Shown here one piece after another: positions 1 through 64,000 of a DNA stretch of 64,000 nucleotides; position 1 is the stretch's first letter; every line of letters starts with the position of its first letter. The translations under genes and the position numbers were made by a program. The DNA is taken from NCBI GenBank assembly GCA_903909375.1, contig CAIVVM010000041.1, positions 1-64,000 of the forward strand, written 5' to 3'. The notes below the pieces were generated by a model that was given only the letters and a program-made list of their open reading frames with translations, was not told where the DNA came from and ran no database searches. Source of the DNA: an uncultured Alphaproteobacteria bacterium. GTDB lineage: Bacteria > Pseudomonadota > Alphaproteobacteria > Caulobacterales > Caulobacteraceae.

Positions 1-1
1 C

Positions 2-1102
2 GAGGAGGTCGAGCCCGCGCGTGAGAAGGCGATCCTGCTGGGCGTGAAGCCGGAGTATGCCTTCGTGGAGGATGTCCGAGAGGAATTCGTCCGCGACTAC
101 GTCTTCCCGATGTTCCGGGCCAACACGGTCTATGAGGGCCAGTACCTGCTGGGCACATCTATCGCGCGGCCCCTCATCGCCAAGAAGCAGATCGAGATCG
201 CGCGCAAGATCGGCGCCGACGCCGTGGCGCACGGCGCCACCGGCAAGGGCAATGACCAGGTGCGCTTCGAGCTGGCCTACTATGCGCTGGAGCCGGACAT
301 CCACGTGATCGCGCCCTGGCGTGACTGGGACTTCAAGAGCCGCGAGGCCTTGCTGGCTTTCGCCGAGCAGCATCAGATCCCGATCACCAAGGACAAGCGG
401 GGCGAGGCGCCCTTCAGCGTCGACGCCAACCTGCTGCACTCCTCGTCCGAAGGTAAGGTCCTTGAAGACCCGGCCGTCGAGGCGCCCGAGTTTGTCCACA
501 TGCGCACCATCGCCCCGGAGGACGCGCCCGATACGCCGACCTACTTCACCATCGACTTTGAAAAGGGCGATGCGGTCGCCATCGACGGCGTGGCGATGTC
601 GCCGGCGACCATTCTGACCAAGCTGAACCAGCTGGGGCACGACAACGGCGTGGGCCGCCTCGACCTGGTCGAAAACCGTTTCGTCGGCATGAAATCGCGG
701 GGCGTGTACGAGACGCCGGGTGGAAGCATCCTGATCGTGGCGCACCGGGGTATCGAGAGCATCACCCTCGACCGCGGATCCATGCATCTGAAGGACGAGC
801 TGATGCCGAAGTACGCCTCGCTGGTCTACAACGGCTTCTGGTTCTCGCCCGAGCGCGAAATGCTGCAGGCGGCCATTGATCACAGCCAGCAGATGGTCAC
901 CGGCCAGGTCCGGGTGAAGCTCTACAAGGGCAATGTCAGCGTCGTGGGCCGTACAAGTCCCTATTCGCTCTATGATCAGGAACTGGTGACCTTCGAGGAG
1001 GGCGCCGTGGCCTATGACCACCGCGACGCGGCGGGCTTCATCAAGCTCAATGCGCTGCGGTTGCGGGTGAAAGCCAACCGCGACCGGCGCGCAAAAGGGT
1101 AG
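2..1102 (+). CDS. argG: Argininosuccinate synthase, 3' part (5' end outside the window)
   Basis: Catalyses ATP-dependent condensation of citrulline and aspartate to argininosuccinate, the penultimate step of arginine synthesis in the cytosol. The frame is already open at the first codon of the window, with no start in context, so about 40 N-terminal residues (including the SGGLDTS-type ATP loop expected of the family) lie upstream; 366 codons are visible. Family signatures seen are [16 protein letters not shown] and [15 protein letters not shown] near the beginning, followed by the synthetase C-terminal domain ([20 protein letters not shown]). It ends at a TAG with no strong terminator before the next gene. 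The identification is secure. Confidence 0.97.
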
Positions 1103-1179
1103 GTTCCCCTCGGGCCCGTTCGGCGCCAAGCTCTGCAGCAATGGCGGCGCGTGCCCGCCAATTTCTGGAGGACTCCTGA

Positions 1180-1587
1180 ATGCCGCCTTATGCCTATGTC
1201 GCCCTCGTCACCCTGCTGGCGTTGCTGGCCTATTTCTGGATGGGCCTGCAGGTGGGTCGCGCCCGCGGCAAGAGCGGGATTCAGGCGCCGGCGATGACCG
1301 GTGACCCCGAGCTCGAGCGCACCATCCGCGCGCACTACAACACCCTGGAATGGCTACCGCTGTTCCTCGTCCCGCTGTGGCTGTTCGCCATGTTCTGGGA
1401 CGAAGGCATCGCCGCCGCCGTCGGCGTTGTCTGGATCGTGGGACGCGTGATCTATCAGCGGGGCTATGTGGCCGATGCGGGCAAGCGCAGCACCGGGTTC
1501 CTGATCCAGGCCCTGGCCGTAGCGGTGCTCCTGTTCGGGTCGCTGGGCCGGGTCATCTATCTGCTGGCGACCGGCGCCAGCGTCTGA
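1180..1587 (+). CDS. MAPEG family membrane protein
   Basis: A 135-residue integral membrane protein of the MAPEG type (membrane-associated proteins in eicosanoid and glutathione metabolism), which in bacteria are often glutathione-transferase-like or uncharacterised. The order is typical: a first helix at about residues 5-25, the polar ERTIRAHYNTLEWLP segment that carries the family's conserved Arg, His, Asn and Glu, then three more hydrophobic helices, giving four in all. Start chosen because GGAGG lies 8 nt upstream of the ATG. It sits 77 nt after argG, which is not informative about substrate. The family is clear; the chemical activity is not known. Confidence 0.85.
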   Translation: MPPYAYVALVTLLALLAYFWMGLQVGRARGKSGIQAPAMTGDPELERTIRAHYNTLEWLPLFLVPLWLFAMFWDEGIAAAVGVVWIVGRVIYQRGYVADAGKRSTGFLIQALAVAVLLFGSLGRVIYLLATGASV

Positions 1588-1667
1588 CGACACGCAACCA
1601 CATTTGCGGCAAGATGTTGTGGTTCGTACACCTCGTCGTGATCGCAGTTGAGCTGAAGGCGCAAAGA

Positions 1668-2243
1668 ATGTTTGGACGATCCCTCGCCCTCTCGGTGGTG
1701 CTGGCGACAGGCCTCGCGGCCTGCGCAACCCCAACGCCCTATCAACCGGTTGTGATGGGCAAGGCGTCGCTGGGCGGCTTCTCGGAGCAGCGGGTCGAGG
1801 CCAATCGCTTCCGCGTCAGCTTCAACGGCAATTCGCTGACCAGCCGTGAGACGGTCGAGGGCTACCTGTTGTTCCGGGCCGCCGAGCTGACCACCCAGAA
1901 CGGCTATGACTGGTTCACCATCGTCGAGCGCGATACCGACAAGAAGACCCGGACCTATGTGGAGCCGGATCCCTTCTACCGACCCTGGTATGGCAGCTAC
2001 GGCCTGTGGCGACCCTCCTGGCGCTACTATGGCGGCGGTTTCGGCTGGCGCGGCTGGGACCCGTTCTGGGGCGGCGCCTTCCTGGGTGACCGGGTCGATG
2101 TGCGGACCATCGAGAAGTACGAGGCCTCTGCCGAAATCCTGATGCAGAAGGGGGCCAAACCCGAAGGCGACGCCAGCGCGTTTGACGCCCGTGCCGTGAC
2201 TGAAAACCTGCGCCCCCGGATCAAGTATCCAGAGACAAAATAA
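1668..2243 (+). CDS. Predicted lipoprotein, CC0125/CC1285-like
   Basis: A 191-residue predicted lipoprotein. The N-terminus is a lipoprotein signal (MFGRSLALSVVLATGLAAC) with an LAAC lipobox, so Cys19 should be acylated. The middle (VEANRFRVSFNGN, ETVEGYLLFRAAELT, GYDWFTIV) resembles a small lipoprotein family I associate with Caulobacter CC0125/CC1285; this comes from memory, not a search. The segment from about residue 95 to 140 is very rich in Trp, Tyr and Gly (DPFYRPWYGSYG onward). The frame is open further upstream, but the ATG at 1668 is chosen because it creates a proper signal peptide. The function is unknown. Confidence 0.72.
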   Translation: MFGRSLALSVVLATGLAACATPTPYQPVVMGKASLGGFSEQRVEANRFRVSFNGNSLTSRETVEGYLLFRAAELTTQNGYDWFTIVERDTDKKTRTYVEPDPFYRPWYGSYGLWRPSWRYYGGGFGWRGWDPFWGGAFLGDRVDVRTIEKYEASAEILMQKGAKPEGDASAFDARAVTENLRPRIKYPETK

Positions 2244-2360
2244 GGCGCGCCTGCGTCCGGATCATTGTCCGCCACGAATAGGGACTGACCGCTGCATTCG
2301 CGAACCCGTCGCGTTTGCCGCCCATTGCGCTATGCTGGGTCCGGTCTGGAGGGTGAGCGG

Positions 2361-4406
2361 ATGCGCATGGCGCAGCGACAGCGCCTGAATGTTGGAACCA
2401 GGGCTTGGCGCGCCGCGCTGGCCGGGGTCGCGTTTGTCATCAGCCTGGGTCTTGCCCCCGGCGCCTGGGCCGCCCAGCGTGTCGCCCTGGTGGTCGGCGT
2501 GTCGAAGTACGACAAGGTGCCCAGCCTCAACAACCCCGCCAGGGACGTAAGGCTCGTACAGGCCACGCTGCAGAAGCTGGGCTTCACCGTGACCGTGCTC
2601 ACCGACCCCAGCCGCGCGTCGCTGATCGAAGGTCTCGGCGAGTTTGAGGAGGCGGCCAAGGGGTCCGAGGCGGCGGTGATCTATTACGCCGGCCATGGCG
2701 CCATGATCGACGGCGTGAACTATCTGCTGCCGAAGGACGCGGTGATCACCAACAAGTCGTCTTTGACCGGAACGGCGGTGGAGTCGGCTCGCCTTGGCCA
2801 GTCGATGATGGGCGCCAAGGCCGTCCGGCTGATCATCCTGGACGCCTGCCGGAACAATCCCACTGCCACCCGCAGCCTGGGCGGGAACAGCCGGGGACTG
2901 ACACGGGAGACCGGTCCCACCAGCGTGGCGGTGGTCACCCTGATGGCGGCCGGCCCGGGACAGGTGGCCCAGGACGGTGCGGCCGGCGCCGCCAACAGCC
3001 CCTTCGCCATCGCTCTGGCCCAGGGCCTTACCCGACCCGGCATCACCGTTGGCGAGCTCCCCAGCTATGTGCAGGCCGAGGTCGAGCGAATGACCGAGGG
3101 CGAACAGACCCCGGACCTGCAAGGTATCTGGCCCAATGTGCACTGGAGTTTCGACCCCAACGGCCCGCCAAACCTGGTTGCAGCGGCCGGGGCTGATCCC
3201 GTCAAGATCAAGTGGGAGAAGGACCAGGTCTTCTGGACCTCGATCAAGGACTCCGACGATCCCGCCGACTTCAAGGCCTACATGGACGCCCAGGATCGTG
3301 GCGAAATTTCCGGCGCGTTCCGCAAGCTGGCCTCCAATCGCATCCGCGCCCTGGAGAAGTTGCCGGCCGGATCGTTCCAGGTGGCTTCGCGGTCCGCCCA
3401 GCCGGGCCAGGATCTGGTGGTCACCGCCCGTGACGCATTCGGGCGCGGCGACTATGCAGCCGCCTCCCGCGACTGGTCTGCCGCTGCCAGTGCGGGCAAT
3501 GGCGCGGCCATGTACAACCTCGGTGTCATGTCGCTGTCCGGCAAGGGCGCGACCAAGGACATCGCCGCCGCCGCCCGCTGGTTCAAGGCCTCGGCTGGAG
3601 CGGGCCACTCGGGAGGTATGGTCAACTGGGGCCTTTGCCTGCTGAACGGCTTCGGAACGGCGAAGGACGAGGCCTCCGGGTTCAGGTTCATTCAGGATGC
3701 CGCCAACCGGGGCTCTGCCAACGCCATGGGCTTGTTGGCCGAAGCCTACTACCGCGGCCGCGGCGTTGCGGCGGATCCGCGGCAGGGCGCGAGCTGGCTG
3801 CAGCGGGCGGTGGATGCCGGCGATGGCCCCTCGATCGCCCAGCTGGCCGACGCCTATGACCGGGGCGATGGCCTCGTCCGCGACGGGCGTCGCGCGTTCG
3901 GCCTCTACCAGCGCGCCGCCACCGCTGGCGACACCGAGGCCATGGTCCACCTGGGCTATGCCTACGAAGATGGTGAGGCCGTGCCGAAGGATGAGATCCA
4001 GGCTGCCACCTGGTATCAACGCGCCGCCGAGGCCGGCAACAGCGAGGGCATGTCCAGCCTGGCGGTGATGTTCGAGAGCGGGGTGGGCCTGCCGCAGGAC
4101 GAGTTGCGGGCGGCGGAGTACTATCGCGCCGCTGCTGATCTGGGCGATGCCCGAGGCTATCTGGGTCTCGGCAGCCTGACCGCGCGCGGCGCCGGCGTAC
4201 GCGCCAACCCTGCCGAGGCGGTGCGCCTCTTCCAGCAGGCGGCGAACAAGGGCAGCGCGCTGGCGTTGCGCAACCTGGGGCTCATGTACGAGACCGGCCA
4301 GGGCGTGCGCGCCGACCGGTCGAAAGCCGTCGATTTCTATCGCAAGGCCCTTGCGGCTGGCGACGCAGGCGCGCGAGATGAGTTGCAGCGCCTCGGCGTG
4401 CGGTGA
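2361..4406 (+). CDS. Secreted caspase-family (C14) protease with Sel1-like repeats
   Basis: A 681-residue protein. A signal peptide (cleavage expected near AWA-AQ, residue 37-38) is followed by a caspase-like p20 domain at about residues 39-280: the beta strand RVALVVGVSKY, catalytic His112 in YYAGHG and catalytic Cys163 in DACRNNP. Both dyad residues are present. From about residue 365 to the end run roughly nine Sel1-type repeats (A-WY-A-A--G---A---LG--Y--G-GV pattern). The ATG is chosen because GGAGGG lies 7 nt upstream. The next gene begins 16 nt after the stop, so the two are probably co-transcribed. Bacterial C14 proteins usually cleave after Arg or Lys; the substrate here is unknown. 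The signal peptide suggests a periplasmic or surface location. Confidence 0.88.
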   Translation: MRMAQRQRLNVGTRAWRAALAGVAFVISLGLAPGAWAAQRVALVVGVSKYDKVPSLNNPARDVRLVQATLQKLGFTVTVLTDPSRASLIEGLGEFEEAAKGSEAAVIYYAGHGAMIDGVNYLLPKDAVITNKSSLTGTAVESARLGQSMMGAKAVRLIILDACRNNPTATRSLGGNSRGLTRETGPTSVAVVTLMAAGPGQVAQDGAAGAANSPFAIALAQGLTRPGITVGELPSYVQAEVERMTEGEQTPDLQGIWPNVHWSFDPNGPPNLVAAAGADPVKIKWEKDQVFWTSIKDSDDPADFKAYMDAQDRGEISGAFRKLASNRIRALEKLPAGSFQVASRSAQPGQDLVVTARDAFGRGDYAAASRDWSAAASAGNGAAMYNLGVMSLSGKGATKDIAAAARWFKASAGAGHSGGMVNWGLCLLNGFGTAKDEASGFRFIQDAANRGSANAMGLLAEAYYRGRGVAADPRQGASWLQRAVDAGDGPSIAQLADAYDRGDGLVRDGRRAFGLYQRAATAGDTEAMVHLGYAYEDGEAVPKDEIQAATWYQRAAEAGNSEGMSSLAVMFESGVGLPQDELRAAEYYRAAADLGDARGYLGLGSLTARGAGVRANPAEAVRLFQQAANKGSALALRNLGLMYETGQGVRADRSKAVDFYRKALAAGDAGARDELQRLGVR

Positions 4407-4422
4407 CCAGGAGGCTGACGGC

Positions 4423-5841
4423 ATGGGCGGCTATCTGAAGGACCGGCGTTTGCGCATTGCGGTCAGCGCCGCTGTGCTGGTCAGTCTGAACCTGAATCCG
4501 GTCATGGCCCAGAGCCAGGGCAAGGACGCCGTCCTGAACGCCTGCTCGCCCCAGCGCGAAGGTCTCATCAAGCTGGACCGCGAGTACGACGAACTCAAGC
4601 GTTCCAAGACCAACGCAGCTCTTGGCGAGGGCCTGAAACAGGGCGCTGCTGTACTGGCCAAAGGCGTGATGAGCGGCGGCCTCGGCCGTCGCAGTGGAGG
4701 GTTCGGCGGCGCCCTGGGCGGCCTTGGCGGTGTTATGGGTGCGGTCGGCAGCATGGCGGTCCAGCAACAGGCCCAGCAGGCCAACACCACTTCCGGCGCG
4801 GCGCCAGCCTCGGTGTTTGGCCCAGATCTCCTGTCCAGCGCCATAGGCCTTAATGTTCCTGGCATCAGCGGCGGCGGTGACATGCGGGGCTATGCGGCCC
4901 TGGCCGTACTGGTGGCGATCGTCGCCACGGCCGAAGCCTATGCCCAGCTGAAGGAGCAGGAAGCCGGCGGCGACCTGCGCAAGGCCTCATTCAATATCGA
5001 CCAGGACGCAGCCAAACAGCTCACCGTGGCCCGCCAGATCGCCGATGACGGTCAGGCCCTCGTCGATTGCCGTACCCAGCAGGCTGTCGACATCAACTCA
5101 CGCCTGGCCAGCGCCAGCAACGACAAGGATCGCCGCGCGGTCCGCCGCGAACGCACCGAGTTGATGGGCGCGCTCAAGAAGGATGTGGACCTCACCGGAG
5201 AGGTGGTCGACCAGCACACCACCATGGCCAAGACCTTCACACAGGGCCGCGCCATGACGGATGGCGCGTCGGAGGCCGATGTGCTGGGCGGCCAGGCGCC
5301 GGCCTATGCGGCGGCTCCTGCCGTCACGCGACTGTCGATGCCCAAGGCCTCGGCGGCGCCGTCGGGGGATGATCAGGCTGCGGCGCAGGCCCCGGCCGCC
5401 CCGGCGCCGGCCATGGTGGCGATCCGCGCCACAGTGGTGCGATCCGCGCCTGTGGCCTCCGCGCCGTCCGTGATGAACCTGCCCGTGGGTCGCGAGGTGA
5501 AGCCCACTACCGCCAAGGCCGATGGCGGTTGGTGGGAGATCGACGTCGCCGGCCAGCCCGGCTACGTCCGCGCCGCGGATCTCGGGCCGCCCGGGTCCGC
5601 CCCTGCGCCCGTCCAGGCCGCCGCCAAGGGAAAGGGCCCCCGCCCCGCTGCGATGGCGAAGGCCCCGCCGCCCCCGCCCGCCCCGGCCGGCCCCACCAAC
5701 ATTCGCGCCTACAACCAGCAGGTCATCGCCGCCCGTGACAACGGCAAGGGCCGACTTTCCAGTCTGATGACCGATATCCAGACCAGCCAGCGGCGCGAGA
5801 GCGTCCTCTACGCCTGGATGGAACGTCTGACGCGCGGATAG
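4423..5841 (+). CDS. Secreted SH3-domain protein with glycine-zipper segment, partner of the caspase gene
   Basis: A 472-residue protein with a signal peptide (residues 1-29, ending VMA-Q). Next come a charged helix, a Gly-rich stretch at about 84-110 with GxxxG-like spacing (GGFGGALGGLGGVMGAVG), a hydrophobic helix at about 156-173 (YAALAVLVAIVATAEAYA), an Arg/Lys-rich coiled-coil-like region (about 190-275), an Ala/Pro linker, an SH3b-like domain at about 332-388 (VVRSAPVASAP to WWEIDVAGQPGYVRAADL) and a Pro-rich tail. The start has AGGAGG upstream, 16 nt from the caspase stop. I do not recognise the full-length protein. A cell-envelope role next to the caspase is inferred only from co-orientation and spacing. 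Confidence 0.78.
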   Translation: MGGYLKDRRLRIAVSAAVLVSLNLNPVMAQSQGKDAVLNACSPQREGLIKLDREYDELKRSKTNAALGEGLKQGAAVLAKGVMSGGLGRRSGGFGGALGGLGGVMGAVGSMAVQQQAQQANTTSGAAPASVFGPDLLSSAIGLNVPGISGGGDMRGYAALAVLVAIVATAEAYAQLKEQEAGGDLRKASFNIDQDAAKQLTVARQIADDGQALVDCRTQQAVDINSRLASASNDKDRRAVRRERTELMGALKKDVDLTGEVVDQHTTMAKTFTQGRAMTDGASEADVLGGQAPAYAAAPAVTRLSMPKASAAPSGDDQAAAQAPAAPAPAMVAIRATVVRSAPVASAPSVMNLPVGREVKPTTAKADGGWWEIDVAGQPGYVRAADLGPPGSAPAPVQAAAKGKGPRPAAMAKAPPPPPAPAGPTNIRAYNQQVIAARDNGKGRLSSLMTDIQTSQRRESVLYAWMERLTRG

Positions 5842-5942
5842 GCGCTTGCGGAGACATCCGCGGGCTCGCCGATTGACCTGGACGGCGGCGCTGTCCAAGG
5901 TCCGTCCACAAAATGAACTGTATAGTTATCCGGGCCGTAACC

Positions 5943-8096
5943 ATGCGTGTTGAAGTCACTCGAGGACAAGCCTGGCGATGGGCGGCTTCGGCGTTCGTCC
6001 TGGCGGGGTTGGCAGGTCCAGCCATGGCCCAGCCGACGCAGCCTGCGCCCGTTTCCGACGGCCAGACGGTCTATCCGGCCGCCTTCTTCGCGCCCTACAA
6101 CCCGGTGAACGCCAGTGACATGGTCGCCCGCGTGCCGGGCTTCGAGCTCAAGGACGGCGATGAGCGGCGCGGCTTCGCCTCCGCCGGCAATCTGCTGATC
6201 AATGGCGAACGTCCCAGTTCCAAAACCGCAGCGTCAGAACTTCTGAAGCGGATCCCCGCCAGTAACGTGACACGGATCGAGCTGCTCTCCGGCTCGAGCG
6301 CCGGCCTCGACGTGCGCGGCCAGTCGCAACTCGTCAATGTCGTGGTGACGCAAACCGCGGCGAAGGGCGGCGGAACGACCTGGTCGCTCGGCCTGCGGCA
6401 TCTGCAATACTCCAATCGTGTGGGCTGGCTGGTGCAGGCTTCCAGAGCCGTACAGCTCTCGCCACAGGCCGAACTCGGCCTCGATGTTCAGTTCCCGAAC
6501 CTGCTGGGGCGGGGAGACAGCCGCGACAGGCTTGTCAACGCCAGCGGCGTGCAAACGGGCGCGCGGCGGCTGCTTGGCAAGCCGCAGAACATCGGCGCCC
6601 AGGGTTCCGCGACCCTGCGCTGGCGTCCCACGTCAATTGACACGGTGAACGCCAATATCCAGCTCGCGCCCACATGGAACCACCTGGACACCATCCAGTC
6701 CGAGGTGACGGGAACTGGCGCCCCGCGCAGCCTGCTGATCGGCCGCTCCGACTTCGAGGCCAACTATACCGGAGAGCTTGGTGCGGACTGGGAGCGCCAG
6801 CTTGGCGGTGGCCTGTCGGCCAAGCTGGTGACCCTGATCTCCAACGGCAGCGTCGATCAGCGCGACGTGTTCAACATCCAGAATTTTCCCGCCACCTTGA
6901 TCACGCGCACCCAGGACCGGACCACCCGGAATGGAGAGCGTATCGCGCGCGGTCGTATCAAGTGGACCGTGAACCCGGCGCACACGCTCGAGTTCGGCGG
7001 CGAGGGGGCCTTCAACTATCGCGACACAACCTTCAACATCACCAACCAGATCGGCGGCCGGCCGGTGGTCAAGGTGCCGCTCGCGGTCTCCGACGCGCGC
7101 GTCGAGGAGACCCGGGGCGAGGTCTTCGCCACCGACATCTGGACGGTCTCGCCCGCCCTGACCCTGGAGTACGGCCTCAGCGTCGAGGCCTCCCGTATCA
7201 CCCAAGCCGGCGATCAGCAGAAGGAACGCAGCTTTCGCTTTGTGAAGCCGCGCGCCACGGCGACCTGGACCATGGGGCCGGCTGGCACGCTGCGCGCCAG
7301 CCTGGCCCGCGACGTCGCCCAGCTTGATTTCGCGGAGTTCTCCAGCACCGTCGATTTCGTCAACGCCGCCGCGACCCAGGGAAACCCCAATCTGGTTCCC
7401 GAGAAGGCCTGGAAGGCGCGACTGGAGTGGGAAACCCGTCTCGCGCCCCGCACCGCCCTGACGGTCGCAGCCTTCGCCGATCGGGTGGACGATGTTCGCG
7501 ACCTGGTCGAGATCGCCGGCGCCGACGCCTTCGGCAACATCGGCCGCGGCAGCCGCCTGGGCCTGGAGGCGCGCGCCGCCACGCCGCTGGCCTTCATCGG
7601 TCTTCCGAACGCCGAACTCCGGTTCAACGGCGTGTGGCAACGCACGCGGGTGACCGATCCGATCACTGGCGAGAAGCGCTCGTTCTCGGTGCCGCTGGAA
7701 CGCCAGGGCGCCACGTCCGGCAGCCCGACGCTCAACCTGGGCAACAAGGACTGGGCCTATGTGCTCACCTTCCGCCAGAGCATGCCGTCCTGGCAGCTCT
7801 CGTGGGGCGCCTCGGTTATCGATTGGTCGGACCGCAACGAGTACCGGCGCGTCGAGGTCATTTCCTATGAACGCCCACTCCCAAAACTCGACCTCTTCAT
7901 CGAGACCACGGCGATCCGGCCCGTGACGGCCCGGCTGTTCGTCAACAATCTCCTGTCGCCCCGGGAAACCCGAACCCGGGAATTCTACCTTGGTAGCCGT
8001 GCTGGCGGAGTCACTGAGCGGCTGGAGATTCGCAAAGCGCTTGGCGGGCCTGAGGGCCTGCGGACCGCGGGGTTCCAGGTTTCAGGCCGGTTCTGA
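5943..8096 (+). CDS. TonB-dependent receptor-like outer-membrane beta-barrel protein with plug domain
   Basis: A 717-residue outer-membrane protein. A signal peptide (cleavage near AMA-Q, about residue 30) precedes a plug domain at about residues 55-145 (NASDMVARVPGFEL, LLINGERPSSK, RIPASNVTRIELLSG). The rest alternates in the manner of a long beta-barrel and ends in the C-terminal Phe (VSGRF) typical of proteins inserted by the BAM complex. The ATG at 5943 gives a conventional signal peptide; an in-frame ATG 30 nt upstream is less likely. A 101-nt gap separates it from the SH3 gene, so it may have its own promoter. The transported ligand cannot be told from the sequence. Confidence 0.85.
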   Translation: MRVEVTRGQAWRWAASAFVLAGLAGPAMAQPTQPAPVSDGQTVYPAAFFAPYNPVNASDMVARVPGFELKDGDERRGFASAGNLLINGERPSSKTAASELLKRIPASNVTRIELLSGSSAGLDVRGQSQLVNVVVTQTAAKGGGTTWSLGLRHLQYSNRVGWLVQASRAVQLSPQAELGLDVQFPNLLGRGDSRDRLVNASGVQTGARRLLGKPQNIGAQGSATLRWRPTSIDTVNANIQLAPTWNHLDTIQSEVTGTGAPRSLLIGRSDFEANYTGELGADWERQLGGGLSAKLVTLISNGSVDQRDVFNIQNFPATLITRTQDRTTRNGERIARGRIKWTVNPAHTLEFGGEGAFNYRDTTFNITNQIGGRPVVKVPLAVSDARVEETRGEVFATDIWTVSPALTLEYGLSVEASRITQAGDQQKERSFRFVKPRATATWTMGPAGTLRASLARDVAQLDFAEFSSTVDFVNAAATQGNPNLVPEKAWKARLEWETRLAPRTALTVAAFADRVDDVRDLVEIAGADAFGNIGRGSRLGLEARAATPLAFIGLPNAELRFNGVWQRTRVTDPITGEKRSFSVPLERQGATSGSPTLNLGNKDWAYVLTFRQSMPSWQLSWGASVIDWSDRNEYRRVEVISYERPLPKLDLFIETTAIRPVTARLFVNNLLSPRETRTREFYLGSRAGGVTERLEIRKALGGPEGLRTAGFQVSGRF

Positions 8097-8400
8097 TCGG
8101 GAGGGAATCGATCCCCCGTTGCGTGTGGAAAAGAGCCCCAAGCAAGCGCCGCAGCCTGGAGCGAGCCCTTCATCGGTCTGAACTCGACCGGCTGGGGCCG
8201 GAAGACCGGCCTCAGCGTCTGACGAAATCTCGTCGGCGTCTCAATTCCGGCGGGGTCCCGCCTGACAGTGGAACCGGGCTATCTCAACCCATACGTGGTG
8301 CGCACCGGCCGCGACCGGGTGGATCACATGCCTGACCCTCAACACCCGGTTCTGACCCGGCGCCTGAGGCGGAAGATAAGTCTCGAGATCCTGGGAAAAT
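8097..8400. other. Intergenic stretch of 304 nt without a recognisable gene
   Basis: This interval between the outer-membrane protein gene and the tRNA holds no reading frame with a credible start and protein-like composition on either strand. An open frame that begins near 8268 runs through the tRNA and is not believable. I see no strong terminator hairpin with a T-tract and no known riboswitch. It presumably carries 3' sequences of the upstream gene and processing signals downstream of the leftward tRNA. Confidence 0.5.
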
Positions 8401-8475
8401 TGGAGCGGGCGAAGAGATTCGAACTCTCGACCCCAACCTTGGCAAGGTTGTGCTCTACCACTGAGCTACGCCCGC
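8401..8475 (-). tRNA. tRNA-Gly (anticodon GCC)
   Basis: Read on the minus strand, this is a complete cloverleaf: acceptor GCGGGCG pairing with CGCCCGC, a D arm with AGCTCAGTGGTAGAGC, an anticodon loop of CTTGCCAA giving anticodon GCC, a T arm with GAGAGTTCGAATCTC, and an encoded CCA end (8401-8403). It decodes GGC and GGT glycine codons, which are abundant in this GC-rich genome. There is no variable-arm extension and no intron. Confidence 0.97.
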
Positions 8476-8566
8476 GCTCCGTAGGGGGAAATCGACCCCC
8501 AAATGCGAGAGGCGGCTATATGGCAGAGGCCCTTGCGCTTGGCAAGCCGGGCGCGGCCCCAATCCG

Positions 8567-9325
8567 TCAGCCGCGTTTCGGGGTCTTCAATTTGCGCTTG
8601 TTGACGTGGCCCTCGGGGTTGGGGGCGTCGACCTCTCCCGGGAACTCACCCTTGAAGTAGTAGCGTTGCCATGCGGCCTTGGTGGCCTCGGGGTCGCCCC
8701 GGAAGATCTTCTGGTTGAATTCGGAGCGGTGCTTTTCCCAGACATCATACTGGTGGCGCAGCTCGGGGTCGGAATCCATGCGGCGGATCACCGGCTGGAT
8801 GTCGTGCAGCATCTTGTCCTGCACCAGGGTGATGAAACAGAAGGGCTCGCCCTTTTCGAAGCGCACTCGTCCCGGCCGGGTGAACAGCCAGTTCATGGTG
8901 AAGGGAAAGGGCAGCCAGTCGGTTTCCACCACTCCGGCCAGCGCCTGGATGCCGTCCTTGGGCTGATTGGGCGGACCCATAGCCATCATCGACCAGCCGG
9001 GCGGCGTGCGGAACAGATAGCCGGGGTGCATTGTCAGCACGCCATGGCTGAAGTGGCTGGTGGCCAGGCGGTGGAAGTCCGGGTTCGGATAATCAGGCTT
9101 CAGCGTAATGTCGGCCTGCATCAGCCCGCCGTTCCACTCGGCGGTAAAGGCGACGGGGCACAGGATCTCCCAGCCGGACGAATTCGCCATGTTGAGCGGC
9201 AGGCAGCGGTAGGGGTGGCGCGAGGTAAAGCTGTCCATCCAGGCGCGCTGCGGCCGGCCAGGCACGATTTCCGGCGGGCGCTCGGTTGTGGGGAAGCACT
9301 CAAGCTCCATGCGCGGCTGGGTCAT
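8567..9325 (-). CDS. DUF6065-like protein of unknown function
   Basis: A 252-residue soluble protein with no signal peptide or membrane segment. Recognisable stretches are NMANSSGWEILCPV, HFSHGVLTMHPGYLFRTPPGW, VVETDWLPFPFTMNW and QDKMLHDIQPVIRRMDSD, which I associate with the DUF6065 family (from memory). The C-terminus is Lys/Arg-rich. The ATG at 9325 (MTQPRMELECF) is preferred over one 60 nt upstream because AAGGA lies before it and the conserved part begins there. It is a single gene between a tRNA and a rightward editing-protein gene. The family has no established function that I know of. Confidence 0.72.
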   Translation of the reverse strand: MTQPRMELECFPTTERPPEIVPGRPQRAWMDSFTSRHPYRCLPLNMANSSGWEILCPVAFTAEWNGGLMQADITLKPDYPNPDFHRLATSHFSHGVLTMHPGYLFRTPPGWSMMAMGPPNQPKDGIQALAGVVETDWLPFPFTMNWLFTRPGRVRFEKGEPFCFITLVQDKMLHDIQPVIRRMDSDPELRHQYDVWEKHRSEFNQKIFRGDPEATKAAWQRYYFKGEFPGEVDAPNPEGHVNKRKLKTPKRG

Positions 9326-9485
9326 GCGGGCGAGGTCCTTCCGGCATCTGATTGACGATAGGGACCCATACGTCTGGATCGCCATATTGGAAATCCGTTC
9401 AACCCTATCACCATCGCCCGACAGGCGTCAGTCATGCTGCGCGTTGCCCTCGCCTTGGCCGACAGATCCGATATGAAAGCGGGTG

Positions 9486-10004
9486 ATGAAGACCCGCAGT
9501 GACCTCCTGACCTTCCTTGCCGGGCTCGGCGTCGAGGCCGGGACCTACGACCACCCTGCGGTCTTCACCGTCGGCGAGGGTGAGGCCATCAAGCCGGCCA
9601 TTACGGGCGCCCACACCAAAAATCTGTTCCTGAAAGACGACCGGGGTCAGCTCTGGCTGATCTCGGCGGAAAGCCACGCCACCATCGATCTGAAGAACCT
9701 GCACCGCATCATCGGGTCGGGGCGGCTGTCGTTCGGCAAGCCGGAAGTGATGGTGGAGACACTCGGTGTGACGCCGGGGTCCGTTACGGCGTTTGGCCTG
9801 ATCAACGATGTGGATCATCGAGTCAGGTTCGTTCTCGACCGGACCCTTGCCGAGGCCGATCACGTCAATTTCCACCCCCTCACCAATACCGCGACGACGA
9901 CAATCAGCGGCGCAGGCTTTAGACGGTTTCTCGCGGCTCTTGAGGTCACGCCGACAATCGTGGATTTCGCCACAACGTCCGTGGTTTCGATAGCTCAGGA
10001 TTGA
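9486..10004 (+). CDS. Prolyl-tRNA deacylase-like trans-editing protein (YbaK/ProXp family)
   Basis: A 172-residue free-standing editing domain of the YbaK/ProX superfamily. Members hydrolyse mischarged tRNAs in trans, for example Ala-tRNA(Pro), keeping proline codons accurate. Diagnostic segments are the [11 protein letters not shown] motif near residue 42, [28 protein letters not shown] and the Gly-rich [12 protein letters not shown] loop, followed by the terminal [12 protein letters not shown] motif. The pattern best fits the ProXp-ala (PrdX) subgroup. GTG at 9483 is directly followed by ATG at 9486; the ATG is used. It stands alone, 70 nt before the thioredoxin gene. The precise tRNA substrate is inferred from the family. 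Confidence 0.85.
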
Positions 10005-10074
10005 AGCCGGCGGCTGCTGCGACCATGTTGCGTGATGTCGACCCGCACGGGTCAGGAAGAGGACTATTCAGGCC

Positions 10075-10977
10075 ATGACCCTGATCGGTGAAACACAAGG
10101 CGGGCCCGTCGCCGACCTCATCAAGGACGCCACCGACGCCACCTTCATGGCCGACGTGGTCGAGGCGTCGAAGACGACGCCGGTCATCGTGGATTTCTGG
10201 GCCACCTGGTGTGGTCCATGCCGACAGCTGGGCCCGGCGCTTGAAAAGGCGGTGACTGCGGCCAAGGGCAAGGTGAAGCTGGTCAAGGTGGATATCGACA
10301 AGAACCCGGCCTATGCGGGCCAGCTTCGGGTGCAGTCGATACCTGCCGTGTTCGCCTTTGTGGACGGCCGGCCGGTGGACACCTTCTCGGGCGCCTTGCC
10401 CGAGAGCCAGGTGAAGGCGTTCGTGGACAGGGTCGCCAAGCTGGGTCGCGGAGGCGCTTCGCCGGCCGACCAGCTGCTGGAAATGGCCCGCGAGTCGCTG
10501 GAGCTGGGTGATCTGGGCGGCGCCGCCCAGGCCTACGCCCAGGTGCTGCAGATGGACCCGGCCAATGTGAAGGCCATCGGCGGCATGGCCCGGCTTTATC
10601 AGCAGGCCGGAGACCTGGAGCGTGCCGCCGAGGTACTGGCGCTGGCCCCGGCGGACGCGAAGGATCCGGATATCGCCAGCGTCCGGGCGGCGCTGGCCCT
10701 GGCGGCAGAGGCGCCTTCGGAGACCGCCGCGTTCGAGGCGCGTCTGGCGGCCGACGCCGACGACCACGAGGCGCGCCTGGAACTGGCCAAGGCTCTGGCT
10801 GGTTCGGGCCACATGACAGAGGCGGTGGACCAGCTGATCGAGATCATCCGGCGCGACCGCGTCTGGAACGACGAAGCGGCCCGCAAACAGCTCCTGATCG
10901 TATTTGAAGCGGCCGGGCAAATGTCTGATGTCGCCAAACAAGGGCGACGCAAACTCTCTGCCATCCTTTTCAGTTGA
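10075..10977 (+). CDS. CnoX/YbbN-type thioredoxin with TPR-like domain
   Basis: A 300-residue protein: an N-terminal thioredoxin fold (about residues 18-125) with an intact WCGPC active site (Cys46 and Cys49), the cis-Pro loop QSIPAV, and then an alpha-helical TPR-like region to the C-terminus. This layout is that of CnoX (YbbN), a chaperedoxin that protects substrates during oxidative or chlorine stress and passes them to GroEL or DnaK. E. coli CnoX lacks the first Cys, whereas this one retains both and so may be redox-active, as described for the Caulobacter protein. A purine-rich AGGAAGAGGA lies upstream of the ATG. The next gene starts 8 nt after the stop. Confidence 0.88.
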   Translation: MTLIGETQGGPVADLIKDATDATFMADVVEASKTTPVIVDFWATWCGPCRQLGPALEKAVTAAKGKVKLVKVDIDKNPAYAGQLRVQSIPAVFAFVDGRPVDTFSGALPESQVKAFVDRVAKLGRGGASPADQLLEMARESLELGDLGGAAQAYAQVLQMDPANVKAIGGMARLYQQAGDLERAAEVLALAPADAKDPDIASVRAALALAAEAPSETAAFEARLAADADDHEARLELAKALAGSGHMTEAVDQLIEIIRRDRVWNDEAARKQLLIVFEAAGQMSDVAKQGRRKLSAILFS

Positions 10978-10985
10978 AGGTCGCC

Positions 10986-11645
10986 ATGGCTCCCTACCGC
11001 CAAACCGCCGATCTGCCCCAGTTGATCCCGGTGTTTCCCCTGGACGGCGCGCTGCTGTTGCCCGGCGGCGAACTGCCGTTGCAGATTTTCGAGCCGCGCT
11101 ATCTCAACATGATCGACGATGTCATGGCCGGGGATCGGGTGATCGGCATGATCCAGACCCGCCAGGGCGGCGACCGGGAGCGGCCAAAGCTGGCCGATGT
11201 CGGCTGCGTCGGCCGGATCACCAGTTACAACGAGACCTCGGACGGTCGTTATCTGATCACGCTTACCGGGGTTTGCCGGTTCGAGGCCGGCGAGGAGCTT
11301 GATCTGCGGCTGCCCTACCGACAGTTGCGCGCCCGCTACACGCGGTTTGGCGGAGATCTAGGCCAGGACGAAGACCTGGAGGCGTCGGCGCTGGCCCGCG
11401 CCCGGTTCGCTCGCGCCCTGAAGCGCTACCTCAACCTTCGACAACTCGACATTGATTGGGAGAGCGCCCAGGAGGCGCCGCTGGAGGCCCTGGTCAACAG
11501 CCTCTGCATGGGCCTGCCCTTTGAGCCCGCCGAGAAGCAGGCTTTCCTGGAGACCCCCGATCTGGCGGGTCGGTTCGAGATCCTGACCACTCTGCTGGAG
11601 ATCGACGCCGGAGATCCGGATGACGAGCCGCCGCGCCTGCAGTAA
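10986..11645 (+). CDS. LON peptidase substrate-binding domain protein
   Basis: A 219-residue protein made up essentially of the N-terminal substrate-binding domain of Lon (LPQLIPVFPLDGALLLPGGELPLQIFEPRY, a hallmark split here only for description), with no ATPase or protease domain. Such stand-alone domains are common in Alphaproteobacteria and their substrate is unknown. The ATG at 10986 is chosen because GAAGG lies upstream; a TTG at 10974 would overlap the CnoX stop. The gene lies between the CnoX-type thioredoxin and a Trm112-like gene with gaps of 8 and 9 nt, so one operon related to protein or RNA quality control is plausible. Confidence 0.86.
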   Translation: MAPYRQTADLPQLIPVFPLDGALLLPGGELPLQIFEPRYLNMIDDVMAGDRVIGMIQTRQGGDRERPKLADVGCVGRITSYNETSDGRYLITLTGVCRFEAGEELDLRLPYRQLRARYTRFGGDLGQDEDLEASALARARFARALKRYLNLRQLDIDWESAQEAPLEALVNSLCMGLPFEPAEKQAFLETPDLAGRFEILTTLLEIDAGDPDDEPPRLQ

Positions 11646-11654
11646 GGGTCAGCA

Positions 11655-11855
11655 ATGAGCAACCCCGAGACAAACGTCGAGGTCGACCCCCGACTCCTGG
11701 AGATCCTGATCTGCCCGGTCAGCCGGGGGCCGCTGACCTATGACCGCGAAAAGGCCGAGCTTGTCAGCGCCAAGGCCCGGCTGGCCTATCCGATCCGTGA
11801 CGGCGTGCCGATCATGCTCCCGGAAGACGCCCGCGATCTGGGCGAAGGGGAATAG
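11655..11855 (+). CDS. Trm112-like small protein
   Basis: A 66-residue protein of the Trm112/YcaR type. The core [17 protein letters not shown] and [18 protein letters not shown] matches the family closely. In eukaryotes and archaea Trm112 activates several RNA and protein methyltransferases; the role of the short bacterial versions is largely undetermined. Only one Cys remains (in ICPV), so the zinc site of classical Trm112 is absent, which is usual in this bacterial subgroup. The start lies 9 nt after the Lon-domain gene. It converges on the ubiH-like gene with an 11-nt gap. Confidence 0.87.
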
Positions 11856-11866
11856 CCCTACCGCCG

Positions 11867-13120
11867 CTACAGGGCCTCGCCGCGCAGCAGCCTTGGCAAA
11901 TCCCCAACTGCGCCGCCGGCTTCCTGCATGAAGAACTTTCTGGCCGGCGCGATCCGGTTCACCGCCGCCATGCCCACGCCCCGGACCAGCCGGAGCAGCG
12001 GATTGTCGTTTGAAAACAGGCGTACGAACAGATCCGTGCCCACCGCGAGGGTAACGGTGTCAAAGGTGCGCCAGGCGGCATAGCGCGCCAGCACCACCTC
12101 CGAGCCAATGTCCTCGCCCAATCGAATGGCGTCGACCAGCACCTCGGCCAGGGCGGCGGCGCCTTTCAGTCCCAGGTTCAGGCCCTGGCCGGCGATGGGA
12201 TGGATGCCGTGGGCCGAATCCCCCAGGAGGGCGACGCGTGGGGCCACGAATCGCTCGGCCAGCTGCAGGCTGAGCGGATAGGTGAAGATCGGCCCCTCGA
12301 CCGTGATTTCGCCCAGGAACTCACCGAACCGCCGCGCCAGATGGGCCTGGAACACCTCCGGCCGGGCTGTCTTCAGCGCCTCACCCCGCGCAGTACTCTC
12401 GGTCCACACCAGGCTGGCCCGATTGTCGGTCAACGGCAGGATCGCGAACGGGCCGCCGGGCAGGAAATACTCATGCGCCACGCCGCCGTGCGGCCGTTCC
12501 ATCCGTACGGTCGCCACCACGCCGGTCTGTGGATAGTCCCAGCCGACAGCCCCAATCCCTGCGGCTGAGCGGATCACCGATCCGCGCCCCTCAGCGCCGA
12601 CCACAAGCGGCGCGTTTAAAACCCGACCGTCCTGCAGGGTCACCGTAGACTCACGGGCGCTGACGTCTGCCTGGACCACGCGGGCCGGCGCCATCACCTC
12701 GATCCCGGCGCGCTTCACGGCGCCAGCCAGCACCGCACGGATATGACGGTTCTCCAGCAGATAGCCCAGCGGCTCCCCCTCGGAGCGGTCCGCGATCTCG
12801 GCGGAGTCGAAGCGCAGGAAGAAAGGGGTTGGCGCCCCTGCGGACGCGCCCGGCGTCCGGCCGTCGGTCACCAGGATCTGTTCGATCCGCTCGGCATGGG
12901 GTTCCAGCGCCTCGGCCAGGCCCAGGGCCCGCCATTGCCGAAACGCAGAGTAGGCGATGGCTGACGCGCGACCATCGAACGTGGGGGCGATCTGGTCGTC
13001 GAACGGCACCGGGTCGATCAGCAATGGCCGCAGCCCCGCCTGGGCCAAGGCCAGCGCCAAAGTCGACCCGGCGATCCCGGCGCCGGCGATGATCACATCG
13101 GGTTGGGCTGAGCCCGTCAT
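11867..13120 (-). CDS. UbiH/UbiF/COQ6-family FAD-dependent monooxygenase
   Basis: A 417-residue class A flavoprotein hydroxylase. It has an N-terminal Rossmann dinucleotide-binding motif (GAGIAGSTLALALAQAG, about residues 12-28), the second FAD motif GDSAHGIHPIAGQGLNLG near residue 300, and family-typical DGRASAIAYS and VGAEGRGSVIR segments. These enzymes hydroxylate the aromatic ring in ubiquinone synthesis. Which ring position is modified cannot be assigned, because alphaproteobacteria use different combinations of UbiH, UbiF, UbiL and UbiM. It lies 12 nt downstream of fabI and is probably co-transcribed with it, so its mRNA starts in the fatty-acid cluster. Confidence 0.88.
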   Translation of the reverse strand: MTGSAQPDVIIAGAGIAGSTLALALAQAGLRPLLIDPVPFDDQIAPTFDGRASAIAYSAFRQWRALGLAEALEPHAERIEQILVTDGRTPGASAGAPTPFFLRFDSAEIADRSEGEPLGYLLENRHIRAVLAGAVKRAGIEVMAPARVVQADVSARESTVTLQDGRVLNAPLVVGAEGRGSVIRSAAGIGAVGWDYPQTGVVATVRMERPHGGVAHEYFLPGGPFAILPLTDNRASLVWTESTARGEALKTARPEVFQAHLARRFGEFLGEITVEGPIFTYPLSLQLAERFVAPRVALLGDSAHGIHPIAGQGLNLGLKGAAALAEVLVDAIRLGEDIGSEVVLARYAAWRTFDTVTLAVGTDLFVRLFSNDNPLLRLVRGVGMAAVNRIAPARKFFMQEAGGAVGDLPRLLRGEAL

Positions 13121-13132
13121 CTTGCGATCCGC

Positions 13133-13948
13133 CTATTCGGCCTCATCTTCGGAGAAGCCCATGATGTGGAAGCCGGCGTCCACATGAATTACCTCGCCGG
13201 TGGTGGACTTGCCGAGGTCAGACAGCAGCCACAACGCAGCCCCGGCCACGCCCTCCATGGAGGTGTCTTCCTTCATGGCCGATAGCGAACGGCCCTTGGC
13301 CAGCATGCCGCGACCGCCCGAGATGCCCGCCAGCGACAGCGTCTTCATGGCGCCGGGTGATAGCGCGTTGACGCGGATGCCCTTCGGCCCGAGGTCGCGG
13401 GCGGCATAGCGCACCGCCGCCTCCAGCGCCGCCTTGGCGACACCCATGGTGTTGTAGTTCGGGATCGCCCGCTCCGAGCCCATGTAGGTAAGCGTCAGGA
13501 TGGAGCCGCCGGTCTCCGGCATCAGCTCGGCGGCGCGTCGGGCGCAATCCACAAAACTGAACGCAGAGATATTCATCGCCCGCAGGAAACCGTCGCGCGT
13601 CGTATTGTCGACAAAGCTGCCCTTCAGCTCGTCCTTGTTGGCGAAGGCGATGGCGTGGACAAAAAAATCGATCTGGCCGAAGGCCTGCTTCACCACATCA
13701 AAGGCGGCGTCCATGGCCGCGTCATCCGTGACATCGACAGGGGCAAGCACCTTTACGCCGATGCTGTCGGCCAGGGGCTGTACGCGACGCTCCATGCCGG
13801 GCAGGTGCAGGAAGGCGATCTCCGCGCCCTGGGCGGCCAGCTGGCTGGCGATCCCCCAGGCGATGGACTGGTGGTTGGCCACGCCGGTCACAACCCCGCG
13901 CTTGCCCTTCATCAGGTTACCGGTGGGCATCTGATAATCGTCGGCCAC
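13133..13948 (-). CDS. fabI: Enoyl-[acyl-carrier-protein] reductase (NADH)
   Basis: FabI performs the last reductive step of each fatty-acid elongation cycle and is the triclosan target in many bacteria. From the GTG at 13948 the protein is 271 residues, the normal FabI length. Seen are the modified Rossmann motif with GVANHQSIAWGIA (residues 22-34), the catalytic Tyr-x6-Lys as YNTMGVAK, and SPGAMKTLSLAGI near the C-terminus. GTG is chosen over an upstream ATG that would add 18 unlike residues, because GGGAG precedes it. It follows fabA and fabB on the same strand. The 68-nt gap before it could hold a separate promoter. Confidence 0.95.
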   Translation of the reverse strand: MADDYQMPTGNLMKGKRGVVTGVANHQSIAWGIASQLAAQGAEIAFLHLPGMERRVQPLADSIGVKVLAPVDVTDDAAMDAAFDVVKQAFGQIDFFVHAIAFANKDELKGSFVDNTTRDGFLRAMNISAFSFVDCARRAAELMPETGGSILTLTYMGSERAIPNYNTMGVAKAALEAAVRYAARDLGPKGIRVNALSPGAMKTLSLAGISGGRGMLAKGRSLSAMKEDTSMEGVAGAALWLLSDLGKSTTGEVIHVDAGFHIMGFSEDEAE

Positions 13949-14016
13949 GTCGCGTTCTCCCTTGTTGAGGCGGGTTTTGAACGGGGACAAGCCGAAGGGC
14001 AAGGGAGTGCTCGCGG

Positions 14017-14202
14017 TCAGGGCTCGCGGGACAGGCGATCCATCACCTCGGCGGGGTCATGCCCCAGCGCCCTGACGCGGCCTTCCCACCGCTCCAGCGC
14101 CGTGTCGTAGTAGTCGAAGATGCACGGATAGCAGCCGCGCTGGCAGCACGTCTCCGGGTCCGGCGGGACAGGCGGCTTTGGCAGGAGCGGTTCCGCCGCC
14201 AC
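14017..14202 (-). CDS. Small oxidoreductase-like (Oxidored-like) domain protein
   Basis: A 61-residue protein with the pattern PxPPxPxxPxTCCQRGCYPCIFDYYDTALERW, described here only by its key residues: a Pro-rich start, then Cys19, Cys20, Cys24 and Cys27, then an aromatic helix. This is the Oxidored-like domain, also found in eukaryotic mitochondrial proteins; its function is not established. The four clustered Cys could bind metal or form disulfides, an inference. It begins 7 nt after fabB and is therefore almost certainly translated from the fabA-fabB transcript. At this size it is easily missed, but the motif and spacing support it. Confidence 0.82.
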   Translation of the reverse strand: MAAEPLLPKPPVPPDPETCCQRGCYPCIFDYYDTALERWEGRVRALGHDPAEVMDRLSREP

Positions 14203-14209
14203 GCGGGCC

Positions 14210-15421
14210 TCAGAGCCTGGCCATCACCAGGCAGCCGTTGGTGCCGCCAAAGCCGAACGAATTACTCATCACCGTCTCCAGTGGCTTGTCCGAGCGTTCC
14301 CGCAGGATAGGCAGGTCGGCGAAGGCCGGATCCAGGGTCTCGATGTGAGCGCTCTCGCAGGCAAAGCCGTTGTTCAGCATTAGCAGGCTGTAGATCGCCT
14401 CCTGCGCGCCGGCGGCGCCCAGGCTGTGGCCCGTCAGGGACTTGGTTGAGGAGATCAGCGGCGGCTTGTCGCCGAAGACGGACCGAACCGCCTCCATCTC
14501 CTTGATGTCGCCCACCGGGGTCGAGGTGCCGTGCGGGTTCAGGTAGTCGATGTTACGGCCACCGACGGTGGACATCGCCAGCTTCATGCACCGCGCCGCG
14601 CCCTCGCCGGAGGGCGCCACCATGTCGAAGCCGTCGGAGTTGGCGCCATAGCCCACGATCTCGCCATAGATCTTCGCGCCGCGGGCCCTGGCGTATTCCA
14701 GCTCTTCAAGCACCAGGATGCCTGCGCCGCCGGCGATCACGAAACCGTCGCGGTTCAGGTCATAGGCGCGGCTGGCCACGGCCGGCGTCGCGTTGAAGTT
14801 GCTGCTCATGGCGCCCATGGCGTCGAACATGACGCTGAGGGTCCAGTCCAGTTCCTCGACGCCGCCAGCGAACACCACATCCTGCTTGCCCATCAGGATC
14901 TGCTCGTATCCGACGCCGATGCAGTGGGCCGAGGTGGCGCAGGCCGACGAAATCGAGAAGTTGAGACCCCGGATCTTGAACCATGTCGACAGCGTCGCCG
15001 AGGCGCCGGAGCTCATGGCCTTGGGCACCGCGAAGGGCCCCACGCGCTTCGGACCGCGCTCCCGCGCCGTCGCGGCGGCTTCGACGATCACCCGGGTCGA
15101 GGGCCCACCCGCGCCGACCACCAGGCCCGTACGTTCGTTGGAGACCTGGTTCTCTTCAAGGCCGGAATCGGCGATGGCCTGTTCCATCGCAATATGGCCA
15201 AAGCCTGTACCCTGGGCCAGGAAGCGCGCGGCGCGCCGGTCCACCATCGCCTCCCAGTCGATCTGGGGCGGGGCGTGAACCTGGCTACGGAAGCCAAGCT
15301 CGGCATACTCCGGAGCGGCGACGATGCCGGACCTGGCCTCCCTGAGTGAAGCCAGAACCTCGTTGGTGTTGTTTCCGATGGACGAGACGATGCCCATCCC
15401 TGTGACGACGACGCGGCGCAT
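14210..15421 (-). CDS. fabB: Beta-ketoacyl-ACP synthase I
   Basis: FabB condenses malonyl-ACP with acyl-ACP and is the synthase needed to elongate the cis-3-decenoyl intermediate made by FabA, so it supports unsaturated fatty-acid synthesis. The 403-residue protein has the thiolase fold with the complete Cys-His-His triad: Cys161 in [10 protein letters not shown], one His in [11 protein letters not shown] and one His in [15 protein letters not shown]. The C-terminus is [20 protein letters not shown] ribosome-binding site precedes the ATG, 29 nt after the fabA stop, consistent with a fabA-fabB operon. Confidence 0.96.
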
Positions 15422-15450
15422 CAGAGCGTCTTCTCCCTGTGTGTTGGCTT

Positions 15451-15972
15451 TCAGCCTTGTTCCTTGAAGAGGCCGACCCGCAGATCCTTGGCCTCATAGA
15501 TGGGTTTGCCGTCGGCAAGCAGCACCGCGTCACCGATGCCCATCACCAGCCGACGAAGGATCACGCGCTTCATGTCGATCTGGTAGGTGACCTTCTTGAT
15601 ATCGGGCGTGACCTCGCCCGTGAACCGCACTTCCCCGCAACCCAGCGCACGGCCACGCCCCGGCGCGCCGCTCCAGCCCAGGAAGAAACCGACCAGTTGC
15701 CACATGGCGTCCAGACCCAGGCAGCCCGGCATCACCGGATCGTTGATGAAATGACAGTCGAAGAACCACAGGCCTGGCCGGACATCGAGTTCTGCCTCGA
15801 TATGGCCCTTGCCGTGCGGGCCGCCGTCCGCGTTGATTTCGATGATCCGGTCGAACATCAGCATCGGCGGCGCCGGGAGCTGGGCGTTGCCGGGTCCGAA
15901 CATCTCGCCGCGACCACATGCAATGAGCTCCTCATAGGAGAAGCTGGAAGGCCGGGCTGCCGGATCGCTCAT
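15451..15972 (-). CDS. fabA: 3-Hydroxydecanoyl-ACP dehydratase/isomerase
   Basis: FabA dehydrates 3-hydroxydecanoyl-ACP and isomerises the product to the cis-3 enoyl form, creating the double bond of unsaturated fatty acids. From the ATG at 15972 it has 173 residues, like E. coli FabA. The hot-dog fold's active-site His74 ([17 protein letters not shown]) and Asp88 (LGLDAMWQ) are present. An in-frame TTG 15 nt upstream is possible, but the ATG aligns with the family start. It leads the fabA-fabB-Oxidored-like-fabI series on the minus strand. No irr-type regulator gene, a frequent alphaproteobacterial neighbour, is seen here. Confidence 0.96.
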
Positions 15973-16027
15973 CGAGAAGGCTTTCAACTAAAGAGCATCA
16001 GGGCCTAGCACAGGCCTGCCCGCCGCC

Positions 16028-16537
16028 TCAACGACATTGCAATGCGTCGGATGTGCCCCAGAGGCTGCCCACAGGGACCCAGCCCTTAGCGCCCGGCGCC
16101 TTCACGCGGCACCAGCCTTTTTCGCACCGGTCCAGCTCGGCCATCGCGCGTACGTTCAGATAGGCGGAGGGCGTGGCGTCGGACTTGGCCGAGCGGTAGA
16201 TCGGCGCTGGCGTCTTGCGGGTATTGATGACTGTGCGCCGCCCATCCGTCAGGCGTTTGTGAATCCAGGCGACCTGGCCCTCGGGGTCACAGACCCGCCG
16301 CCACGCCGTAGTCTCGGCAATCACCTGCAGGGGAAGGCCCTTGGCGCGATAGACGAACAACAGCTTGTGATCATCTCCCGGGCCGGCGCGTGCGTTCACA
16401 TTGCCGAATTTCAGGGTGATATAGCGCGGCACGGCGTAGCCGGAGGGCGTCTGGCGCTCCGCCGCCGCCATCGAGGGCAAAAGGCAAAGCGCCGCCACAG
16501 CGCCAAGACCCACTCGATTCGTCCGCTGATCACTCAA
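16028..16537 (-). CDS. Secreted bacterial SH3-domain protein
   Basis: About 169 residues. A signal peptide ends at SMAAAE; two bacterial SH3-like segments follow: ITLKFGNVNARAGPGDDHKL with WIHKRLTDGRRTVI, and then SAYLNVRAMAELDRCEKGWCRV with KGWVPVGSLWG. Such proteins usually sit in the periplasm and may bind peptidoglycan. The start is uncertain: TTG at 16537 gives a plausible signal sequence, and GTG at 16513 is also in frame; neither has a strong ribosome-binding site. It is divergent from the 2-hydroxyacid dehydrogenase gene with about 100 nt between them. No specific function is known. Confidence 0.82.
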   Translation of the reverse strand: MSDQRTNRVGLGAVAALCLLPSMAAAERQTPSGYAVPRYITLKFGNVNARAGPGDDHKLLFVYRAKGLPLQVIAETTAWRRVCDPEGQVAWIHKRLTDGRRTVINTRKTPAPIYRSAKSDATPSAYLNVRAMAELDRCEKGWCRVKAPGAKGWVPVGSLWGTSDALQCR

Positions 16538-16636
16538 GCCGCACACCCCGCCTTGGCCCTGCTCACGCCGTTTGCTAGGGTCCGGAAATTGAGCGCCCGG
16601 GAGCGGCGCCTGAAGCAATCCTTTTTTCGTAGGCAC

Positions 16637-17623
16637 ATGGCCCCCCGCAAGCCGAAAGTCATCGTCACCCGCAGATTGCCGGACTCGGTTGAGACCCGCA
16701 TGCGCGAACTGTTCGACGCCGAACTCAACGTCTCCGATGAGCCGATGAGCCGCAAGGCCCTGATCGAAGCGATGGGGCGCTGCGATGTTCTGGCGTCCAC
16801 CATAACCGACCGGATCGACGCCGGATTGATCGAAAAGGCCGGAGAAAGGCTGAAGCTGATCGCCAACTTCGGCGCCGGGGTCGATCACATTGACGTGGCC
16901 GCCGCCGCCGCGCGGGGGATTCTCGTCACCAACACGCCCGGCGTGCTCACCGAAGACACCGCCGACCTCACCATGACCCTGATGATGGTCACCCTGCGCC
17001 GTGTGATCGAGGGGTCCAACGCCGTGCAGTCCGGCGAGTTCGCCGGATGGGCGCCCACCTGGATGCTGGGTCGGCGAATCACCGGCAAACGGCTGGGAAT
17101 CATCGGCATGGGCCGGATCGGCACGGCGGTCGCGCGGCGCGCCAAGGCGTTCGGTCTGCAGATTCACTACCACAACCGCAAACCGGTCAGCTCCCGGGTG
17201 GCGGAGGAACTGGGCGCCACCTACTGGGACAGCCTGGACCAGATGCTGGCCCGGATGGACATCATCTCAGTCCATTCCCCGCACACGCCGGCCACCTATC
17301 ACCTTCTGTCCGGGCGGCGGCTGAAACTGATGCCGAAGCACGCCATTCTGATCAATACGGCCCGGGGCGAGATCATCGACGAGGTAGCCCTGGCGGATCT
17401 GCTGGCCTCCGGCGACCTGGCCGGCGCCGGGCTCGACGTGTTCGAGCAGGAACCCCGGGTGAATCCCAAGCTCCTGAAAAACCCCAACGCCGTGCTGCTG
17501 CCGCACATGGGTTCGGCCACCGTCGAGGCACGGGTCGAGATGGGCGAGAAGGTAATCATCAACATCAAGGTCTGGATGGACGGCGAGAAGCCGCCGGACC
17601 GGGTGTTGCCGCAGATGCTCTGA
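16637..17623 (+). CDS. D-2-hydroxyacid dehydrogenase (glyoxylate/hydroxypyruvate reductase-like)
   Basis: A 328-residue NAD(P)-dependent dehydrogenase of the D-isomer-specific family. The catalytic domain (FGAGVDHIDVAAAAARGI, TNTPGVLTEDTADL) is interrupted by the nucleotide-binding domain with GIIGMGRIGTAVARRA. The catalytic Arg is in NTARGEIIDE, the Glu in LDVFEQEP and the His in LPHMGSAT. The closest characterised group reduces glyoxylate or hydroxypyruvate. The ATG at 16637 is taken because MAPRKPKVIVTRRLP is the usual N-terminus; the frame stays open for 600 nt upstream by chance. A GC-rich repeat lies 30 nt after the stop and may terminate transcription. Confidence 0.92.
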   Translation: MAPRKPKVIVTRRLPDSVETRMRELFDAELNVSDEPMSRKALIEAMGRCDVLASTITDRIDAGLIEKAGERLKLIANFGAGVDHIDVAAAAARGILVTNTPGVLTEDTADLTMTLMMVTLRRVIEGSNAVQSGEFAGWAPTWMLGRRITGKRLGIIGMGRIGTAVARRAKAFGLQIHYHNRKPVSSRVAEELGATYWDSLDQMLARMDIISVHSPHTPATYHLLSGRRLKLMPKHAILINTARGEIIDEVALADLLASGDLAGAGLDVFEQEPRVNPKLLKNPNAVLLPHMGSATVEARVEMGEKVIINIKVWMDGEKPPDRVLPQML

Positions 17624-17652
17624 GGCGCTCCTAAGTCGATGCTTTAGCCGCT

Positions 17653-17702
17653 CTCCTCCCCCGTCGGGGGAGGGGGACCGCGCGAAGCGGGGTGGAAGGG
17701 GC
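17653..17702 (+). repeat. Palindromic repeat family A, copy 1 (left arm of a 50-bp inverted repeat)
   Basis: A 50-bp GC-rich unit. It begins with the hairpin CTCCCCC-GTC-GGGGGAG, then GGGG, then a smaller hairpin CGC-GAA-GCG, and ends in GGGGTGGAAGGGGC. It matches the reverse complement of 18084-18133 at 48 of 50 positions, so the two copies face each other and enclose the nuclease pseudogene. It starts 30 nt past the dehydrogenase stop and could act as a terminator, but has no T-tract. Confidence 0.88.
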
Positions 17703-17736
17703 TTGCCGGGAGCAGCGTGCCTGACATTCTGACCCT

Positions 17737-18065
17737 ATGTACGCCCCGAGGACGACAATCCGTCGCGCGCGGTCGCTTCGCCGCCGGAGGCCCGCCTGTG
17801 GGTCGCGCTGCGTGGGAAAACCCAGGGAATGCGGTTTCGCCGCCAACATCCTATCGGTCCCTATGTGCTCGACTTCTATTGCGACGCCGCCAAGCTCTGC
17901 GTTGAAGTTGATGGGCAGACGCACTGGCTGGGCGATGCTCAGGCGCGCGACGCGGAACGCGACGCCTGGCTGGCGTTGCATGGAATCCGGACGCTGCGCA
18001 TCTCGGCGAGCCTGGTGTTTGAGGATATGGACGCCGCGCTTCGGATGATCGAGGCGCACACATAG
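17737..18065 (+). pseudogene. DUF559 (Vsr-like) endonuclease gene disrupted by a frameshift
   Basis: Members of DUF559 are small PD-(D/E)XK-type nuclease-fold proteins of about 115-125 residues. The N-terminal part (MYAPRTTIRRARSLRR) reads in one frame from the ATG at 17737. The rest (SPPEARLWVALRG, MRFRRQHPIGPYVLDFYC, LCVEVDGQTHW, FEDMDAALRMIEAH) reads in another frame from about 17784 to the stop at 18065. The core nuclease residues (Asp in LDFYC, Glu in VEVDG) are intact. The second frame has no start codon before the ATG at 17829, so a full product needs a frameshift; a net loss of about 7 or 10 nt explains it. A short product from 17829 (78 residues) is possible. Inverted repeats enclose it. 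Confidence 0.78.
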
Positions 18066-18083
18066 GCGCTCCGTGCGACGGCG

Positions 18084-18133
18084 GCCCCCTCCACCCCGCT
18101 CCGCGCGGTCCCCCTCCCCCGACGGGGGAGGAG
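18084..18133 (-). repeat. Palindromic repeat family A, copy 2 (right arm of the inverted repeat)
   Basis: Reverse complement of copy 1 with two differences in 50 positions. It contains the same outer hairpin (CTCCCCC-GAC-GGGGGAG on this strand) and the same inner hairpin. It begins 18 nt after the stop of the nuclease pseudogene. With copy 1 it defines a 481-bp unit (17653-18133) that looks like one element. Confidence 0.88.
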
Positions 18134-18157
18134 AACGGCGGTCGCCGCGTCAGGCCA

Positions 18158-18352
18158 TCAGTTGAAGGCCTTGTTCATCTCGAGAGCATTCAATCGGTCA
18201 AGCATCGACAATGTCGTAATCAGCATGAAGAGACCCGAGGCCAAAATGCCGAGGCCTGGAAATAACGAACTGATCGTCCAGAACCACGGGTTTATACGAC
18301 GCTTCCTTGCCATGATGAATACAATAGTTGCGTAAATCGATTGAATGACCAT
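18158..18352 (-). CDS. Small predicted membrane protein of unknown function
   Basis: An open frame for 64 residues with one clear hydrophobic stretch of two adjoining segments (WFWTISSLFPGLGILASGLFMLITTLSM, given here as landmark residues WFW to LSM). A second possible start at 18313 (MARKRRINPWFW) gives a neater protein with a positively charged N-terminus, about 51 residues. Neither start has a convincing ribosome-binding site. The surrounding 230 nt are visibly lower in GC than the rest of the window, which raises the chance of either recent acquisition or non-coding DNA. Not recognised; treat as tentative. Confidence 0.38.
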   Translation of the reverse strand: MVIQSIYATIVFIMARKRRINPWFWTISSLFPGLGILASGLFMLITTLSMLDRLNALEMNKAFN

Positions 18353-18526
18353 GAGCGGAAGAAATCAAATGAGCATTGATTGCATGGCTTTCTCCAACAG
18401 GGCTAGGCAAACATAACGTCCTGATACAAGTTGGCCCAGACTTGATCCACAAGACCGCAAGAGCTACCGGTCCTTGGTCCGGAGAGCTACATTGGCAGGC
18501 CAGCCCGCATCAGGTTATGCCGGGGC

Positions 18527-19189
18527 ATGGCCGCGCCCAAGACCCTCATCGCCCCCTCGATCCTCGCCGCCGATTTCGCGCGGCTCGGCGAGGAAGTCCG
18601 CGCCATCGAGGCCGCCGGGGCGGACTGGGTGCACGTGGATGTGATGGACGGGCACTTTGTGCCCAACATCACGATCGGCCCGGACGTCGTGAAGGCGCTC
18701 AGGCCTCACGCGAAGATCCCGTTTGACGTTCACCTGATGATTTCGCCGGCTGATCCCTATCTCGAGGCGTTCCGCGCGGCCGGCGCTGACTACATCAGCG
18801 TCCACCCCGAGGCGGGCCCACACCTGAATCGCACGCTGAAGCGCATACGCGAGCTCGGCGCAAAGGCCGGCGTGGTGTTCAACCCCTCCACGGATCCCGC
18901 GGTGATCCAGTGGATGATGGACGAGGTGGACCTTATCCTGGTGATGTCCATCAACCCCGGCTTCGGCGGCCAGACGTTCATGCACTCCCAACTGGCGAAG
19001 ATCACCGCGCTCAGGGCCATGATTGACGCCACAGGTCGCGACATCCCGCTGGAGGTGGACGGCGGGGTCACGCCGGATACGGCGAGGCTTTGCGTTGCGG
19101 CGGGCGCCACGGCTCTGGTGGCCGGAACCGCCGTGTTCCGGGGCGGGGCGGCGAATTATGCCGCCAACATCGCCGCGCTTCGTGGCTGA
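18527..19189 (+). CDS. rpe: Ribulose-phosphate 3-epimerase
   Basis: Interconverts ribulose 5-phosphate and xylulose 5-phosphate in the pentose phosphate pathway. A 220-residue TIM barrel with the conserved APSILAADF start, DVMDGHFVPN (metal ligands and catalytic Asp), DVHLMI, MSINPGFGGQ and the phosphate-binding EVDGG and GTAVF loops. The length is standard. It is followed with overlap or near-overlap by the heparinase-like gene, and then by purH, a grouping that joins ribose-phosphate supply with purine synthesis, though co-regulation is only inferred. Confidence 0.96.
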   Translation: MAAPKTLIAPSILAADFARLGEEVRAIEAAGADWVHVDVMDGHFVPNITIGPDVVKALRPHAKIPFDVHLMISPADPYLEAFRAAGADYISVHPEAGPHLNRTLKRIRELGAKAGVVFNPSTDPAVIQWMMDEVDLILVMSINPGFGGQTFMHSQLAKITALRAMIDATGRDIPLEVDGGVTPDTARLCVAAGATALVAGTAVFRGGAANYAANIAALRG

Positions 19190-20954
19190 CAGGCGCGCGG
19201 TGGCCGGTTCACCCCGTCTTGGTCGTCCTCCGGGGTTGGACCTGGCGCTGGCCCTTGCTGTGGCCACAGGCCGGGCGATCACCGAGGAGTGGCGCGGGTC
19301 CGATCTGCATCGCTGGCTCTCCAACCGGCCAGCGCCCGACGGCTTCGCCCTGCAGCCGCGTGACTACAGACCGGCGTATGTCGAAGCCGGGCGCGGGGTA
19401 CTGGCCGGCGTCTTCGCGCTGGGCGGCGCAACCCTGGCTGTGGGCGCCGGCGGCGACCCGTGGGATCGCCCCAGCCCCGACCGACCCTTTGCCGAGGCCC
19501 TGCACCGGTTCGACTGGTTGCCCGACCTCATCGCGGTTGGTCCCGAGGGCGCGGCTGAGGCGCTGAGGCTGGTGCTGGAATGGCGCCGGCTGTTCGGCCG
19601 CTGGAACAGCTTTGCCTGGGATCCCAAGGTGATGGCCCGGCGCGTCTACAACCTGGCCTGCGCCGGCCCCAGCCTGACCGCGCGCGCCTCCGATGCCGAA
19701 ACCGCCCAGATCGCCGCCGACCTCGCGCGGCAGGCCCGCGACCTTCTGCGCCGTCGCTTCGGGCCGGGGGCTGCGGAGAGCGCCACAGCCGCCGCGGTGG
19801 CCGGTGTCGCCCTGAAAGGCGCGGCCGGGACGAAGCTGCTGGATCGGGCGCTGGAGCGACTGGCCCGGACGCTTCCCCGCGCTGTTCGGCCAGATGGCGC
19901 GCACGCGTCGCGCAAGGCGTCGACGACGCTCGAGTTGTTGTTCGACCTCCAGACCCTGGATGAGGCGATGGCCCAGCGGGGCCTGGCCGCACCCGAGGCT
20001 GTGCAGAGGGCGATCGATGGTCTGGCGGCCGCGGTCCGATATTTCACGCTTGCCGATGGCGGACTGGCGACGGGCCAGGGCGGCGGCCTGCGCAGCGCCA
20101 CCTACGTGGCGGCGGCCCGCGCCCTGGATACCGTCGGTGACCGGCCGCTGGAGAGCGCCCTGGGCGGCTATCAACGGATGGAGTCGCGGCGCCTGCAGGT
20201 GGTCGCCGATGCCAACCCCCCTGCGTCCGGTCCCTGGAGTCCCGATGCGACGGCCACGCCGTTGGCCATCCAGGTGCTGGTCGGCGGACATCGGTTGATC
20301 GAATTCCAGTCGGGTCGAACACTGGAGACGGCGTCCTCCGTCCAGGTGGCCGATGGCCGGCTTGGCGATGAAATCACCAGCTTCCCGGCCCGCGTCCTGG
20401 GACCAAGGCTGGCGAACGCTGACACCCTGGTGGAGGTCCAGCGCCATGAGTCCCCCGGCGCGGTCTGGCTGGATATGGCGCACCACGGCTGGAGCCGCGC
20501 CTATGGGCTCATACATCAGCGGCGCCTCTATCTGGACCTGGAGGCGGGCGACCTCCGGGGCGAGGACCGGCTCACGCCGACGGCCCGCGCGCAGGGGCCG
20601 GATGGCCGGCACTTCGTATCCTATGCCCTGCGGTTTCAGCTTCACCCGGGCGTCAGGGCGCTGGTCGCCCAGGATCGCCGCAGCGTCCTGCTGCGCATAC
20701 CAGGTGAGGCTGAGGGCTGGGTTCTTCGCAACGACGGACTGGATATGGACCTGGAGCCTGCGCCCAGGTCGGATCGCCCAGGACAGCAACTGGTTCTACG
20801 AGGAAATCGTCGCGCCGATTCCGGCGCGCGGGTGCGGTGGCGCTTGTCTCCGGCGCGGCCGGCGGCGGCCATGGCCTCACCCGCGTTTACGCGGACCGCA
20901 GATTTGATCGACGGGGAGCCACCCCGCGTTGACGTGACGTCGTCCGGGGCCTAA
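19182..20954 (+). CDS. Heparinase II/III-like protein
   Basis: A protein of about 590 residues with an N-terminal helical region (toroid-like, about 1-330: WRGSDLHRW, FDWLPDLIAV, FGRWNSFAWDP, RKASTTLELLFDLQTLDEA) and a C-terminal beta-rich heparinase II/III-like domain (GYQRMESRRLQVVADANPP, HHGWSRAYGLIHQRRLYLD, GEDRLTP, FHPGVRALVAQDR-type strand LHPGVRALVAQDR). Start codons are ambiguous: GTG at 19182 overlaps rpe by 8 nt, ATG at 19158 overlaps by 32 nt, and GTG at 19200 is downstream; no ribosome-binding site decides. The polysaccharide substrate, if any, is unknown. The gene is often found beside purH in related bacteria (from memory). Confidence 0.82.
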   Translation: MADRRAVAGSPRLGRPPGLDLALALAVATGRAITEEWRGSDLHRWLSNRPAPDGFALQPRDYRPAYVEAGRGVLAGVFALGGATLAVGAGGDPWDRPSPDRPFAEALHRFDWLPDLIAVGPEGAAEALRLVLEWRRLFGRWNSFAWDPKVMARRVYNLACAGPSLTARASDAETAQIAADLARQARDLLRRRFGPGAAESATAAAVAGVALKGAAGTKLLDRALERLARTLPRAVRPDGAHASRKASTTLELLFDLQTLDEAMAQRGLAAPEAVQRAIDGLAAAVRYFTLADGGLATGQGGGLRSATYVAAARALDTVGDRPLESALGGYQRMESRRLQVVADANPPASGPWSPDATATPLAIQVLVGGHRLIEFQSGRTLETASSVQVADGRLGDEITSFPARVLGPRLANADTLVEVQRHESPGAVWLDMAHHGWSRAYGLIHQRRLYLDLEAGDLRGEDRLTPTARAQGPDGRHFVSYALRFQLHPGVRALVAQDRRSVLLRIPGEAEGWVLRNDGLDMDLEPAPRSDRPGQQLVLRGNRRADSGARVRWRLSPARPAAAMASPAFTRTADLIDGEPPRVDVTSSGA

Positions 20955-20966
20955 TCCCGCCCTGTC

Positions 20967-21038
20967 TCGCGTGACTGGCGATAGAGGTGGGTGACCACCG
21001 GGGAGCGCGATGACGACACCTGCCGCTCGCCTGGGCTC
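20967..21038 (+). promoter_or_regulatory. ZTP/ZMP riboswitch (pfl motif) upstream of purH
   Basis: The interval carries the conserved pfl elements in order: GTGACTGGCG (20971-20980), a GGTGG...CCACC hairpin (about 20987-21000), GGGGAGCG, and, after a variable linker, CCGCTCGCCTGGGC (21023-21036) which forms the second domain and pseudoknot. TCGC and GCGA can close the outer stem. This class senses ZTP/ZMP (AICAR), which accumulates when 10-formyl-THF is short, and turns on purine and folate genes. PurH consumes ZMP directly, so placement is ideal. GGGCT (21033-21037) can pair with AGCCC beside the purH ribosome-binding site, hinting at translational control; that part is inference. Confidence 0.9.
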
Positions 21039-21066
21039 CCTTCACAACTGAAGCCCGGAGTCCGCG

Positions 21067-22659
21067 ATGCCCGCCGCCCCTGATTTCCCGCCCGCCCCCG
21101 ATCGTGTGAAAGTCCGCCGCGCCCTTTTGTCGGTGTCCGACAAGACAGGCCTGGTCGAGGCGGCGCGCACCCTGGCGGCGCTGGGGGTTGAACTGGTCTC
21201 CACCGGCGGCACCCGAAAGGCCATCGCCGACGCCGGTCTGCCGGTGAAGGATATCGCCGATCTCACCGGGTTCCCCGAGATGATGGATGGCCGGGTCAAG
21301 ACCCTGCACCCCGTGGTTCACGGCGGCCTGCTGGGCGTGCGCGACGCGCCGGAACACAAGGCGGCGATGGAACTCCACGGCATTGGCGCCATCGACCTCG
21401 TCTATGTGAACCTCTACCCGTTCGAACAGACGGTCGCGGCAGGCGCTGATTTCGATACCTGCGTCGAGAACATCGACATCGGCGGCCCGGCTATGATCCG
21501 CTCTGCCGCCAAGAACCACGGCTATGTGGCGGTCTGCACCGATCCTGCGGATATGGCTGAGGTTCTGGCCGAACTGGCGGATGGCGGCGCCACGTCCCTT
21601 GCCCTGCGGCGTCGCCTCGCCGCGCGGGCCTATGGCCGCACAGCCACCTATGACGCCTCGATCGCCTCCTGGTTCGCCCACGAGCTGGGTGAGTTTGCGC
21701 CCGCGCGATTCTCTATCGGCGGCCAGCTGGCCCAGACCATGCGCTATGGCGAGAACCCGCATCAGGACGCAGCCGTCTACCGCTTTCCCAACCCGCCGGT
21801 GGGCGTGGCGACGGCCACCCAGCTGCAGGGCAAGGAACTCAGCTACAACAACATCAACGACACCGACGCAGCCTTCGAGCTGATCGCCGAGTTCGACCCG
21901 GCGGTCGGCCCGGCGTGCGCGATCATCAAACATGCAAACCCCTGCGGGCTGGCCACCGGCGCCACCATGCTCGAGGCCTATCAGCGCGCCCTGGCCTGCG
22001 ACCCGACCAGCGCGTTCGGCGGCATCGTCGCGCTCAACGGACGGCTGGACGCGGCCACAGCGGCCCAGCTTCTGGAGGTCTTCACCGAAGTGGTGATTGC
22101 GCCGGCGGCTGACGATGACGCCGTCGCCCTGTTCCGCAAGAAGAAGAACGTGCGCCTGCTGGTGACCGGCGGCCTGCCCGACCCTTCCGTGCCCGGGCGG
22201 ACCTTCAAGTCCGTGTCAGGCGGCTTCCTCACCCAGACCCGCGACACTGCGCACCTGACCCCGGCGGACCTCAAGGTGGTCACCCGGCGTGCGCCTACCG
22301 AAGAGGAGGTGGCCGACATGCTGTTCGCCTTCACGGTGGCCAAGCACGTCAAGTCCAACGCCATCGTCTATGCGCGGGCGGGCCAGACGCTCGGCATCGG
22401 GGCCGGCCAGATGAACCGCAAGGACTCAGCACGCATCGCCGCGCTTCGGGCCGCCGATTTCGGTCTGGACCTGAAGGGCTCGGCCTGCGCCTCGGAAGCC
22501 TTCTTCCCCTTCCCCGACGGCCTGATCCAGGCGGCGGACGCCGGCTGCACCGCCATCATCCAGCCCGGCGGCTCAATCGGTGATCAGGCCGTTATCGACG
22601 CCGCCGACGAACGCGGCCTGGCCATGGTGTTCACCGGCGTGCGCGTGTTCCGGCACTGA
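21067..22659 (+). CDS. purH: Bifunctional AICAR transformylase / IMP cyclohydrolase
   Basis: Catalyses the final two steps of IMP synthesis: formylation of AICAR with 10-formyl-THF, then ring closure. The protein has 530 residues, the normal size. The N-terminal MGS-like cyclohydrolase domain shows [50 protein letters not shown] and NLYPF. The C-terminal transformylase domain shows [38 protein letters not shown] (catalytic Lys-His) and AEDAFFPF-like [15 protein letters not shown] lies upstream of the ATG. A ZTP riboswitch covers its leader. It converges on the NAD-GDH gene. Confidence 0.97.
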
Positions 22660-22681
22660 CCCCTCTATCCGTCCCTTCGGC

Positions 22682-22703
22682 GCGACGGCTCTACCGCCGT
22701 CGC
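22682..22703. terminator. Possible short terminator hairpin between convergent purH and NAD-GDH genes
   Basis: GCGACGG (22682-22688) pairs with CCGTCGC (22697-22703) around an 8-nt loop. It begins 22 nt after the purH stop and overlaps the last codons of the NAD-GDH gene. There is no T-tract on either strand, so a terminator role is uncertain. Confidence 0.35.
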
Positions 22704-25700
22704 TTCCGACCGATAGCTGCTTCCGCCGCCAGCTCCCGCAACGCCGCGTTGGCGATGGTGAACTTGGCGAAAGACCAGGCGCCGCCGGCTTCGATCTCGC
22801 CGACCGTCCGGCTCGCCGCCAGGGTCAGGTCCGGGTGCAGCGACGACCAGGCGACTACCGCGCGCCGCGCCTCGGCGTCATTGTCGCCGGCCTGGGCGTT
22901 GCCCGCGAAGGTCATGATGGCGCGCGTCAGTTGCGCCTGTTCCGCCAGGAGATCCTCGATCAGACGCCGCAGCGCGGTGCGTTCAAAGATGTCGCCGGCC
23001 CGGTACTCGCCCGCCGCTGTTCTGAGCCGGTCAAAGGCGAAGGCGGCGTCAGTGGCGTAGTAGAGCCGCGCCACATTCGGCAGCGGCCAGCTGGACGCCT
23101 CGGCCAGGTCCACCAAATCGGCGGCATTGGTCAGCGGTCCCAGAACCGAGACTTTCTGCGCCAGACCGGCCGGGGCGCCCAGATCGGTGATCTCGCCGAT
23201 CCGCAGTTCCACGGAGCCGCGCTCGGCGGGGGACAGGATATCCGGCATCAGGCCGTTCAGGCTGCGGAACCCGGGCGCATAACGGGCGGCCAGTTCCGCG
23301 ATCCCCAGGTTTTCACGCCCGGCCCGACGCGCCAGCCAGAAGGTGGCGCCCCGAAGCGCCGCGCTCAACCGGCGGAACAGCGCCATCTGTCCGGCGGCCG
23401 GAACCTTGAGATCCAGCGCCGCCACCGCCGCCCACAGGCGTTCAAAGTCCAGCGCCTGCTTGGCGACCTCATAGCCGTTGATCAGGGCGGTCACATCACA
23501 GTTGGCCGAGGTCATGGTCCGTGTCGGGAAGCTGGGACCGCAGCGGTTGACGATGTCGTTGGCGATCACCGTGGCGATGATATCCGGACGCAGCCGATGG
23601 CTGTGAATGGCCTCCCGGTACTTCCGCAGCGGCTTTGGAAAATAGGCCTCCAGTCGCCCCTCGAAGAACGGGTCTTCGGTGGCCCGGGTGGTGGCGATCT
23701 CGCGCTTCAGCTCCAGCTTGCCATAGGCCAGCAGCACGGCCAGTTCCGGCCGCGAGAGGCCGCGGCCGGCCTTCCGCCGCTCGGCGATGGCCGTAGCATC
23801 GGGAAGCCCCTCCACAGCGCGGTCCAGCCGCCCGCCCTGCTCCAGCTCGACCATGAACCGGGCGTGGGGCTCGAGCTCGCGAACGGTGTCCATCTCCAGC
23901 AGCGAGAGCGCCAGGGTCTGGTCGTAGTTGTGGGCCAGCACGAGGCTGGCGACGTCCCCGGTCATGTTTGGCAGCAGCCTGTTGCGCTGCGCCCGCGTCA
24001 ACTTGCCCTGACGTTCCAGAATGCCGGTGGTGATCTTGATGTTCACCTCGTGATCGGACGAATCTACCCCGGCGGAGTTGTCGATGGCGTCGGTCTCGAC
24101 CCGGCCGCCGGCTTCGGCGAACTCGATCCGGCCTGCCTGGGTCAGACCCAGGTTCGCGCCTTCGCCGATCACCTTCACGCGCAGATCAGCGCCGTTGACC
24201 CGGACGGCGTCATTGGCCTTGTCGCCGGCGTCGACGTGGCCCTCCTGGCGAGCCTTCACATAGGTGCCGATGCCGCCGAGGTAGAGCAGGTCTGCGGGCG
24301 CCTTCAGGATCAGGTTGATCACCTCGGCGGGCGACAGGCTTTCGGCCCGGGTTCCCAGAATGGTCCGGACCTCCGGCGTCAGCGGAATGGTCTTCAGCGA
24401 CCGGGCGAAGACCCCGCCGCCTTTCGACATCGCCTTGCGGCTGTAGTCGTCCCAGGACGAGCGGGGCAGGGCGAACATCCGTTCGCGTTCCAGATAGCTT
24501 TTTGCGGGGTCAGGGTCGGGATCGAGGAAGATGTGACGGTGGTCAAAGGCGGCCAGCAGCCGGATCTGGCGCGACAGCAACATGCCGTTGCCGAACACGT
24601 CGCCCGACATGTCGCCGCAACCGACGACCGTGAAGGGCTCCGACTGGATGTCCTTGCCCATCTCGCGGAAGTGGCGTTTGACCGCCTCCCAGGCGCCGCG
24701 CGCCGTGATGCCCATGGCCTTGTGGTCGTAGCCAACCGAGCCGCCGGAGGCGAAGGCGTCACCCAGCCAGAAACCGTAGGATTCAGCCACGCCGTTGGCG
24801 ATGTCGGAGAAGGTCGCGGTGCCCTTGTCAGCGGCGACCACCAGGTAGGGATCATCCCCGTCATGGACGATGACCCCGTCCGGATGGGTGACCTTGCCCT
24901 GGGCGGTCAGGTTGTCGGTCAGGTCCAGCAGGCCGGACAGAAAGGTCTTGTAGGCGCTGACCGCCTCGGCCCGCATGGCGTCTGGCGGGCCTTTCGGTAG
25001 TTGTTTCGGGTAGAAGCCGCCCTTCGATCCCACGGGCACGATCACCGCATTCTTGACCTGCTGGGCCTTGACCAGACCCAGCACCTCGGTGCGGAAATCG
25101 TCGCGCCGGTCCGACCAGCGCAGGCCTCCCCTGGCCACCGAGCCAAAGCGCAGGTGCACGCCCTCCACCGCGGTCGACCAGACGAAGATTTCGCGGAACG
25201 GTCGGGGGGCGGGCAGGTCGGCCAGGGTGTCGCTGGCGACCTTGAACGAGATGTAGGGTTTGGCGGCGCCATCGGGCGTCTGCTGATAGAAGTTCGTCCG
25301 CTGGATGGCCTCCACCAGCAGGGCGAGGCGGCGCAGCACCCGGTCGTCGTCCAGGCTTTCCACCGACTGAAGCGCTTCGACGATATCCGCCATGACCTCA
25401 ACCGCGCGGGCCTTGCGCGCCGCGAGATCAGCCACGATCGCAGGATCAAACTTGATCCGGAACAGGTCGAGAATCAGCCGTGTGACGCCGGGGTGGCTCG
25501 CAAGGGCCCATTCCTGCACCCGCTGCGACGGATCCAGTCCGGACTGCTGACGATAGCGGGCCAGGGCACGGATCAGCGCGGCGTCGCGCCAGGGCAGCGC
25601 CAGCGCCATCACCAGTCGGTTGAACCCGTCGTTCTCCGTCTGGCCGGTCCAGACCGCAGCCACAGCGTCCTCAAAGGCGGCCTTGATTTCAGCAAAGACG

Positions 25701-27529
25701 AGATCGCCGCCACGGGGATCCTCGATCTCGAAATCATGCACCCAGACGGGTGCGGCGCCCCGGGGTGAAACCCTGAACCCTGCCTCGGCGATCGCCTTCA
25801 GGCCCATGCTTTCCAGGATCGGCAACACGTCGGCCAGGTGCGCGGGCTCACCGCGCCGATAGAGCTTCAACCGGAACTGCAGCGGGCCATCTGCGCCCGT
25901 CCGGTAGGCCCGTGCGCAGATGGCGCGGTCGGCCGGGAAGGTGTCGATGACGGCCACATCGTCCAGCGCCTGCGCCGCGTCGAAGCGGTCCCGGTAGCCG
26001 GCCGGAAAGGCCTCGTGAAAACGCTGCACGGTGGTTGAAACATGATCCGGGCCAGGGCCGCCCGCGCGCACAACGGCGGCAAACCTGTCGTCCCATGTTC
26101 TTGCGGCCTCGGTGATCTCGGCTTCAACCCGCCGCAGATCGGGCTCAAGATGCTGGCCCGGTGTGAAGCCGATGATGTAGTGAACCCGCGCCAGCGGGCT
26201 GTCGCTGAAGCTCGGATAGTAGGCCGACAACCGTCCGCCATAGGCCTTCGTGAGGATGTCGCCCGCCCGCCGCCGCAGATCTGAATCGTAGCGGTCCCGG
26301 GGCACGAACAGTAGGACGGATACGAACCGGTCGAAGGGATCCGCGCGCACGAACAGCTTGATCCGCGGACGATCCGACAGATGCAGGATGCCGACCGCCT
26401 GGGCCAGCATCTCATCCTCGCTGATCTGGAACAGTTCGTCGCGGGGGTGGTTTTCGACGATGTTGCGCAGGCGCTTTTCGTTGTAGCTGCCGGGCGAGGC
26501 GGCGACCCGCGCCACCACCCTGGCAACCTTTTCCCGGATCAGCGGCACGGCGTTGGCGGGCTGGTCGTAGGCCTCGGCCGTGAACAGCCCGACGAAGCGG
26601 ACCTCGCCGCTCGGCAAGCCGTCGGCGCCGTAGCGTTTGACCCCCACGTAGTCCATGTAGCCGCGCCGGTGGACCCGGCTCTTGACGTTGGACTTGGCGA
26701 TGGTCAGCGCCGGGTCGCGGACAATGCGGTCCTCAACCTGCCGCATCAGCACGGCAGGCTCATTGGCGCGCCGCAGCACGGTGCGCTCGGGGTCGCGCAG
26801 TACGCCCAGGCCGTCGCGCGGCTGATAGAGGGGTTCCTCCGGCGCATAGGCGCCGTTCTTCAGGCGTGGATACTCATAGACCCGGGCGCCCAGAAACACG
26901 AAGTGCTCGGCATGCAGCCACTTCAGGAAGTCGATCTCCTGAGGCTGGGCCTTGCCGGAGCGCGCCAGCTCCTCGACGGCCTGATCCATCAACGCCAGCA
27001 TGGCGGGGAAGTCATCGACCGCCGCGCGCACATCTTCCAGCGTGGCCTTCACCCCGTCGATCAGGGCACGCTCGCGGTCTTCGCCGACCGGTTCCAGGAA
27101 AACCTGAATCATGGATTCCCTGCGCAGAGCGCCGTCAGCGGTCCGCTGTCCGCGCCGGTCGCGACCCACATCGACGACCGGATGAAACATCGCCCGCACC
27201 GACAGGCCCTGATCGGAGAGCTCACCCATCACGCTGTCGACCAGAAAGGGCGCGTCGTCCTGGACGATTTCCAGGCGGTCCAGCCCGGCGTCCAGCGCCG
27301 GGGTCAGGCGGATATTCGGGGTCCGTCCCTTGCGGTCCCGGGCGCGGCGCCAGAAATCGCCGAGGTTGCGGGCAAGCCCGGCCGTCGAAAGTTCGGGGGT
27401 GTCGTCCGGCTGGGCGTCGGCGGCGGCCTGTCTTGCAAAGGCCTTTGCGGCTTTCGGCGAAGGATCTTCCGACAGCTCGGCGGCCAGCGCCCGGGTCAGG
27501 CCTGTTCCGCTACGGGATGGCGCGCTCAT
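22691..27529 (-). CDS. gdhZ: NAD-specific glutamate dehydrogenase, 180-kDa class
   Basis: Oxidatively deaminates glutamate to 2-oxoglutarate and ammonium with NAD. At 1612 residues it is of the large L_180 class. The N-terminal third is regulatory, with ACT-like segments (DDAPFLVDSVMGELSDQGLSV); the catalytic core in the middle shows RGGLRWSDR, VPVGSKGGFYPKQ (substrate Lys, about 830-845) and GCGDMSGDVFGNGML (about 970-980); a long helical C-terminal region follows. In Caulobacter the orthologue GdhZ also stimulates FtsZ disassembly and links nitrogen metabolism to division; that moonlighting role is known for the family member, not visible here. Symbol by orthology. Leader hairpins lie just upstream. 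Confidence 0.94.
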   Translation of the reverse strand: MSAPSRSGTGLTRALAAELSEDPSPKAAKAFARQAAADAQPDDTPELSTAGLARNLGDFWRRARDRKGRTPNIRLTPALDAGLDRLEIVQDDAPFLVDSVMGELSDQGLSVRAMFHPVVDVGRDRRGQRTADGALRRESMIQVFLEPVGEDRERALIDGVKATLEDVRAAVDDFPAMLALMDQAVEELARSGKAQPQEIDFLKWLHAEHFVFLGARVYEYPRLKNGAYAPEEPLYQPRDGLGVLRDPERTVLRRANEPAVLMRQVEDRIVRDPALTIAKSNVKSRVHRRGYMDYVGVKRYGADGLPSGEVRFVGLFTAEAYDQPANAVPLIREKVARVVARVAASPGSYNEKRLRNIVENHPRDELFQISEDEMLAQAVGILHLSDRPRIKLFVRADPFDRFVSVLLFVPRDRYDSDLRRRAGDILTKAYGGRLSAYYPSFSDSPLARVHYIIGFTPGQHLEPDLRRVEAEITEAARTWDDRFAAVVRAGGPGPDHVSTTVQRFHEAFPAGYRDRFDAAQALDDVAVIDTFPADRAICARAYRTGADGPLQFRLKLYRRGEPAHLADVLPILESMGLKAIAEAGFRVSPRGAAPVWVHDFEIEDPRGGDLVFAEIKAAFEDAVAAVWTGQTENDGFNRLVMALALPWRDAALIRALARYRQQSGLDPSQRVQEWALASHPGVTRLILDLFRIKFDPAIVADLAARKARAVEVMADIVEALQSVESLDDDRVLRRLALLVEAIQRTNFYQQTPDGAAKPYISFKVASDTLADLPAPRPFREIFVWSTAVEGVHLRFGSVARGGLRWSDRRDDFRTEVLGLVKAQQVKNAVIVPVGSKGGFYPKQLPKGPPDAMRAEAVSAYKTFLSGLLDLTDNLTAQGKVTHPDGVIVHDGDDPYLVVAADKGTATFSDIANGVAESYGFWLGDAFASGGSVGYDHKAMGITARGAWEAVKRHFREMGKDIQSEPFTVVGCGDMSGDVFGNGMLLSRQIRLLAAFDHRHIFLDPDPDPAKSYLERERMFALPRSSWDDYSRKAMSKGGGVFARSLKTIPLTPEVRTILGTRAESLSPAEVINLILKAPADLLYLGGIGTYVKARQEGHVDAGDKANDAVRVNGADLRVKVIGEGANLGLTQAGRIEFAEAGGRVETDAIDNSAGVDSSDHEVNIKITTGILERQGKLTRAQRNRLLPNMTGDVASLVLAHNYDQTLALSLLEMDTVRELEPHARFMVELEQGGRLDRAVEGLPDATAIAERRKAGRGLSRPELAVLLAYGKLELKREIATTRATEDPFFEGRLEAYFPKPLRKYREAIHSHRLRPDIIATVIANDIVNRCGPSFPTRTMTSANCDVTALINGYEVAKQALDFERLWAAVAALDLKVPAAGQMALFRRLSAALRGATFWLARRAGRENLGIAELAARYAPGFRSLNGLMPDILSPAERGSVELRIGEITDLGAPAGLAQKVSVLGPLTNAADLVDLAEASSWPLPNVARLYYATDAAFAFDRLRTAAGEYRAGDIFERTALRRLIEDLLAEQAQLTRAIMTFAGNAQAGDNDAEARRAVVAWSSLHPDLTLAASRTVGEIEAGGAWSFAKFTIANAALRELAAEAAIGRKRRR

Positions 27530-27538
27530 GATCGGATT

Positions 27539-27579
27539 CCGGAAACGAGAACGCCGCCGGAGGAGAGTTTCCGGCGGCG
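27539..27579 (-). promoter_or_regulatory. Two mutually exclusive hairpins in the NAD-GDH leader
   Basis: On the minus-strand RNA, CGCCGCCGG pairs perfectly with CCGGCGGCG (27571-27579 with 27552-27560, 10-nt loop). CCGGAAAC (27567-27574) can alternatively pair with GTTTCCGG (27539-27546), which lies 9 nt before the ATG. Because 27571-27574 belongs to both stems they cannot form together. This resembles a switchable leader that may mask the start region; no known riboswitch class is recognised. Confidence 0.45.
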
Positions 27580-27720
27580 CAGGGTTCGACCGTGGGGGTC
27601 CGGCGAACCGCTGGGGGCTCGTTCCGTCCTGGGGGGAGGGGGACGGTGATGCCTGTCGGGCGATTGTTCCGTCCGATGGAGATCAGATAGGAATGACGCG
27701 GTCACAGTTTAAGTCCCCGA

Positions 27721-28830
27721 TCACAAGTTCTTGTTGGGCGGCCGGGATGCTGGCTTGGATGCGGTCGCCTCGGCGCCCCTGGTTTTCGCGGGGCCCGGCT
27801 GTCCGTCCGCCGACAACAGCACGGCGACCCATCTGGCCCCATTGAACTGGGCCAGCACGACCATCATGACTGTCGTCAGGGGTGTCGAGAGGAACGCGCC
27901 GGGCAAGCCCCACACCGCGCTCCAGAAGGCCAGCGCGAGCAGCAGGACCAACGGATCCATATTCAGGCTGCGACCCTGCATTCGGGGCTGGATCACATTG
28001 CCCACGAACATCCCGATGACCTGCAGCACCCCGAACAGCACCAGCGCCTGCCAGAGCGTATCGAACTGCACGAGGGCGAAGATCGGCGGCAGGGCGACCG
28101 CAACGATCCCGCCCACCACCGGAATATAGGACGCGATGAAGATCAGGATGGCCCAGAACAGGGCGTTGTCCAGACCGACCAGCGCCATGGCGATCCACGA
28201 GGTCACGGCGATCATCAGGCCGGTGACCGTCTGGACCCACAGGTATTGCTCAACCCCATCGCGGATGCGCAGGAAGGCGGCCGTGGCCTCATGGCGCTCT
28301 TCGCGCGTGCCGAACAGGGCGACTGCCTTGCGCTCCCACCCCCTCCGGGAGGCGAGGATGAAGCCGAGGTAGACCAGAACGAAGGCGGCTGTTGACGCAA
28401 AGCTCTGTAGACCGCCCGCGACCTGACCCAGGTGGCTGGCGGGGTCCAGGCGCTGGACAAGCTGTGTCATCGTCGGTGGAATATCCACGCCGATCAGGCC
28501 AGCGACCCGGGCAATCAGCCCGTTGAGCTTCGGCGCATAGGTGATCAGCTGCGCCCCGAAACTGGTGGCGTTGTCGACAATGAAGAAGGCCGCACCCACG
28601 AAGATCGCGACCGACAGGAGGATCGCCAGGGGCATCGCGGCGCGCACTGAAACCCCGGGAAGTCGCGCCTGCAGCGCGCGGGCGAACCCGTCGATCATCA
28701 GGGCCACAAACACCGCCAGCGCGAGCGGCGTCAGGATATCGGCCAGCACATAGAGAACGCCACCCCCGGCGATTGTCGCGAGGATCACCAGGGCGTTGCG
28801 TGACGTCTGGTCGGCGGTGACGGCGGACAT
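27721..28830 (-). CDS. AI-2E family transporter (PerM/TqsA-like permease)
   Basis: A 369-residue inner-membrane protein of the AI-2 exporter superfamily, whose members export autoinducer-2 or act as other permeases or Na+/H+ antiporters. Typical features are paired N-terminal helices (VILATIAGGGVLYVLADILTP), then LAVFVALMIDG, a soluble middle part, and a C-terminal set with SYIPVVGGIVAVALPP and the PLVLLLALAFWSAVWGLPGAFLSTPL segment; about eight helices in total. The ATG at 28830 (MSAVTADQ) is used since an upstream in-frame start would add 36 hydrophilic residues. About 190 nt separate it from the NAD-GDH gene downstream. Confidence 0.88.
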   Translation of the reverse strand: MSAVTADQTSRNALVILATIAGGGVLYVLADILTPLALAVFVALMIDGFARALQARLPGVSVRAAMPLAILLSVAIFVGAAFFIVDNATSFGAQLITYAPKLNGLIARVAGLIGVDIPPTMTQLVQRLDPASHLGQVAGGLQSFASTAAFVLVYLGFILASRRGWERKAVALFGTREERHEATAAFLRIRDGVEQYLWVQTVTGLMIAVTSWIAMALVGLDNALFWAILIFIASYIPVVGGIVAVALPPIFALVQFDTLWQALVLFGVLQVIGMFVGNVIQPRMQGRSLNMDPLVLLLALAFWSAVWGLPGAFLSTPLTTVMMVVLAQFNGARWVAVLLSADGQPGPAKTRGAEATASKPASRPPNKNL

Positions 28831-29033
28831 GGCGACTCTCGAGACCTGCAGGGGGAGGGTCTCTGGCGGGCGGATGCGGTTTGGTCTACCCCTGTTTCGC
28901 CGCCATGGGGAGAGGATTTGCCCGATTTCCTCGCCCAAAGGGCGCGTTGATCTGACGTCTTGCCGGGGGTGGCGGCCTGGCTCGCGCCCGGCTAGTTTCC
29001 CGCAACTCCAGCTGGCTTCCCGAGGATCAATCC

Positions 29034-30527
29034 ATGGCCGACAACGGTGTCCTGATCGGCTTTTCCGACCACCCGGAGTTGCTGTTGCTCAACCGCTCGA
29101 ACCGGCACGGCCTCGTGGCCGGGGCGACGGGCACCGGCAAGACCGTGACGCTCCAGATTCTGGCTCAGGGTTTCTCGGACGCCGGCGTTCCGGTCTTCGC
29201 CGCAGACGTAAAGGGCGACCTTTCCGGGATCAGCGCCATCGGGGCGCCCAACGAAAAGATGCTGGCGCGCGCCGCCGCCATGAACCTCGAGATCAAGCCT
29301 GCCGCTGCGCCCACGGTGTTCTGGGACCTGTTCGGTGAGGCTGGCCACCCCATCCGCGCCACGGTCTCGGAAATGGGACCGCTGCTGATCTCCCGGATGC
29401 TTGAACTCAATGATGTCCAGGAGGGCGTGCTCTCGGTGGTTTTCCGCGCCGCCGATGAGGCGGGCCTGCTGCTGCTGGACCTGAAGGACCTTCAGGCCGC
29501 CCTGGCCCACGCCGCCGAAAACGCCAAGGACCTGTCGGCCCGCTATGGCAACATCTCGCCCGCCACCATCGCCACGATCCAGCGCGGCCTGCTGGTGCTG
29601 GAGGACCAGGGCGGTACGAACCTGTTCGGCGAGCCGGCGCTGCAGCTTTCCGACATCATGCGGACCGATGCCTCGGGCAAGGGCTACATCAACCTGCTGG
29701 CGGCCAACAAGCTGATCGCCAATCCGCGCCTCTACGCCACCTTCCTGCTTTGGCTGATGAGCGAGCTCTTCGAGGAGCTGCCTGAAATCGGCGATCCGGA
29801 CAAACCCCGCCTCGTCTTCTTCTTCGATGAAGCCCACCTGTTGTTCCGCGATGCGCCCAGGCCGCTGCTGGAAAAGGTGGAACAGGTGGTCCGCCTGATC
29901 CGCTCCAAGGGCGTCGGCGTCTATTTCATCACACAGAACCCGGCGGACATCCCCGACACTGTCCTTGGTCAGCTTGGCAACCGCATCCAGCACGCCCTGC
30001 GCGCCTACACCCCCGCCGACCAGCGCGGCCTGCGCGCCGCCTCCGACAGCTTCCGGCCCAACCCCGCCTTCGACACCGCCGAGGCGATCCAGGCGCTCGG
30101 CGTCGGCGAGGCTCTGGTTTCGGTGCTGGACGAAAAGGGCGCGCCCACCGTGGTTCAGAAGACCATGATCCGCCCACCCAACTCGCGGATGGGTCCCGCG
30201 CTGCCGGCGGAGCGCGCGGCCATCATGGGCCAGAGCCCGGTGCGCGGCCTCTATGACAGGGCGCTGGATCGTGAATCTGCGTTTGAGGTGCTTAAGAAGG
30301 CGCGCGCCGCGGCAACCGCCGCAGAGGCCAGGGCCGCGGAACCGGAAGTGGAAGACGAGCCCGAGCGCCGGGCGCCGGCCGCGCGGGCCTCCAACCGCCA
30401 GGGCATGGGGGAGGCCTTCGCCAAGTCCATGCTGCGCACGATCGGCAGCCAGGTAGGCCGCGAACTGATCCGCGGCGTACTGGGCGGCCTGCTGGGCTCC
30501 AGCCGCCCGGTGCGCCGGCGGCGGTAG
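29034..30527 (+). CDS. HerA-like P-loop ATPase (DUF853/YjgR family)
   Basis: A 497-residue ATPase of the FtsK-HerA superfamily. Walker A is GATGTGKT (residues 30-37), Walker B is LVFFFDEAHLLF (about 262-273), and QNPADIPDTVLGQLGNRIQHALRAYTP carries the sensor and arginine-finger region (landmark residues QNPADIP and NRIQHALR). The C-terminus is charged and ends with LRTIGSQVGRELIRGVLGG and an Arg tail. Homologues (YjgR, DUF853) are widespread and not well characterised; unlike defence HerA, no SIR2, NurA or DUF4297 partner is adjacent. The start is taken at the ATG preceding MADNGVLIGFS, about 200 nt from the divergent permease. Confidence 0.9.
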   Translation: MADNGVLIGFSDHPELLLLNRSNRHGLVAGATGTGKTVTLQILAQGFSDAGVPVFAADVKGDLSGISAIGAPNEKMLARAAAMNLEIKPAAAPTVFWDLFGEAGHPIRATVSEMGPLLISRMLELNDVQEGVLSVVFRAADEAGLLLLDLKDLQAALAHAAENAKDLSARYGNISPATIATIQRGLLVLEDQGGTNLFGEPALQLSDIMRTDASGKGYINLLAANKLIANPRLYATFLLWLMSELFEELPEIGDPDKPRLVFFFDEAHLLFRDAPRPLLEKVEQVVRLIRSKGVGVYFITQNPADIPDTVLGQLGNRIQHALRAYTPADQRGLRAASDSFRPNPAFDTAEAIQALGVGEALVSVLDEKGAPTVVQKTMIRPPNSRMGPALPAERAAIMGQSPVRGLYDRALDRESAFEVLKKARAAATAAEARAAEPEVEDEPERRAPAARASNRQGMGEAFAKSMLRTIGSQVGRELIRGVLGGLLGSSRPVRRRR

Positions 30528-30538
30528 AAAAAGTAAAC

Positions 30539-30592
30539 CGCAGAACACGCAGAAGGTCGCAGAAACATTCTGCGTTTTCTGCGCCTTCTGCG
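30539..30592. terminator. Extended triple-CGCAGAA hairpin after the HerA-like gene
   Basis: Three CGCAGAA units on the left arm (spaced 9 to 10 nt) face three TTCTGCG units on the right arm, giving an imperfect stem of about 26 bp with a tiny loop. It starts 11 nt past the stop codon. Between convergent genes it probably works as a bidirectional terminator or mRNA 3' stabiliser. The internal repetition suggests a member of a dispersed repeat family. Confidence 0.7.
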
Positions 30593-30632
30593 GTCGAAAC
30601 CTGACAGCTCCGCTTTCGCGGCGGCGTGTTTT

Positions 30633-31412
<780 letters not shown>

Positions 31413-31463
31413 GGAAATTCCGATCTCGTCTGGTGGCTTGAAATTTGGCGCAGGCTTACTCCG

Positions 31464-31877
31464 ATGAGCGGCGGCAAAAAAGCGTCACCCGACGTCACCT
31501 TCGATCCCCACTCGGTGATCTCACCCGACAAGGCCCTGGTCCCCTCGGTGATCGCGGTGAACGAGGAACGCGTCGCCACCGGCTTCTGGCCCAAGATCCG
31601 CAAGGTCGCGGCCAGAATCCCGTTCGCCCGCGATGCGCTTTCGGTCTGGCACTGCGCCCGCGACGAGGAAACACCACTGGCCGCCAAGGGCATGATGCTG
31701 GCGGCCCTGGCCTATTTCGTGATGCCGGTGGACGTGGTTCCGGACTTCATCGCCGGCCTGGGCTTCACCGACGACGCCGCGGTTTTCGCAGCCCTGGTTG
31801 CGGTGCTCGGGCGAAACCTCAAGCCGAAGCATCGTGAGGCGGCCCAGCAGGACCTGGATCGATTACAGGGCGACTAG
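31464..31877 (+). CDS. YkvA family (DUF1232) membrane-associated protein
   Basis: A 137-residue protein with the DUF1232 core: LAAKGMMLAALAYFVMPVDVVPDFIAGLGFTDDAAV (landmarks KGMML and VMPVDVVPDF), a short hydrophobic region with Pro-Val-Asp-Val-Val-Pro-Asp. The N-terminal 60 residues are charged. A second member of the same family occurs at 57783-58154. The biochemical role of YkvA proteins is unknown. A perfect hairpin begins immediately after its stop. Confidence 0.85.
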   Translation: MSGGKKASPDVTFDPHSVISPDKALVPSVIAVNEERVATGFWPKIRKVAARIPFARDALSVWHCARDEETPLAAKGMMLAALAYFVMPVDVVPDFIAGLGFTDDAAVFAALVAVLGRNLKPKHREAAQQDLDRLQGD

Positions 31878-31920
31878 GCGCTCCCTTCTCCTCACCCGCC
31901 AGGGGAGGAGAAGGGAGCGC
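31878..31920. terminator. Perfect 16-bp stem-loop between convergent genes
   Basis: GCGCTCCCTTCTCCTC pairs with GAGGAGAAGGGAGCGC without mismatch around an 11-nt loop. It begins at the base after the YkvA stop and lies 41 nt before the stop of the convergent permease gene. No T-tract follows, but the stem is strong enough to serve as a two-way terminator or 3' end protector. Confidence 0.65.
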
Positions 31921-31961
31921 CACCGGCCAGAGTTTTCGCCGACGCCCCTGGCCGACGACCC

Positions 31962-32888
31962 CTACCGCTCCCCCTCCGCCACAGCCGACAGCCTGGCCGA
32001 CCTCGCCAGTTGCTGTTCCCGGATCGTGATGAACAGGGTCGACGCCACGATGATGACGGCGCCGATCAGGGTCCAGATGGTCGGGATCTCGCTGAAGAGG
32101 AGGTATCCCGCGCCCGCGCTGAAGATCAGGCGGGTATAGTCGATGGGGGCCATGGCGGCGGCGTCTCCCAACTGCATGCCCTTGATGTAACAGGCCTGGG
32201 TGATCGTCCCCATCACGCCCATCAGGCATAGCAGGCCCAGATCGAGCGGCTCGGGCCAGCGCCAGGTCAGGAAGGCGCCGGGGATGGCCAGCACCAGACC
32301 CAGCGTCGCGCCCCAGACCAGCAGGACGGTGGGTGAATGGTCCCGCGTCATCACCTTCATGCCGGTGATCGTCAGGGCGAACAGGAAAGAGGCCGCCAGC
32401 ATCGCCAGCGCCGGCAGGCCCAGCGAAAACTCGCCGCCGGCGCCCGGCCGGATCATAACCAGCACGCCGAGGAAGCCGACCACCGCCGCCCCGATCCGCA
32501 GGGCGCCCACCTGCTCGCGCACCACAAACGCCGCCAGCGGCACCAGCCAGAGGTTGCGGGTGAACGACAGCGCATTGGCGTCGGCCAGCGGCATCTCCTG
32601 GAACGCATAGAAGGACAGCATCATCCCGATGGTCCCGGCCCCGGATCGAAACAGCAAAAGCCCGGGTCGCGTGGTGGCGAACGCCGCACCGCGATGGTGC
32701 AGGATGATTGGCAGCAACACGGCAAATCCAGCCGCCTGACGGTAGAAGGTCTGAAGCGCCGGCGGGTAGTCATCACCCAGATATTTGATCAGCACCGTCA
32801 TGCCCGCAAAGCCCACGGCAGAGCCCAGCATCCACAGGGCGCCCTGCAGATTGGGGGTCAGGCCGCGCGGGGTGGTGGCCTCGCTCAT
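31962..32888 (-). CDS. EamA/DMT superfamily transporter
   Basis: A 308-residue inner-membrane protein with about ten helices in two EamA repeats, as in drug/metabolite exporters. Landmarks: GALWMLGSAVGFAGMTVLIKYL (first helix), FYAFQEMPLADANALSFT in the first repeat, and IKGMQLGDAAAMAPIDYTRLIFSA in the second. The start at 32888 (MSEATTPRGL) has GGAG upstream and matches the usual beginning; an upstream in-frame start would add 93 non-membrane residues. The substrate is unknown. It is divergent from lysK with 136 nt between starts. Confidence 0.88.
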   Translation of the reverse strand: MSEATTPRGLTPNLQGALWMLGSAVGFAGMTVLIKYLGDDYPPALQTFYRQAAGFAVLLPIILHHRGAAFATTRPGLLLFRSGAGTIGMMLSFYAFQEMPLADANALSFTRNLWLVPLAAFVVREQVGALRIGAAVVGFLGVLVMIRPGAGGEFSLGLPALAMLAASFLFALTITGMKVMTRDHSPTVLLVWGATLGLVLAIPGAFLTWRWPEPLDLGLLCLMGVMGTITQACYIKGMQLGDAAAMAPIDYTRLIFSAGAGYLLFSEIPTIWTLIGAVIIVASTLFITIREQQLARSARLSAVAEGER

Positions 32889-33024
32889 GATCGGCTCCGG
32901 GACAGGATGGGTCTGTTCCCTATCGTGCGGGCGCCGTGCCGCAAAGGTCTCGCCGGCCAGAATTGCGTGCGTCCGCCGCCGAAACGGCTTTCCCTTTGTC
33001 CCTTCTGGCTCTACGCCGCGCGGC

Positions 33025-34704
33025 ATGTTGCAAGGTCTGTCCTCCACTGCCCGTGACGCCCGAAGCTGGCCGTTCGAACAGGCGCGACTGCTGCTCGACC
33101 GCATCGCGCGACTGCGCCTGTCGGATTCAGAGCGTGATCTGGCCTCGGCCCTCTTCATGCAGGGCAAGTTCTACGACGCCGTCGCCACCCTGCCGGCCCT
33201 GGCCAAACCCGTAATCTTCCAGTGCGGCTACGGCGCCTCGGGCCTGCCGCACCTGGGCACCTTCGGCGAGGCCACCCGGCCCACCATCGTGCGCAACGCC
33301 TTCCGGGCCCTCACCGAAGATGCGATCCCCACGCGGCTGATCGTGTTCTCCGACGACATGGACGGCCTGCGCAAGATCCCGGACAACGTGCCCAACCGCG
33401 AGATGCTGGAAGAGGACCGCGACAAGCCGGTCACCAGCGTGCGCGACCCGTTCGGCGAGTATGAAAGCTTCGGCGCCCACAACAATGCCAGGCTCCGGGC
33501 GTTCCTCGATGGCTTCGGCTTCGACTACACCTTCATGTCGTCCACCGAGACCTACAGGTCAGGCCGCTTCGATGAGGTGCTGCTGCGCATGCTTGAGCGC
33601 TTCGACGCGGTGCAGGCGATTATGCTGCCGACGCTGGGCGAGGAACGCCGTGCCACCTATTCGCCGTTCCTGCCCATCAGCCCGAAGACAGGCCGCGTCC
33701 TGCAGGCGCCGACCCTTGAGCGCAATGTCGAGGCTGGAACCATCGTCTTCGCCGATGAGGATGGAACCCTGACCGAGGTCCCGGTCACCGGCGGCCACGT
33801 CAAGCTGCAGTGGCGCCCCGACTGGGCCGCGCGCTGGACGGCGCTGGAGGTCGACTTCGAGGCTTCGGGCAAGGACCTGGTCGACAGCGTCCGCGTCTCG
33901 AACCGCATCGTGAAGGCGCTGGGCGGCGAGCCCCCGGAGGCCTTCCACTTCGAACTGTTCATGGACGAGCAGAACCAGAAGATCTCCAAGTCCAAGGGCA
34001 ACGGCCTGACCATGGAGGAGTGGCTGCGCTACGGCACGCCCGAGAGCCTGACCTACTACATGTTCCAGTCGCCCAAGTCGGCCAAGCGGCTCTACTTCGA
34101 CGTGATCCCCAAGGCGACGGACGAATATCTGCAGCAACTTGATGCGCTCAACCGCAAGAAAGCCGAGGGCGACAACGCCGTCCAGGTCGACAACCCGGCC
34201 TGGCACGTCCACCGCGGCGCCCCGCCCGAGCGCGGCTCGCCCGTCAGCTTCTCGCTGCTGCTGAACCTGGTCTCGGCGGCCGATGCCTCGACCAAGGACC
34301 TGCTCTGGGCCTTCATCGCCCGCTACCTGCCCGGCGCGACCCCGGCTTCCGAGCCCCTGCTGGACCAGCTGGCCGGCTACGCGATCCACTACTACGAGGA
34401 CTTCGTGAAGCCCGCGAAGCGCTTCCGGGCGCCCACTGACGTCGAACGCGCCGCCATGCAGGCCCTTGTCGCCAGGCTGAAGGCCCTGCCTCCCGGCGCC
34501 GACGCCGAGGCGATCCAGAACGAGGTCTTCGCCGTCGGCAAGGACGCCGGCTTCGAGCCGCTGCGCCTCTGGTTCACCGCCCTCTACGAGGTCCTGCTGG
34601 GCCAGAGCCAGGGCCCCCGCTTCGGCTCCTTCGCCGCCATCTTCGGCGTCGACCGCACCATCGCCCTGATCGAGCGGGCGCTGGCGGGCGAGCTGGCCGC
34701 GTAA
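33025..34704 (+). CDS. lysK: Lysyl-tRNA synthetase, class I (archaeal type)
   Basis: Charges tRNA(Lys) with lysine. This is the class I form (LysRS1), a Rossmann-fold enzyme of 559 residues unrelated to the usual bacterial class II LysS. The HIGH-type signature is HLGTFGEA (about residue 75) after FQCGYGASGLP, and the KMSKS-type loop is KISKSKG (319-325). The C-terminal anticodon-binding helical region is complete. The ATG at 33025 gives the standard N-terminus (ARSWPFEQARLLLDRI), though no ribosome-binding site is evident. LysRS1 is the normal and often only lysyl-tRNA synthetase in several alphaproteobacteria. Confidence 0.95.
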   Translation: MLQGLSSTARDARSWPFEQARLLLDRIARLRLSDSERDLASALFMQGKFYDAVATLPALAKPVIFQCGYGASGLPHLGTFGEATRPTIVRNAFRALTEDAIPTRLIVFSDDMDGLRKIPDNVPNREMLEEDRDKPVTSVRDPFGEYESFGAHNNARLRAFLDGFGFDYTFMSSTETYRSGRFDEVLLRMLERFDAVQAIMLPTLGEERRATYSPFLPISPKTGRVLQAPTLERNVEAGTIVFADEDGTLTEVPVTGGHVKLQWRPDWAARWTALEVDFEASGKDLVDSVRVSNRIVKALGGEPPEAFHFELFMDEQNQKISKSKGNGLTMEEWLRYGTPESLTYYMFQSPKSAKRLYFDVIPKATDEYLQQLDALNRKKAEGDNAVQVDNPAWHVHRGAPPERGSPVSFSLLLNLVSAADASTKDLLWAFIARYLPGATPASEPLLDQLAGYAIHYYEDFVKPAKRFRAPTDVERAAMQALVARLKALPPGADAEAIQNEVFAVGKDAGFEPLRLWFTALYEVLLGQSQGPRFGSFAAIFGVDRTIALIERALAGELAA

Positions 34705-34747
34705 CGCGCCGAAGCACGCACACCCCGTCGTTCAGGGCTACGTTTTC

Positions 34748-34801
34748 CTTCGCCCCTTGTGGGAGAAGGTGGGCCGCGCAAGCGGCTCGGATGAGGGGTC
34801 G
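34748..34801 (+). repeat. Palindromic repeat family B, copy 1
   Basis: A unit of about 54 bp. An outer hairpin (CTTCgCCCC with GGGaGAAG) is followed by GTGG, an inner hairpin GCCGC-GCAA-GCGGC and the conserved tail GGATGAGGGGTC. It lies 43 nt after the lysK stop, so it may end that transcript. Other copies are at 37499, 37599 and 52826. Confidence 0.85.
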
Positions 34802-34902
34802 AAAGCCGATTCAGGATGGGTCATCCTGAGCCATGGCTCGCTCCACGACTGTTCCTTGGGCCCGCGCGAAGCTGGGGGCTCGGTGCGAGCCCCCACCTCG
34901 CC

Positions 34903-37332
34903 TCAGCGCTCATCATCCCCGATCGGCATGCCCGGGGGCGCTTCAGGTCTGCGCCTGGGCTGGGCCAGCATGCGCGCCAGCTCCGCCCGGTCGGAAATCA
35001 GCGCCGCGAGCGTCAGTCGGGCCGCACGGTCCGAGGGGTCTGCTCCGGGCCTGGCCTTCAGCTTCACGGCCAGGTCGGCCAGCCGCTGATTGATCTCGGC
35101 CTTGGCCGCAGGGCCCACCTCGGGCCGATAGACGGCGAAGGCCAGCTCCATGACAGTGCGCGTCTGCACCCGGCGGGCGATCTCGGCCAGCCGCCCGCTG
35201 GCGGGTGCGAAGGCCTGCGCAAGAAGCTGGTCGACCACGTCGCCAACGCCTGGCTGCGCGGCGTCGCGCCGATGCTGGTCGGTCAGGCGGGCCAGTCTCG
35301 AGGGCGCCAGGATCGCGTCCAGCACCAGCCCCGCGCCCACGTCGGCCGCCACAAGGCTGCCGAACACCGGGCCGCCGGCGCCGTCGAACACTTCGATCTC
35401 ATACTGCCGGTCGGTCTCGCCGGACTGACCCGACGAGAGCAGCGGGATCAGGCTCTCGGGCGTGTCCAGCGCCTCGGGCGTCATGGCCGCCAGCAGGCCG
35501 GCCAGCGCTGTCCGCTGCCGATCCGCGGGGGCCACCCTGGCGACCATCGCCGCGTCGCCCTTGACCGCATAGGCGAAATCGACCCCGCCCAGCACCTTGG
35601 CCGCGGCTTCCAGCTGATAGCGATGCAACAGGTAGATTGGCACATATTTGCGCTTCAGCGCCTGGGCGGCTTCGCCGGGCCGCAACGCCCGGGGTCCGAA
35701 ACTGTCGATGGCCACGCGGCGCACCTGAAGCATCCGGGCCAGTTCCGCCACCGGGTCGGCGCCATCGTCCCAGATCGCGCCATGCGGCTGGCCTGAGCCC
35801 ACCGGCCGCGCGTCGGCGTCGCCGACATAGCGCAGGGTCTCAAGCGCCTTCGCCGCCTTGGCGGTGGCGTCACCGTCGCCGTACAGCCAGTCGACAATGA
35901 ACCGGTCCCAGGCGCCCACGCCCACGCCGTAGGCGTCCGACAGGTCAATCTGCCCGCCGGTCAGCTTCACGCGCGGCGCCGGATAATCCATCACCGAGGC
36001 GCGGTCCTGGCTGGAGGCCGCGAAATTGTGCGCAAAGCCCAGGGAGTGGCCCACCTCATGGGCGGCCAGCTGCCGGATGCGCGCCAGCGACACCTGGATC
36101 GGGTCGTTCGGCCCGCCCTTGCCGCTCTGGTCAGCTCCCACCAGGCCCTCGAAGATCAGCATGTCCTGACGCACGCGCAGCGAGCCCAGCAGCACCGAGC
36201 CCTTGATGATCTCGCCGGTGCGCGGATCGGTCACCGCCTGCCCGTAGGACCAGCCCCGGGTCGCGCGATTGACCCAGTTGATCACGTTGTAGCGCACGTC
36301 CAGCGGGTCGGCGCCTTCCGGCATGATCTCGACCCGATAGGCGTCCTTGTAGCCCGCCGCCTCGAACGCCCTCGCCCACCAGGCCGCGCCTTCCTGCAGG
36401 GCGCTGCGCACCGGCTCCGGCGCCGCGCGGTCGACGTAGAAGATGATCGGCTTCCTCACGGGCGATACAGCGGCCGCAGGGTCCGTCTTCTCCAGGCGGA
36501 AGCGTCGTGCGTAACGCTGGACAATGTCCTGGTTGAGGGGTGCGCCGTAGTCGAGGATCAGGCCGTCGTTGGCGCCCGAGCGCGGATCAAAGATTCGGGG
36601 TTCGAAGCCCGGGCCGGGCAGCTTGATCAGGCTGTGGCGCACCGTAAGGGTCACCAGCCTGGCGTCCGGCGCAATGTTGCGGGTCTCCGCGCCGGGCGTG
36701 TCCGAGGCGAAGGTCTGCAAGGCTTCGAACTCAAGGTTCTCGGGAAACACCCGCACCGCGGCCGGGTCGGCCAGCGACAGGTCCGCCACCAGTTTGAATC
36801 CCGGCTCGCCGCCCCGTTTCAGGGCCTCGGCGATCCCCATGACGTCACGGGTCAGCAGGCTGGATATGTCGACGATGAGCCGCCCGTCAGCGGTGGTCGA
36901 TTCAACCTTGCCCGCCCAGATGACCGAGGTGGCGAAGGCCTCCCGCGCTGCGGTCTGTTCCTCTCGCGGTGCGCTGGAAGCCCTGAATCTGGGGTTTTCC
37001 AGTTCAGCGATCACGCGCCCGCCCACCTGTCGGAAGGCCAGGATTTGGGTGTCGCCCAATCGCGCCCGGTCCAGCCCGATGGGCGCCGAGCCTAGGCCGG
37101 TTCTGAGTGCGGTGACATAGAGGTAGCGCCCGGCGACCCCTTGTGCGTCAGGCGCCGGCAGCGCCAGCAGGATCCGGCCCTTGCCGCGGTCCAGATAGAC
37201 CGGGATCAGGCCGTCCTGCCGCGTGAGCCCCGCGACTGTGTCTGCCGGGGGAGCGGCAGGCGCCGCATGGGCGACATTGGCCAGAGCCAGAACCAATCCC
37301 AAACCGGCCGTCGCCCAGAAACGTCTCTTCAC
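34903..37332 (-). CDS. Secreted zinc-dependent metalloprotease (DUF5117/DUF4953-type)
   Basis: An 809-residue protein with a signal peptide (cleavage near AHA-AP, about residue 24). The zinc motif HEVGHSLGFAHNF (about residues 425-437) supplies three His ligands and the catalytic Glu in the extended metzincin-like HExxHxxGxxH form, followed by a Met-turn-like VMDYPAPR. The N-terminal half (GLIPVYLDRGKGRILLALP, SVIWAGKVES) and the C-terminal half match large secreted zinc proteases of DUF5117/DUF4953 architecture found in Bacteroidetes and alphaproteobacteria. The location is periplasmic or extracellular. Family-B repeats lie on both sides of the gene. Substrate unknown. Confidence 0.87.
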   Translation of the reverse strand: MKRRFWATAGLGLVLALANVAHAAPAAPPADTVAGLTRQDGLIPVYLDRGKGRILLALPAPDAQGVAGRYLYVTALRTGLGSAPIGLDRARLGDTQILAFRQVGGRVIAELENPRFRASSAPREEQTAAREAFATSVIWAGKVESTTADGRLIVDISSLLTRDVMGIAEALKRGGEPGFKLVADLSLADPAAVRVFPENLEFEALQTFASDTPGAETRNIAPDARLVTLTVRHSLIKLPGPGFEPRIFDPRSGANDGLILDYGAPLNQDIVQRYARRFRLEKTDPAAAVSPVRKPIIFYVDRAAPEPVRSALQEGAAWWARAFEAAGYKDAYRVEIMPEGADPLDVRYNVINWVNRATRGWSYGQAVTDPRTGEIIKGSVLLGSLRVRQDMLIFEGLVGADQSGKGGPNDPIQVSLARIRQLAAHEVGHSLGFAHNFAASSQDRASVMDYPAPRVKLTGGQIDLSDAYGVGVGAWDRFIVDWLYGDGDATAKAAKALETLRYVGDADARPVGSGQPHGAIWDDGADPVAELARMLQVRRVAIDSFGPRALRPGEAAQALKRKYVPIYLLHRYQLEAAAKVLGGVDFAYAVKGDAAMVARVAPADRQRTALAGLLAAMTPEALDTPESLIPLLSSGQSGETDRQYEIEVFDGAGGPVFGSLVAADVGAGLVLDAILAPSRLARLTDQHRRDAAQPGVGDVVDQLLAQAFAPASGRLAEIARRVQTRTVMELAFAVYRPEVGPAAKAEINQRLADLAVKLKARPGADPSDRAARLTLAALISDRAELARMLAQPRRRPEAPPGMPIGDDER

Positions 37333-37498
37333 CCGTCGCCTCCCCTGATGTCCCGGAGTCTATCCGGGAGGCTGACGATTGTCCGCATTGACGCTGCGTC
37401 AGGGTTTGTCGTCACAGGTGTCCATTTCCTCCCCCTATGGGATCGCTGCGCAATCCAGCGTGACCGAGAGGCTCCGACTCCAAGGCGCCCAAGACCCC

Positions 37499-37550
37499 CT
37501 TCGCCCCTTGTGGGAGAAGGTGGCAGGCGAAGCCTGACGGATGAGGGGTC
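37499..37550 (+). repeat. Palindromic repeat family B, copy 2
   Basis: Same architecture as copy 1: outer CTTCgCCCC...GGGaGAAG hairpin and GGATGAGGGGTC tail, but the inner hairpin is CAGGC-GAA-GCCTG instead of GCCGC-GCAA-GCGGC. The stem is preserved although its sequence has changed, a compensatory pattern. It faces copy 3 across 48 bp. Confidence 0.85.
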
Positions 37551-37598
37551 ACGCCAGTCTATCGGAATGATTTCAAGGATTTGCTTGAGAGATTTATC

Positions 37599-37651
37599 GA
37601 CCCCTCATCCGAGCCGCTTACGCGGCCCACCTTCTCCCACAAGGGGCGAAG
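37599..37651 (-). repeat. Palindromic repeat family B, copy 3
   Basis: On the minus strand this reads like copy 1, with inner hairpin GCCGC-GTAA-GCGGC. It is inverted relative to copy 2, so 37499-37651 can fold into one long hairpin. The 48 bp between the copies are AT-richer than average and hold no gene. Confidence 0.85.
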
Positions 37652-37696
37652 GCGCGCGTGGGCGGCCTCTCATCACCAATCTGGAATAGCGCAACG

Positions 37697-37744
37697 ATCC
37701 CCCTATGGGGAAGGGGACTGCCCGAAGGGGGGTCGAGGGGGTGC
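37697..37744 (+). repeat. Palindromic repeat family A, diverged copy 3
   Basis: Resembles copies at 17653 and 18084 in layout: an outer hairpin TCCCC-CTAT-GGGGA, then AGGGGACT, an inner hairpin CCC-GAA-GGG, and a tail GGGGGTCGAGGGGGTGCC. In the other copies the inner stem is CGC-GAA-GCG, so the middle base pair is exchanged with pairing kept. The region 37333-37863 otherwise contains no gene; it includes the promoter side of the metalloprotease gene and these repeats. Confidence 0.65.
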
Positions 37745-37863
37745 CTCGCATGGCGCAGTGGCGGTGGGTCAGTACGGGGTCAAGGTGTCGCCGCAACGCC
37801 CACCGTAACGCCGCTTGTGCACCCAATTCCCGGTGGACCAATCCTGCCCGTTACGGCTGGACG

Positions 37864-38484
37864 TCAGATCAATCCCAGCTCTCGCGCCTTGAACACAGCT
37901 TCGGCGCGGTTGACGGCGCCCAGCACGGCGATCGCCGCAGACGTGTGGGCCTTGATCGTGGCCGGCGACAGGTCGAGATCGCGGGCGATTTCCTTGTTGG
38001 AATGCCCGGTCGAGATCAGCCTGAGCACGTCGATCTGGCGCGCTGTCAGGCGCGTGGTTCGGGGGGGTGTTCCCACGCCCTGTCCGGCTGCGATCTCGAT
38101 AAGGCGGGGCGGTATATAGCGACCGCCGGCCAGGATCAGGCGGATCGCCGCCTCGATCACGGCGCTCTTCGAGGTCTTGGGCGCGAAACCCGAGACGCCC
38201 AGGGCGAACAGGGTCAGTAGAGTGGCGTCGTCCTCGTCGCCGGTGACGATCAGGATGGGGGTATCGGGCGCGATCTCGCGCAGCCGCCCGATACCGTCGA
38301 CCGGCGAGGCGCCCGGCATGATCAGGTCTGACAGGATCAGGTCGTGGCTTTCGGCGGCGGCCTGCCAGGCCGAGGGATAGTCGGCGCACTGCACGACCAC
38401 GGCGTCCGGCCAGTTCAGCGCCACGGCGCCAGCCAGCGCCTCGCGCAGCATGGCATGGTCGTCACAGATCAGGCAGGAACGCAC
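37864..38484 (-). CDS. LuxR/NarL-family response regulator
   Basis: A 206-residue two-component regulator. The receiver domain (residues 1-120) has the acidic pocket CDDH (Asp8, Asp9), phosphoacceptor Asp53 in LILSDLIMPG, Thr in IVTGDED and Lys in FAPKTSK. The C-terminal GerE helix-turn-helix (about 142-206: LTARQIDVLRLISTGHSNKEIARDLDLSPATIKAHTSAAI, landmarks LTARQ and SNKEIA) binds DNA. The start codon is GTG at 38484. It follows the histidine-kinase gene by 51 nt on the same strand, so the two probably form a cognate pair. A tandem repeat upstream of the kinase gene is a candidate binding site. Confidence 0.93.
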   Translation of the reverse strand: MRSCLICDDHAMLREALAGAVALNWPDAVVVQCADYPSAWQAAAESHDLILSDLIMPGASPVDGIGRLREIAPDTPILIVTGDEDDATLLTLFALGVSGFAPKTSKSAVIEAAIRLILAGGRYIPPRLIEIAAGQGVGTPPRTTRLTARQIDVLRLISTGHSNKEIARDLDLSPATIKAHTSAAIAVLGAVNRAEAVFKARELGLI

Positions 38485-38535
38485 GTGAGAAGGCCCTCCG
38501 TTGGCGAAGGCCAGAAGATCATCAGAACACTGACA

Positions 38536-39783
38536 TCAGCCTAACGGCAGGTCGATCCAGAAGGCGGCGCCGTTTCTCCAGCGCGGCTCGTGGCCAGCGC
38601 TGCCGCCCATAAGCTCGGCGATGCGCCGGCAGGAGGCCAGACCCAGCCCGAAGCCGCCGCGGATCTCATCGCCATGGTTCGAGCCCTGGACATGATCCTC
38701 GAACAGTCGAGGCCGGTCGGCGTCCGGGATGCCGACACCGTTATCAATGACCCACACCCGGACGCGATCGCCATTCCGCCGCGCGCCGACCAGCACCCGG
38801 CGCGCCTTGGCGTGGCGGATGGCGTTTGCCACCAGGTTTCCCAGGGCGCGCTCCGCCAGAGCGCTGTCCGCCATGACGACAAACCGGGTGGACAAGGCGT
38901 CGATGACCACGCCCTTCAGTCGTGCGGCGGGCTCGTGCATCTCGGCGACGCGGGCGATCAGGGGGCCCAGGGGCAGCGGCGCCAAGCGGGCCTCGACCTC
39001 GCCGGATTCCAGCCGCAGGTGATCCATCATCTGGCCCAGCAGATGCTCGGTGTTGTCGAATGCCCAGCGTACGTTTCGGACCGCCCGCTCACGTGCCGGG
39101 CCGGCGGGGCTTTGCAGCACCTGATCAAAGAACAGGCGGGCGGCCTGCAGCGGCTGACCCAGATCGTGAGATGCCGAGGCGAGAAACCGGGTGCGGGCGT
39201 CGCGGGCCGCCTCGGCGGCCTGGGCGGCGTCCCAGGCATAGTCAACCCACCCCTGCACAACCTCCCGCAGCAGCAGAAGCGCGATGGTGAAGGACATCAC
39301 GAATATAATTACAGGTATCGCGAACTCGTCGCCAGAGACGGCGAACATGATGACGATCCCGACAGGAATGAAGGCCGGAGCAAGGGTCGACCAGATATCG
39401 CGGCGCCCGAGGCGCGGCGTCAGGATGGTGCCGATTGCCTCCACCGCTACAGGGGCCAGACAGACCATCGTCACCACCAGCCGCAACGCTTCCGAGGCGT
39501 AGGGCATCACCAGCGCAAATGCCGTGACCGTAGCAACGTTTCCGAACCAGAAGACCTGGGTGGTGTGCCCGTACCAGGCCTCGGCGGTATCCTCGGTGAT
39601 TTTCCGCGTTACCCGCAGGATCACGATCGAGACCGCCCACCAAAGATTGAACCCGCCATAAACGAGGTCGAATAGCAGCATCCGGGCTGGCGGGACCACC
39701 GGTCCAAGCCAGACGTGTACGAAGACGATCGCGCCAGTGACGGTCAGAATCGCCAGAGCCTGAAGGCTGATCATCAAACTCAT
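38536..39783 (-). CDS. Membrane sensor histidine kinase
   Basis: A 415-residue kinase. The N-terminal 175 residues contain about six hydrophobic helices with very short loops, so the signal is probably sensed in or at the membrane. The dimerisation/phosphoacceptor domain has His206 in FLASASHDLGQPLQAARLF. The ATPase domain shows an N box (GNLVANAIRHAKA), G1 (DNGVGIPD) and G2 (GGFGLGLASCRRI). The HDLGQPLQ form is typical of kinases paired with LuxR-type regulators. It starts with ATG at 39783 and lies upstream of the regulator gene. The stimulus is unknown; the PEP-CTERM gene beyond it is divergent. Confidence 0.92.
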   Translation of the reverse strand: MSLMISLQALAILTVTGAIVFVHVWLGPVVPPARMLLFDLVYGGFNLWWAVSIVILRVTRKITEDTAEAWYGHTTQVFWFGNVATVTAFALVMPYASEALRLVVTMVCLAPVAVEAIGTILTPRLGRRDIWSTLAPAFIPVGIVIMFAVSGDEFAIPVIIFVMSFTIALLLLREVVQGWVDYAWDAAQAAEAARDARTRFLASASHDLGQPLQAARLFFDQVLQSPAGPARERAVRNVRWAFDNTEHLLGQMMDHLRLESGEVEARLAPLPLGPLIARVAEMHEPAARLKGVVIDALSTRFVVMADSALAERALGNLVANAIRHAKARRVLVGARRNGDRVRVWVIDNGVGIPDADRPRLFEDHVQGSNHGDEIRGGFGLGLASCRRIAELMGGSAGHEPRWRNGAAFWIDLPLG

Positions 39784-39846
39784 GATCGTGCGGTCACCGG
39801 TTCCCCCTGGCTGTCAGCTTGAGCCGATCAGCGGCGCGCGCAAGGG

Positions 39847-39872
39847 GCTAGGCCATCCGGCTAGGCCATTCG
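39847..39872. promoter_or_regulatory. Two tandem 13-bp repeats between the kinase gene and the PEP-CTERM gene
   Basis: GCTAGGCCATCCG (39847-39859) is followed with no gap by GCTAGGCCATTCG (39860-39872), one mismatch in 13; GCCAATGG continues after them. They lie 64-89 nt upstream of the kinase start and about 150 nt upstream of the PEP-CTERM start. Head-to-tail sites of this kind suit a LuxR-type regulator or other activator. The function is inferred. Confidence 0.5.
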
Positions 39873-40020
39873 GCCAATGGGCGGGGGACAGACCGTCACG
39901 TAGGGTTGGGCTCCCTAAGGCCTCACCGCAGAGCCTTCAATCCATGCCCGGGATTTACGTTCGGAACAATCACCTCGTCCCGCGGCGGATCGTTTTTGAG
40001 TTTAGGAGACCTTTATCCTC

Positions 40021-40692
40021 ATGAAAAAACTTATCCATTTGAAAATAAGGACGATCTTCGTCGCGACAGCCATTGCCGCAATGCCTCTTGTGGCCAGTCC
40101 TGCCATGGCCGCCACTGCGGTGCAGAGCTTCAGCGGAGGAGCGCTTTTCGGTTTTAACTCAGGGGGTGAAACGGTCGGCTTCACCTTCAGCACCAGCGAC
40201 GACCTGCTCGTCACCCAGCTCGGCTGGTATGCACCTAACGGCACACTGGTATCGTCTCGCCCGGTCGGCATCTGGAACTCGGGCGGTACTCTTCTGGGAT
40301 CAACGACCGTCAGCGCAGGCGCCCCGGACGGTACCGGGTTCCGTTACGCCACAACTACGCCCATTTCGCTGTTCGCCGGCCAGCAGTACTTCATCGGCGG
40401 AAGGGACACGCAAGCAGATGGTGACGGCTATATCAGCAGTGTCTCGGGTCTGGTGATGGGTCCCAGCATCACCTTCCGTGGATCAGCGCGTAACAGCGGC
40501 AGCGGCTTCACGTTTCCGAACGTAATAGACGCGACCACGACGAATGGCCGCTTCGGAGCGAACTTCCAGTACACGGTCCAGTCCGGCGCCGTTCCGGAAC
40601 CCGCCGCCTGGGCTCTGATGATCGGCGGCTTCGGCTTGGCCGGCGCGATGCTACGTCGGCGGCGGGTGGTTGCCTCATCGCTGGCCAGATAG
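40021..40692 (+). CDS. PEPxxWA-CTERM sorted extracellular protein
   Basis: A 223-residue secreted protein. An N-terminal signal peptide (residues 1-30, ending AMAA) precedes a beta-rich region (FGFNSGGETVGFTFSTSDDLLVTQLGWYAPNG, landmarks FGFNSGG and QLGWY) resembling DUF4082-like jelly-roll domains. The C-terminus is a full PEP-CTERM signal: VPEPAAWALMIGGFGLAG, a transmembrane helix, then Arg-rich residues. Such proteins are processed by an exosortase and are often tied to exopolysaccharide; no exosortase gene is in this window. AGGAG lies 12 nt before the ATG. Divergent from the two-component pair, which may regulate it (inference). Confidence 0.88.
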   Translation: MKKLIHLKIRTIFVATAIAAMPLVASPAMAATAVQSFSGGALFGFNSGGETVGFTFSTSDDLLVTQLGWYAPNGTLVSSRPVGIWNSGGTLLGSTTVSAGAPDGTGFRYATTTPISLFAGQQYFIGGRDTQADGDGYISSVSGLVMGPSITFRGSARNSGSGFTFPNVIDATTTNGRFGANFQYTVQSGAVPEPAAWALMIGGFGLAGAMLRRRRVVASSLAR

Positions 40693-40849
40693 AGGGCCAG
40701 GTTCGCAATCTCCTGAGCCGGTAATCGCGGTGACAGTTGCAACAATCCCCAAACCATCTTGCGCCCGGAAGTTCGACGCCGGGTCATGGCGACCGTCACC
40801 GCAATTCCCGCTCACCGGCTCACGCAAGTATTGACCCAACGTCTGTCCC

Positions 40850-40867
40850 TTGACGTAAACGGAAACC
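40850..40867. promoter_or_regulatory. Candidate operator upstream of the MerR-family gene
   Basis: TTGACGTAAACGGAAACC lies 46 nt upstream of the MerR ATG and near a TTGACC (40831-40836) that could be a -35 box. It resembles half of the TTnACGTAAACGTnAA-type palindrome bound by LiuR-like MerR regulators of branched-chain and fatty-acid catabolism. The right half is poor, so this is tentative. Confidence 0.38.
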
Positions 40868-40913
40868 AACGCCTAGTCTGGCTCCAACAAGCCATACCAG
40901 CGGAGGACCTGTC

Positions 40914-41390
40914 ATGCCTGCCGATCTGCGCCGCCTGCCCCGGACCTATTCGATCCGGCAGCTCTGCCTTGAGTTCAAATGCACGCCGCGCGCGCTGCGC
41001 TTCTATGAGGACAAGGGTCTGCTCAACCCGTCGCGGGATGGCATGAACCGGGTCTATTCCTATCGTGATCGCGGGCGTCTGGTGCTGATCCTGCGTGGCA
41101 AGCGCGTGGGCCTGTCATTGCTTGAAATCGGCGAGATCCTCGACCTCTATGACGCCGATGACACCGGCGCCCAGCAGGCGGCGACGTCGCTTCGCAAGTT
41201 CAACGAGCGGATCGTCGCCCTCGAGCAGCAGAAGACCGACATCGACGACGCCATCGCCCAGCTTCAGGCGGGGGTCTCCGACATCGAGAAGCGTCTTTCC
41301 GAAACCCGGCCGGATCTGCTGCCCCGCGCCGCCGATTACGATCAGGTGCTGCGCCGTCAGCTGGACGGGGCCGGCCACAGCGAGGCCTGA
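40914..41390 (+). CDS. MerR-family transcriptional regulator
   Basis: A 158-residue regulator. The winged helix-turn-helix is at about residues 11-80: YSIRQLCLEFKCTPRALRFYEDKGLLNPSRDG (landmarks TPRALRFYEDKG) and RVYSYRDRGRLVLILRGKR. A coiled coil for dimerisation follows (about 95-135). No Cys-based metal site is present, so it is not a classical metal sensor. It stands directly upstream of the acyl-CoA dehydrogenase gene, a frequent arrangement for regulators of acyl-CoA catabolism such as LiuR/PsrA-like functional analogues; the inducer is unknown. A palindrome and a candidate operator lie on either side. Confidence 0.9.
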   Translation: MPADLRRLPRTYSIRQLCLEFKCTPRALRFYEDKGLLNPSRDGMNRVYSYRDRGRLVLILRGKRVGLSLLEIGEILDLYDADDTGAQQAATSLRKFNERIVALEQQKTDIDDAIAQLQAGVSDIEKRLSETRPDLLPRAADYDQVLRRQLDGAGHSEA

Positions 41391-41424
41391 CATCTCGCGC
41401 CGAGCCGCGACAAACCGGCGTGGG

Positions 41425-41443
41425 CCGGTCTAGAATAGACCGG
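41425..41443. promoter_or_regulatory. Perfect inverted repeat before the acyl-CoA dehydrogenase gene
   Basis: CCGGTCTA (41425-41432), GAA, TAGACCGG (41436-41443) is a perfect 8-bp inverted repeat centred 36 nt upstream of the dehydrogenase ATG. It may be an operator for the adjacent MerR regulator or a hairpin ending the regulator's mRNA. There is no T-tract, which slightly favours an operator or leader role. Confidence 0.5.
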
Positions 41444-41469
41444 TTCATTCCTGGCGATCCGGAGCCCCC

Positions 41470-43257
41470 ATGACCTATCAAGCCCCCGTGCGGGATTACG
41501 TGTTCCTGCTGCGCGATGTGCTGCAGCTTGAGCGGTACGCCAACCTCCCGGCCTTCGCCGACGCCTCCATGGACACCGTCGAGGCGATCCTCGAGGAGGC
41601 GGGCAAGTTCACCTCCGAGGTGCTGGCCCCGCTCAATGTCGTGGGCGACAAGGAGGGCTGCACCTGGAGCCCGGACTTCTCGGTCAGGACGCCCACCGGC
41701 TTCAAGGATGCCTACACCAAGCTGGTCGAAGGCGGCTGGCCAGCGCTGGGGTCGGATCCGGCCTATGGCGGCCAGGGCCTGCCCCATGTGGTGAACCTGG
41801 CGTACTCCGAGATGTCCTCGTCGGCCAACATGGCGTTTTCCATGTACCCCGGCCTGACGCACGGCTGCTATTCGGCGATCCATGTCGGCGGCTCCGACGA
41901 GCAGAAGGCGCTCTACCTGCCCAAGCTGGCCTCATTCCAGTGGGCCGGCACCATGAACCTGACCGAGCCCCACTGCGGCACGGACCTGGGCCTGCTGCGC
42001 ACCAGGGCGGTCCCGCAGGCGGACGGAACCTACAGAATCTCCGGCCAGAAAATCTGGATCTCTGGCGGCGAGCAGGACCTCACCGAGAATATCATCCACC
42101 TGGTGCTGGCCCGGATCGAGGGCGCGCCGGCCGGCACCCGGGGCATCAGCCTGTTCATCGTGCCGAAGTTCATCCCCGATGCGGACGGCAATCCGGGCGC
42201 CCGCAATTCGGTGAACTGCCTGGGCCTGGAAGAAAAGATGGGTATCCACGGCAACGCCACCTGCGTCATCGCCCACGAGGAGGCCACCGGCTGGCTGATC
42301 GGCGAGGAGAACCGGGGCCTGGCCGTGATGTTCGTGATGATGAACGAGGCGCGACTGGGGGTGGGCCTGCAGGGGATCGCCCAGGCCGAGGCCGCCTATC
42401 AGGCCGCCGCCGCCTTCGCCAAGGATCGCCTGCAGGGCCGCTCCCTGACCGGCCCGAAGAATCCCGACGGCCCGGCCGACCCGATCATCGTCCACCCGGA
42501 TGTCCGCCGGATGCTGATGGAGGCCCGCGCCTTCATCGAGGGCGGCCGCGCCTTCATGGCCTGGACCTCGCTCCACGGCGACCTCAGCCACGCCAGTCCC
42601 GATGAGGCCGTCCGCCAGAAGGGTCGCGACTACATGGGCCTGATGACGCCGGTGGTGAAAGCCTTCCTGACCGACCGCGGCTTCAACGTCTGTTCCGACG
42701 CCATGCAGGTACACGGCGGCTCCGGCTTCACGGAGCATTTCCCGGTCAGCCAGTATCTGCGAGACGTCCGCATCGCCCTGATATACGAGGGCACAAACGG
42801 GGTCCAAGCCCTTGATTTAGTTGGAAGAAAACTGGCTGCCGACGGTGGCCGCGGGGTCATGGCCTTCTTCGCCGAACTTGACGATTTCATGTCCGGAAAC
42901 GAGGCCCAGCCCGACATGGCGACCTTCATAACCGGCCTGGCCGCGGCCAAGGCCGAACTGCAGGAGGCCACCATGTGGCTGATGCAGAACGGCCTGGCCA
43001 ACCCGGACAACGCCGGCGCCGCCTCCACCGACTATCTGCACCTCTTCGGCCTGACGGCGCTGGCCTACATGTGGTCGCTGCAGGCCAAGGCCGCCCTTGC
43101 CCGGATCGCCGCCGGCGACACCGACCCCTTCTACGAGACCAAGCTGACCATCGCTCGCTACTACATCCAGCGCATCCTGCCGGAGACCAGCAGCCGCCTG
43201 GCCAAGCTGAAGACCGGCTCTGAACTGCTGATGGCCCTGCCGGCCGAAGCCTTCTGA
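41470..43257 (+). CDS. Acyl-CoA dehydrogenase (long form, DmdC-like)
   Basis: A 595-residue flavoenzyme that introduces the 2,3 double bond into an acyl-CoA. It has the usual N-terminal helical, beta and C-terminal helical domains (MNLTEPHCGTDLGLLRT, GQKIWISGGEQDL, VHGGSGFTEHFPVSQYLRDVRIALIYEGTNGVQALDL, with landmarks SGFTEHFPV and YEGTNG containing the catalytic Glu) plus an extra C-terminal helical part of about 130 residues. This long architecture is shared with FadE5-like and 3-methylmercaptopropionyl-CoA (DmdC) dehydrogenases; the true substrate is not known. Its stop overlaps the OsmC start, and a MerR regulator lies just upstream. Confidence 0.92.
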   Translation: MTYQAPVRDYVFLLRDVLQLERYANLPAFADASMDTVEAILEEAGKFTSEVLAPLNVVGDKEGCTWSPDFSVRTPTGFKDAYTKLVEGGWPALGSDPAYGGQGLPHVVNLAYSEMSSSANMAFSMYPGLTHGCYSAIHVGGSDEQKALYLPKLASFQWAGTMNLTEPHCGTDLGLLRTRAVPQADGTYRISGQKIWISGGEQDLTENIIHLVLARIEGAPAGTRGISLFIVPKFIPDADGNPGARNSVNCLGLEEKMGIHGNATCVIAHEEATGWLIGEENRGLAVMFVMMNEARLGVGLQGIAQAEAAYQAAAAFAKDRLQGRSLTGPKNPDGPADPIIVHPDVRRMLMEARAFIEGGRAFMAWTSLHGDLSHASPDEAVRQKGRDYMGLMTPVVKAFLTDRGFNVCSDAMQVHGGSGFTEHFPVSQYLRDVRIALIYEGTNGVQALDLVGRKLAADGGRGVMAFFAELDDFMSGNEAQPDMATFITGLAAAKAELQEATMWLMQNGLANPDNAGAASTDYLHLFGLTALAYMWSLQAKAALARIAAGDTDPFYETKLTIARYYIQRILPETSSRLAKLKTGSELLMALPAEAF

Positions 43258-43718
43258 TGGCCAGCTACCGCGCCACCATCGACTGGTCGCTGGAAGACGG
43301 CGCAGACTTTGCAAAGGGTCGCTACAGCCGCGCCCACACGGTCACCTTCCAGCAGCACGTGATGCCCGCCACAGCGTCCGCCCACGTGGTCGGCAAATGG
43401 GCGGCGCCGGGCGCGGTCGACCCGGAAGAAATGTTCGTGGCGGCCCTCAGCAACTGCCACATGCTCACCTTCCTGCATGTGGCCCGGCTGAAGGGCTTCG
43501 TCATCACCCGTTACCGGGACGAAGCCGTGGGCGTAATGGAACGGACACCCGAGGGTCGCATGGCGGTGACCCGCGTCACCCTGCATCCGGCGATCACCTA
43601 TGCGGGCCCGCGCCCCACGGATGCCGAGCGCGATGCGATGCACCACGAGGCCCACGAGGAATGCTTCATCGCCAATTCGGTGAAGACCGAGGTGTTGGTG
43701 GAAGAGGTCGGGGATTAG
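43257..43718 (+). CDS. OsmC family peroxide-resistance protein
   Basis: A 153-residue thiol-dependent peroxidase-type protein of the OsmC/Ohr superfamily. Both expected Cys are present: one in SNCHMLTFLHVARLKGF (about residue 64) and one in EECFIANSVKTEV near the C-terminus. The ATG overlaps the acyl-CoA dehydrogenase stop (TGATG), so translation is coupled. A flavin dehydrogenase beside a peroxidase suggests handling of peroxide made during acyl-CoA oxidation, which is an inference. It converges with vsr, with the two stops overlapping by 4 nt. Confidence 0.9.
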   Translation: MASYRATIDWSLEDGADFAKGRYSRAHTVTFQQHVMPATASAHVVGKWAAPGAVDPEEMFVAALSNCHMLTFLHVARLKGFVITRYRDEAVGVMERTPEGRMAVTRVTLHPAITYAGPRPTDAERDAMHHEAHEECFIANSVKTEVLVEEVGD

Positions 43719-44149
43719 GGCTCCGGGGACGAAGGCCTGAGAAGTGCGTTCAAGCGCCCTTCCAGTCCAACTCCATCCCGTAACTCGCACTCCCAAAGGG
43801 TCGCCGTTCGCCAGTCAAGAGCCCTCAGCTCATTTTGGTTTCGGTTATCCCGAGCCCGGTTCCGCGCCACCTTGGCCACCCAGTAGTCGAGGTTCTGCTT
43901 CGGCACGCGAGACCCCCGCGCGCAGTCGTGCCCATGCCAGAAGCAGCCGTGAACAAAGATCGCCAGCCGGCGCGCAGGCATGACGATGTCCGGGCAGCCA
44001 GGCAGGTCCTTGCGGTGAAGACGGTAGCGTACGCCCAATCGCGTCAGGGCCTTCCGCACGATCATCTCCGGGGCGGTGTCTTTGCCTCTCACGCGCCGCA
44101 TGACCGCCGAGCGTTTCTCGGCAGAGTAGACGTCGGTGGTTTCGCTCAC
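43715..44149 (-). CDS. vsr: Very short patch repair endonuclease
   Basis: Vsr nicks beside T:G mismatches that arise when 5-methylcytosine deaminates, starting repair back to C:G. The 144-residue protein shows all hallmarks: [20 protein letters not shown], the catalytic Asp in [13 protein letters not shown], the [12 protein letters not shown] zinc-binding and active-site region, and [16 protein letters not shown]. The ATG overlaps the cysK stop by 4 nt (ATGA), so it is translationally coupled to cysK. A C5 cytosine methyltransferase gene lies just beyond cysK on the same strand, which is the expected functional partner. Confidence 0.95.
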
Positions 44150-45132
44150 AGCCCGTCGAACAGCGCGGTCGAGACGTAGCGCTCGGCGAAGCTGGGGATG
44201 ATCGCCACGATCAGCTTTCCCTCCATCTCTGGGCGGCTGGCGATCTCGAAGGCGGCGGTGATAGCCGCTCCGGATGAGATGCCGCCGGGAATGCCTTCCT
44301 CGCGCGCCATCCGCCGCGCCATGGCGAAACTGTCGTCGTTGGAGACCTGGACGATATCGTCGATGATGCCGCGGTCCAGGATGCCGGGCACGAACCCGGC
44401 GCCAATGCCCTGGATCTTGTGCGGCGCGGGCGAGCCGCCGGACAGGACGGGTGACGCTGAAGGTTCAACTGCAACCATGCGGATCGAGGGTTTGCGCGCC
44501 TTCAGCACCTGGCCCACGCCCGTGATGGTTCCGCCTGTCCCGACGCCGGAGATCACGGCGTCCACCTTCCCGTCTGTATCGTTCCATATTTCCTCGGCGG
44601 TCGAGACCCGGTGTATCAACGGGTTGGCGCCGTTCTCGAACTGCTGCGGCATCACCGCGCCTGGCGTGGCCTCGACGATCTCCCGAGCCCGGGCCACGGC
44701 GCCGGACATGCCTTTCTCCGCCGGGGTCAGCTCCAGCTGGGCGCCCAGGATCAACAGCATCTTGCGCCGTTCCATCGACATGCTTTCGGGCATCACCAGG
44801 GTGCACTTGTAGCCCTTGGCGGCGCAAACGAAAGCTAGCGCGATACCGGTGTTGCCCGAGGTGGGTTCCACCACCCGCCCGCCGGGCTTGAGCAGGCCCA
44901 AAGCCTCCAGGCTCTCGACCATCGACACCCCGATTCGGTCTTTCACCGAGGCCAGCGGGTTGAAAAACTCCAGCTTGGCGACCACCTCGCCCCTGGGCTT
45001 CAGCGCCGCCGTCAGATGTGGCAGTCGGACCAGCGGCGTGTCCCCGATCAGGTCTAGTACCGAGTCGTAGATCCTGCCTCGCCCGGTGCGACGATAGCGG
45101 GCGGCGTCGTAAGCGGGAGCGGCGGTGGTCAT
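44146..45132 (-). CDS. cysK: Cysteine synthase A (O-acetylserine sulfhydrylase)
   Basis: Makes L-cysteine from O-acetylserine and sulfide with PLP. The 328-residue protein has the Schiff-base Lys64 in [11 protein letters not shown], the [12 protein letters not shown] substrate loop, [13 protein letters not shown] phosphate loop and [13 protein letters not shown] near the C-terminus. It is slightly longer at the N-terminus than E. coli CysK ([20 protein letters not shown], landmarks MTTAAPAYD). It lies between the DNA methyltransferase gene (92 nt away) and vsr (4-nt overlap). CysK moonlights in some bacteria as a partner of CdiA toxins or CymR; no such gene is seen here. Confidence 0.94.
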
Positions 45133-45224
45133 GGCTGTCGGTTCTCGTTGCGATCGGCGATGGACGCAAACCTAAGCCTTCCGGCGCGGATTGGAAGCGG
45201 CCAGGGCCGGGGTCCGGTTCAGAT

Positions 45225-46382
45225 TTACTCTGCCGCCATGGCGGATGACACGGCCAGCAACGGCTCGAGCAGCTCTTGAGCCAACCAGCGCACCACGGGA
45301 ACCGCAACGCCGTCGCCCGCCACATGCAACGCACCGGTCGCGGTCGCGGGCAGTCGATAGCTGTCGGGAAGACCCATCAGCCGGGCCGCCTCACGAGGCG
45401 TCAGCAGCCGACTACGAATCTGATCCGGCTCCACCACCAGGATCGCCTGCCGGGAGGAGCCCCCGCGCGGCGTTCTCAGACAGCCGGCCAATCCATCGAA
45501 GCGAACTTCTGCGCGCTGGATCGGCAAGCCGTTTTCGATCCGTGTCCGACGGAAAACCGCCCCGACCCTGGGGGCGGAAAGGGTGTCGATCCGGGTGCGA
45601 TGCAGGGGGTTCATGAGCGATAGGAGCCGCGCGGTCTGATCGACCGTATGCCACGCGACCGCTACATCAGGCTCCAGCAAGGCGGCAAGCTCGGTGTTGC
45701 GCCGGGGCGGCGCCGACAACCCCCACCACATCCAGTGACGGGCCAACGCGGTCGATAGCCGGGCGTGCGCCGCCCTGACGGCTCGCGTGTGAAACGGGCT
45801 GTCGCCGATCAACCCTGGGGCCGCATCTCTCGTCGCGATCACGAACACCCGCGGTCGCGACTGAGGGAGCAGAACGGCGGCGTCGATCTCCAGCGCTCCG
45901 AAACGATAGCCCCGACCGGCCAGCGCCGCGCCCAGCGCCTCAAAGTCTGCACCGTCGTTGGAGGTGAGCAAGCCAGACACGTTTTCGATGACCAGTAGTC
46001 GGGGCGCACGGCCACCCTCGTCCAGCGCTTCCATCAGCCGCCAGAATCCGAAGAAGGCCGAGGACCTTCCCCCGGCCAGCCCGGCGCGCCCGCCCGCGAG
46101 GCTGAAGTCCTGACAGGGACTTGAAGCCCAGGCGAGATCGGTGCGACCGGGCAGGTCTTCCGTCGATAGCGCCCAAACATCGCCCTCGTGAAAATGGGTG
46201 GCTGAGTCCGGAAAGTTGGCGCGGTAGGTGGCAGACTTCACCGGGTCAAAGTCGTTGGCGAAGGCGCACTGCCAGCGCTCGCCGAGACCGAGCCGCGCCA
46301 TTCCGCCGCCAGCGAAGAACTCATAGAAGGTGAAAGGGCGCGTCACAGCGGTGGAGGGTAGCGTGATTTGCGGCAGGATCAC
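45225..46382 (-). CDS. dcm: DNA (cytosine-5)-methyltransferase
   Basis: A 385-residue C5 methyltransferase with ordered motifs: I (FYEFFAGGGMARLGLG, SAM binding), IV (SSPCQDFSLAGG, catalytic Cys), VI (LVIENVSGLL), VIII (LLPQSRPRVFVIATR) and IX-X (LLTPREAARLMGLPDSY, GDGVAVPVVRWLAQ). The target-recognition region between VIII and IX is short, and the recognition sequence cannot be read from it. No restriction endonuclease gene is adjacent, so it is an orphan or repair-coupled enzyme; vsr two genes on supports that. GTG at 46382 is taken, with GTG at 46346 as an alternative. The start lies only 4 nt from a divergent lipoprotein gene. Confidence 0.92.
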   Translation of the reverse strand: MILPQITLPSTAVTRPFTFYEFFAGGGMARLGLGERWQCAFANDFDPVKSATYRANFPDSATHFHEGDVWALSTEDLPGRTDLAWASSPCQDFSLAGGRAGLAGGRSSAFFGFWRLMEALDEGGRAPRLLVIENVSGLLTSNDGADFEALGAALAGRGYRFGALEIDAAVLLPQSRPRVFVIATRDAAPGLIGDSPFHTRAVRAAHARLSTALARHWMWWGLSAPPRRNTELAALLEPDVAVAWHTVDQTARLLSLMNPLHRTRIDTLSAPRVGAVFRRTRIENGLPIQRAEVRFDGLAGCLRTPRGGSSRQAILVVEPDQIRSRLLTPREAARLMGLPDSYRLPATATGALHVAGDGVAVPVVRWLAQELLEPLLAVSSAMAAE

Positions 46383-46386
46383 GCGG

Positions 46387-46854
46387 ATGAAACGCAGCCT
46401 CGCAATCCTGGCCCTGTTGGCCCTGACAGCGTGTCAACCGCAGGACCCTACCGGCGCCCCGGCGCCGCCGCCCGCGGATGCACCAGTCGCCGCAAGGCCC
46501 CCTGTGATGGTGTCGGACTTCAGCCAGCCGATGACGGCGGTAGGCACGGAACCATTCTGGTCCGTTAAGGTGGAAGGAACCCGGTTCACCCTGAGCCGCC
46601 CGGGTGAACGAGACATGGTCGCCGAGGCGCCAGGGGCCGCGATCAAGCCCGGTCAGGCCCAATGGTTCGCCAGGGCCGCCGATGGCCGCACCCTGGCGGT
46701 GACGTTCTACGTCAGCGCCTGCTCGGATGGGATGAGCGAGCGCGCCTATCCCATGACCGCCGAGGTCACTCTTGACGGGTCTGCGGCGATGTATGGGTGC
46801 GTAATCAAGTCTGCCGAGATGGCGCCTGAACGCGGGTCTACGGCAGGTCCATGA
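46387..46854 (+). CDS. Predicted lipoprotein, COG3650-like
   Basis: A 155-residue lipoprotein with signal MKRSLAILALLALTAC (Cys16 expected to be acylated), a Pro/Ala-rich linker, and a globular domain with VGTEPFWSVKVEGTRFTLS and LAVTFYVSACSDGMSERAYPM (landmarks TEPFWSVKV and CSDGMSE). This pattern matches the uncharacterised COG3650 group of membrane-anchored proteins (from memory). Two further Cys may form a disulfide. It is divergent from the methyltransferase gene with starts 4 nt apart, so each promoter must lie inside the other's coding region. Function unknown. Confidence 0.75.
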   Translation: MKRSLAILALLALTACQPQDPTGAPAPPPADAPVAARPPVMVSDFSQPMTAVGTEPFWSVKVEGTRFTLSRPGERDMVAEAPGAAIKPGQAQWFARAADGRTLAVTFYVSACSDGMSERAYPMTAEVTLDGSAAMYGCVIKSAEMAPERGSTAGP

Positions 46855-47122
46855 AGCTTGGGCCGCCGAAGGTCCGGCCGACTTCCAGGATCGTCAGGTC
46901 GAACGCAAAGTTGCCATCGCTGATCTCGGTCAGTCCGTAGAGGCCTGCCAAGCTGGCAGGGTCGATGGCGAGGTCGGCCGGCGAGGCGGTTTGATCTCCG
47001 AAGTCAGCGAGGGGCGACGTGGAGGCCAGGCTGCTGTCGTCGCCCATACAGCTGGTGTAATCCGCAAGCAGGGCGGTCAACTCGTCGTTGATGCTGACGG
47101 AGATTTTGAGCATCGCGAACAT
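46838..47122 (-). CDS. Hypothetical acidic protein
   Basis: A 94-residue open frame starting at ATG with an AGGA-like ribosome-binding site 8 nt upstream. The product is acidic, rich in Asp, Ser and Leu (ISVSINDELTALLADYTS, LADFGDQTASPADLAIDP), with no signal peptide or membrane helix. It overlaps the end of the convergent lipoprotein gene by 17 nt. I do not recognise it. Composition is protein-like, but length is short and no conserved domain is visible, so it could be spurious. Confidence 0.42.
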   Translation of the reverse strand: MFAMLKISVSINDELTALLADYTSCMGDDSSLASTSPLADFGDQTASPADLAIDPASLAGLYGLTEISDGNFAFDLTILEVGRTFGGPSFMDLP

Positions 47123-47326
47123 GAGTGCGTCCTGCGGGTTGGCGCGTATTCGATGCGTCGCAGAAGGACCTCGCGGCGGTAAAGATCGCGGGAAGCGATA
47201 GCGTTAACTTCAGGCCTCGATCCGGTAACCTTGGCCGAAGATCTCGGCCTGACCCTTGACCTACCCCGGTGAATGCGCGGCAAATGTCGCTCAGGCCGAC
47301 CACACGCGCGGTCCAGGAGAAACGCC

Positions 47327-49069
47327 ATGGATAAGGTATTCGACCTCGTGGTGAGGGGCGGGACCGTTGTTGACGGCACAGGGGCGCCAACCTTCGAGGC
47401 TGATGTCGGCGTCCGTGACGGACGGATCGTCGCCGTCGGCAAGATTATCGGAACAGGCGCAGAGGAGATCGACGCGCGGGGCAAGATCGTGACCCCTGGG
47501 TTTGTCGATATCCACACCCACTATGATGGCCAGGCCACCTGGGACGAACGGATGCAGCCCTCGTCATGGCACGGGGTCACGAGCGTGGTGATGGGAAACT
47601 GCGGCGTAGGCTTCGCACCCTGCAGACCCGACGACCACGACCGGCTGATCCAGCTGATGGAGGGGGTCGAGGACATTCCGTTCCCGGTGTTGGCCGAGGG
47701 CTTGCCGTGGAACTGGGAAAGCTATCCCGAGTATCTGGACGCGCTGGCGCCCCGACGGTTCGACGTGGATATCGCCAGCCAGCTACCGCACGCCGCGCTT
47801 CGGGTGTTTGTCATGGGCGAGCGTGGTGTGAACCGGGAGCCCGCGACCGAAGCGGACATTCACGCGATGGCGGCGCTCGCCAGGCGCGCGATGGAGGCCG
47901 GCGCTATCGGCTTCGGCACTTCGCGAACGCTCAATCACCGGTCTTCGGACGGCTCGCCGATCGCCACGCTCACCGCCGGTGAGGACGAGCTGACCGGGAT
48001 CGCCATGGGAATGGCGGCTGCAGGCAAGGGCGTGCTGCAGGTGGTCTCCGACTTCAACGATCCGGTCGAGGAGTTCGCCATGCTGCGGCGGATTGTGGCC
48101 AGGTCCGGGCGGCCGTTGTCGTTCTCCCTGCTTCAGAGCCCGCGGGAGCCGGAACAGTGGCGCTACATGCTGGAGCAGATGACTGAGGCCAAGGCCGCCG
48201 GCCTGCAGATCCGTGCCCAGGTCGCGACCCGGCCTGTGGGCGTGCTCTTCGGCCTGGAACTGACGGTGAACCCGTTCTCGAGCCATCCTGGCTATCGCGA
48301 GATCAAAGCCCTGTCGCTGGCCGAGCGCGTTGCGGCGTTAAGCGATCCCGTGTTCCGCGCCCGTTTGCTGGCTGAGGAAGCCGAGAACGCCCGGGCGCCT
48401 GGTCTGTCGCCGGCGCGGGCCTGGGACCGGATCTATCTGATGGGCGGCGACAATCCGGACTACGAACCCACGCCAGATCATTCCATTGCCGCCATCGCGG
48501 CCGGACGGGGCGTCGATCCCTATGCGTTGGCGCTGGATCATATGCTTACCGATCACGGCCGCGGCATGCTCTATCTACCGCTGCTGAACTACGCCCAGAA
48601 CTCGCTGGATCCGGCCTATCAGATGCTTCAGCACGACTGTGTCGTGCCCGGCCTCTCTGACGGCGGCGCCCACGTGGGCATGATTTGCGACGGCAGTTTC
48701 CCGACCTCCAATCTGATTCACTGGACCCGCGACCGTACCCGAGGGCCGAAACTCAGCCTCGAACACATGATCAAGGGCCAGTGCCGCGACACAGCCGAGA
48801 CCGTAGGCCTCTACGATCGAGGCCTGATCCAGCCTGGCTACCGCGCCGATCTCAACGTCATCGACTACGACAACCTCACGCTCAAATCTCCCAGCGTAGC
48901 CTATGACCTGCCGACCGGTGGCCGCCGGCTGATCCAGAGAGCCAACGGGTACACCGCCACCATTGTCGCGGGGCAGGTGACCTACAGGGATGGAACGCCA
49001 ACCGACGCTCTGCCTGGCCGACTCCTGCGGGGCGGTCAGTCGACGCCGGCCGCCATGGCCGCAGAGTAG
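47327..49069 (+). CDS. N-acyl-D-amino-acid deacylase/D-aminoacylase-like amidohydrolase
   Basis: A 580-residue metallo-amidohydrolase. The N-terminal beta sandwich ([28 protein letters not shown], landmarks VVDGTGAP) leads into a TIM barrel with metal ligands His63 and His65 in [13 protein letters not shown], the [10 protein letters not shown] loop, [12 protein letters not shown] and the catalytic Asp in DGGAHVG. It matches the D-aminoacylase group that hydrolyses N-acyl-D-amino acids; some relatives act on other amides, so substrate is open. AGGAG precedes the ATG. It is first of a tight three-gene operon with a dioxygenase and a crotonase-type enzyme. Confidence 0.88.
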
Positions 49070-49080
49070 GGAGCCCTGCA

Positions 49081-50124
49081 ATGAGCGCTGTCACGCCCGA
49101 CTTCACGCCGCAGGTTCTGGAAACCGCCTGCGAATGGGCCGCGGCCCAGGTCTCCGATCCGGCAAAATGGACTGAAACGCTGTCGGCTGCCGAGGTCGAG
49201 GAACTGACCGCCGCGGTGGCTCACGCCCAGGCGGCCTCGGATAACTTTCTGGCGATCGGGAAAGTCGATTTCCCTCTGCCGACGCTCGGCCCGCGCCTGA
49301 ATGCCATCGAGAAGGAACTGATCGACGGACGTGGCTTCGTTCGCATTCGCGGCCTGCCCCGCGATCGCTGGACCAATGATCAGATGAGCCTGGCCTACTG
49401 GGGTATCGGTGCGCACCTGGGCAAACCCTGGCCACAAAACGCCAAGGGCCACGTGCTCGGCGACGTCACCGACCATGGCAAGGCGCCAAACGATCCAACC
49501 TCGCGTGGCAATGAGGTGGGCCTCGTGGGCCTCGACTTCCACTGCGACGGTTCAGACCTGGTCGGCCTGATGTGCCTGCAGACGGGCGTTTCGGGCGGAC
49601 TGTCGGCGGTCTGCAACTCGGTCGCCTTGCACAACCGGCTGGTCAGAGAACGCCCCGACCTTGCTGCTGAGCTCTACAAGCCCCAGCCCTTCGACTATCG
49701 AGGTGAACAGGCGCCCGGGAAACCCGGCTGGTATCTGATGCCCGTGTTCACCCGTCACGGCGACCGGCTTTTCATCCGGTTGATCCGCCCCTACATCCTG
49801 GCGTCGCAACGCCACGCCGATGCCCCGCGGCTGACGGACAAGGCCCGCGAGGCGCTCACCTGGATGCAGGACATGGCCGAAGGCGGCGCCTATTCGGTGA
49901 TGATGGATTTCCAGCCCGGCGACATGCAGTTCATCAACAACTACCATGTACTTCATGGGCGGACGTCCTATGAGGATGACCGTGCCGCCGGCAAGATCCG
50001 GCACCTGAAGCGCCTGTGGCTCGAGACCGAAGTTCTGGCGGAGCGACCGCCCCAGTTCGTGAACCGCATGGGAAGCCACTGGGCCAGGACCCTCACCGTT
50101 AGCCGAATGGACGCAGGCAAATGA
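49081..50124 (+). CDS. TauD/TfdA family Fe(II)/2-oxoglutarate-dependent dioxygenase
   Basis: A 347-residue oxygenase. The facial triad is visible as His154 and Asp156 in DFHCDGSD and His292 in NYHVLHGRTSYED; an Arg in GKIRHLKRLWLE would bind 2-oxoglutarate. Members hydroxylate sulfonates, phenoxyacetates, carnitine-like or other carboxylates. The 11-nt spacing from the amidohydrolase and the 4-nt overlap with the next gene show co-translation. The acyl or amino product of the amidohydrolase may be its substrate, an inference. Confidence 0.87.
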   Translation: MSAVTPDFTPQVLETACEWAAAQVSDPAKWTETLSAAEVEELTAAVAHAQAASDNFLAIGKVDFPLPTLGPRLNAIEKELIDGRGFVRIRGLPRDRWTNDQMSLAYWGIGAHLGKPWPQNAKGHVLGDVTDHGKAPNDPTSRGNEVGLVGLDFHCDGSDLVGLMCLQTGVSGGLSAVCNSVALHNRLVRERPDLAAELYKPQPFDYRGEQAPGKPGWYLMPVFTRHGDRLFIRLIRPYILASQRHADAPRLTDKAREALTWMQDMAEGGAYSVMMDFQPGDMQFINNYHVLHGRTSYEDDRAAGKIRHLKRLWLETEVLAERPPQFVNRMGSHWARTLTVSRMDAGK

Positions 50125-50876
50125 CAGATCTCGTTTTGCGCCACGATCGCGATGGCGCCGTCACCCTGACACTCAATCGCCCGGACAAGCTTAACGCGCT
50201 GAATGTCGAGGTGTTCGTCGAGCTGGACGCCCATGTGAAGCAGCTGGCGGAAGAGACTGATACCGTCGGCCTGGTGATCCTGCGAGGCGCGGGGCGCTGC
50301 TTCTCGGCCGGGCACGACCTGGGCGATATCTCGGTCGGTGAGAAGCTGCCTGAACCCTACTATCAGTCCAAGGTGATCGAGCGGCTGGCCAACCTGCCGC
50401 AGCCGGTGATCTCGGCGGTTCACGGGCACTGCTACACGGGGGCGCTGGAACTCGCTCTAGTCGGCGACATCATCTTCGCCGCCGAGGGCGCCAAGTTCGC
50501 CGACACCCACGCCAAGTGGGCGCTCACGCCGGTCTGGGGTCTCAGTCAGCGTCTGCCACGGCGCGTGGGAACCTATCGGGCGCGCGAACTGATGCTGACC
50601 TGTCGCACGGTGGGCGGGGTGGAGGCCGAGCGGATCGGCCTTGCCGATATCTGTGTGCCGGACGCTGACTTCGATGTCCGGCTGGATGCGCTGGCGGCCC
50701 AGATCCTCGCCAACTCCTGGTTCAGCCACAGGGCCAACAAGGCGCTGCTGGTGGAAACGGACGGCCTGCCGATAGATGCTGGTCTCGCCCACGAGACCTT
50801 CCGGGGCCGGGGCCGCGGTCCCGACATGCAGGCCCGCATCGCCGGGTTCCAGAACAAGACGGTGAAGCAGGGGTAG
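50121..50876 (+). CDS. Enoyl-CoA hydratase/isomerase family protein
   Basis: A 251-residue crotonase-fold protein: NRPDKLNALNVEVFVELD at the N-terminus, the first oxyanion-hole segment RGAGRCFSAGHDLGDI (about residues 55-70) and the second with HGHCYTGALELALVGD. It then shows FADTHAKWALTPVWGLSQRLPR. A classical catalytic Glu pair is only partly matched, so hydratase, isomerase or hydrolase activity cannot be settled. Its ATG overlaps the dioxygenase stop (ATGA). It closes the three-gene operon and is 50 nt from recQ. Confidence 0.9.
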   Translation: MTDLVLRHDRDGAVTLTLNRPDKLNALNVEVFVELDAHVKQLAEETDTVGLVILRGAGRCFSAGHDLGDISVGEKLPEPYYQSKVIERLANLPQPVISAVHGHCYTGALELALVGDIIFAAEGAKFADTHAKWALTPVWGLSQRLPRRVGTYRARELMLTCRTVGGVEAERIGLADICVPDADFDVRLDALAAQILANSWFSHRANKALLVETDGLPIDAGLAHETFRGRGRGPDMQARIAGFQNKTVKQG

Positions 50877-50926
50877 AGGCTTCGCTAGCGGTGGCGCGCG
50901 GGCGCGGTTCTCTCCATAACCAGCGC

Positions 50927-52783
50927 ATGTCTTTCGCTGTCGCCGAAGCTGAGCTCTCACCGCTGGACGCCGCCCGCGAGGTTCTTCGCCGGACATTCGG
51001 GCATGCCGAGTTCCGGGGGCTGCAAGCCGATGTGATCGCCGAGGTGCTGGCGGGGCGGAATGCCTTGGCGGTGCTGCCCACCGGCGGGGGCAAGAGCCTC
51101 TGCTACCAGATCCCCAGCCTGATCCGCCCCGGCCTAGGCCTGGTGGTCTCACCGCTGATCGCGCTGATGACCGACCAGGTCGCCGCCCTGGTACAGTCGG
51201 GCGTGGCCGCTGCGCGGCTGGATTCCAACATCGAACCCGAGGAGAAGGTCGAGACCTGGCGGCGGATCGACGCTGGCGAACTGGACATCCTTTACATCTC
51301 GCCCGAGGGGCTGATGCAGCCGTGGATGCAGGACCGGCTGAGCCGCATCCCGCTCTCGCTGATCGCCATCGATGAGGCCCACTGCGTCAGCCAGTGGGGC
51401 CATGACTTCCGGCCTGAATACCGGATGCTCGGGCGACTGGCCGATCTGTTCCCGGGCGTGCCGCGCCTGGCTGTGACCGCTACCGCTGACGCGCGGACAC
51501 GCGAGGACATCCGTGCCGAACTGCGTCTGGAGAACGACGCCGAGTTCGTCGCCAGCTTTGCGCGGCCCGAACTGATCCTGTCGGCGGAGCGCAAGCGCGG
51601 GGCCGACAAGCGCGTGGTGGAACTGGTCACCGCTCGTCCGGGCCGTTCCGGCGTGGTCTATGCCGGCTCACGCGACAAGACCGAGAAGCTGGCCGAGTTG
51701 TTGCGGGCGGCGGGCGTGCCCGCCCTCGCCTATCATGCCGGCCTCGATAGGCGCCTCCGAGAGACCCGGCTGACCGAATTCCTGGAGGCCGATGCGGCCG
51801 TGATGGTGGCGACCATCGCCTTCGGCATGGGGGTGGACAAGCCCGATGTCCGCTACGTGATCCACGCCGACCCGCCAGGGTCCATCGAGGCCTATTGGCA
51901 GGAGATAGGCCGCGCGGGCCGCGACGGCGAGCCCGCCGAAGGCATCACCCTCTATGGCGCTGCCGACATGGCCTGGGCGTTGCGCCGCATCGCCGAGCGC
52001 GAGATGGATGATGCGGTCAAACAGGTGCAGGTGCGCAAGGTGCGCCAGCTCTACACCTTGCTGGACGGCGCCGGCTGTCGCGCGGCCACGGTGCGGCGCT
52101 ATTTCGGCGAGGAGGGCGTGGAGGTCTGCGGCCAATGCGACCTCTGCACGGGATCGGTCGAGACCATCGACGCTACCCTTGCAGCCCAGAAGGCCCTGTC
52201 AGCAGCGGCCCGGCTGGGTGGTCGCTATGGGCGGGGTCGGCTGGTTGACCACCTGCTTGGCAAGACCAAGGACGTCAGCGAGCAGGAATCCTCACTCTCC
52301 ACCTGGGGCATCGGGCAGGAACTTTCCACCAGCCAGTGGCGCGATCTGTGCGAGCAGTTGCTGTTCGAAGGCTTGCTGCGGGAGGATCCCAACGATGGCC
52401 GCCCCCTGGTCGGCGTGGGCGATGCCGAGGCCGTCCGCGCTGTTTTCCGGGGCGATCAACGGGTCATGATGCGCAAGCATCCCGACGGCGCCGAGGATGG
52501 CCCGCGCGCGCCTCGCAAGGGCAAACGCGCACGCACAGCCGCCGCCGCCCTGTCGCCTGCGGACCAGCCGCTGTTCGAAGCCCTGCGCGCCTGGCGCACC
52601 GCCCAGGCCAAGACCCAGCACGTGCCGCCCTATGTGATTTTCAGCGACCGCACCCTGACCGAGATCGCCACCGCCAGGCCCACCAGCCGCGCTGCGCTCG
52701 AACGCGTCAACGGTGTCGGCGAGGCCAAGCTGGCGCACTACGGCCAGGCGGTGCTGGAGCTGGTAGGTGGGTTCGAGGGCTAG
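50927..52783 (+). CDS. recQ: ATP-dependent DNA helicase RecQ
   Basis: A 618-residue 3'-5' helicase for recombination and fork repair. Domains in order: Walker A PTGGGKS (51-57), DEAH box (149-152) in IDEAHCVSQWGHDFRPEY, motif VI QEIGRAGRDGEP, a zinc site with four Cys (CRAAT, VCGQCDLC), a winged-helix RQC domain (LGGRYGRGRLVDHLLG), and a C-terminal HRDC domain (FEALRAWRTAQA to LERVNGVGEAKLAHYG). The ATG at 50927 gives MSFAVAEAELSPL; a GTG 36 nt upstream is possible. No upstream ribosome-binding site is strong. A family-B repeat lies 42 nt after the stop. Confidence 0.96.
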   Translation: MSFAVAEAELSPLDAAREVLRRTFGHAEFRGLQADVIAEVLAGRNALAVLPTGGGKSLCYQIPSLIRPGLGLVVSPLIALMTDQVAALVQSGVAAARLDSNIEPEEKVETWRRIDAGELDILYISPEGLMQPWMQDRLSRIPLSLIAIDEAHCVSQWGHDFRPEYRMLGRLADLFPGVPRLAVTATADARTREDIRAELRLENDAEFVASFARPELILSAERKRGADKRVVELVTARPGRSGVVYAGSRDKTEKLAELLRAAGVPALAYHAGLDRRLRETRLTEFLEADAAVMVATIAFGMGVDKPDVRYVIHADPPGSIEAYWQEIGRAGRDGEPAEGITLYGAADMAWALRRIAEREMDDAVKQVQVRKVRQLYTLLDGAGCRAATVRRYFGEEGVEVCGQCDLCTGSVETIDATLAAQKALSAAARLGGRYGRGRLVDHLLGKTKDVSEQESSLSTWGIGQELSTSQWRDLCEQLLFEGLLREDPNDGRPLVGVGDAEAVRAVFRGDQRVMMRKHPDGAEDGPRAPRKGKRARTAAAALSPADQPLFEALRAWRTAQAKTQHVPPYVIFSDRTLTEIATARPTSRAALERVNGVGEAKLAHYGQAVLELVGGFEG

Positions 52784-52825
52784 GTTTGGCCGAAACGAAG
52801 AGGGGCTGCAGCGGCCATGCCGTGC

Positions 52826-52877
52826 GACCCCTCATCCGTCAGCCTGCCGCCACCACCTTCTCCCCCAAGGAGAGAAG
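52826..52877 (-). repeat. Palindromic repeat family B, copy 4 (diverged)
   Basis: On the minus strand: outer hairpin CTTCTC...GAGAAG, GTGG, a degenerate inner part, then the conserved GACGGATGAGGGGTC tail. The outer stem differs from other copies at paired positions while keeping pairing. It lies between the convergent recQ and TonB-receptor genes. Confidence 0.78.
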
Positions 52878-52895
52878 GCAGATTGCGCAATCTGC

Positions 52896-55145
52896 CTAGA
52901 ACTTGGCCTTCACTTCCACACCGATCGTGCGCGGGTCGTTGACGAAACCGGTCAGGTTGTTGAAGTCGATGCCGCCTTCGAGGCTTTTGTCGTTGGTGAT
53001 GTTGCGGCCGAAGGCTGCGACCTCCCAGGCTTCGCCCGGCGCGCGATAGCCGATGCGCAGGCCGCCTTCCAGCAGCTTGGCGTCGTTGTACTCGGCCGAT
53101 TCGTAGAGGAAGAAGTTGATCTTCGAGCGATAGGCCCAGTCGCTGAAGACGAACACCGAACCTTCACCCACCGGCCAGGAGTAGCCGGCTGTCACGCTGG
53201 CGATCCAGCGCGGCGCGTTGGGCAGGTTGTTGCCGTCGATCCGCACGGTGCCGGCGATGGGGCCGGCCGGATCACGAACGGTGCAGCCGCTGCCGCAAGG
53301 CTGGGTGAAGAGCGCCGGATCCTGGAGTTCCGTGTGATTGTAGGACAGGCCGGCCGTCAGCATCAGGCGATCCACCGGCTCGGCCTCGGCGTTGAACTCG
53401 AAGCCGTAGCCCGTCGCCTTGTCGGCGTTCAGCAGGCGGTTGAAGTTCGCGCCGCCGCCGACCGCTGTCACCTGCAGATCGTTGGCGCGATAGTAGAAGA
53501 CGCTGGCGTCAAAACGTGCGCGCCCTTCCGCCGCCGTCCCCTTCACACCGGCTTCGTAGGACATCACGGTCTCTTTCTTGGCGACCGAGAGGGTGTCGCC
53601 GAACACCAGGCGACCCTGGATCGACGGCGCGCGGTAACCGCGGGCGACGCGGGCGTATAGGTTCAGGTCTTCCGTCGCCGCATAGGTGGCGCTGACGTTG
53701 AAGCTGACGTCGCTGGAGTTGGGGCTGGTGCGCAGGACGGCCGTGTTGGGCGCACCGAAGGGCGAGCGGGTGCGCTGGGCCAGGAAGTCCTTGCTGTCGT
53801 CGGAATAGCGGATGCCGCCAGCGACGTTCAGCTGTTCGGAGACGTCATAGTCGAGGTTGGCGAAGACGGCCCAGCTCTCTGTCTTCTGGCTCTGGTAAGC
53901 GCGACCATCGAGGGCGCCGCCTGCCAGGGTGTTGAAGCTGTAACTGTCGATCTTGATGCTTTCGTTGAAGTAGAAGGCGCCAACCGTATAGCCCAGCGGG
54001 CCGTTGTCGCCGGCCAGCCGGATTTCCTGGGTGAACTGGCCGTGGAAGGGCACGCCATCGGCGCTTTCCGACGGGAAGGGAATGAAGCCGGGGCCGAACG
54101 GCGGGGCGAACGAGGCGCCGAAGCCGCCGTCGATATCCGCACGGCTGTAGGTGTCGACGCGCTCGTAGGCGGTGATCGAAGTCAGCGCCGGCATGCCGTC
54201 GCCGAAGTGATAGGTGAGCTTCAGGTTGGCGCCGGAGGATTCCACCTTCTGGATGGCGCGGCTCTGGGCGTCCTGGCTGATGGTGTCGCGCTTGAAGCCT
54301 GTGGCGAAGTTGTTCGTGCCCCTCTGGATGATGTTGGCGCGGAACACGCGCGGTGTTCCGTTCAGGTGCTGATAATGCAGGTTCAGCAGCGCGCTGAACT
54401 CGGCGGTGGGCGTGTAGAGCAGCTGGCCGCGCAGGGCGTACTGGTCGTAGCCCTCCGAGTCGTTCTTGTCGCCAGAGCGCGTGTTGTCCACCCAGTCACT
54501 GCGGCGCTGGTAGAGGCCGGAGAGGCGGGCCGAGAGCACGTCGGCGACGATCGGGCCGGAGACTGCGCCTTCCAGGTTCATCGTGGAGAATGTGGCGTAG
54601 GAGGCTGAGCCGTAGCCTTCGAATTCCTTGGTCGGCTTGGCGCTTTCGAATTTCAGGACACCGGCCGGGGTGTTGCGGCCGAATAGGGTGCCCTGCGGGC
54701 CACGCAGCACTTCCACCTGGGCGATGTCGAACAGCGGGAAGCCCTTCAGCACCGGGTTTTCCAGCACCACCTCGTCATAGATGAAGGAGACCGGCTGACT
54801 GGCGTTGATATCGAAATCGGTGTTGCCGAGGCCGCGGATGTAGGGCCGCGGGAAGGTGCGGCCGAAGCTGGATTCCAGTGTCAGACTGGGAATGCGGGCC
54901 GACAGCATGCGGATGTCGCCGCCGCCCGAGCGGATGGCGTCCAGCTTCTGGCCGCTCACCGCCGTCACCGACAAGGGCACGTCGTTGATGTTTTCCGACT
55001 TCTTCTGGGCTGTGACGATCACTTCGCCGAGGGTGGTGGCATCATCAGCGGCCGCAGCCGTGTGCGGCGCGGCAAGCGCCAGGGCGAATGCGGAAAGGGA
55101 CACACTGGCAACGAGCATGGCGCGGATCGACGCGGGCGACTTCAT
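52896..55145 (-). CDS. TonB-dependent receptor
   Basis: A 749-residue outer-membrane transporter. A signal peptide (cleavage near AAAADD, about residue 32) is followed by a TonB-box-like LGEVIVTAQKKSENINDVPLSVTAV (landmarks GEVIVTAQK), a plug domain (IRMLSARIPSLTLE, RPYIRGLGNTDF, VLRGPQGTLFGRNTPAGVLKF) and a long barrel ending EVKAKF with terminal Phe. The plug resembles receptors for complex iron chelates, sugars or aromatic compounds seen in sphingomonads and caulobacters; the ligand is unknown. It is divergent from a TPR/hydroxylase-like gene across 193 nt. Confidence 0.94.
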   Translation of the reverse strand: MKSPASIRAMLVASVSLSAFALALAAPHTAAAADDATTLGEVIVTAQKKSENINDVPLSVTAVSGQKLDAIRSGGGDIRMLSARIPSLTLESSFGRTFPRPYIRGLGNTDFDINASQPVSFIYDEVVLENPVLKGFPLFDIAQVEVLRGPQGTLFGRNTPAGVLKFESAKPTKEFEGYGSASYATFSTMNLEGAVSGPIVADVLSARLSGLYQRRSDWVDNTRSGDKNDSEGYDQYALRGQLLYTPTAEFSALLNLHYQHLNGTPRVFRANIIQRGTNNFATGFKRDTISQDAQSRAIQKVESSGANLKLTYHFGDGMPALTSITAYERVDTYSRADIDGGFGASFAPPFGPGFIPFPSESADGVPFHGQFTQEIRLAGDNGPLGYTVGAFYFNESIKIDSYSFNTLAGGALDGRAYQSQKTESWAVFANLDYDVSEQLNVAGGIRYSDDSKDFLAQRTRSPFGAPNTAVLRTSPNSSDVSFNVSATYAATEDLNLYARVARGYRAPSIQGRLVFGDTLSVAKKETVMSYEAGVKGTAAEGRARFDASVFYYRANDLQVTAVGGGANFNRLLNADKATGYGFEFNAEAEPVDRLMLTAGLSYNHTELQDPALFTQPCGSGCTVRDPAGPIAGTVRIDGNNLPNAPRWIASVTAGYSWPVGEGSVFVFSDWAYRSKINFFLYESAEYNDAKLLEGGLRIGYRAPGEAWEVAAFGRNITNDKSLEGGIDFNNLTGFVNDPRTIGVEVKAKF

Positions 55146-55338
55146 TTGTTGAGACCTCTGGCGTTGTTCGGCGAAGGGGAAGCCTCGCCTTCCGACGGTT
55201 CTGCTACACCAAGGCTGGCTGTTTCGGCTTCGAACTTGACGCCTGTGTCACAATTCTGTCGGGGTGCGTGCTCAGCAGGCAACAGTCGGTGGAATCACAG
55301 GCATGCGGTATGGCGGAACGAGCTGAGGAGAGCGCCTT

Positions 55339-56487
55339 GTGAATGACATCGAAATGAACGCGCTGGGCGCACAAGGGATGGCGGCGCTGGCGCGTGGTGG
55401 AAATGCCGAGGCGTTGCGATGCTTCAACGCCATCGTCGAGGCCGGACGCGCTGACGGAACCGTCTGGGTGGCGCTCGCCCTTGCCCGGCAGGCGTTTGGC
55501 GATCCTGAAGGCACGGCTCATGCGCTGGATGCGGCGCTGAAACTGGAGCCCCAGAACGTCCGGGCCCTGTTGATGAAGGGCGACCTGATGGCCGCCGCCG
55601 GCGACCGGCGCGCCGCTGTCAGCTTTTATGGTGCGGCGCTGGATCTGGTCCCTGATACCGCGGGCCTGCCGCCCGAGGCGATTTCCGAGATGGACCGGGT
55701 ACGTGGCGCGCGCGACCGGCTGAATGAGGTCCTGCACGCTGACCTGACGCGCGGACTGTTGTCGCGGGGCTATGATCCTGCCAACGCCAGTCCCCGATTC
55801 AACGAGTCCCTCGACCTGCTGGCGGGTCGCAAACGGCGATACATCCAGGAGCCGCGGTCGTACTTCTTCCCCGGGCTACCGACGATCCAGGTCTATCCGC
55901 GCGAAAGCTTCCCCTGGCTGGATGCCATCGAGGCGGCGACCGCAGACATTCTGGCCGAGCTTCAGGCCCTCATGGCCGATGGCCCGGACATTTTCGCGCC
56001 CTACATTGAAGCTGAGGTCAATCGCCCGGCCACCCAGGCCGACCTGCTGGATGACGACACATGGACGGCTTGCTACCTCTGGCGTGACGGCGCGCCGGTC
56101 CCGGAGATTGCGGCGCGTTGCCCCAGGACCATGGCGGCGCTCGAACACGCCCCGCTGGAGCGGATCGCGGGACGCTCGCCTTTCGCGCTTTTCTCAAAGC
56201 TGACTCCCGGCGCCGTGATCGCCCCACACACCGGGTTTCACAACTCGCGACTGGTCGTGCACCTGCCGCTGATTGCGCCCAAGGGCTGCTGGTTCCGGGT
56301 CGGCAACGAGACCCTGACCTGGGAAACGGGAAAGGCCTTCGTCTTCGACGACACCATCGAGCACGAGGCCGCCAACGAGAGCGCGGAGACGCGCATCGTG
56401 CTGATCTTCAACATCTGGCGACCGGAACTCACGGAGGCCGAGCAGGGGCTGGTGGCCAGCTTGATGGAGGGCATCGCGGGGCTATAG
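55339..56487 (+). CDS. TPR protein with aspartyl/asparaginyl beta-hydroxylase domain
   Basis: A 382-residue protein. Residues 1-120 form tetratricopeptide-like helices (ALGAQGMAALARGGNAEAL, VWVALALARQAFGDPEGT). Residues about 170-380 form an Asp/Asn beta-hydroxylase (AspH/LpxO-type) fold with iron ligands His297 in IAPHTGFHNSRLVVHLPL and His342 in DDTIEHEAAN; an Arg in ETRIVLIFNIWRP likely binds 2-oxoglutarate. The start is GTG with GAGGAG 8 nt upstream. Such proteins occur near TonB receptors in caulobacters and sphingomonads and may modify proteins or peptides. The substrate is unknown. Confidence 0.87.
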   Translation: MNDIEMNALGAQGMAALARGGNAEALRCFNAIVEAGRADGTVWVALALARQAFGDPEGTAHALDAALKLEPQNVRALLMKGDLMAAAGDRRAAVSFYGAALDLVPDTAGLPPEAISEMDRVRGARDRLNEVLHADLTRGLLSRGYDPANASPRFNESLDLLAGRKRRYIQEPRSYFFPGLPTIQVYPRESFPWLDAIEAATADILAELQALMADGPDIFAPYIEAEVNRPATQADLLDDDTWTACYLWRDGAPVPEIAARCPRTMAALEHAPLERIAGRSPFALFSKLTPGAVIAPHTGFHNSRLVVHLPLIAPKGCWFRVGNETLTWETGKAFVFDDTIEHEAANESAETRIVLIFNIWRPELTEAEQGLVASLMEGIAGL

Positions 56488-56561
56488 GGCTTTACTCAGC
56501 GGGAACCATCCGCCACAGACCGCGCTCCCTCATGTGTGTGCACGAGAAAAGGCCCCTCCCC

Positions 56562-57095
56562 ATGGACCTATCCAAAATCCCCGTCGGCGTAAATCCACCC
56601 TACGATGTCAACGCCATCATCGAGATCCCGCAAGGTGGTGAGCCGGTGAAGTACGAGATCGACAAGGAAAGCGGCGCCCTCTTCGTCGACCGGTTCCTGC
56701 ACACGGCGATGTTCTACCCGGGCAACTATGGTTTCATCCCGCACACCCTCGCCGACGACGGCGACCCGATGGATATCATCGTGGTGGGCCAGACCCCGGT
56801 GGTTCCGGGCGCGATCATCCGCGCCCGACCCATTGGTTGCCTCATGATGACGGACGAAGCCGGCGGCGACGAAAAGGTGCTGGCGGTGCCGGTGGATGCG
56901 CTGCACCCGTTCTACACCGGCGTGGATAGCTGGCGCTCGCTGCCCAAGATCCTGACCGAGCAGATCGCCCACTTCTTCCAGCACTACAAGGACCTGGAAA
57001 AGGGCAAGTCGGTAGAGATCAGCCGCTGGGCCGACGCCGAGGAGACCGCCGAACTGATCCGGCAGTCCATCGAGCGCTACAAGGTGGCGGGTTAG
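56562..57095 (+). CDS. ppa: Inorganic pyrophosphatase
   Basis: Hydrolyses pyrophosphate and drives biosynthetic reactions to completion. From ATG 56562 it has 177 residues, the usual family I size. Signatures: EIPQGGEPVKYEIDKESG, the DGDPMDIIV signature with metal-binding Asp residues, and the C-terminal FFQHYKDLEKGK. An in-frame ATG 30 nt upstream (MCVHEKRPLP) is unlikely, as the standard protein starts MDLSKIPVG. It ends overlapping the stop of trmB on the opposite strand by 4 nt. Confidence 0.96.
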   Translation: MDLSKIPVGVNPPYDVNAIIEIPQGGEPVKYEIDKESGALFVDRFLHTAMFYPGNYGFIPHTLADDGDPMDIIVVGQTPVVPGAIIRARPIGCLMMTDEAGGDEKVLAVPVDALHPFYTGVDSWRSLPKILTEQIAHFFQHYKDLEKGKSVEISRWADAEETAELIRQSIERYKVAG

Positions 57096-57766
57096 GTTCT
57101 GAGGAAATCCAGGAACACAGGCGCGCAATCGCCGAGGCGTTTTTCCTCATAGCGGGTGGTTATGTGGTCGGCGGGCGGGTTGCGCCAGTCGCTGGCCTGA
57201 TCGGCCGTCCAGTCAAAGGCGGGATTGGCAGAAATGACCTCCAGCGCCCAGTCCACATAGTGGGCGACGTCGCTGGCGAACCGCAATCGCCCGCCCCGCT
57301 TCAGCAGGCGCGCGAAGTCCTCGACTGTGTCGGTCTGAACCAGACGGCGCTTGTGGTGCCGGGCTTTGGGCCAGGGGTCCGGGAACAGGATGAACACGCG
57401 ATCCAGGCAGGCGTCGGGTAGCCGCGCGATCAGTTCACGGACATCGCCATCCTGGAGGCGCACGTTGTTCAGCAACTGCTCATCGATGTGGCGCACAGCG
57501 CTGGCGACGCCGTTCAGGAAGGGTTCTGCGCCAAGGATCAACACGTCCGGCGCCCGCGCTGCCTGGGCGGCCATATGCTCGCCGCCGCCGAACCCGATCT
57601 CCAGCCAGACCTCTCGGGCGTCGGGCATCAGCGCCGGGAGGTCGACGGCGCCCGCCGGTATCCGAAGGCCCGGCAGGCGGCTTTCCACAAGAGCCGCCTG
57701 TCGCGGCTTGATGGGGCGCGACTTCAGCCGGCCATAAGATCTAAGCAGGGGGTGGGCGTCGGACAT
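57092..57766 (-). CDS. trmB: tRNA (guanine-N7-)-methyltransferase
   Basis: Methylates G46 of the tRNA variable loop. The 224-residue protein has the SAM motif WLEIGFGGGEHM (about 55-66), the acidic INNVRLQDGDVREL-like segment, and the TrmB signature FPDPWPKARHHKRRLVQ. The ATG at 57766 (MSDAHPLLRSYGR) is preferred because the longer open frame adds 20 atypical residues. It is the last gene of the leftward metK-YkvA-trmB group. Confidence 0.95.
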   Translation of the reverse strand: MSDAHPLLRSYGRLKSRPIKPRQAALVESRLPGLRIPAGAVDLPALMPDAREVWLEIGFGGGEHMAAQAARAPDVLILGAEPFLNGVASAVRHIDEQLLNNVRLQDGDVRELIARLPDACLDRVFILFPDPWPKARHHKRRLVQTDTVEDFARLLKRGGRLRFASDVAHYVDWALEVISANPAFDWTADQASDWRNPPADHITTRYEEKRLGDCAPVFLDFLRT

Positions 57767-57782
57767 GGCGCCGTCTAGCTCA

Positions 57783-58154
57783 TCACGCCTGCGGCGTGAA
57801 CAGCCAGAGTCCGGCCGCGCCTGCAAGTCCCAGCCAGATCAGGATCACGACAACCCCTGCGACGCGGCTGACCGGTCGATCCGCAGCCGCCTCTGCCGCG
57901 GCGCGATTAGCAATCATCACCTCTGGCGGGACAAGCCTGAGCGTCAGCCAGAGCCCCGCCGGGACGATCAATAGGTCATCCAGAAGGCCCAGTACCGGAA
58001 TGAAATCCGGTATCAGGTCGATGGGCGACAGCGCGTAGGCCGCGACCGCGAGCCCAAGAGCCTTGGCGTACCAGGGAGTCCGGGGATCGCGCGCGGCCAG
58101 CCAGACCGCGTGGGTGTCGCGTTTGAGCGACCGTGCCCACGCACCCAGGCTCAC
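57783..58154 (-). CDS. YkvA family (DUF1232) membrane protein
   Basis: A 123-residue protein with the DUF1232 core [38 protein letters not shown] (landmarks [10 protein letters not shown] and GLLDD) and a C-terminal hydrophobic helix ([21 protein letters not shown]), so it is anchored in the inner membrane. The start is GTG. It lies 6 nt after metK and 16 nt before trmB, consistent with one transcript. It is the second YkvA-type protein in the window (the other is at 31464). Function unknown. Confidence 0.87.
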
Positions 58155-58160
58155 GGCGGG

Positions 58161-59381
<1,221 letters not shown>

Positions 59382-59443
59382 GGGGTCGGGCTCCGGAATC
59401 TGGGGGAACAGGAATGCTGGCGGGAACCAATGTGGCGCAAGCC

Positions 59444-59461
59444 TATAAAGAAATCCTTATA
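59444..59461. promoter_or_regulatory. Near-perfect palindrome upstream of metK
   Basis: TATAAAGAAATCCTTATA: arms TATAAAGA and TCCTTATA pair at seven of eight positions, with AA between. It is AT-rich in a GC-rich setting and lies 63-80 nt before the metK ATG, abutting the lnt stop. The form resembles operators of ArsR-type regulators of methionine/SAM metabolism in alphaproteobacteria; the regulator identity is inferred. Confidence 0.5.
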
Positions 59462-61060
59462 TCATGCCAAGGGCGAGCCTGAACCCAGGTCGGGACGCGC
59501 CGATCGACGACGTCTGCGGCCTGCAAGCCCGGCGCCAATCGACAGGGCCACCATTCCAAAAAAGAGACCGTCGCCAATGCGGCTATAAAGGGTGGGCGCC
59601 GCCGGTGCAGGCAGGCGCGCATCGATCACACCGGCTCGACCTAGTTCGAGCCTCAACCCCGGCAGTACCCGGCCCTGAGCATCAATGACCGCCGAGACCC
59701 CGGTGGGTGTGGACCGCACCATAGGCAGACCCTGCTCGATGGCCCGATAGCTTGCGATGTTGAGATGTTGCCAGGGGCCGCTGGTGGCGCCGAACCAGGC
59801 ATCGTTCGAGATGTTGAGTATCCAGGCGGGTCTGGTTCCGCCGGACCCCAGCCCGGGAAATAGCGCTTCGTAGCAGATCAGAGGCTGCATCGCCGGAATT
59901 CCGGGGATCAGGAGCGGGCCTGGTCGGGGGCCGGGCGTGAAATCCTCCGGCATGCGAACGAGGCTGCGAATGCCCAGGCGACCTGCCAGATCACCCAGCG
60001 GCAGAAACTCGCCAAACGGCACCAGTCGATACTTGTCATAGTGACCCGTGACCTGAAGCGTCTGCCCATCGCGCTGAAACGCCATCAGGGTGTTGAAGTA
60101 GCGATAGTCTCCTTCCGCCGTCGGTTCGACGCGGTTTGCGCCCATCAGCAGGTGCTGGCCTGGCTTGAGGGCGTCGCGCAGGCGCGGGGCATAGGGCGAT
60201 CCTGGCGCAATCAGGTCGTTGATAACCGCCGGCAGGGCGCCCTCGGGCCAGATGATAAGGTCCGGGACCCCGGACGCCGGGCGCTGCGTCAGGTCGACAT
60301 AGTCCTGAAAGACCTGATCAAGATTTTCGGCCTTCCACTTTTCCTTCTGGTCGATATCGGCTTGCACGATGCGGATCAGCGGTGCGTCCGGCGTGTATAG
60401 CGTGCGTTCGGAGGCAGCCAGCCGGCCGGCTCCTCCGGCGAATAGGCCGATCAGCGCTATGCTCGCCGCCATCATCGCCCCCGCCTGGGCAAGGCGGGGC
60501 ATTGGCAGCATCAGAAGCGCCGGCGTGGCGCTGATCGCAAGGGTGATCCAGGTCAGGCCATAGGCGCCGACGAGCGCGGCCGCCTGTGACGGCGCGCTGC
60601 CCGCCCGCCAGCTCTCACCCACCAGGTTCCAGGGGAACCCTGTGAGCACATGGCCCCGTAGCCACTCGGCCACGGCGAAAACACCGGCGAAAACCAGAAC
60701 CTTCCAGACGCCGCCCGGCCGAGCCAGCCGGTAACCCAGACCAGCCAACCCCCAGAAAAGCGACAGCCCGCTCGCCATGAGTACAACCGCGAAGGGGGCC
60801 ATCCAGCCGTAGACCCTTGGGTCCACCAGAAAAGGCTCAGCGATCCACCAGGTGGAGATCCCGAAGTAGCCCAGCCCGGCCAGCCACCCGAGCCAGAAAC
60901 TGGACCTCAGAGGCCGTGCGCTGGTGACGGTTTCCAGCCTGAGCAGAATCAGACTGTAGCCCAGAAGACCCACGGCTACTCCAAACGGTGGATGCGCCAG
61001 GCCGGCCGCGAGACCGCCAAGCAGGGCCGTGAGCGGCGCATACCAGATAGGGCGGGTCAC
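59462..61060 (-). CDS. lnt: Apolipoprotein N-acyltransferase
   Basis: Adds the third acyl chain to bacterial lipoproteins at the periplasmic face of the inner membrane. The 532-residue protein has about seven or eight membrane helices and a nitrilase-like domain with the catalytic triad: Glu (about 272) in IIWPEGALP, Lys (about 342) in HYDKYRLVPFGEFLP, and Cys (about 396) in PLICYEALFPG. It follows corC by 7 nt. The window's predicted lipoproteins (1668 and 46387) are possible substrates. Confidence 0.95.
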   Translation of the reverse strand: MTRPIWYAPLTALLGGLAAGLAHPPFGVAVGLLGYSLILLRLETVTSARPLRSSFWLGWLAGLGYFGISTWWIAEPFLVDPRVYGWMAPFAVVLMASGLSLFWGLAGLGYRLARPGGVWKVLVFAGVFAVAEWLRGHVLTGFPWNLVGESWRAGSAPSQAAALVGAYGLTWITLAISATPALLMLPMPRLAQAGAMMAASIALIGLFAGGAGRLAASERTLYTPDAPLIRIVQADIDQKEKWKAENLDQVFQDYVDLTQRPASGVPDLIIWPEGALPAVINDLIAPGSPYAPRLRDALKPGQHLLMGANRVEPTAEGDYRYFNTLMAFQRDGQTLQVTGHYDKYRLVPFGEFLPLGDLAGRLGIRSLVRMPEDFTPGPRPGPLLIPGIPAMQPLICYEALFPGLGSGGTRPAWILNISNDAWFGATSGPWQHLNIASYRAIEQGLPMVRSTPTGVSAVIDAQGRVLPGLRLELGRAGVIDARLPAPAAPTLYSRIGDGLFFGMVALSIGAGLAGRRRRRSARPDLGSGSPLA

Positions 61061-61067
61061 CTGGACC

Positions 61068-61961
61068 TCAGCTTGCGATCGTTGTGCGGGCCGTCGAACG
61101 GTGCACGCGAACGCGGGTCACCCGCCGCGGGGAGGCGGCCAGAACCTCCAGAGTATAGCCGTCCGGATGCTCGATCCGTTCGCGTCGCTTCGGCACACGA
61201 CCGGCCAGCGCATTGATCAGACCGGCCACCGTATCGATTTCCTCGTCCAGGTCCTCCGGCGCCAGATCTACACCCTCTCCGATGGCCTGCTCCAGCTCTT
61301 CCAGCGGCGCGCGACCGTCGACAATCCAGCCATCGTCGTCCTCAACCACCGGCATGTAGGCCTGATCACTCTCGTCGTCGTGCTCGTCCTCGATATCGCC
61401 GACCAGCGTTTCCAGCAGGTCCTCCAGCGTCACGAGACCGTCGACGCCGCCGAACTCGTCTATGACCAAAGCCATGTGACTGCGCTTGGCCCTCATGGTG
61501 GTCAGCAGCCGCGTTGCGGCCATCGACGGAGGCACATAGAGCACCTCGCGGACCAGGCTGTGGCGGCTCGTCAGGATACGGTCCGTGGGTTTCGGCTTCC
61601 GGGTCGTGCGGGCCAGAAGCTTGAAGACGTCCTTGACATGAACCACGCCCACCGGCTCATCGAGTGTGTCGCGATAAACCGGCATGCGACTGTGCTCGGC
61701 GTCCACGAATCGCGCCACCAGCTCGGCGAAGGTGCTGCTGCGGTCCACGCCAACAATGTCCGTGCGCGGCTTCATAACATCTTCCACCCGCAAGGCCTGG
61801 AATGCGCGCGCCTGGGTGACCAGTTCGCCACCGGTTTCCATGGTCGGGTCCGGCCCATCGTCCGCGGCATGTTCCGTTGTTCGGCGAAAGGCGTCGAACA
61901 GCTCCGCCAGGCCCCGCCAGAGGCGCGAGCCATTTCGACGGGATCGATCAGGATCGGTCAT
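61068..61961 (-). CDS. corC: CorC/HlyC-family CBS-domain protein
   Basis: A 297-residue cytosolic protein. Two CBS domains (QALRVEDVMKPRTDIVGVD; LVREVLYVPPSMAATRLLTTM) with HMALVIDEFGGVDGLVTLEDLLETLVGDIEDE are followed by the CorC_HlyC domain (DGWIVDGRAPLEELEQAIG, TVAGLINALAGRVPKRRE). It lacks the membrane CNNM domain, as in CorC, which is linked to magnesium/cobalt efflux. The ATG at 61961 overlaps ybeY by 14 nt. The ybeZ-ybeY-corC-lnt order is the classic one. Confidence 0.92.
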   Translation of the reverse strand: MTDPDRSRRNGSRLWRGLAELFDAFRRTTEHAADDGPDPTMETGGELVTQARAFQALRVEDVMKPRTDIVGVDRSSTFAELVARFVDAEHSRMPVYRDTLDEPVGVVHVKDVFKLLARTTRKPKPTDRILTSRHSLVREVLYVPPSMAATRLLTTMRAKRSHMALVIDEFGGVDGLVTLEDLLETLVGDIEDEHDDESDQAYMPVVEDDDGWIVDGRAPLEELEQAIGEGVDLAPEDLDEEIDTVAGLINALAGRVPKRRERIEHPDGYTLEVLAASPRRVTRVRVHRSTARTTIAS

Positions 61962-62424
61962 GCTCTCCCTCGCCGGCGCCATAGGGGTCGGAAACCCCCA
62001 GCCTGGCCAGCACCGCACGCTCGAGGTCTTCCATGACCTCGGCTTCATCATCGCTCATGTGGTCGAATCCGAGAAGGTGCAGAACGCCATGCACCGTCAG
62101 ATGTTGTAAATGGTCCGCGAGTGATTTGCCCTGTTCGAAGGCCTCTCGGGCGCAGACCCCATAGGCCAGGGCGATGTCGCCCAGCAGATTTTCAGGATTT
62201 GGACCCGCCGGGAACGACAGCACGTTGGTGGGGGCCGACTTGTCGCGGAAGCGAGCGTTGAGGTCCTGAACCGAGGCGTCATCGGTCAGCAGCACGGAGA
62301 TGTTATCTCCCCCGGCGGGTTGATCTCCGGCCCCCAGCGCCGCCGCCGCCGCCGCCCGCACCAGCGTTTCGGCCTCAGGCAGGGCGTCAGTCCAGGCGGA
62401 ATACTCGACTTCGATGTCGATCAA
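61948..62424 (-). CDS. ybeY: Endoribonuclease YbeY (rRNA maturation)
   Basis: A single-strand endoribonuclease for 16S rRNA 3' processing and ribosome quality control. The 158-residue protein has the zinc motif HGVLHLLGFDH (about residues 112-122) with three His, preceded by NVLSFPAG and GDIALAYGV. The ATG overlaps the phoH stop by 4 nt and the 3' end overlaps corC by 14 nt, so translation is coupled. Confidence 0.96.
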   Translation of the reverse strand: MIDIEVEYSAWTDALPEAETLVRAAAAAALGAGDQPAGGDNISVLLTDDASVQDLNARFRDKSAPTNVLSFPAGPNPENLLGDIALAYGVCAREAFEQGKSLADHLQHLTVHGVLHLLGFDHMSDDEAEVMEDLERAVLARLGVSDPYGAGEGEHDRS

Positions 62425-63383
62425 ACTGTGCGCCCGCGCCTGGCCGCATCGTCGTCGTAGGCGCGCACGATACGCTCGACCAACGGATGTCGCACCACGT
62501 CCTCGGCTTCGAACCGGGTGACACCGATCCCTTTCACGCCCTCCAGCAGGCCGACGGCGTGAGCCAGACCGGAATCGTTCGGGTGCGGCAGATCGATCTG
62601 GGTGGGATCACCCGTGACCGCCATGCGCGAACCCTCGCCCAGCCGGGTCAGCACCATCTTCATCTGGGCGCGGGAAGCGTTCTGGGCCTCGTCGACGATC
62701 ACGAAGGCCTGACTCAGCGTGCGGCCGCGAAGGAAGGCGATGGGCGCGACCTCGATCTCGCCCTTTTCGCGGCGGCGGCGCAGTTGCTCGGCGCCAAGGA
62801 TATCGGTCAACGCCTCCCAGACCGGCGCCATATATGGATCGACCTTCTCGTTGAGATCGCCGGGCAGGAAGCCCAGCCGCTCGCCCGCTTCGACGGCTGG
62901 TCGCGAGACGATCAGGCGGTCCACGTCACCGCGCAACAGCATGCCCGCGCCATGGGCCACCGCCAGAAACGTCTTGCCGGTTCCTGCTGGACCAAGCCCG
63001 AACACCAGATCACAGCGCCCCAGCGCCTCAAGGTAGCGGGCCTGGTTTGGCGTCTTGGGCGCCACCTGGCCGCGACGACCCACTGGCAGGGACTGGCCGG
63101 CCGCGCCGCGCGCGCCGGTTCCGCCGCGAGCCTGCCCGATGGCAACCCGCACGTCAGCATCGGCGACTTCAAGACCCTGGTCGGCACGATCGGCGATGGC
63201 CTGGACGGCCTTCTTCGCCTGACCGCGGGCCCTGGTGTCGCCGCTGAGCGACACGCCGCCGCCAGGTGTTTCAACAAGAACGCCAAACGCGTCCTCGATC
63301 AGGGCTACATGTCGGCTGTTGGTTCCGGCCACCGCGCGGACTGCGACGTCGGACAGCGGGATGAACTCCGGCGCGCGGCTCAT
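62421..63383 (-). CDS. ybeZ: PhoH-like ATPase (YbeZ)
   Basis: A 320-residue P-loop NTPase of the PhoH family, a known functional partner of YbeY in rRNA processing. Walker A is GPAGTGKT (about residues 131-138); [40 protein letters not shown] carries Walker B and sensor residues (landmarks VDEAQN and TGDPTQ). The start overlaps the miaB stop by 4 nt, so miaB, ybeZ, ybeY and corC are translationally coupled. Confidence 0.94.
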
Positions 63384-64000
63384 GCGGGCGTCAGGGCCTC
63401 GGTCAGCACGCCTGACAGGCTCATGCGGGCTGCGGCCTCGATCCTCACCGGCACGATCTGGCCGATCATATGCGGCGCCGCCATGGCATGGACCGCCTGC
63501 AGATAGGGGCTGCGGCCGATCAGCTGACCCTCATGGCGGCCCGGGCGCTCGAACAACACAGGCAGGATCCGGCCCACCTGGCTCTGGTTGAACGCGCGCG
63601 CCTGTTCGTCCAGCAGGGCGTTGAGGCGCGCCAGCCGCTCGTCCTTGACCTCTTCGGCCACCTGGCCCGGCATGGCCGCAGCCGGGGTGCCGGGACGCCG
63701 GGAGTATTTGAACGTGAAGGCCGAGGCGTAGTTCACATCGCGGACCAGCTGCAGTGTCGCCTCGAAGTCGGATTCCCTTTCGCCCGGAAACCCCACGATG
63801 AAGTCGCCGGAGATCGCCATGTCGGCCCGGCTCGCGCGGATCTTCTCGATCAATCGAACATAGCTTTCCGCCGTATGGGCGCGGTTCATGGCCTTCAGGA
63901 TCTTGTCCGACCCCGACTGCACCGGCAGGTGCAGATAGGGCATCAGCGCGTCCAGATCGCCGTGCGCGGCGATCAAGGCGTCGTCCATGTCGCGCGGGTG
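63380..64000 (-). CDS. miaB: tRNA-2-methylthio-N6-dimethylallyladenosine synthase, 3' part
   Basis: A radical-SAM methylthiotransferase that modifies A37 of tRNAs reading UNN codons. Only the C-terminal 206 codons are in the window; the frame runs through the right edge (HPRD before an internal Met). Visible are [21 protein letters not shown], the [17 protein letters not shown] segment, [15 protein letters not shown] and the C-terminal TRAM domain ([25 protein letters not shown]). The N-terminal domain with the two iron-sulfur clusters is outside. It heads the coupled miaB-ybeZ-ybeY-corC series. Confidence 0.95.

Follow-up and report, generated by a model that had tools for sequence, protein, structure and literature searches.

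A DUF559 nuclease gene between PIT/TM-type inverted repeats: a candidate family of small bacterial mobile elements

What kind of genetic unit is a short nuclease gene enclosed by two facing copies of the same structured repeat? Such a gene lies in the window analysed here, a stretch of 64,000 nucleotides from an uncultured Caulobacteraceae bacterium (contig CAIVVM010000041.1) whose genome is nearest to Phenylobacterium among named relatives. A first-pass annotation had described it as a unit resembling REP elements and their RAYT transposase, with a PD-(D/E)XK nuclease replacing the transposase, and as now decaying. The bracketing of DUF559 genes by repeats, the inward-facing repeat pairs and the empty sites reported below support this description, with DUF559 as the presumed catalyst.

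The whole unit spans 493 bp (17647-18139, unstranded) and consists of a DUF559 gene between two inverted arms. The left terminal repeat, of PIT type (17647-17702, plus strand), was delineated by inverted-repeat search, sequence reading and DNA folding; the right one (18084-18139, minus strand) is its inverted copy. The arms measure 56 nt each, are complementary at 53 of 56 positions (95%) and lie 381 nt apart. The 50-bp inverted repeats annotated earlier (17653-17702 and 18084-18133) agree at 48 of 50 positions, two positions differing. In the left arm, a stem is formed by CCTCCCCC (17655-17662) and GGGGGAGG (17666-17673) around the loop GTC, followed by a second hairpin at about 17677-17693 and by the 3' tract GGAAGGGG (17694-17701), which is one change away from the exact mirror GGAGGGGG. 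The right arm has its stem at 18124-18131 and 18113-18120 and carries the exact mirror GGAGGGGG on the bottom strand (18085-18092). Hairpins had been proposed for both termini, and they are present in the sequence and in DNA folds; their stability, however, is near that of shuffled sequences (z = -1.8 and +0.1), little more than expected. Support for the hairpins comes from their conservation across loci; fold energy alone gives them none.

Between the arms, the frameshifted DUF559 (PF04480) gene was placed at 17737-18065 (plus strand) on the basis of two intact relatives, L004 and L230. A profile search of the window matched PF04480 at 17772-18053 (plus strand, 78 bits), in agreement with the annotated frame, and the catalytic core (DFYC...EVDGQTH) is in frame over 17772-18065. 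The genome also contains an intact sister unit (locus L004 on contig C13, C13:1847-2340; 494 bp, ORF of 113 aa). This sister holds 13 extra bases near 17781, enclosed by short direct repeats (CGCCGG); the window copy has therefore undergone a 13-bp deletion there, and the frameshift first noticed near 17785 is real at the level of this assembly. On its two sides the sister unit has stretches that seemingly code for similar protein termini, which gives the appearance of a gene end duplicated around the unit. The window unit stands between genes and not inside an intron or intein of a host gene, and its flanks are the terminal repeats.

PIT elements were reportedly described by Hoyne and Maher in 2000 and 2002. 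Read towards the gene, the arms at DUF559 loci follow a common plan, with a pyrimidine arm, a short loop, a purine arm, a spacer (often holding a second hairpin) and a final purine tract. This tract is the purine arm in mirror order, in which A may remain or give way to T; the mirror is exact in 50% of 195 distinct arms, compared with 5.5% when stems were swapped between elements. A direct-repeat reading of the tract fitted 14% of the arms and was discarded. Among the arms that fit the mirror at 70% or better, the base opposite a stem A was A in 171 cases, T in 112, G in 7 and C in 2, and the base opposite a stem G was G in 1005 cases and another base in 18. A purine-motif intrastrand triplex needs mirror order with the triads G*GC, A*AT and T*AT. 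Judged by their succession of pyrimidine arm, loop, purine arm, spacer and mirror tract, the arms are to be assigned to the published PIT/TM class, and they could in principle fold into an intrastrand DNA triplex of this kind. The shortest arms may also be read as G-quadruplexes, although these would not require the mirror match. The PIT/TM motif is present in more than 260 genomes, with 23 TM elements listed in E. coli K-12, where the motif formed triplexes in vitro by CD and NMR; transposases or integrases were never met near it (Holder et al., 2015, PMC4666352).

The protein encoded by the unit matches the family model of DUF559 and, weakly, those of MTES_1575, Vsr and DUF2726, and does not match Y1_Tnp; at 16.5 bits it stays under the curated Vsr family cut-off of 27. 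A structure model made from L230, which is 93% identical to the intact sister, reached a mean pLDDT of 90. Its closest solved folds were 3hrl (DUF559, Z 14.3), the homing endonuclease I-Bth0305I (11.6), Vsr (9.7) and TnsA (6.9). Residues D50, E61, H67, D76 and R79 were invariant in two alignments. On this model, DUF559 is predicted to be a PD-(D/E)XK nuclease of the Vsr/EDxHD fold, about 110-130 aa long. To our knowledge, DUF559 is a large family to which no function has been assigned, and we know of no case in which this nuclease fold runs transposition alone.

The window genome contains eight DUF559 genes, seven of them bracketed by near-perfect inverted repeats, which differ in sequence and share one plan. 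To see whether facing repeats flank other DUF559 genes, a check that the first-pass annotation had suggested, we collected 144 loci, mostly from Proteobacteria, from 30 genomes within the genus and 120 within the phylum, and counted a flanking inverted repeat at a score of at least 35. Such repeats flank 102 of the 144 loci (71%) and 1 of 284 neighbouring control spans of the same size (0.4%); with flanks swapped between DUF559 loci, only 7.8% reached the score. A second, named set, which was obtained by one scan of contigs with a single protein query and overlaps the first in genus, gave 60 of 77 loci and 0 of 151 control spans. Repeats of triplex geometry pointing inward were found on either flank at 112 of 133 loci and 1 of 127 controls. 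These counts place the inverted repeats well beyond chance and answer the check in the affirmative. Repeats pointing outward on both sides were seen at 17 of 133 and 13 of 72 loci, and in some flanking repeats, such as those of L070, L073 and L180, the orientation is opposite, with the purine tract outward. In Caulobacter vibrioides T5M6 (L264, 1380-1960), and at L250, facing PIT-type repeats bracket the DUF559 gene at a distance of 11-12 bp.

Since DUF559 genes on Deinococcus and Pseudanabaena plasmids are also bracketed, the arrangement is not confined to Proteobacteria; several genes on cyanobacterial plasmids are not bracketed. Three cyanobacterial plasmid genes whose flanking repeats are not clearly matched (L178, L181 and L186) adjoin DUF1156 or BREX pglX methylase genes, neighbours that hint at a defence-linked branch of DUF559. 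PADLOC defence-system models gave only weak, partial matches. With the score used, no flanking repeat was detected at about 20-30% of DUF559 genes, including ycjD, the DUF559 gene of E. coli K-12 (L177, NC_000913 1351204-1351760). A published PIT (TM_ECO no. 9) lies about 170 bp from the 3' end of ycjD, and none lies on its 5' side. The ycjD region is kept in 3362 of 5426 complete E. coli genomes, and about 40% are without most of it.

The hairpin and the gene also occur together at the level of whole genomes. Genomes were called hairpin-rich at 10 or more copies of the pattern CCTCYCCN{4,11}GGRGAGG. The median copy number was 53.5 in genomes with DUF559 and 1 in genomes without, and 21 of 24 of the former were hairpin-rich compared with 6 of 95 of the latter. 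A replicate that applied the same motif threshold to 179 additional genomes gave 41 of 55 and 10 of 124. These genomes are related, and kinship was handled by a class-only test alone, which gave 15 of 16 with DUF559 against 0 of 14 without, and 28 of 32 against 5 of 23 in the replicate. Four genomes (G083, G253, G298 and G242) carry 55-116 hairpin copies with no DUF559 found, through either nuclease loss or incomplete assembly, and some genomes with DUF559 are without the hairpin types counted. The presence of Y1/RAYT transposases was unlinked to hairpin number, Y1 being found in 13 of 27 motif-rich and 58 of 92 motif-poor genomes; a RAYT/Y1 transposase was accordingly rejected as the true mobiliser.

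We propose, with a probability of roughly 0.74, that the window unit belongs to a widespread family of small mobile elements in which the DUF559 nuclease recognises and nicks its own folded ends, and PIT pairs are the offspring. A full element would comprise a single DUF559 gene and, facing each other on its two sides, terminal repeats of the PIT/TM class. When the strand is single, as in lagging-strand synthesis or repair, the nuclease would recognise the folded end of the repeat type that belongs to it and nick there. The full element, or a gene-less derivative with the same ends, could then be excised or copied, and host repair would seal it in at another place with no target duplication. 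Scattered PIT pairs would be non-autonomous, MITE- or REPIN-like offspring of full elements. In the papers found, no DUF559 protein was reported to cut these repeats.

The main rival to this proposal is homing, in which PIT pairs pre-exist and spread by other means, DUF559 cuts gene-less pairs and repair copies the gene into them, much as homing endonucleases behave with introns and inteins. It would fit with a homing endonuclease, I-Bth0305I, as the second-closest solved structure, and with the typed arms of a locus always matching. The gene-less pairs themselves bear on this reading. The repeat of the window genome has about 39 occurrences, and 22 of the 29 best copies stand in inward-facing pairs; the scatter over thousands of sites that had been named as evidence against a DUF559 unit is not seen. 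Eight gene-less pairs of this genome were compared with the intact unit. Two of them, C36b and C52, keep its first ~120-133 bp and its last ~66 bp, and the others share only the terminal ~50-70 bp. Because C36b and C52 retain both ends of the gene region, they derive from full units and not the reverse, contrary to what homing would predict.

Filled and empty sites, a comparison that the first-pass annotation had called for, were found at several places, including the window unit's own. For three of the window genome's gene-less pairs, genomes of the same genus have orthologous sites at which the pair is missing. G080, G198 and G200 carry a full unit between glyQ and glyS; G177 and G181 lack it, and there the flanks join at CTTTCCCT/GGGGGACGC. 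Another site holds a full unit in G100, a ~200-bp pair of the same repeat family in G080, and neither in G189, G198 and G182; the first two states are as homing would have them. The L071 site, for which there was no clean alignment with G100, was left out. The intergene of the window unit, between a hydroxyacid dehydrogenase gene and rpe, measures ~943 bp compared with ~114 bp in a Phenylobacterium deserti MAG (G222, locus L312), from which the unit is absent, ~330 bp of the length difference being DNA outside the unit. This DNA, between the unit and rpe (18140-18500), contains a 64-aa minus-strand ORF (18158-18352) and is likewise absent from the P. deserti MAG. At the E. coli PIT sites hrpB-mrcB and alx-sstT, presence and absence as well as internal losses were seen; their junctions were not clean enough for use as insertion evidence. 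Target duplications, which had also been suggested as a check, showed no excess over swapped flanks (mean 3.47 and 3.37 nt).

Since relatives can lack an entire repeat pair at the orthologous site, the pairs are gained or lost as units. Presence and absence alone do not prove direction; at sites where the unit is missing from most relatives, gain is the favoured reading. The absence of entire pairs from relatives and the deletion derivatives both count against homing as the sole route, and we consider it unlikely as the explanation of these loci.

A further reading, in which PITs spread by errors of host replication or repair or by another transposase, and DUF559 is a VSP-like nuclease for repair or structure clearing that is merely carried along, can be confronted with the match between protein and repeat. 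We sorted the arms into seven repeat types. Wherever both arms could be typed they were of the same type (55 of 55 loci), and no DUF559 gene was found between arms of differing types. On a protein tree of 96 loci, built from a short alignment and with many forks unresolved, the seven types need 15 changes, compared with a mean of 59.6 after shuffling, and none of 200 shuffles was as low. The nearest protein in another genome had the same repeat type in 83 of 96 cases (after shuffling of labels within genus, 26 would be expected), and the nearest in another genus in 48 of 96 (23.6 expected). The DUF559 clade predicts the repeat type. Host background does not explain this match, because single genomes hold three or four types, each with its own protein.

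The passenger reading draws on the Vsr fold and weak Vsr sequence match of DUF559, and on the local instability that Holder et al. (2015, PMC4666352) connect with TM repeats. It also draws on VsrA, a Caulobacter DUF559 protein which is responsible for the SOS response in cells without a methyltransferase and was interpreted as a mismatch-repair nuclease, an interpretation that counts against a mobiliser (PMC12907096). The clade-by-clade match, the agreement of typed arms, the internal-deletion derivatives of the DUF559 unit and the missing Y1/RAYT association speak against it, and make it highly improbable. Because DUF559 is bracketed by the PIT/TM repeat, varies with it and co-occurs with it, DUF559 is probably what drives the spread of this repeat in the genomes of bacteria. 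The weakest alternative, that GC-rich terminator hairpins round short genes mimic matched inverted repeats by chance, can be dismissed: the repeats are G/C-rich and intergenic, with fold energies near those of shuffles, but the control spans (1/284 and 0/151) rule out such an origin of the bracketing, and the same repeat recurs genome-wide in inward pairs, with arms that match wherever both could be typed.

How, then, do these units compare with known systems? The published PIT/TM_ECO elements have the same plan as the arms described here, CCCTCTCCC-loop-GGGAGAGGG-NNN-GGGTGAGGG, and were noted in inverted pairs in E. coli. The published motif, however, has a short second loop where many of our arms have a second hairpin, and other stem sequences. 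The published work met no mobility gene near the motif and does not mention DUF559. In the searchable literature, with most subscription papers and bioRxiv outside the search, we found no mobiliser of PITs and no paper that unites DUF559 with inverted repeats; the repeats were known and the domain was known, and their union did not appear in the papers searched. PIT/TM repeats, known since 2000 with no explanation of their spread, and DUF559 now give each other a testable role. If DUF559 moves the repeats, there would be a bacterial mobile-element family built on such a nuclease fold, with three-stranded DNA as the recognised end.

Vsr and the Caulobacter protein VsrA share with DUF559 the fold (Z 9.7 to Vsr) and the active-site region, and VsrA has the same domain. 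Vsr works in connection with a cytosine methyltransferase and with mismatches, whereas the DUF559 genes studied here go with flanking repeats and score under the Vsr cut-off. VsrA of C. crescentus, which is said to induce SOS, carries a DUF559 domain (PMC12907096), and a DUF559 that moves repeats would allow an alternative reading of the DNA damage it causes. EDxHD homing endonucleases, represented by the second-closest fold I-Bth0305I (Z 11.6), are likewise enzymes of mobile elements; they sit in introns or inteins, whereas DUF559 genes stand alone and intergenic between inverted triplex-type repeats. The CIR and other MITE-like repeats of Caulobacter are also short intergenic repeats of Alphaproteobacteria; unlike DUF559 units, CIR is ~110 bp long, bears GANTC, and is listed without terminal inverted repeats and with no nuclease partner (PMC2229807). 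With classical IS elements and MITEs, DUF559 units have in common terminal inverted repeats and small internal-deletion copies, the gene-region ends being clear in two of these, but not a target-site duplication.

A close parallel is the REPIN-RAYT system, in which, as in DUF559 units, structured repeats occur in inverted pairs, a single nuclease gene is flanked by them and matched to them clade by clade, and gene-less copies exist. The enzyme is a different one, HUH (Y1) in REPIN-RAYT and a Vsr-fold PD-(D/E)XK nuclease in the DUF559 unit, and the GTAG/CGTC tag at the hairpin foot of REPIN-RAYT and IS200-IS605 is absent from the arms, which have triplex-type ends instead. A further difference from REPIN-RAYT is that one genome holds several copies of the full DUF559 unit, and that relatives differ in whether a full unit is there. 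The DUF559 unit works like REPIN-RAYT and is not a member of it, since enzyme class and repeat tag differ. There is an even chance, in our estimate, that these units represent a class of transposable elements in which the sole protein, a PD-(D/E)XK nuclease of Vsr/EDxHD type, is the transposase, the ends are recognised as triplexes of single-strand DNA, and PIT/TM repeats are the non-autonomous descendants; were DUF559 shown to be the transposase, that class would be a new one.
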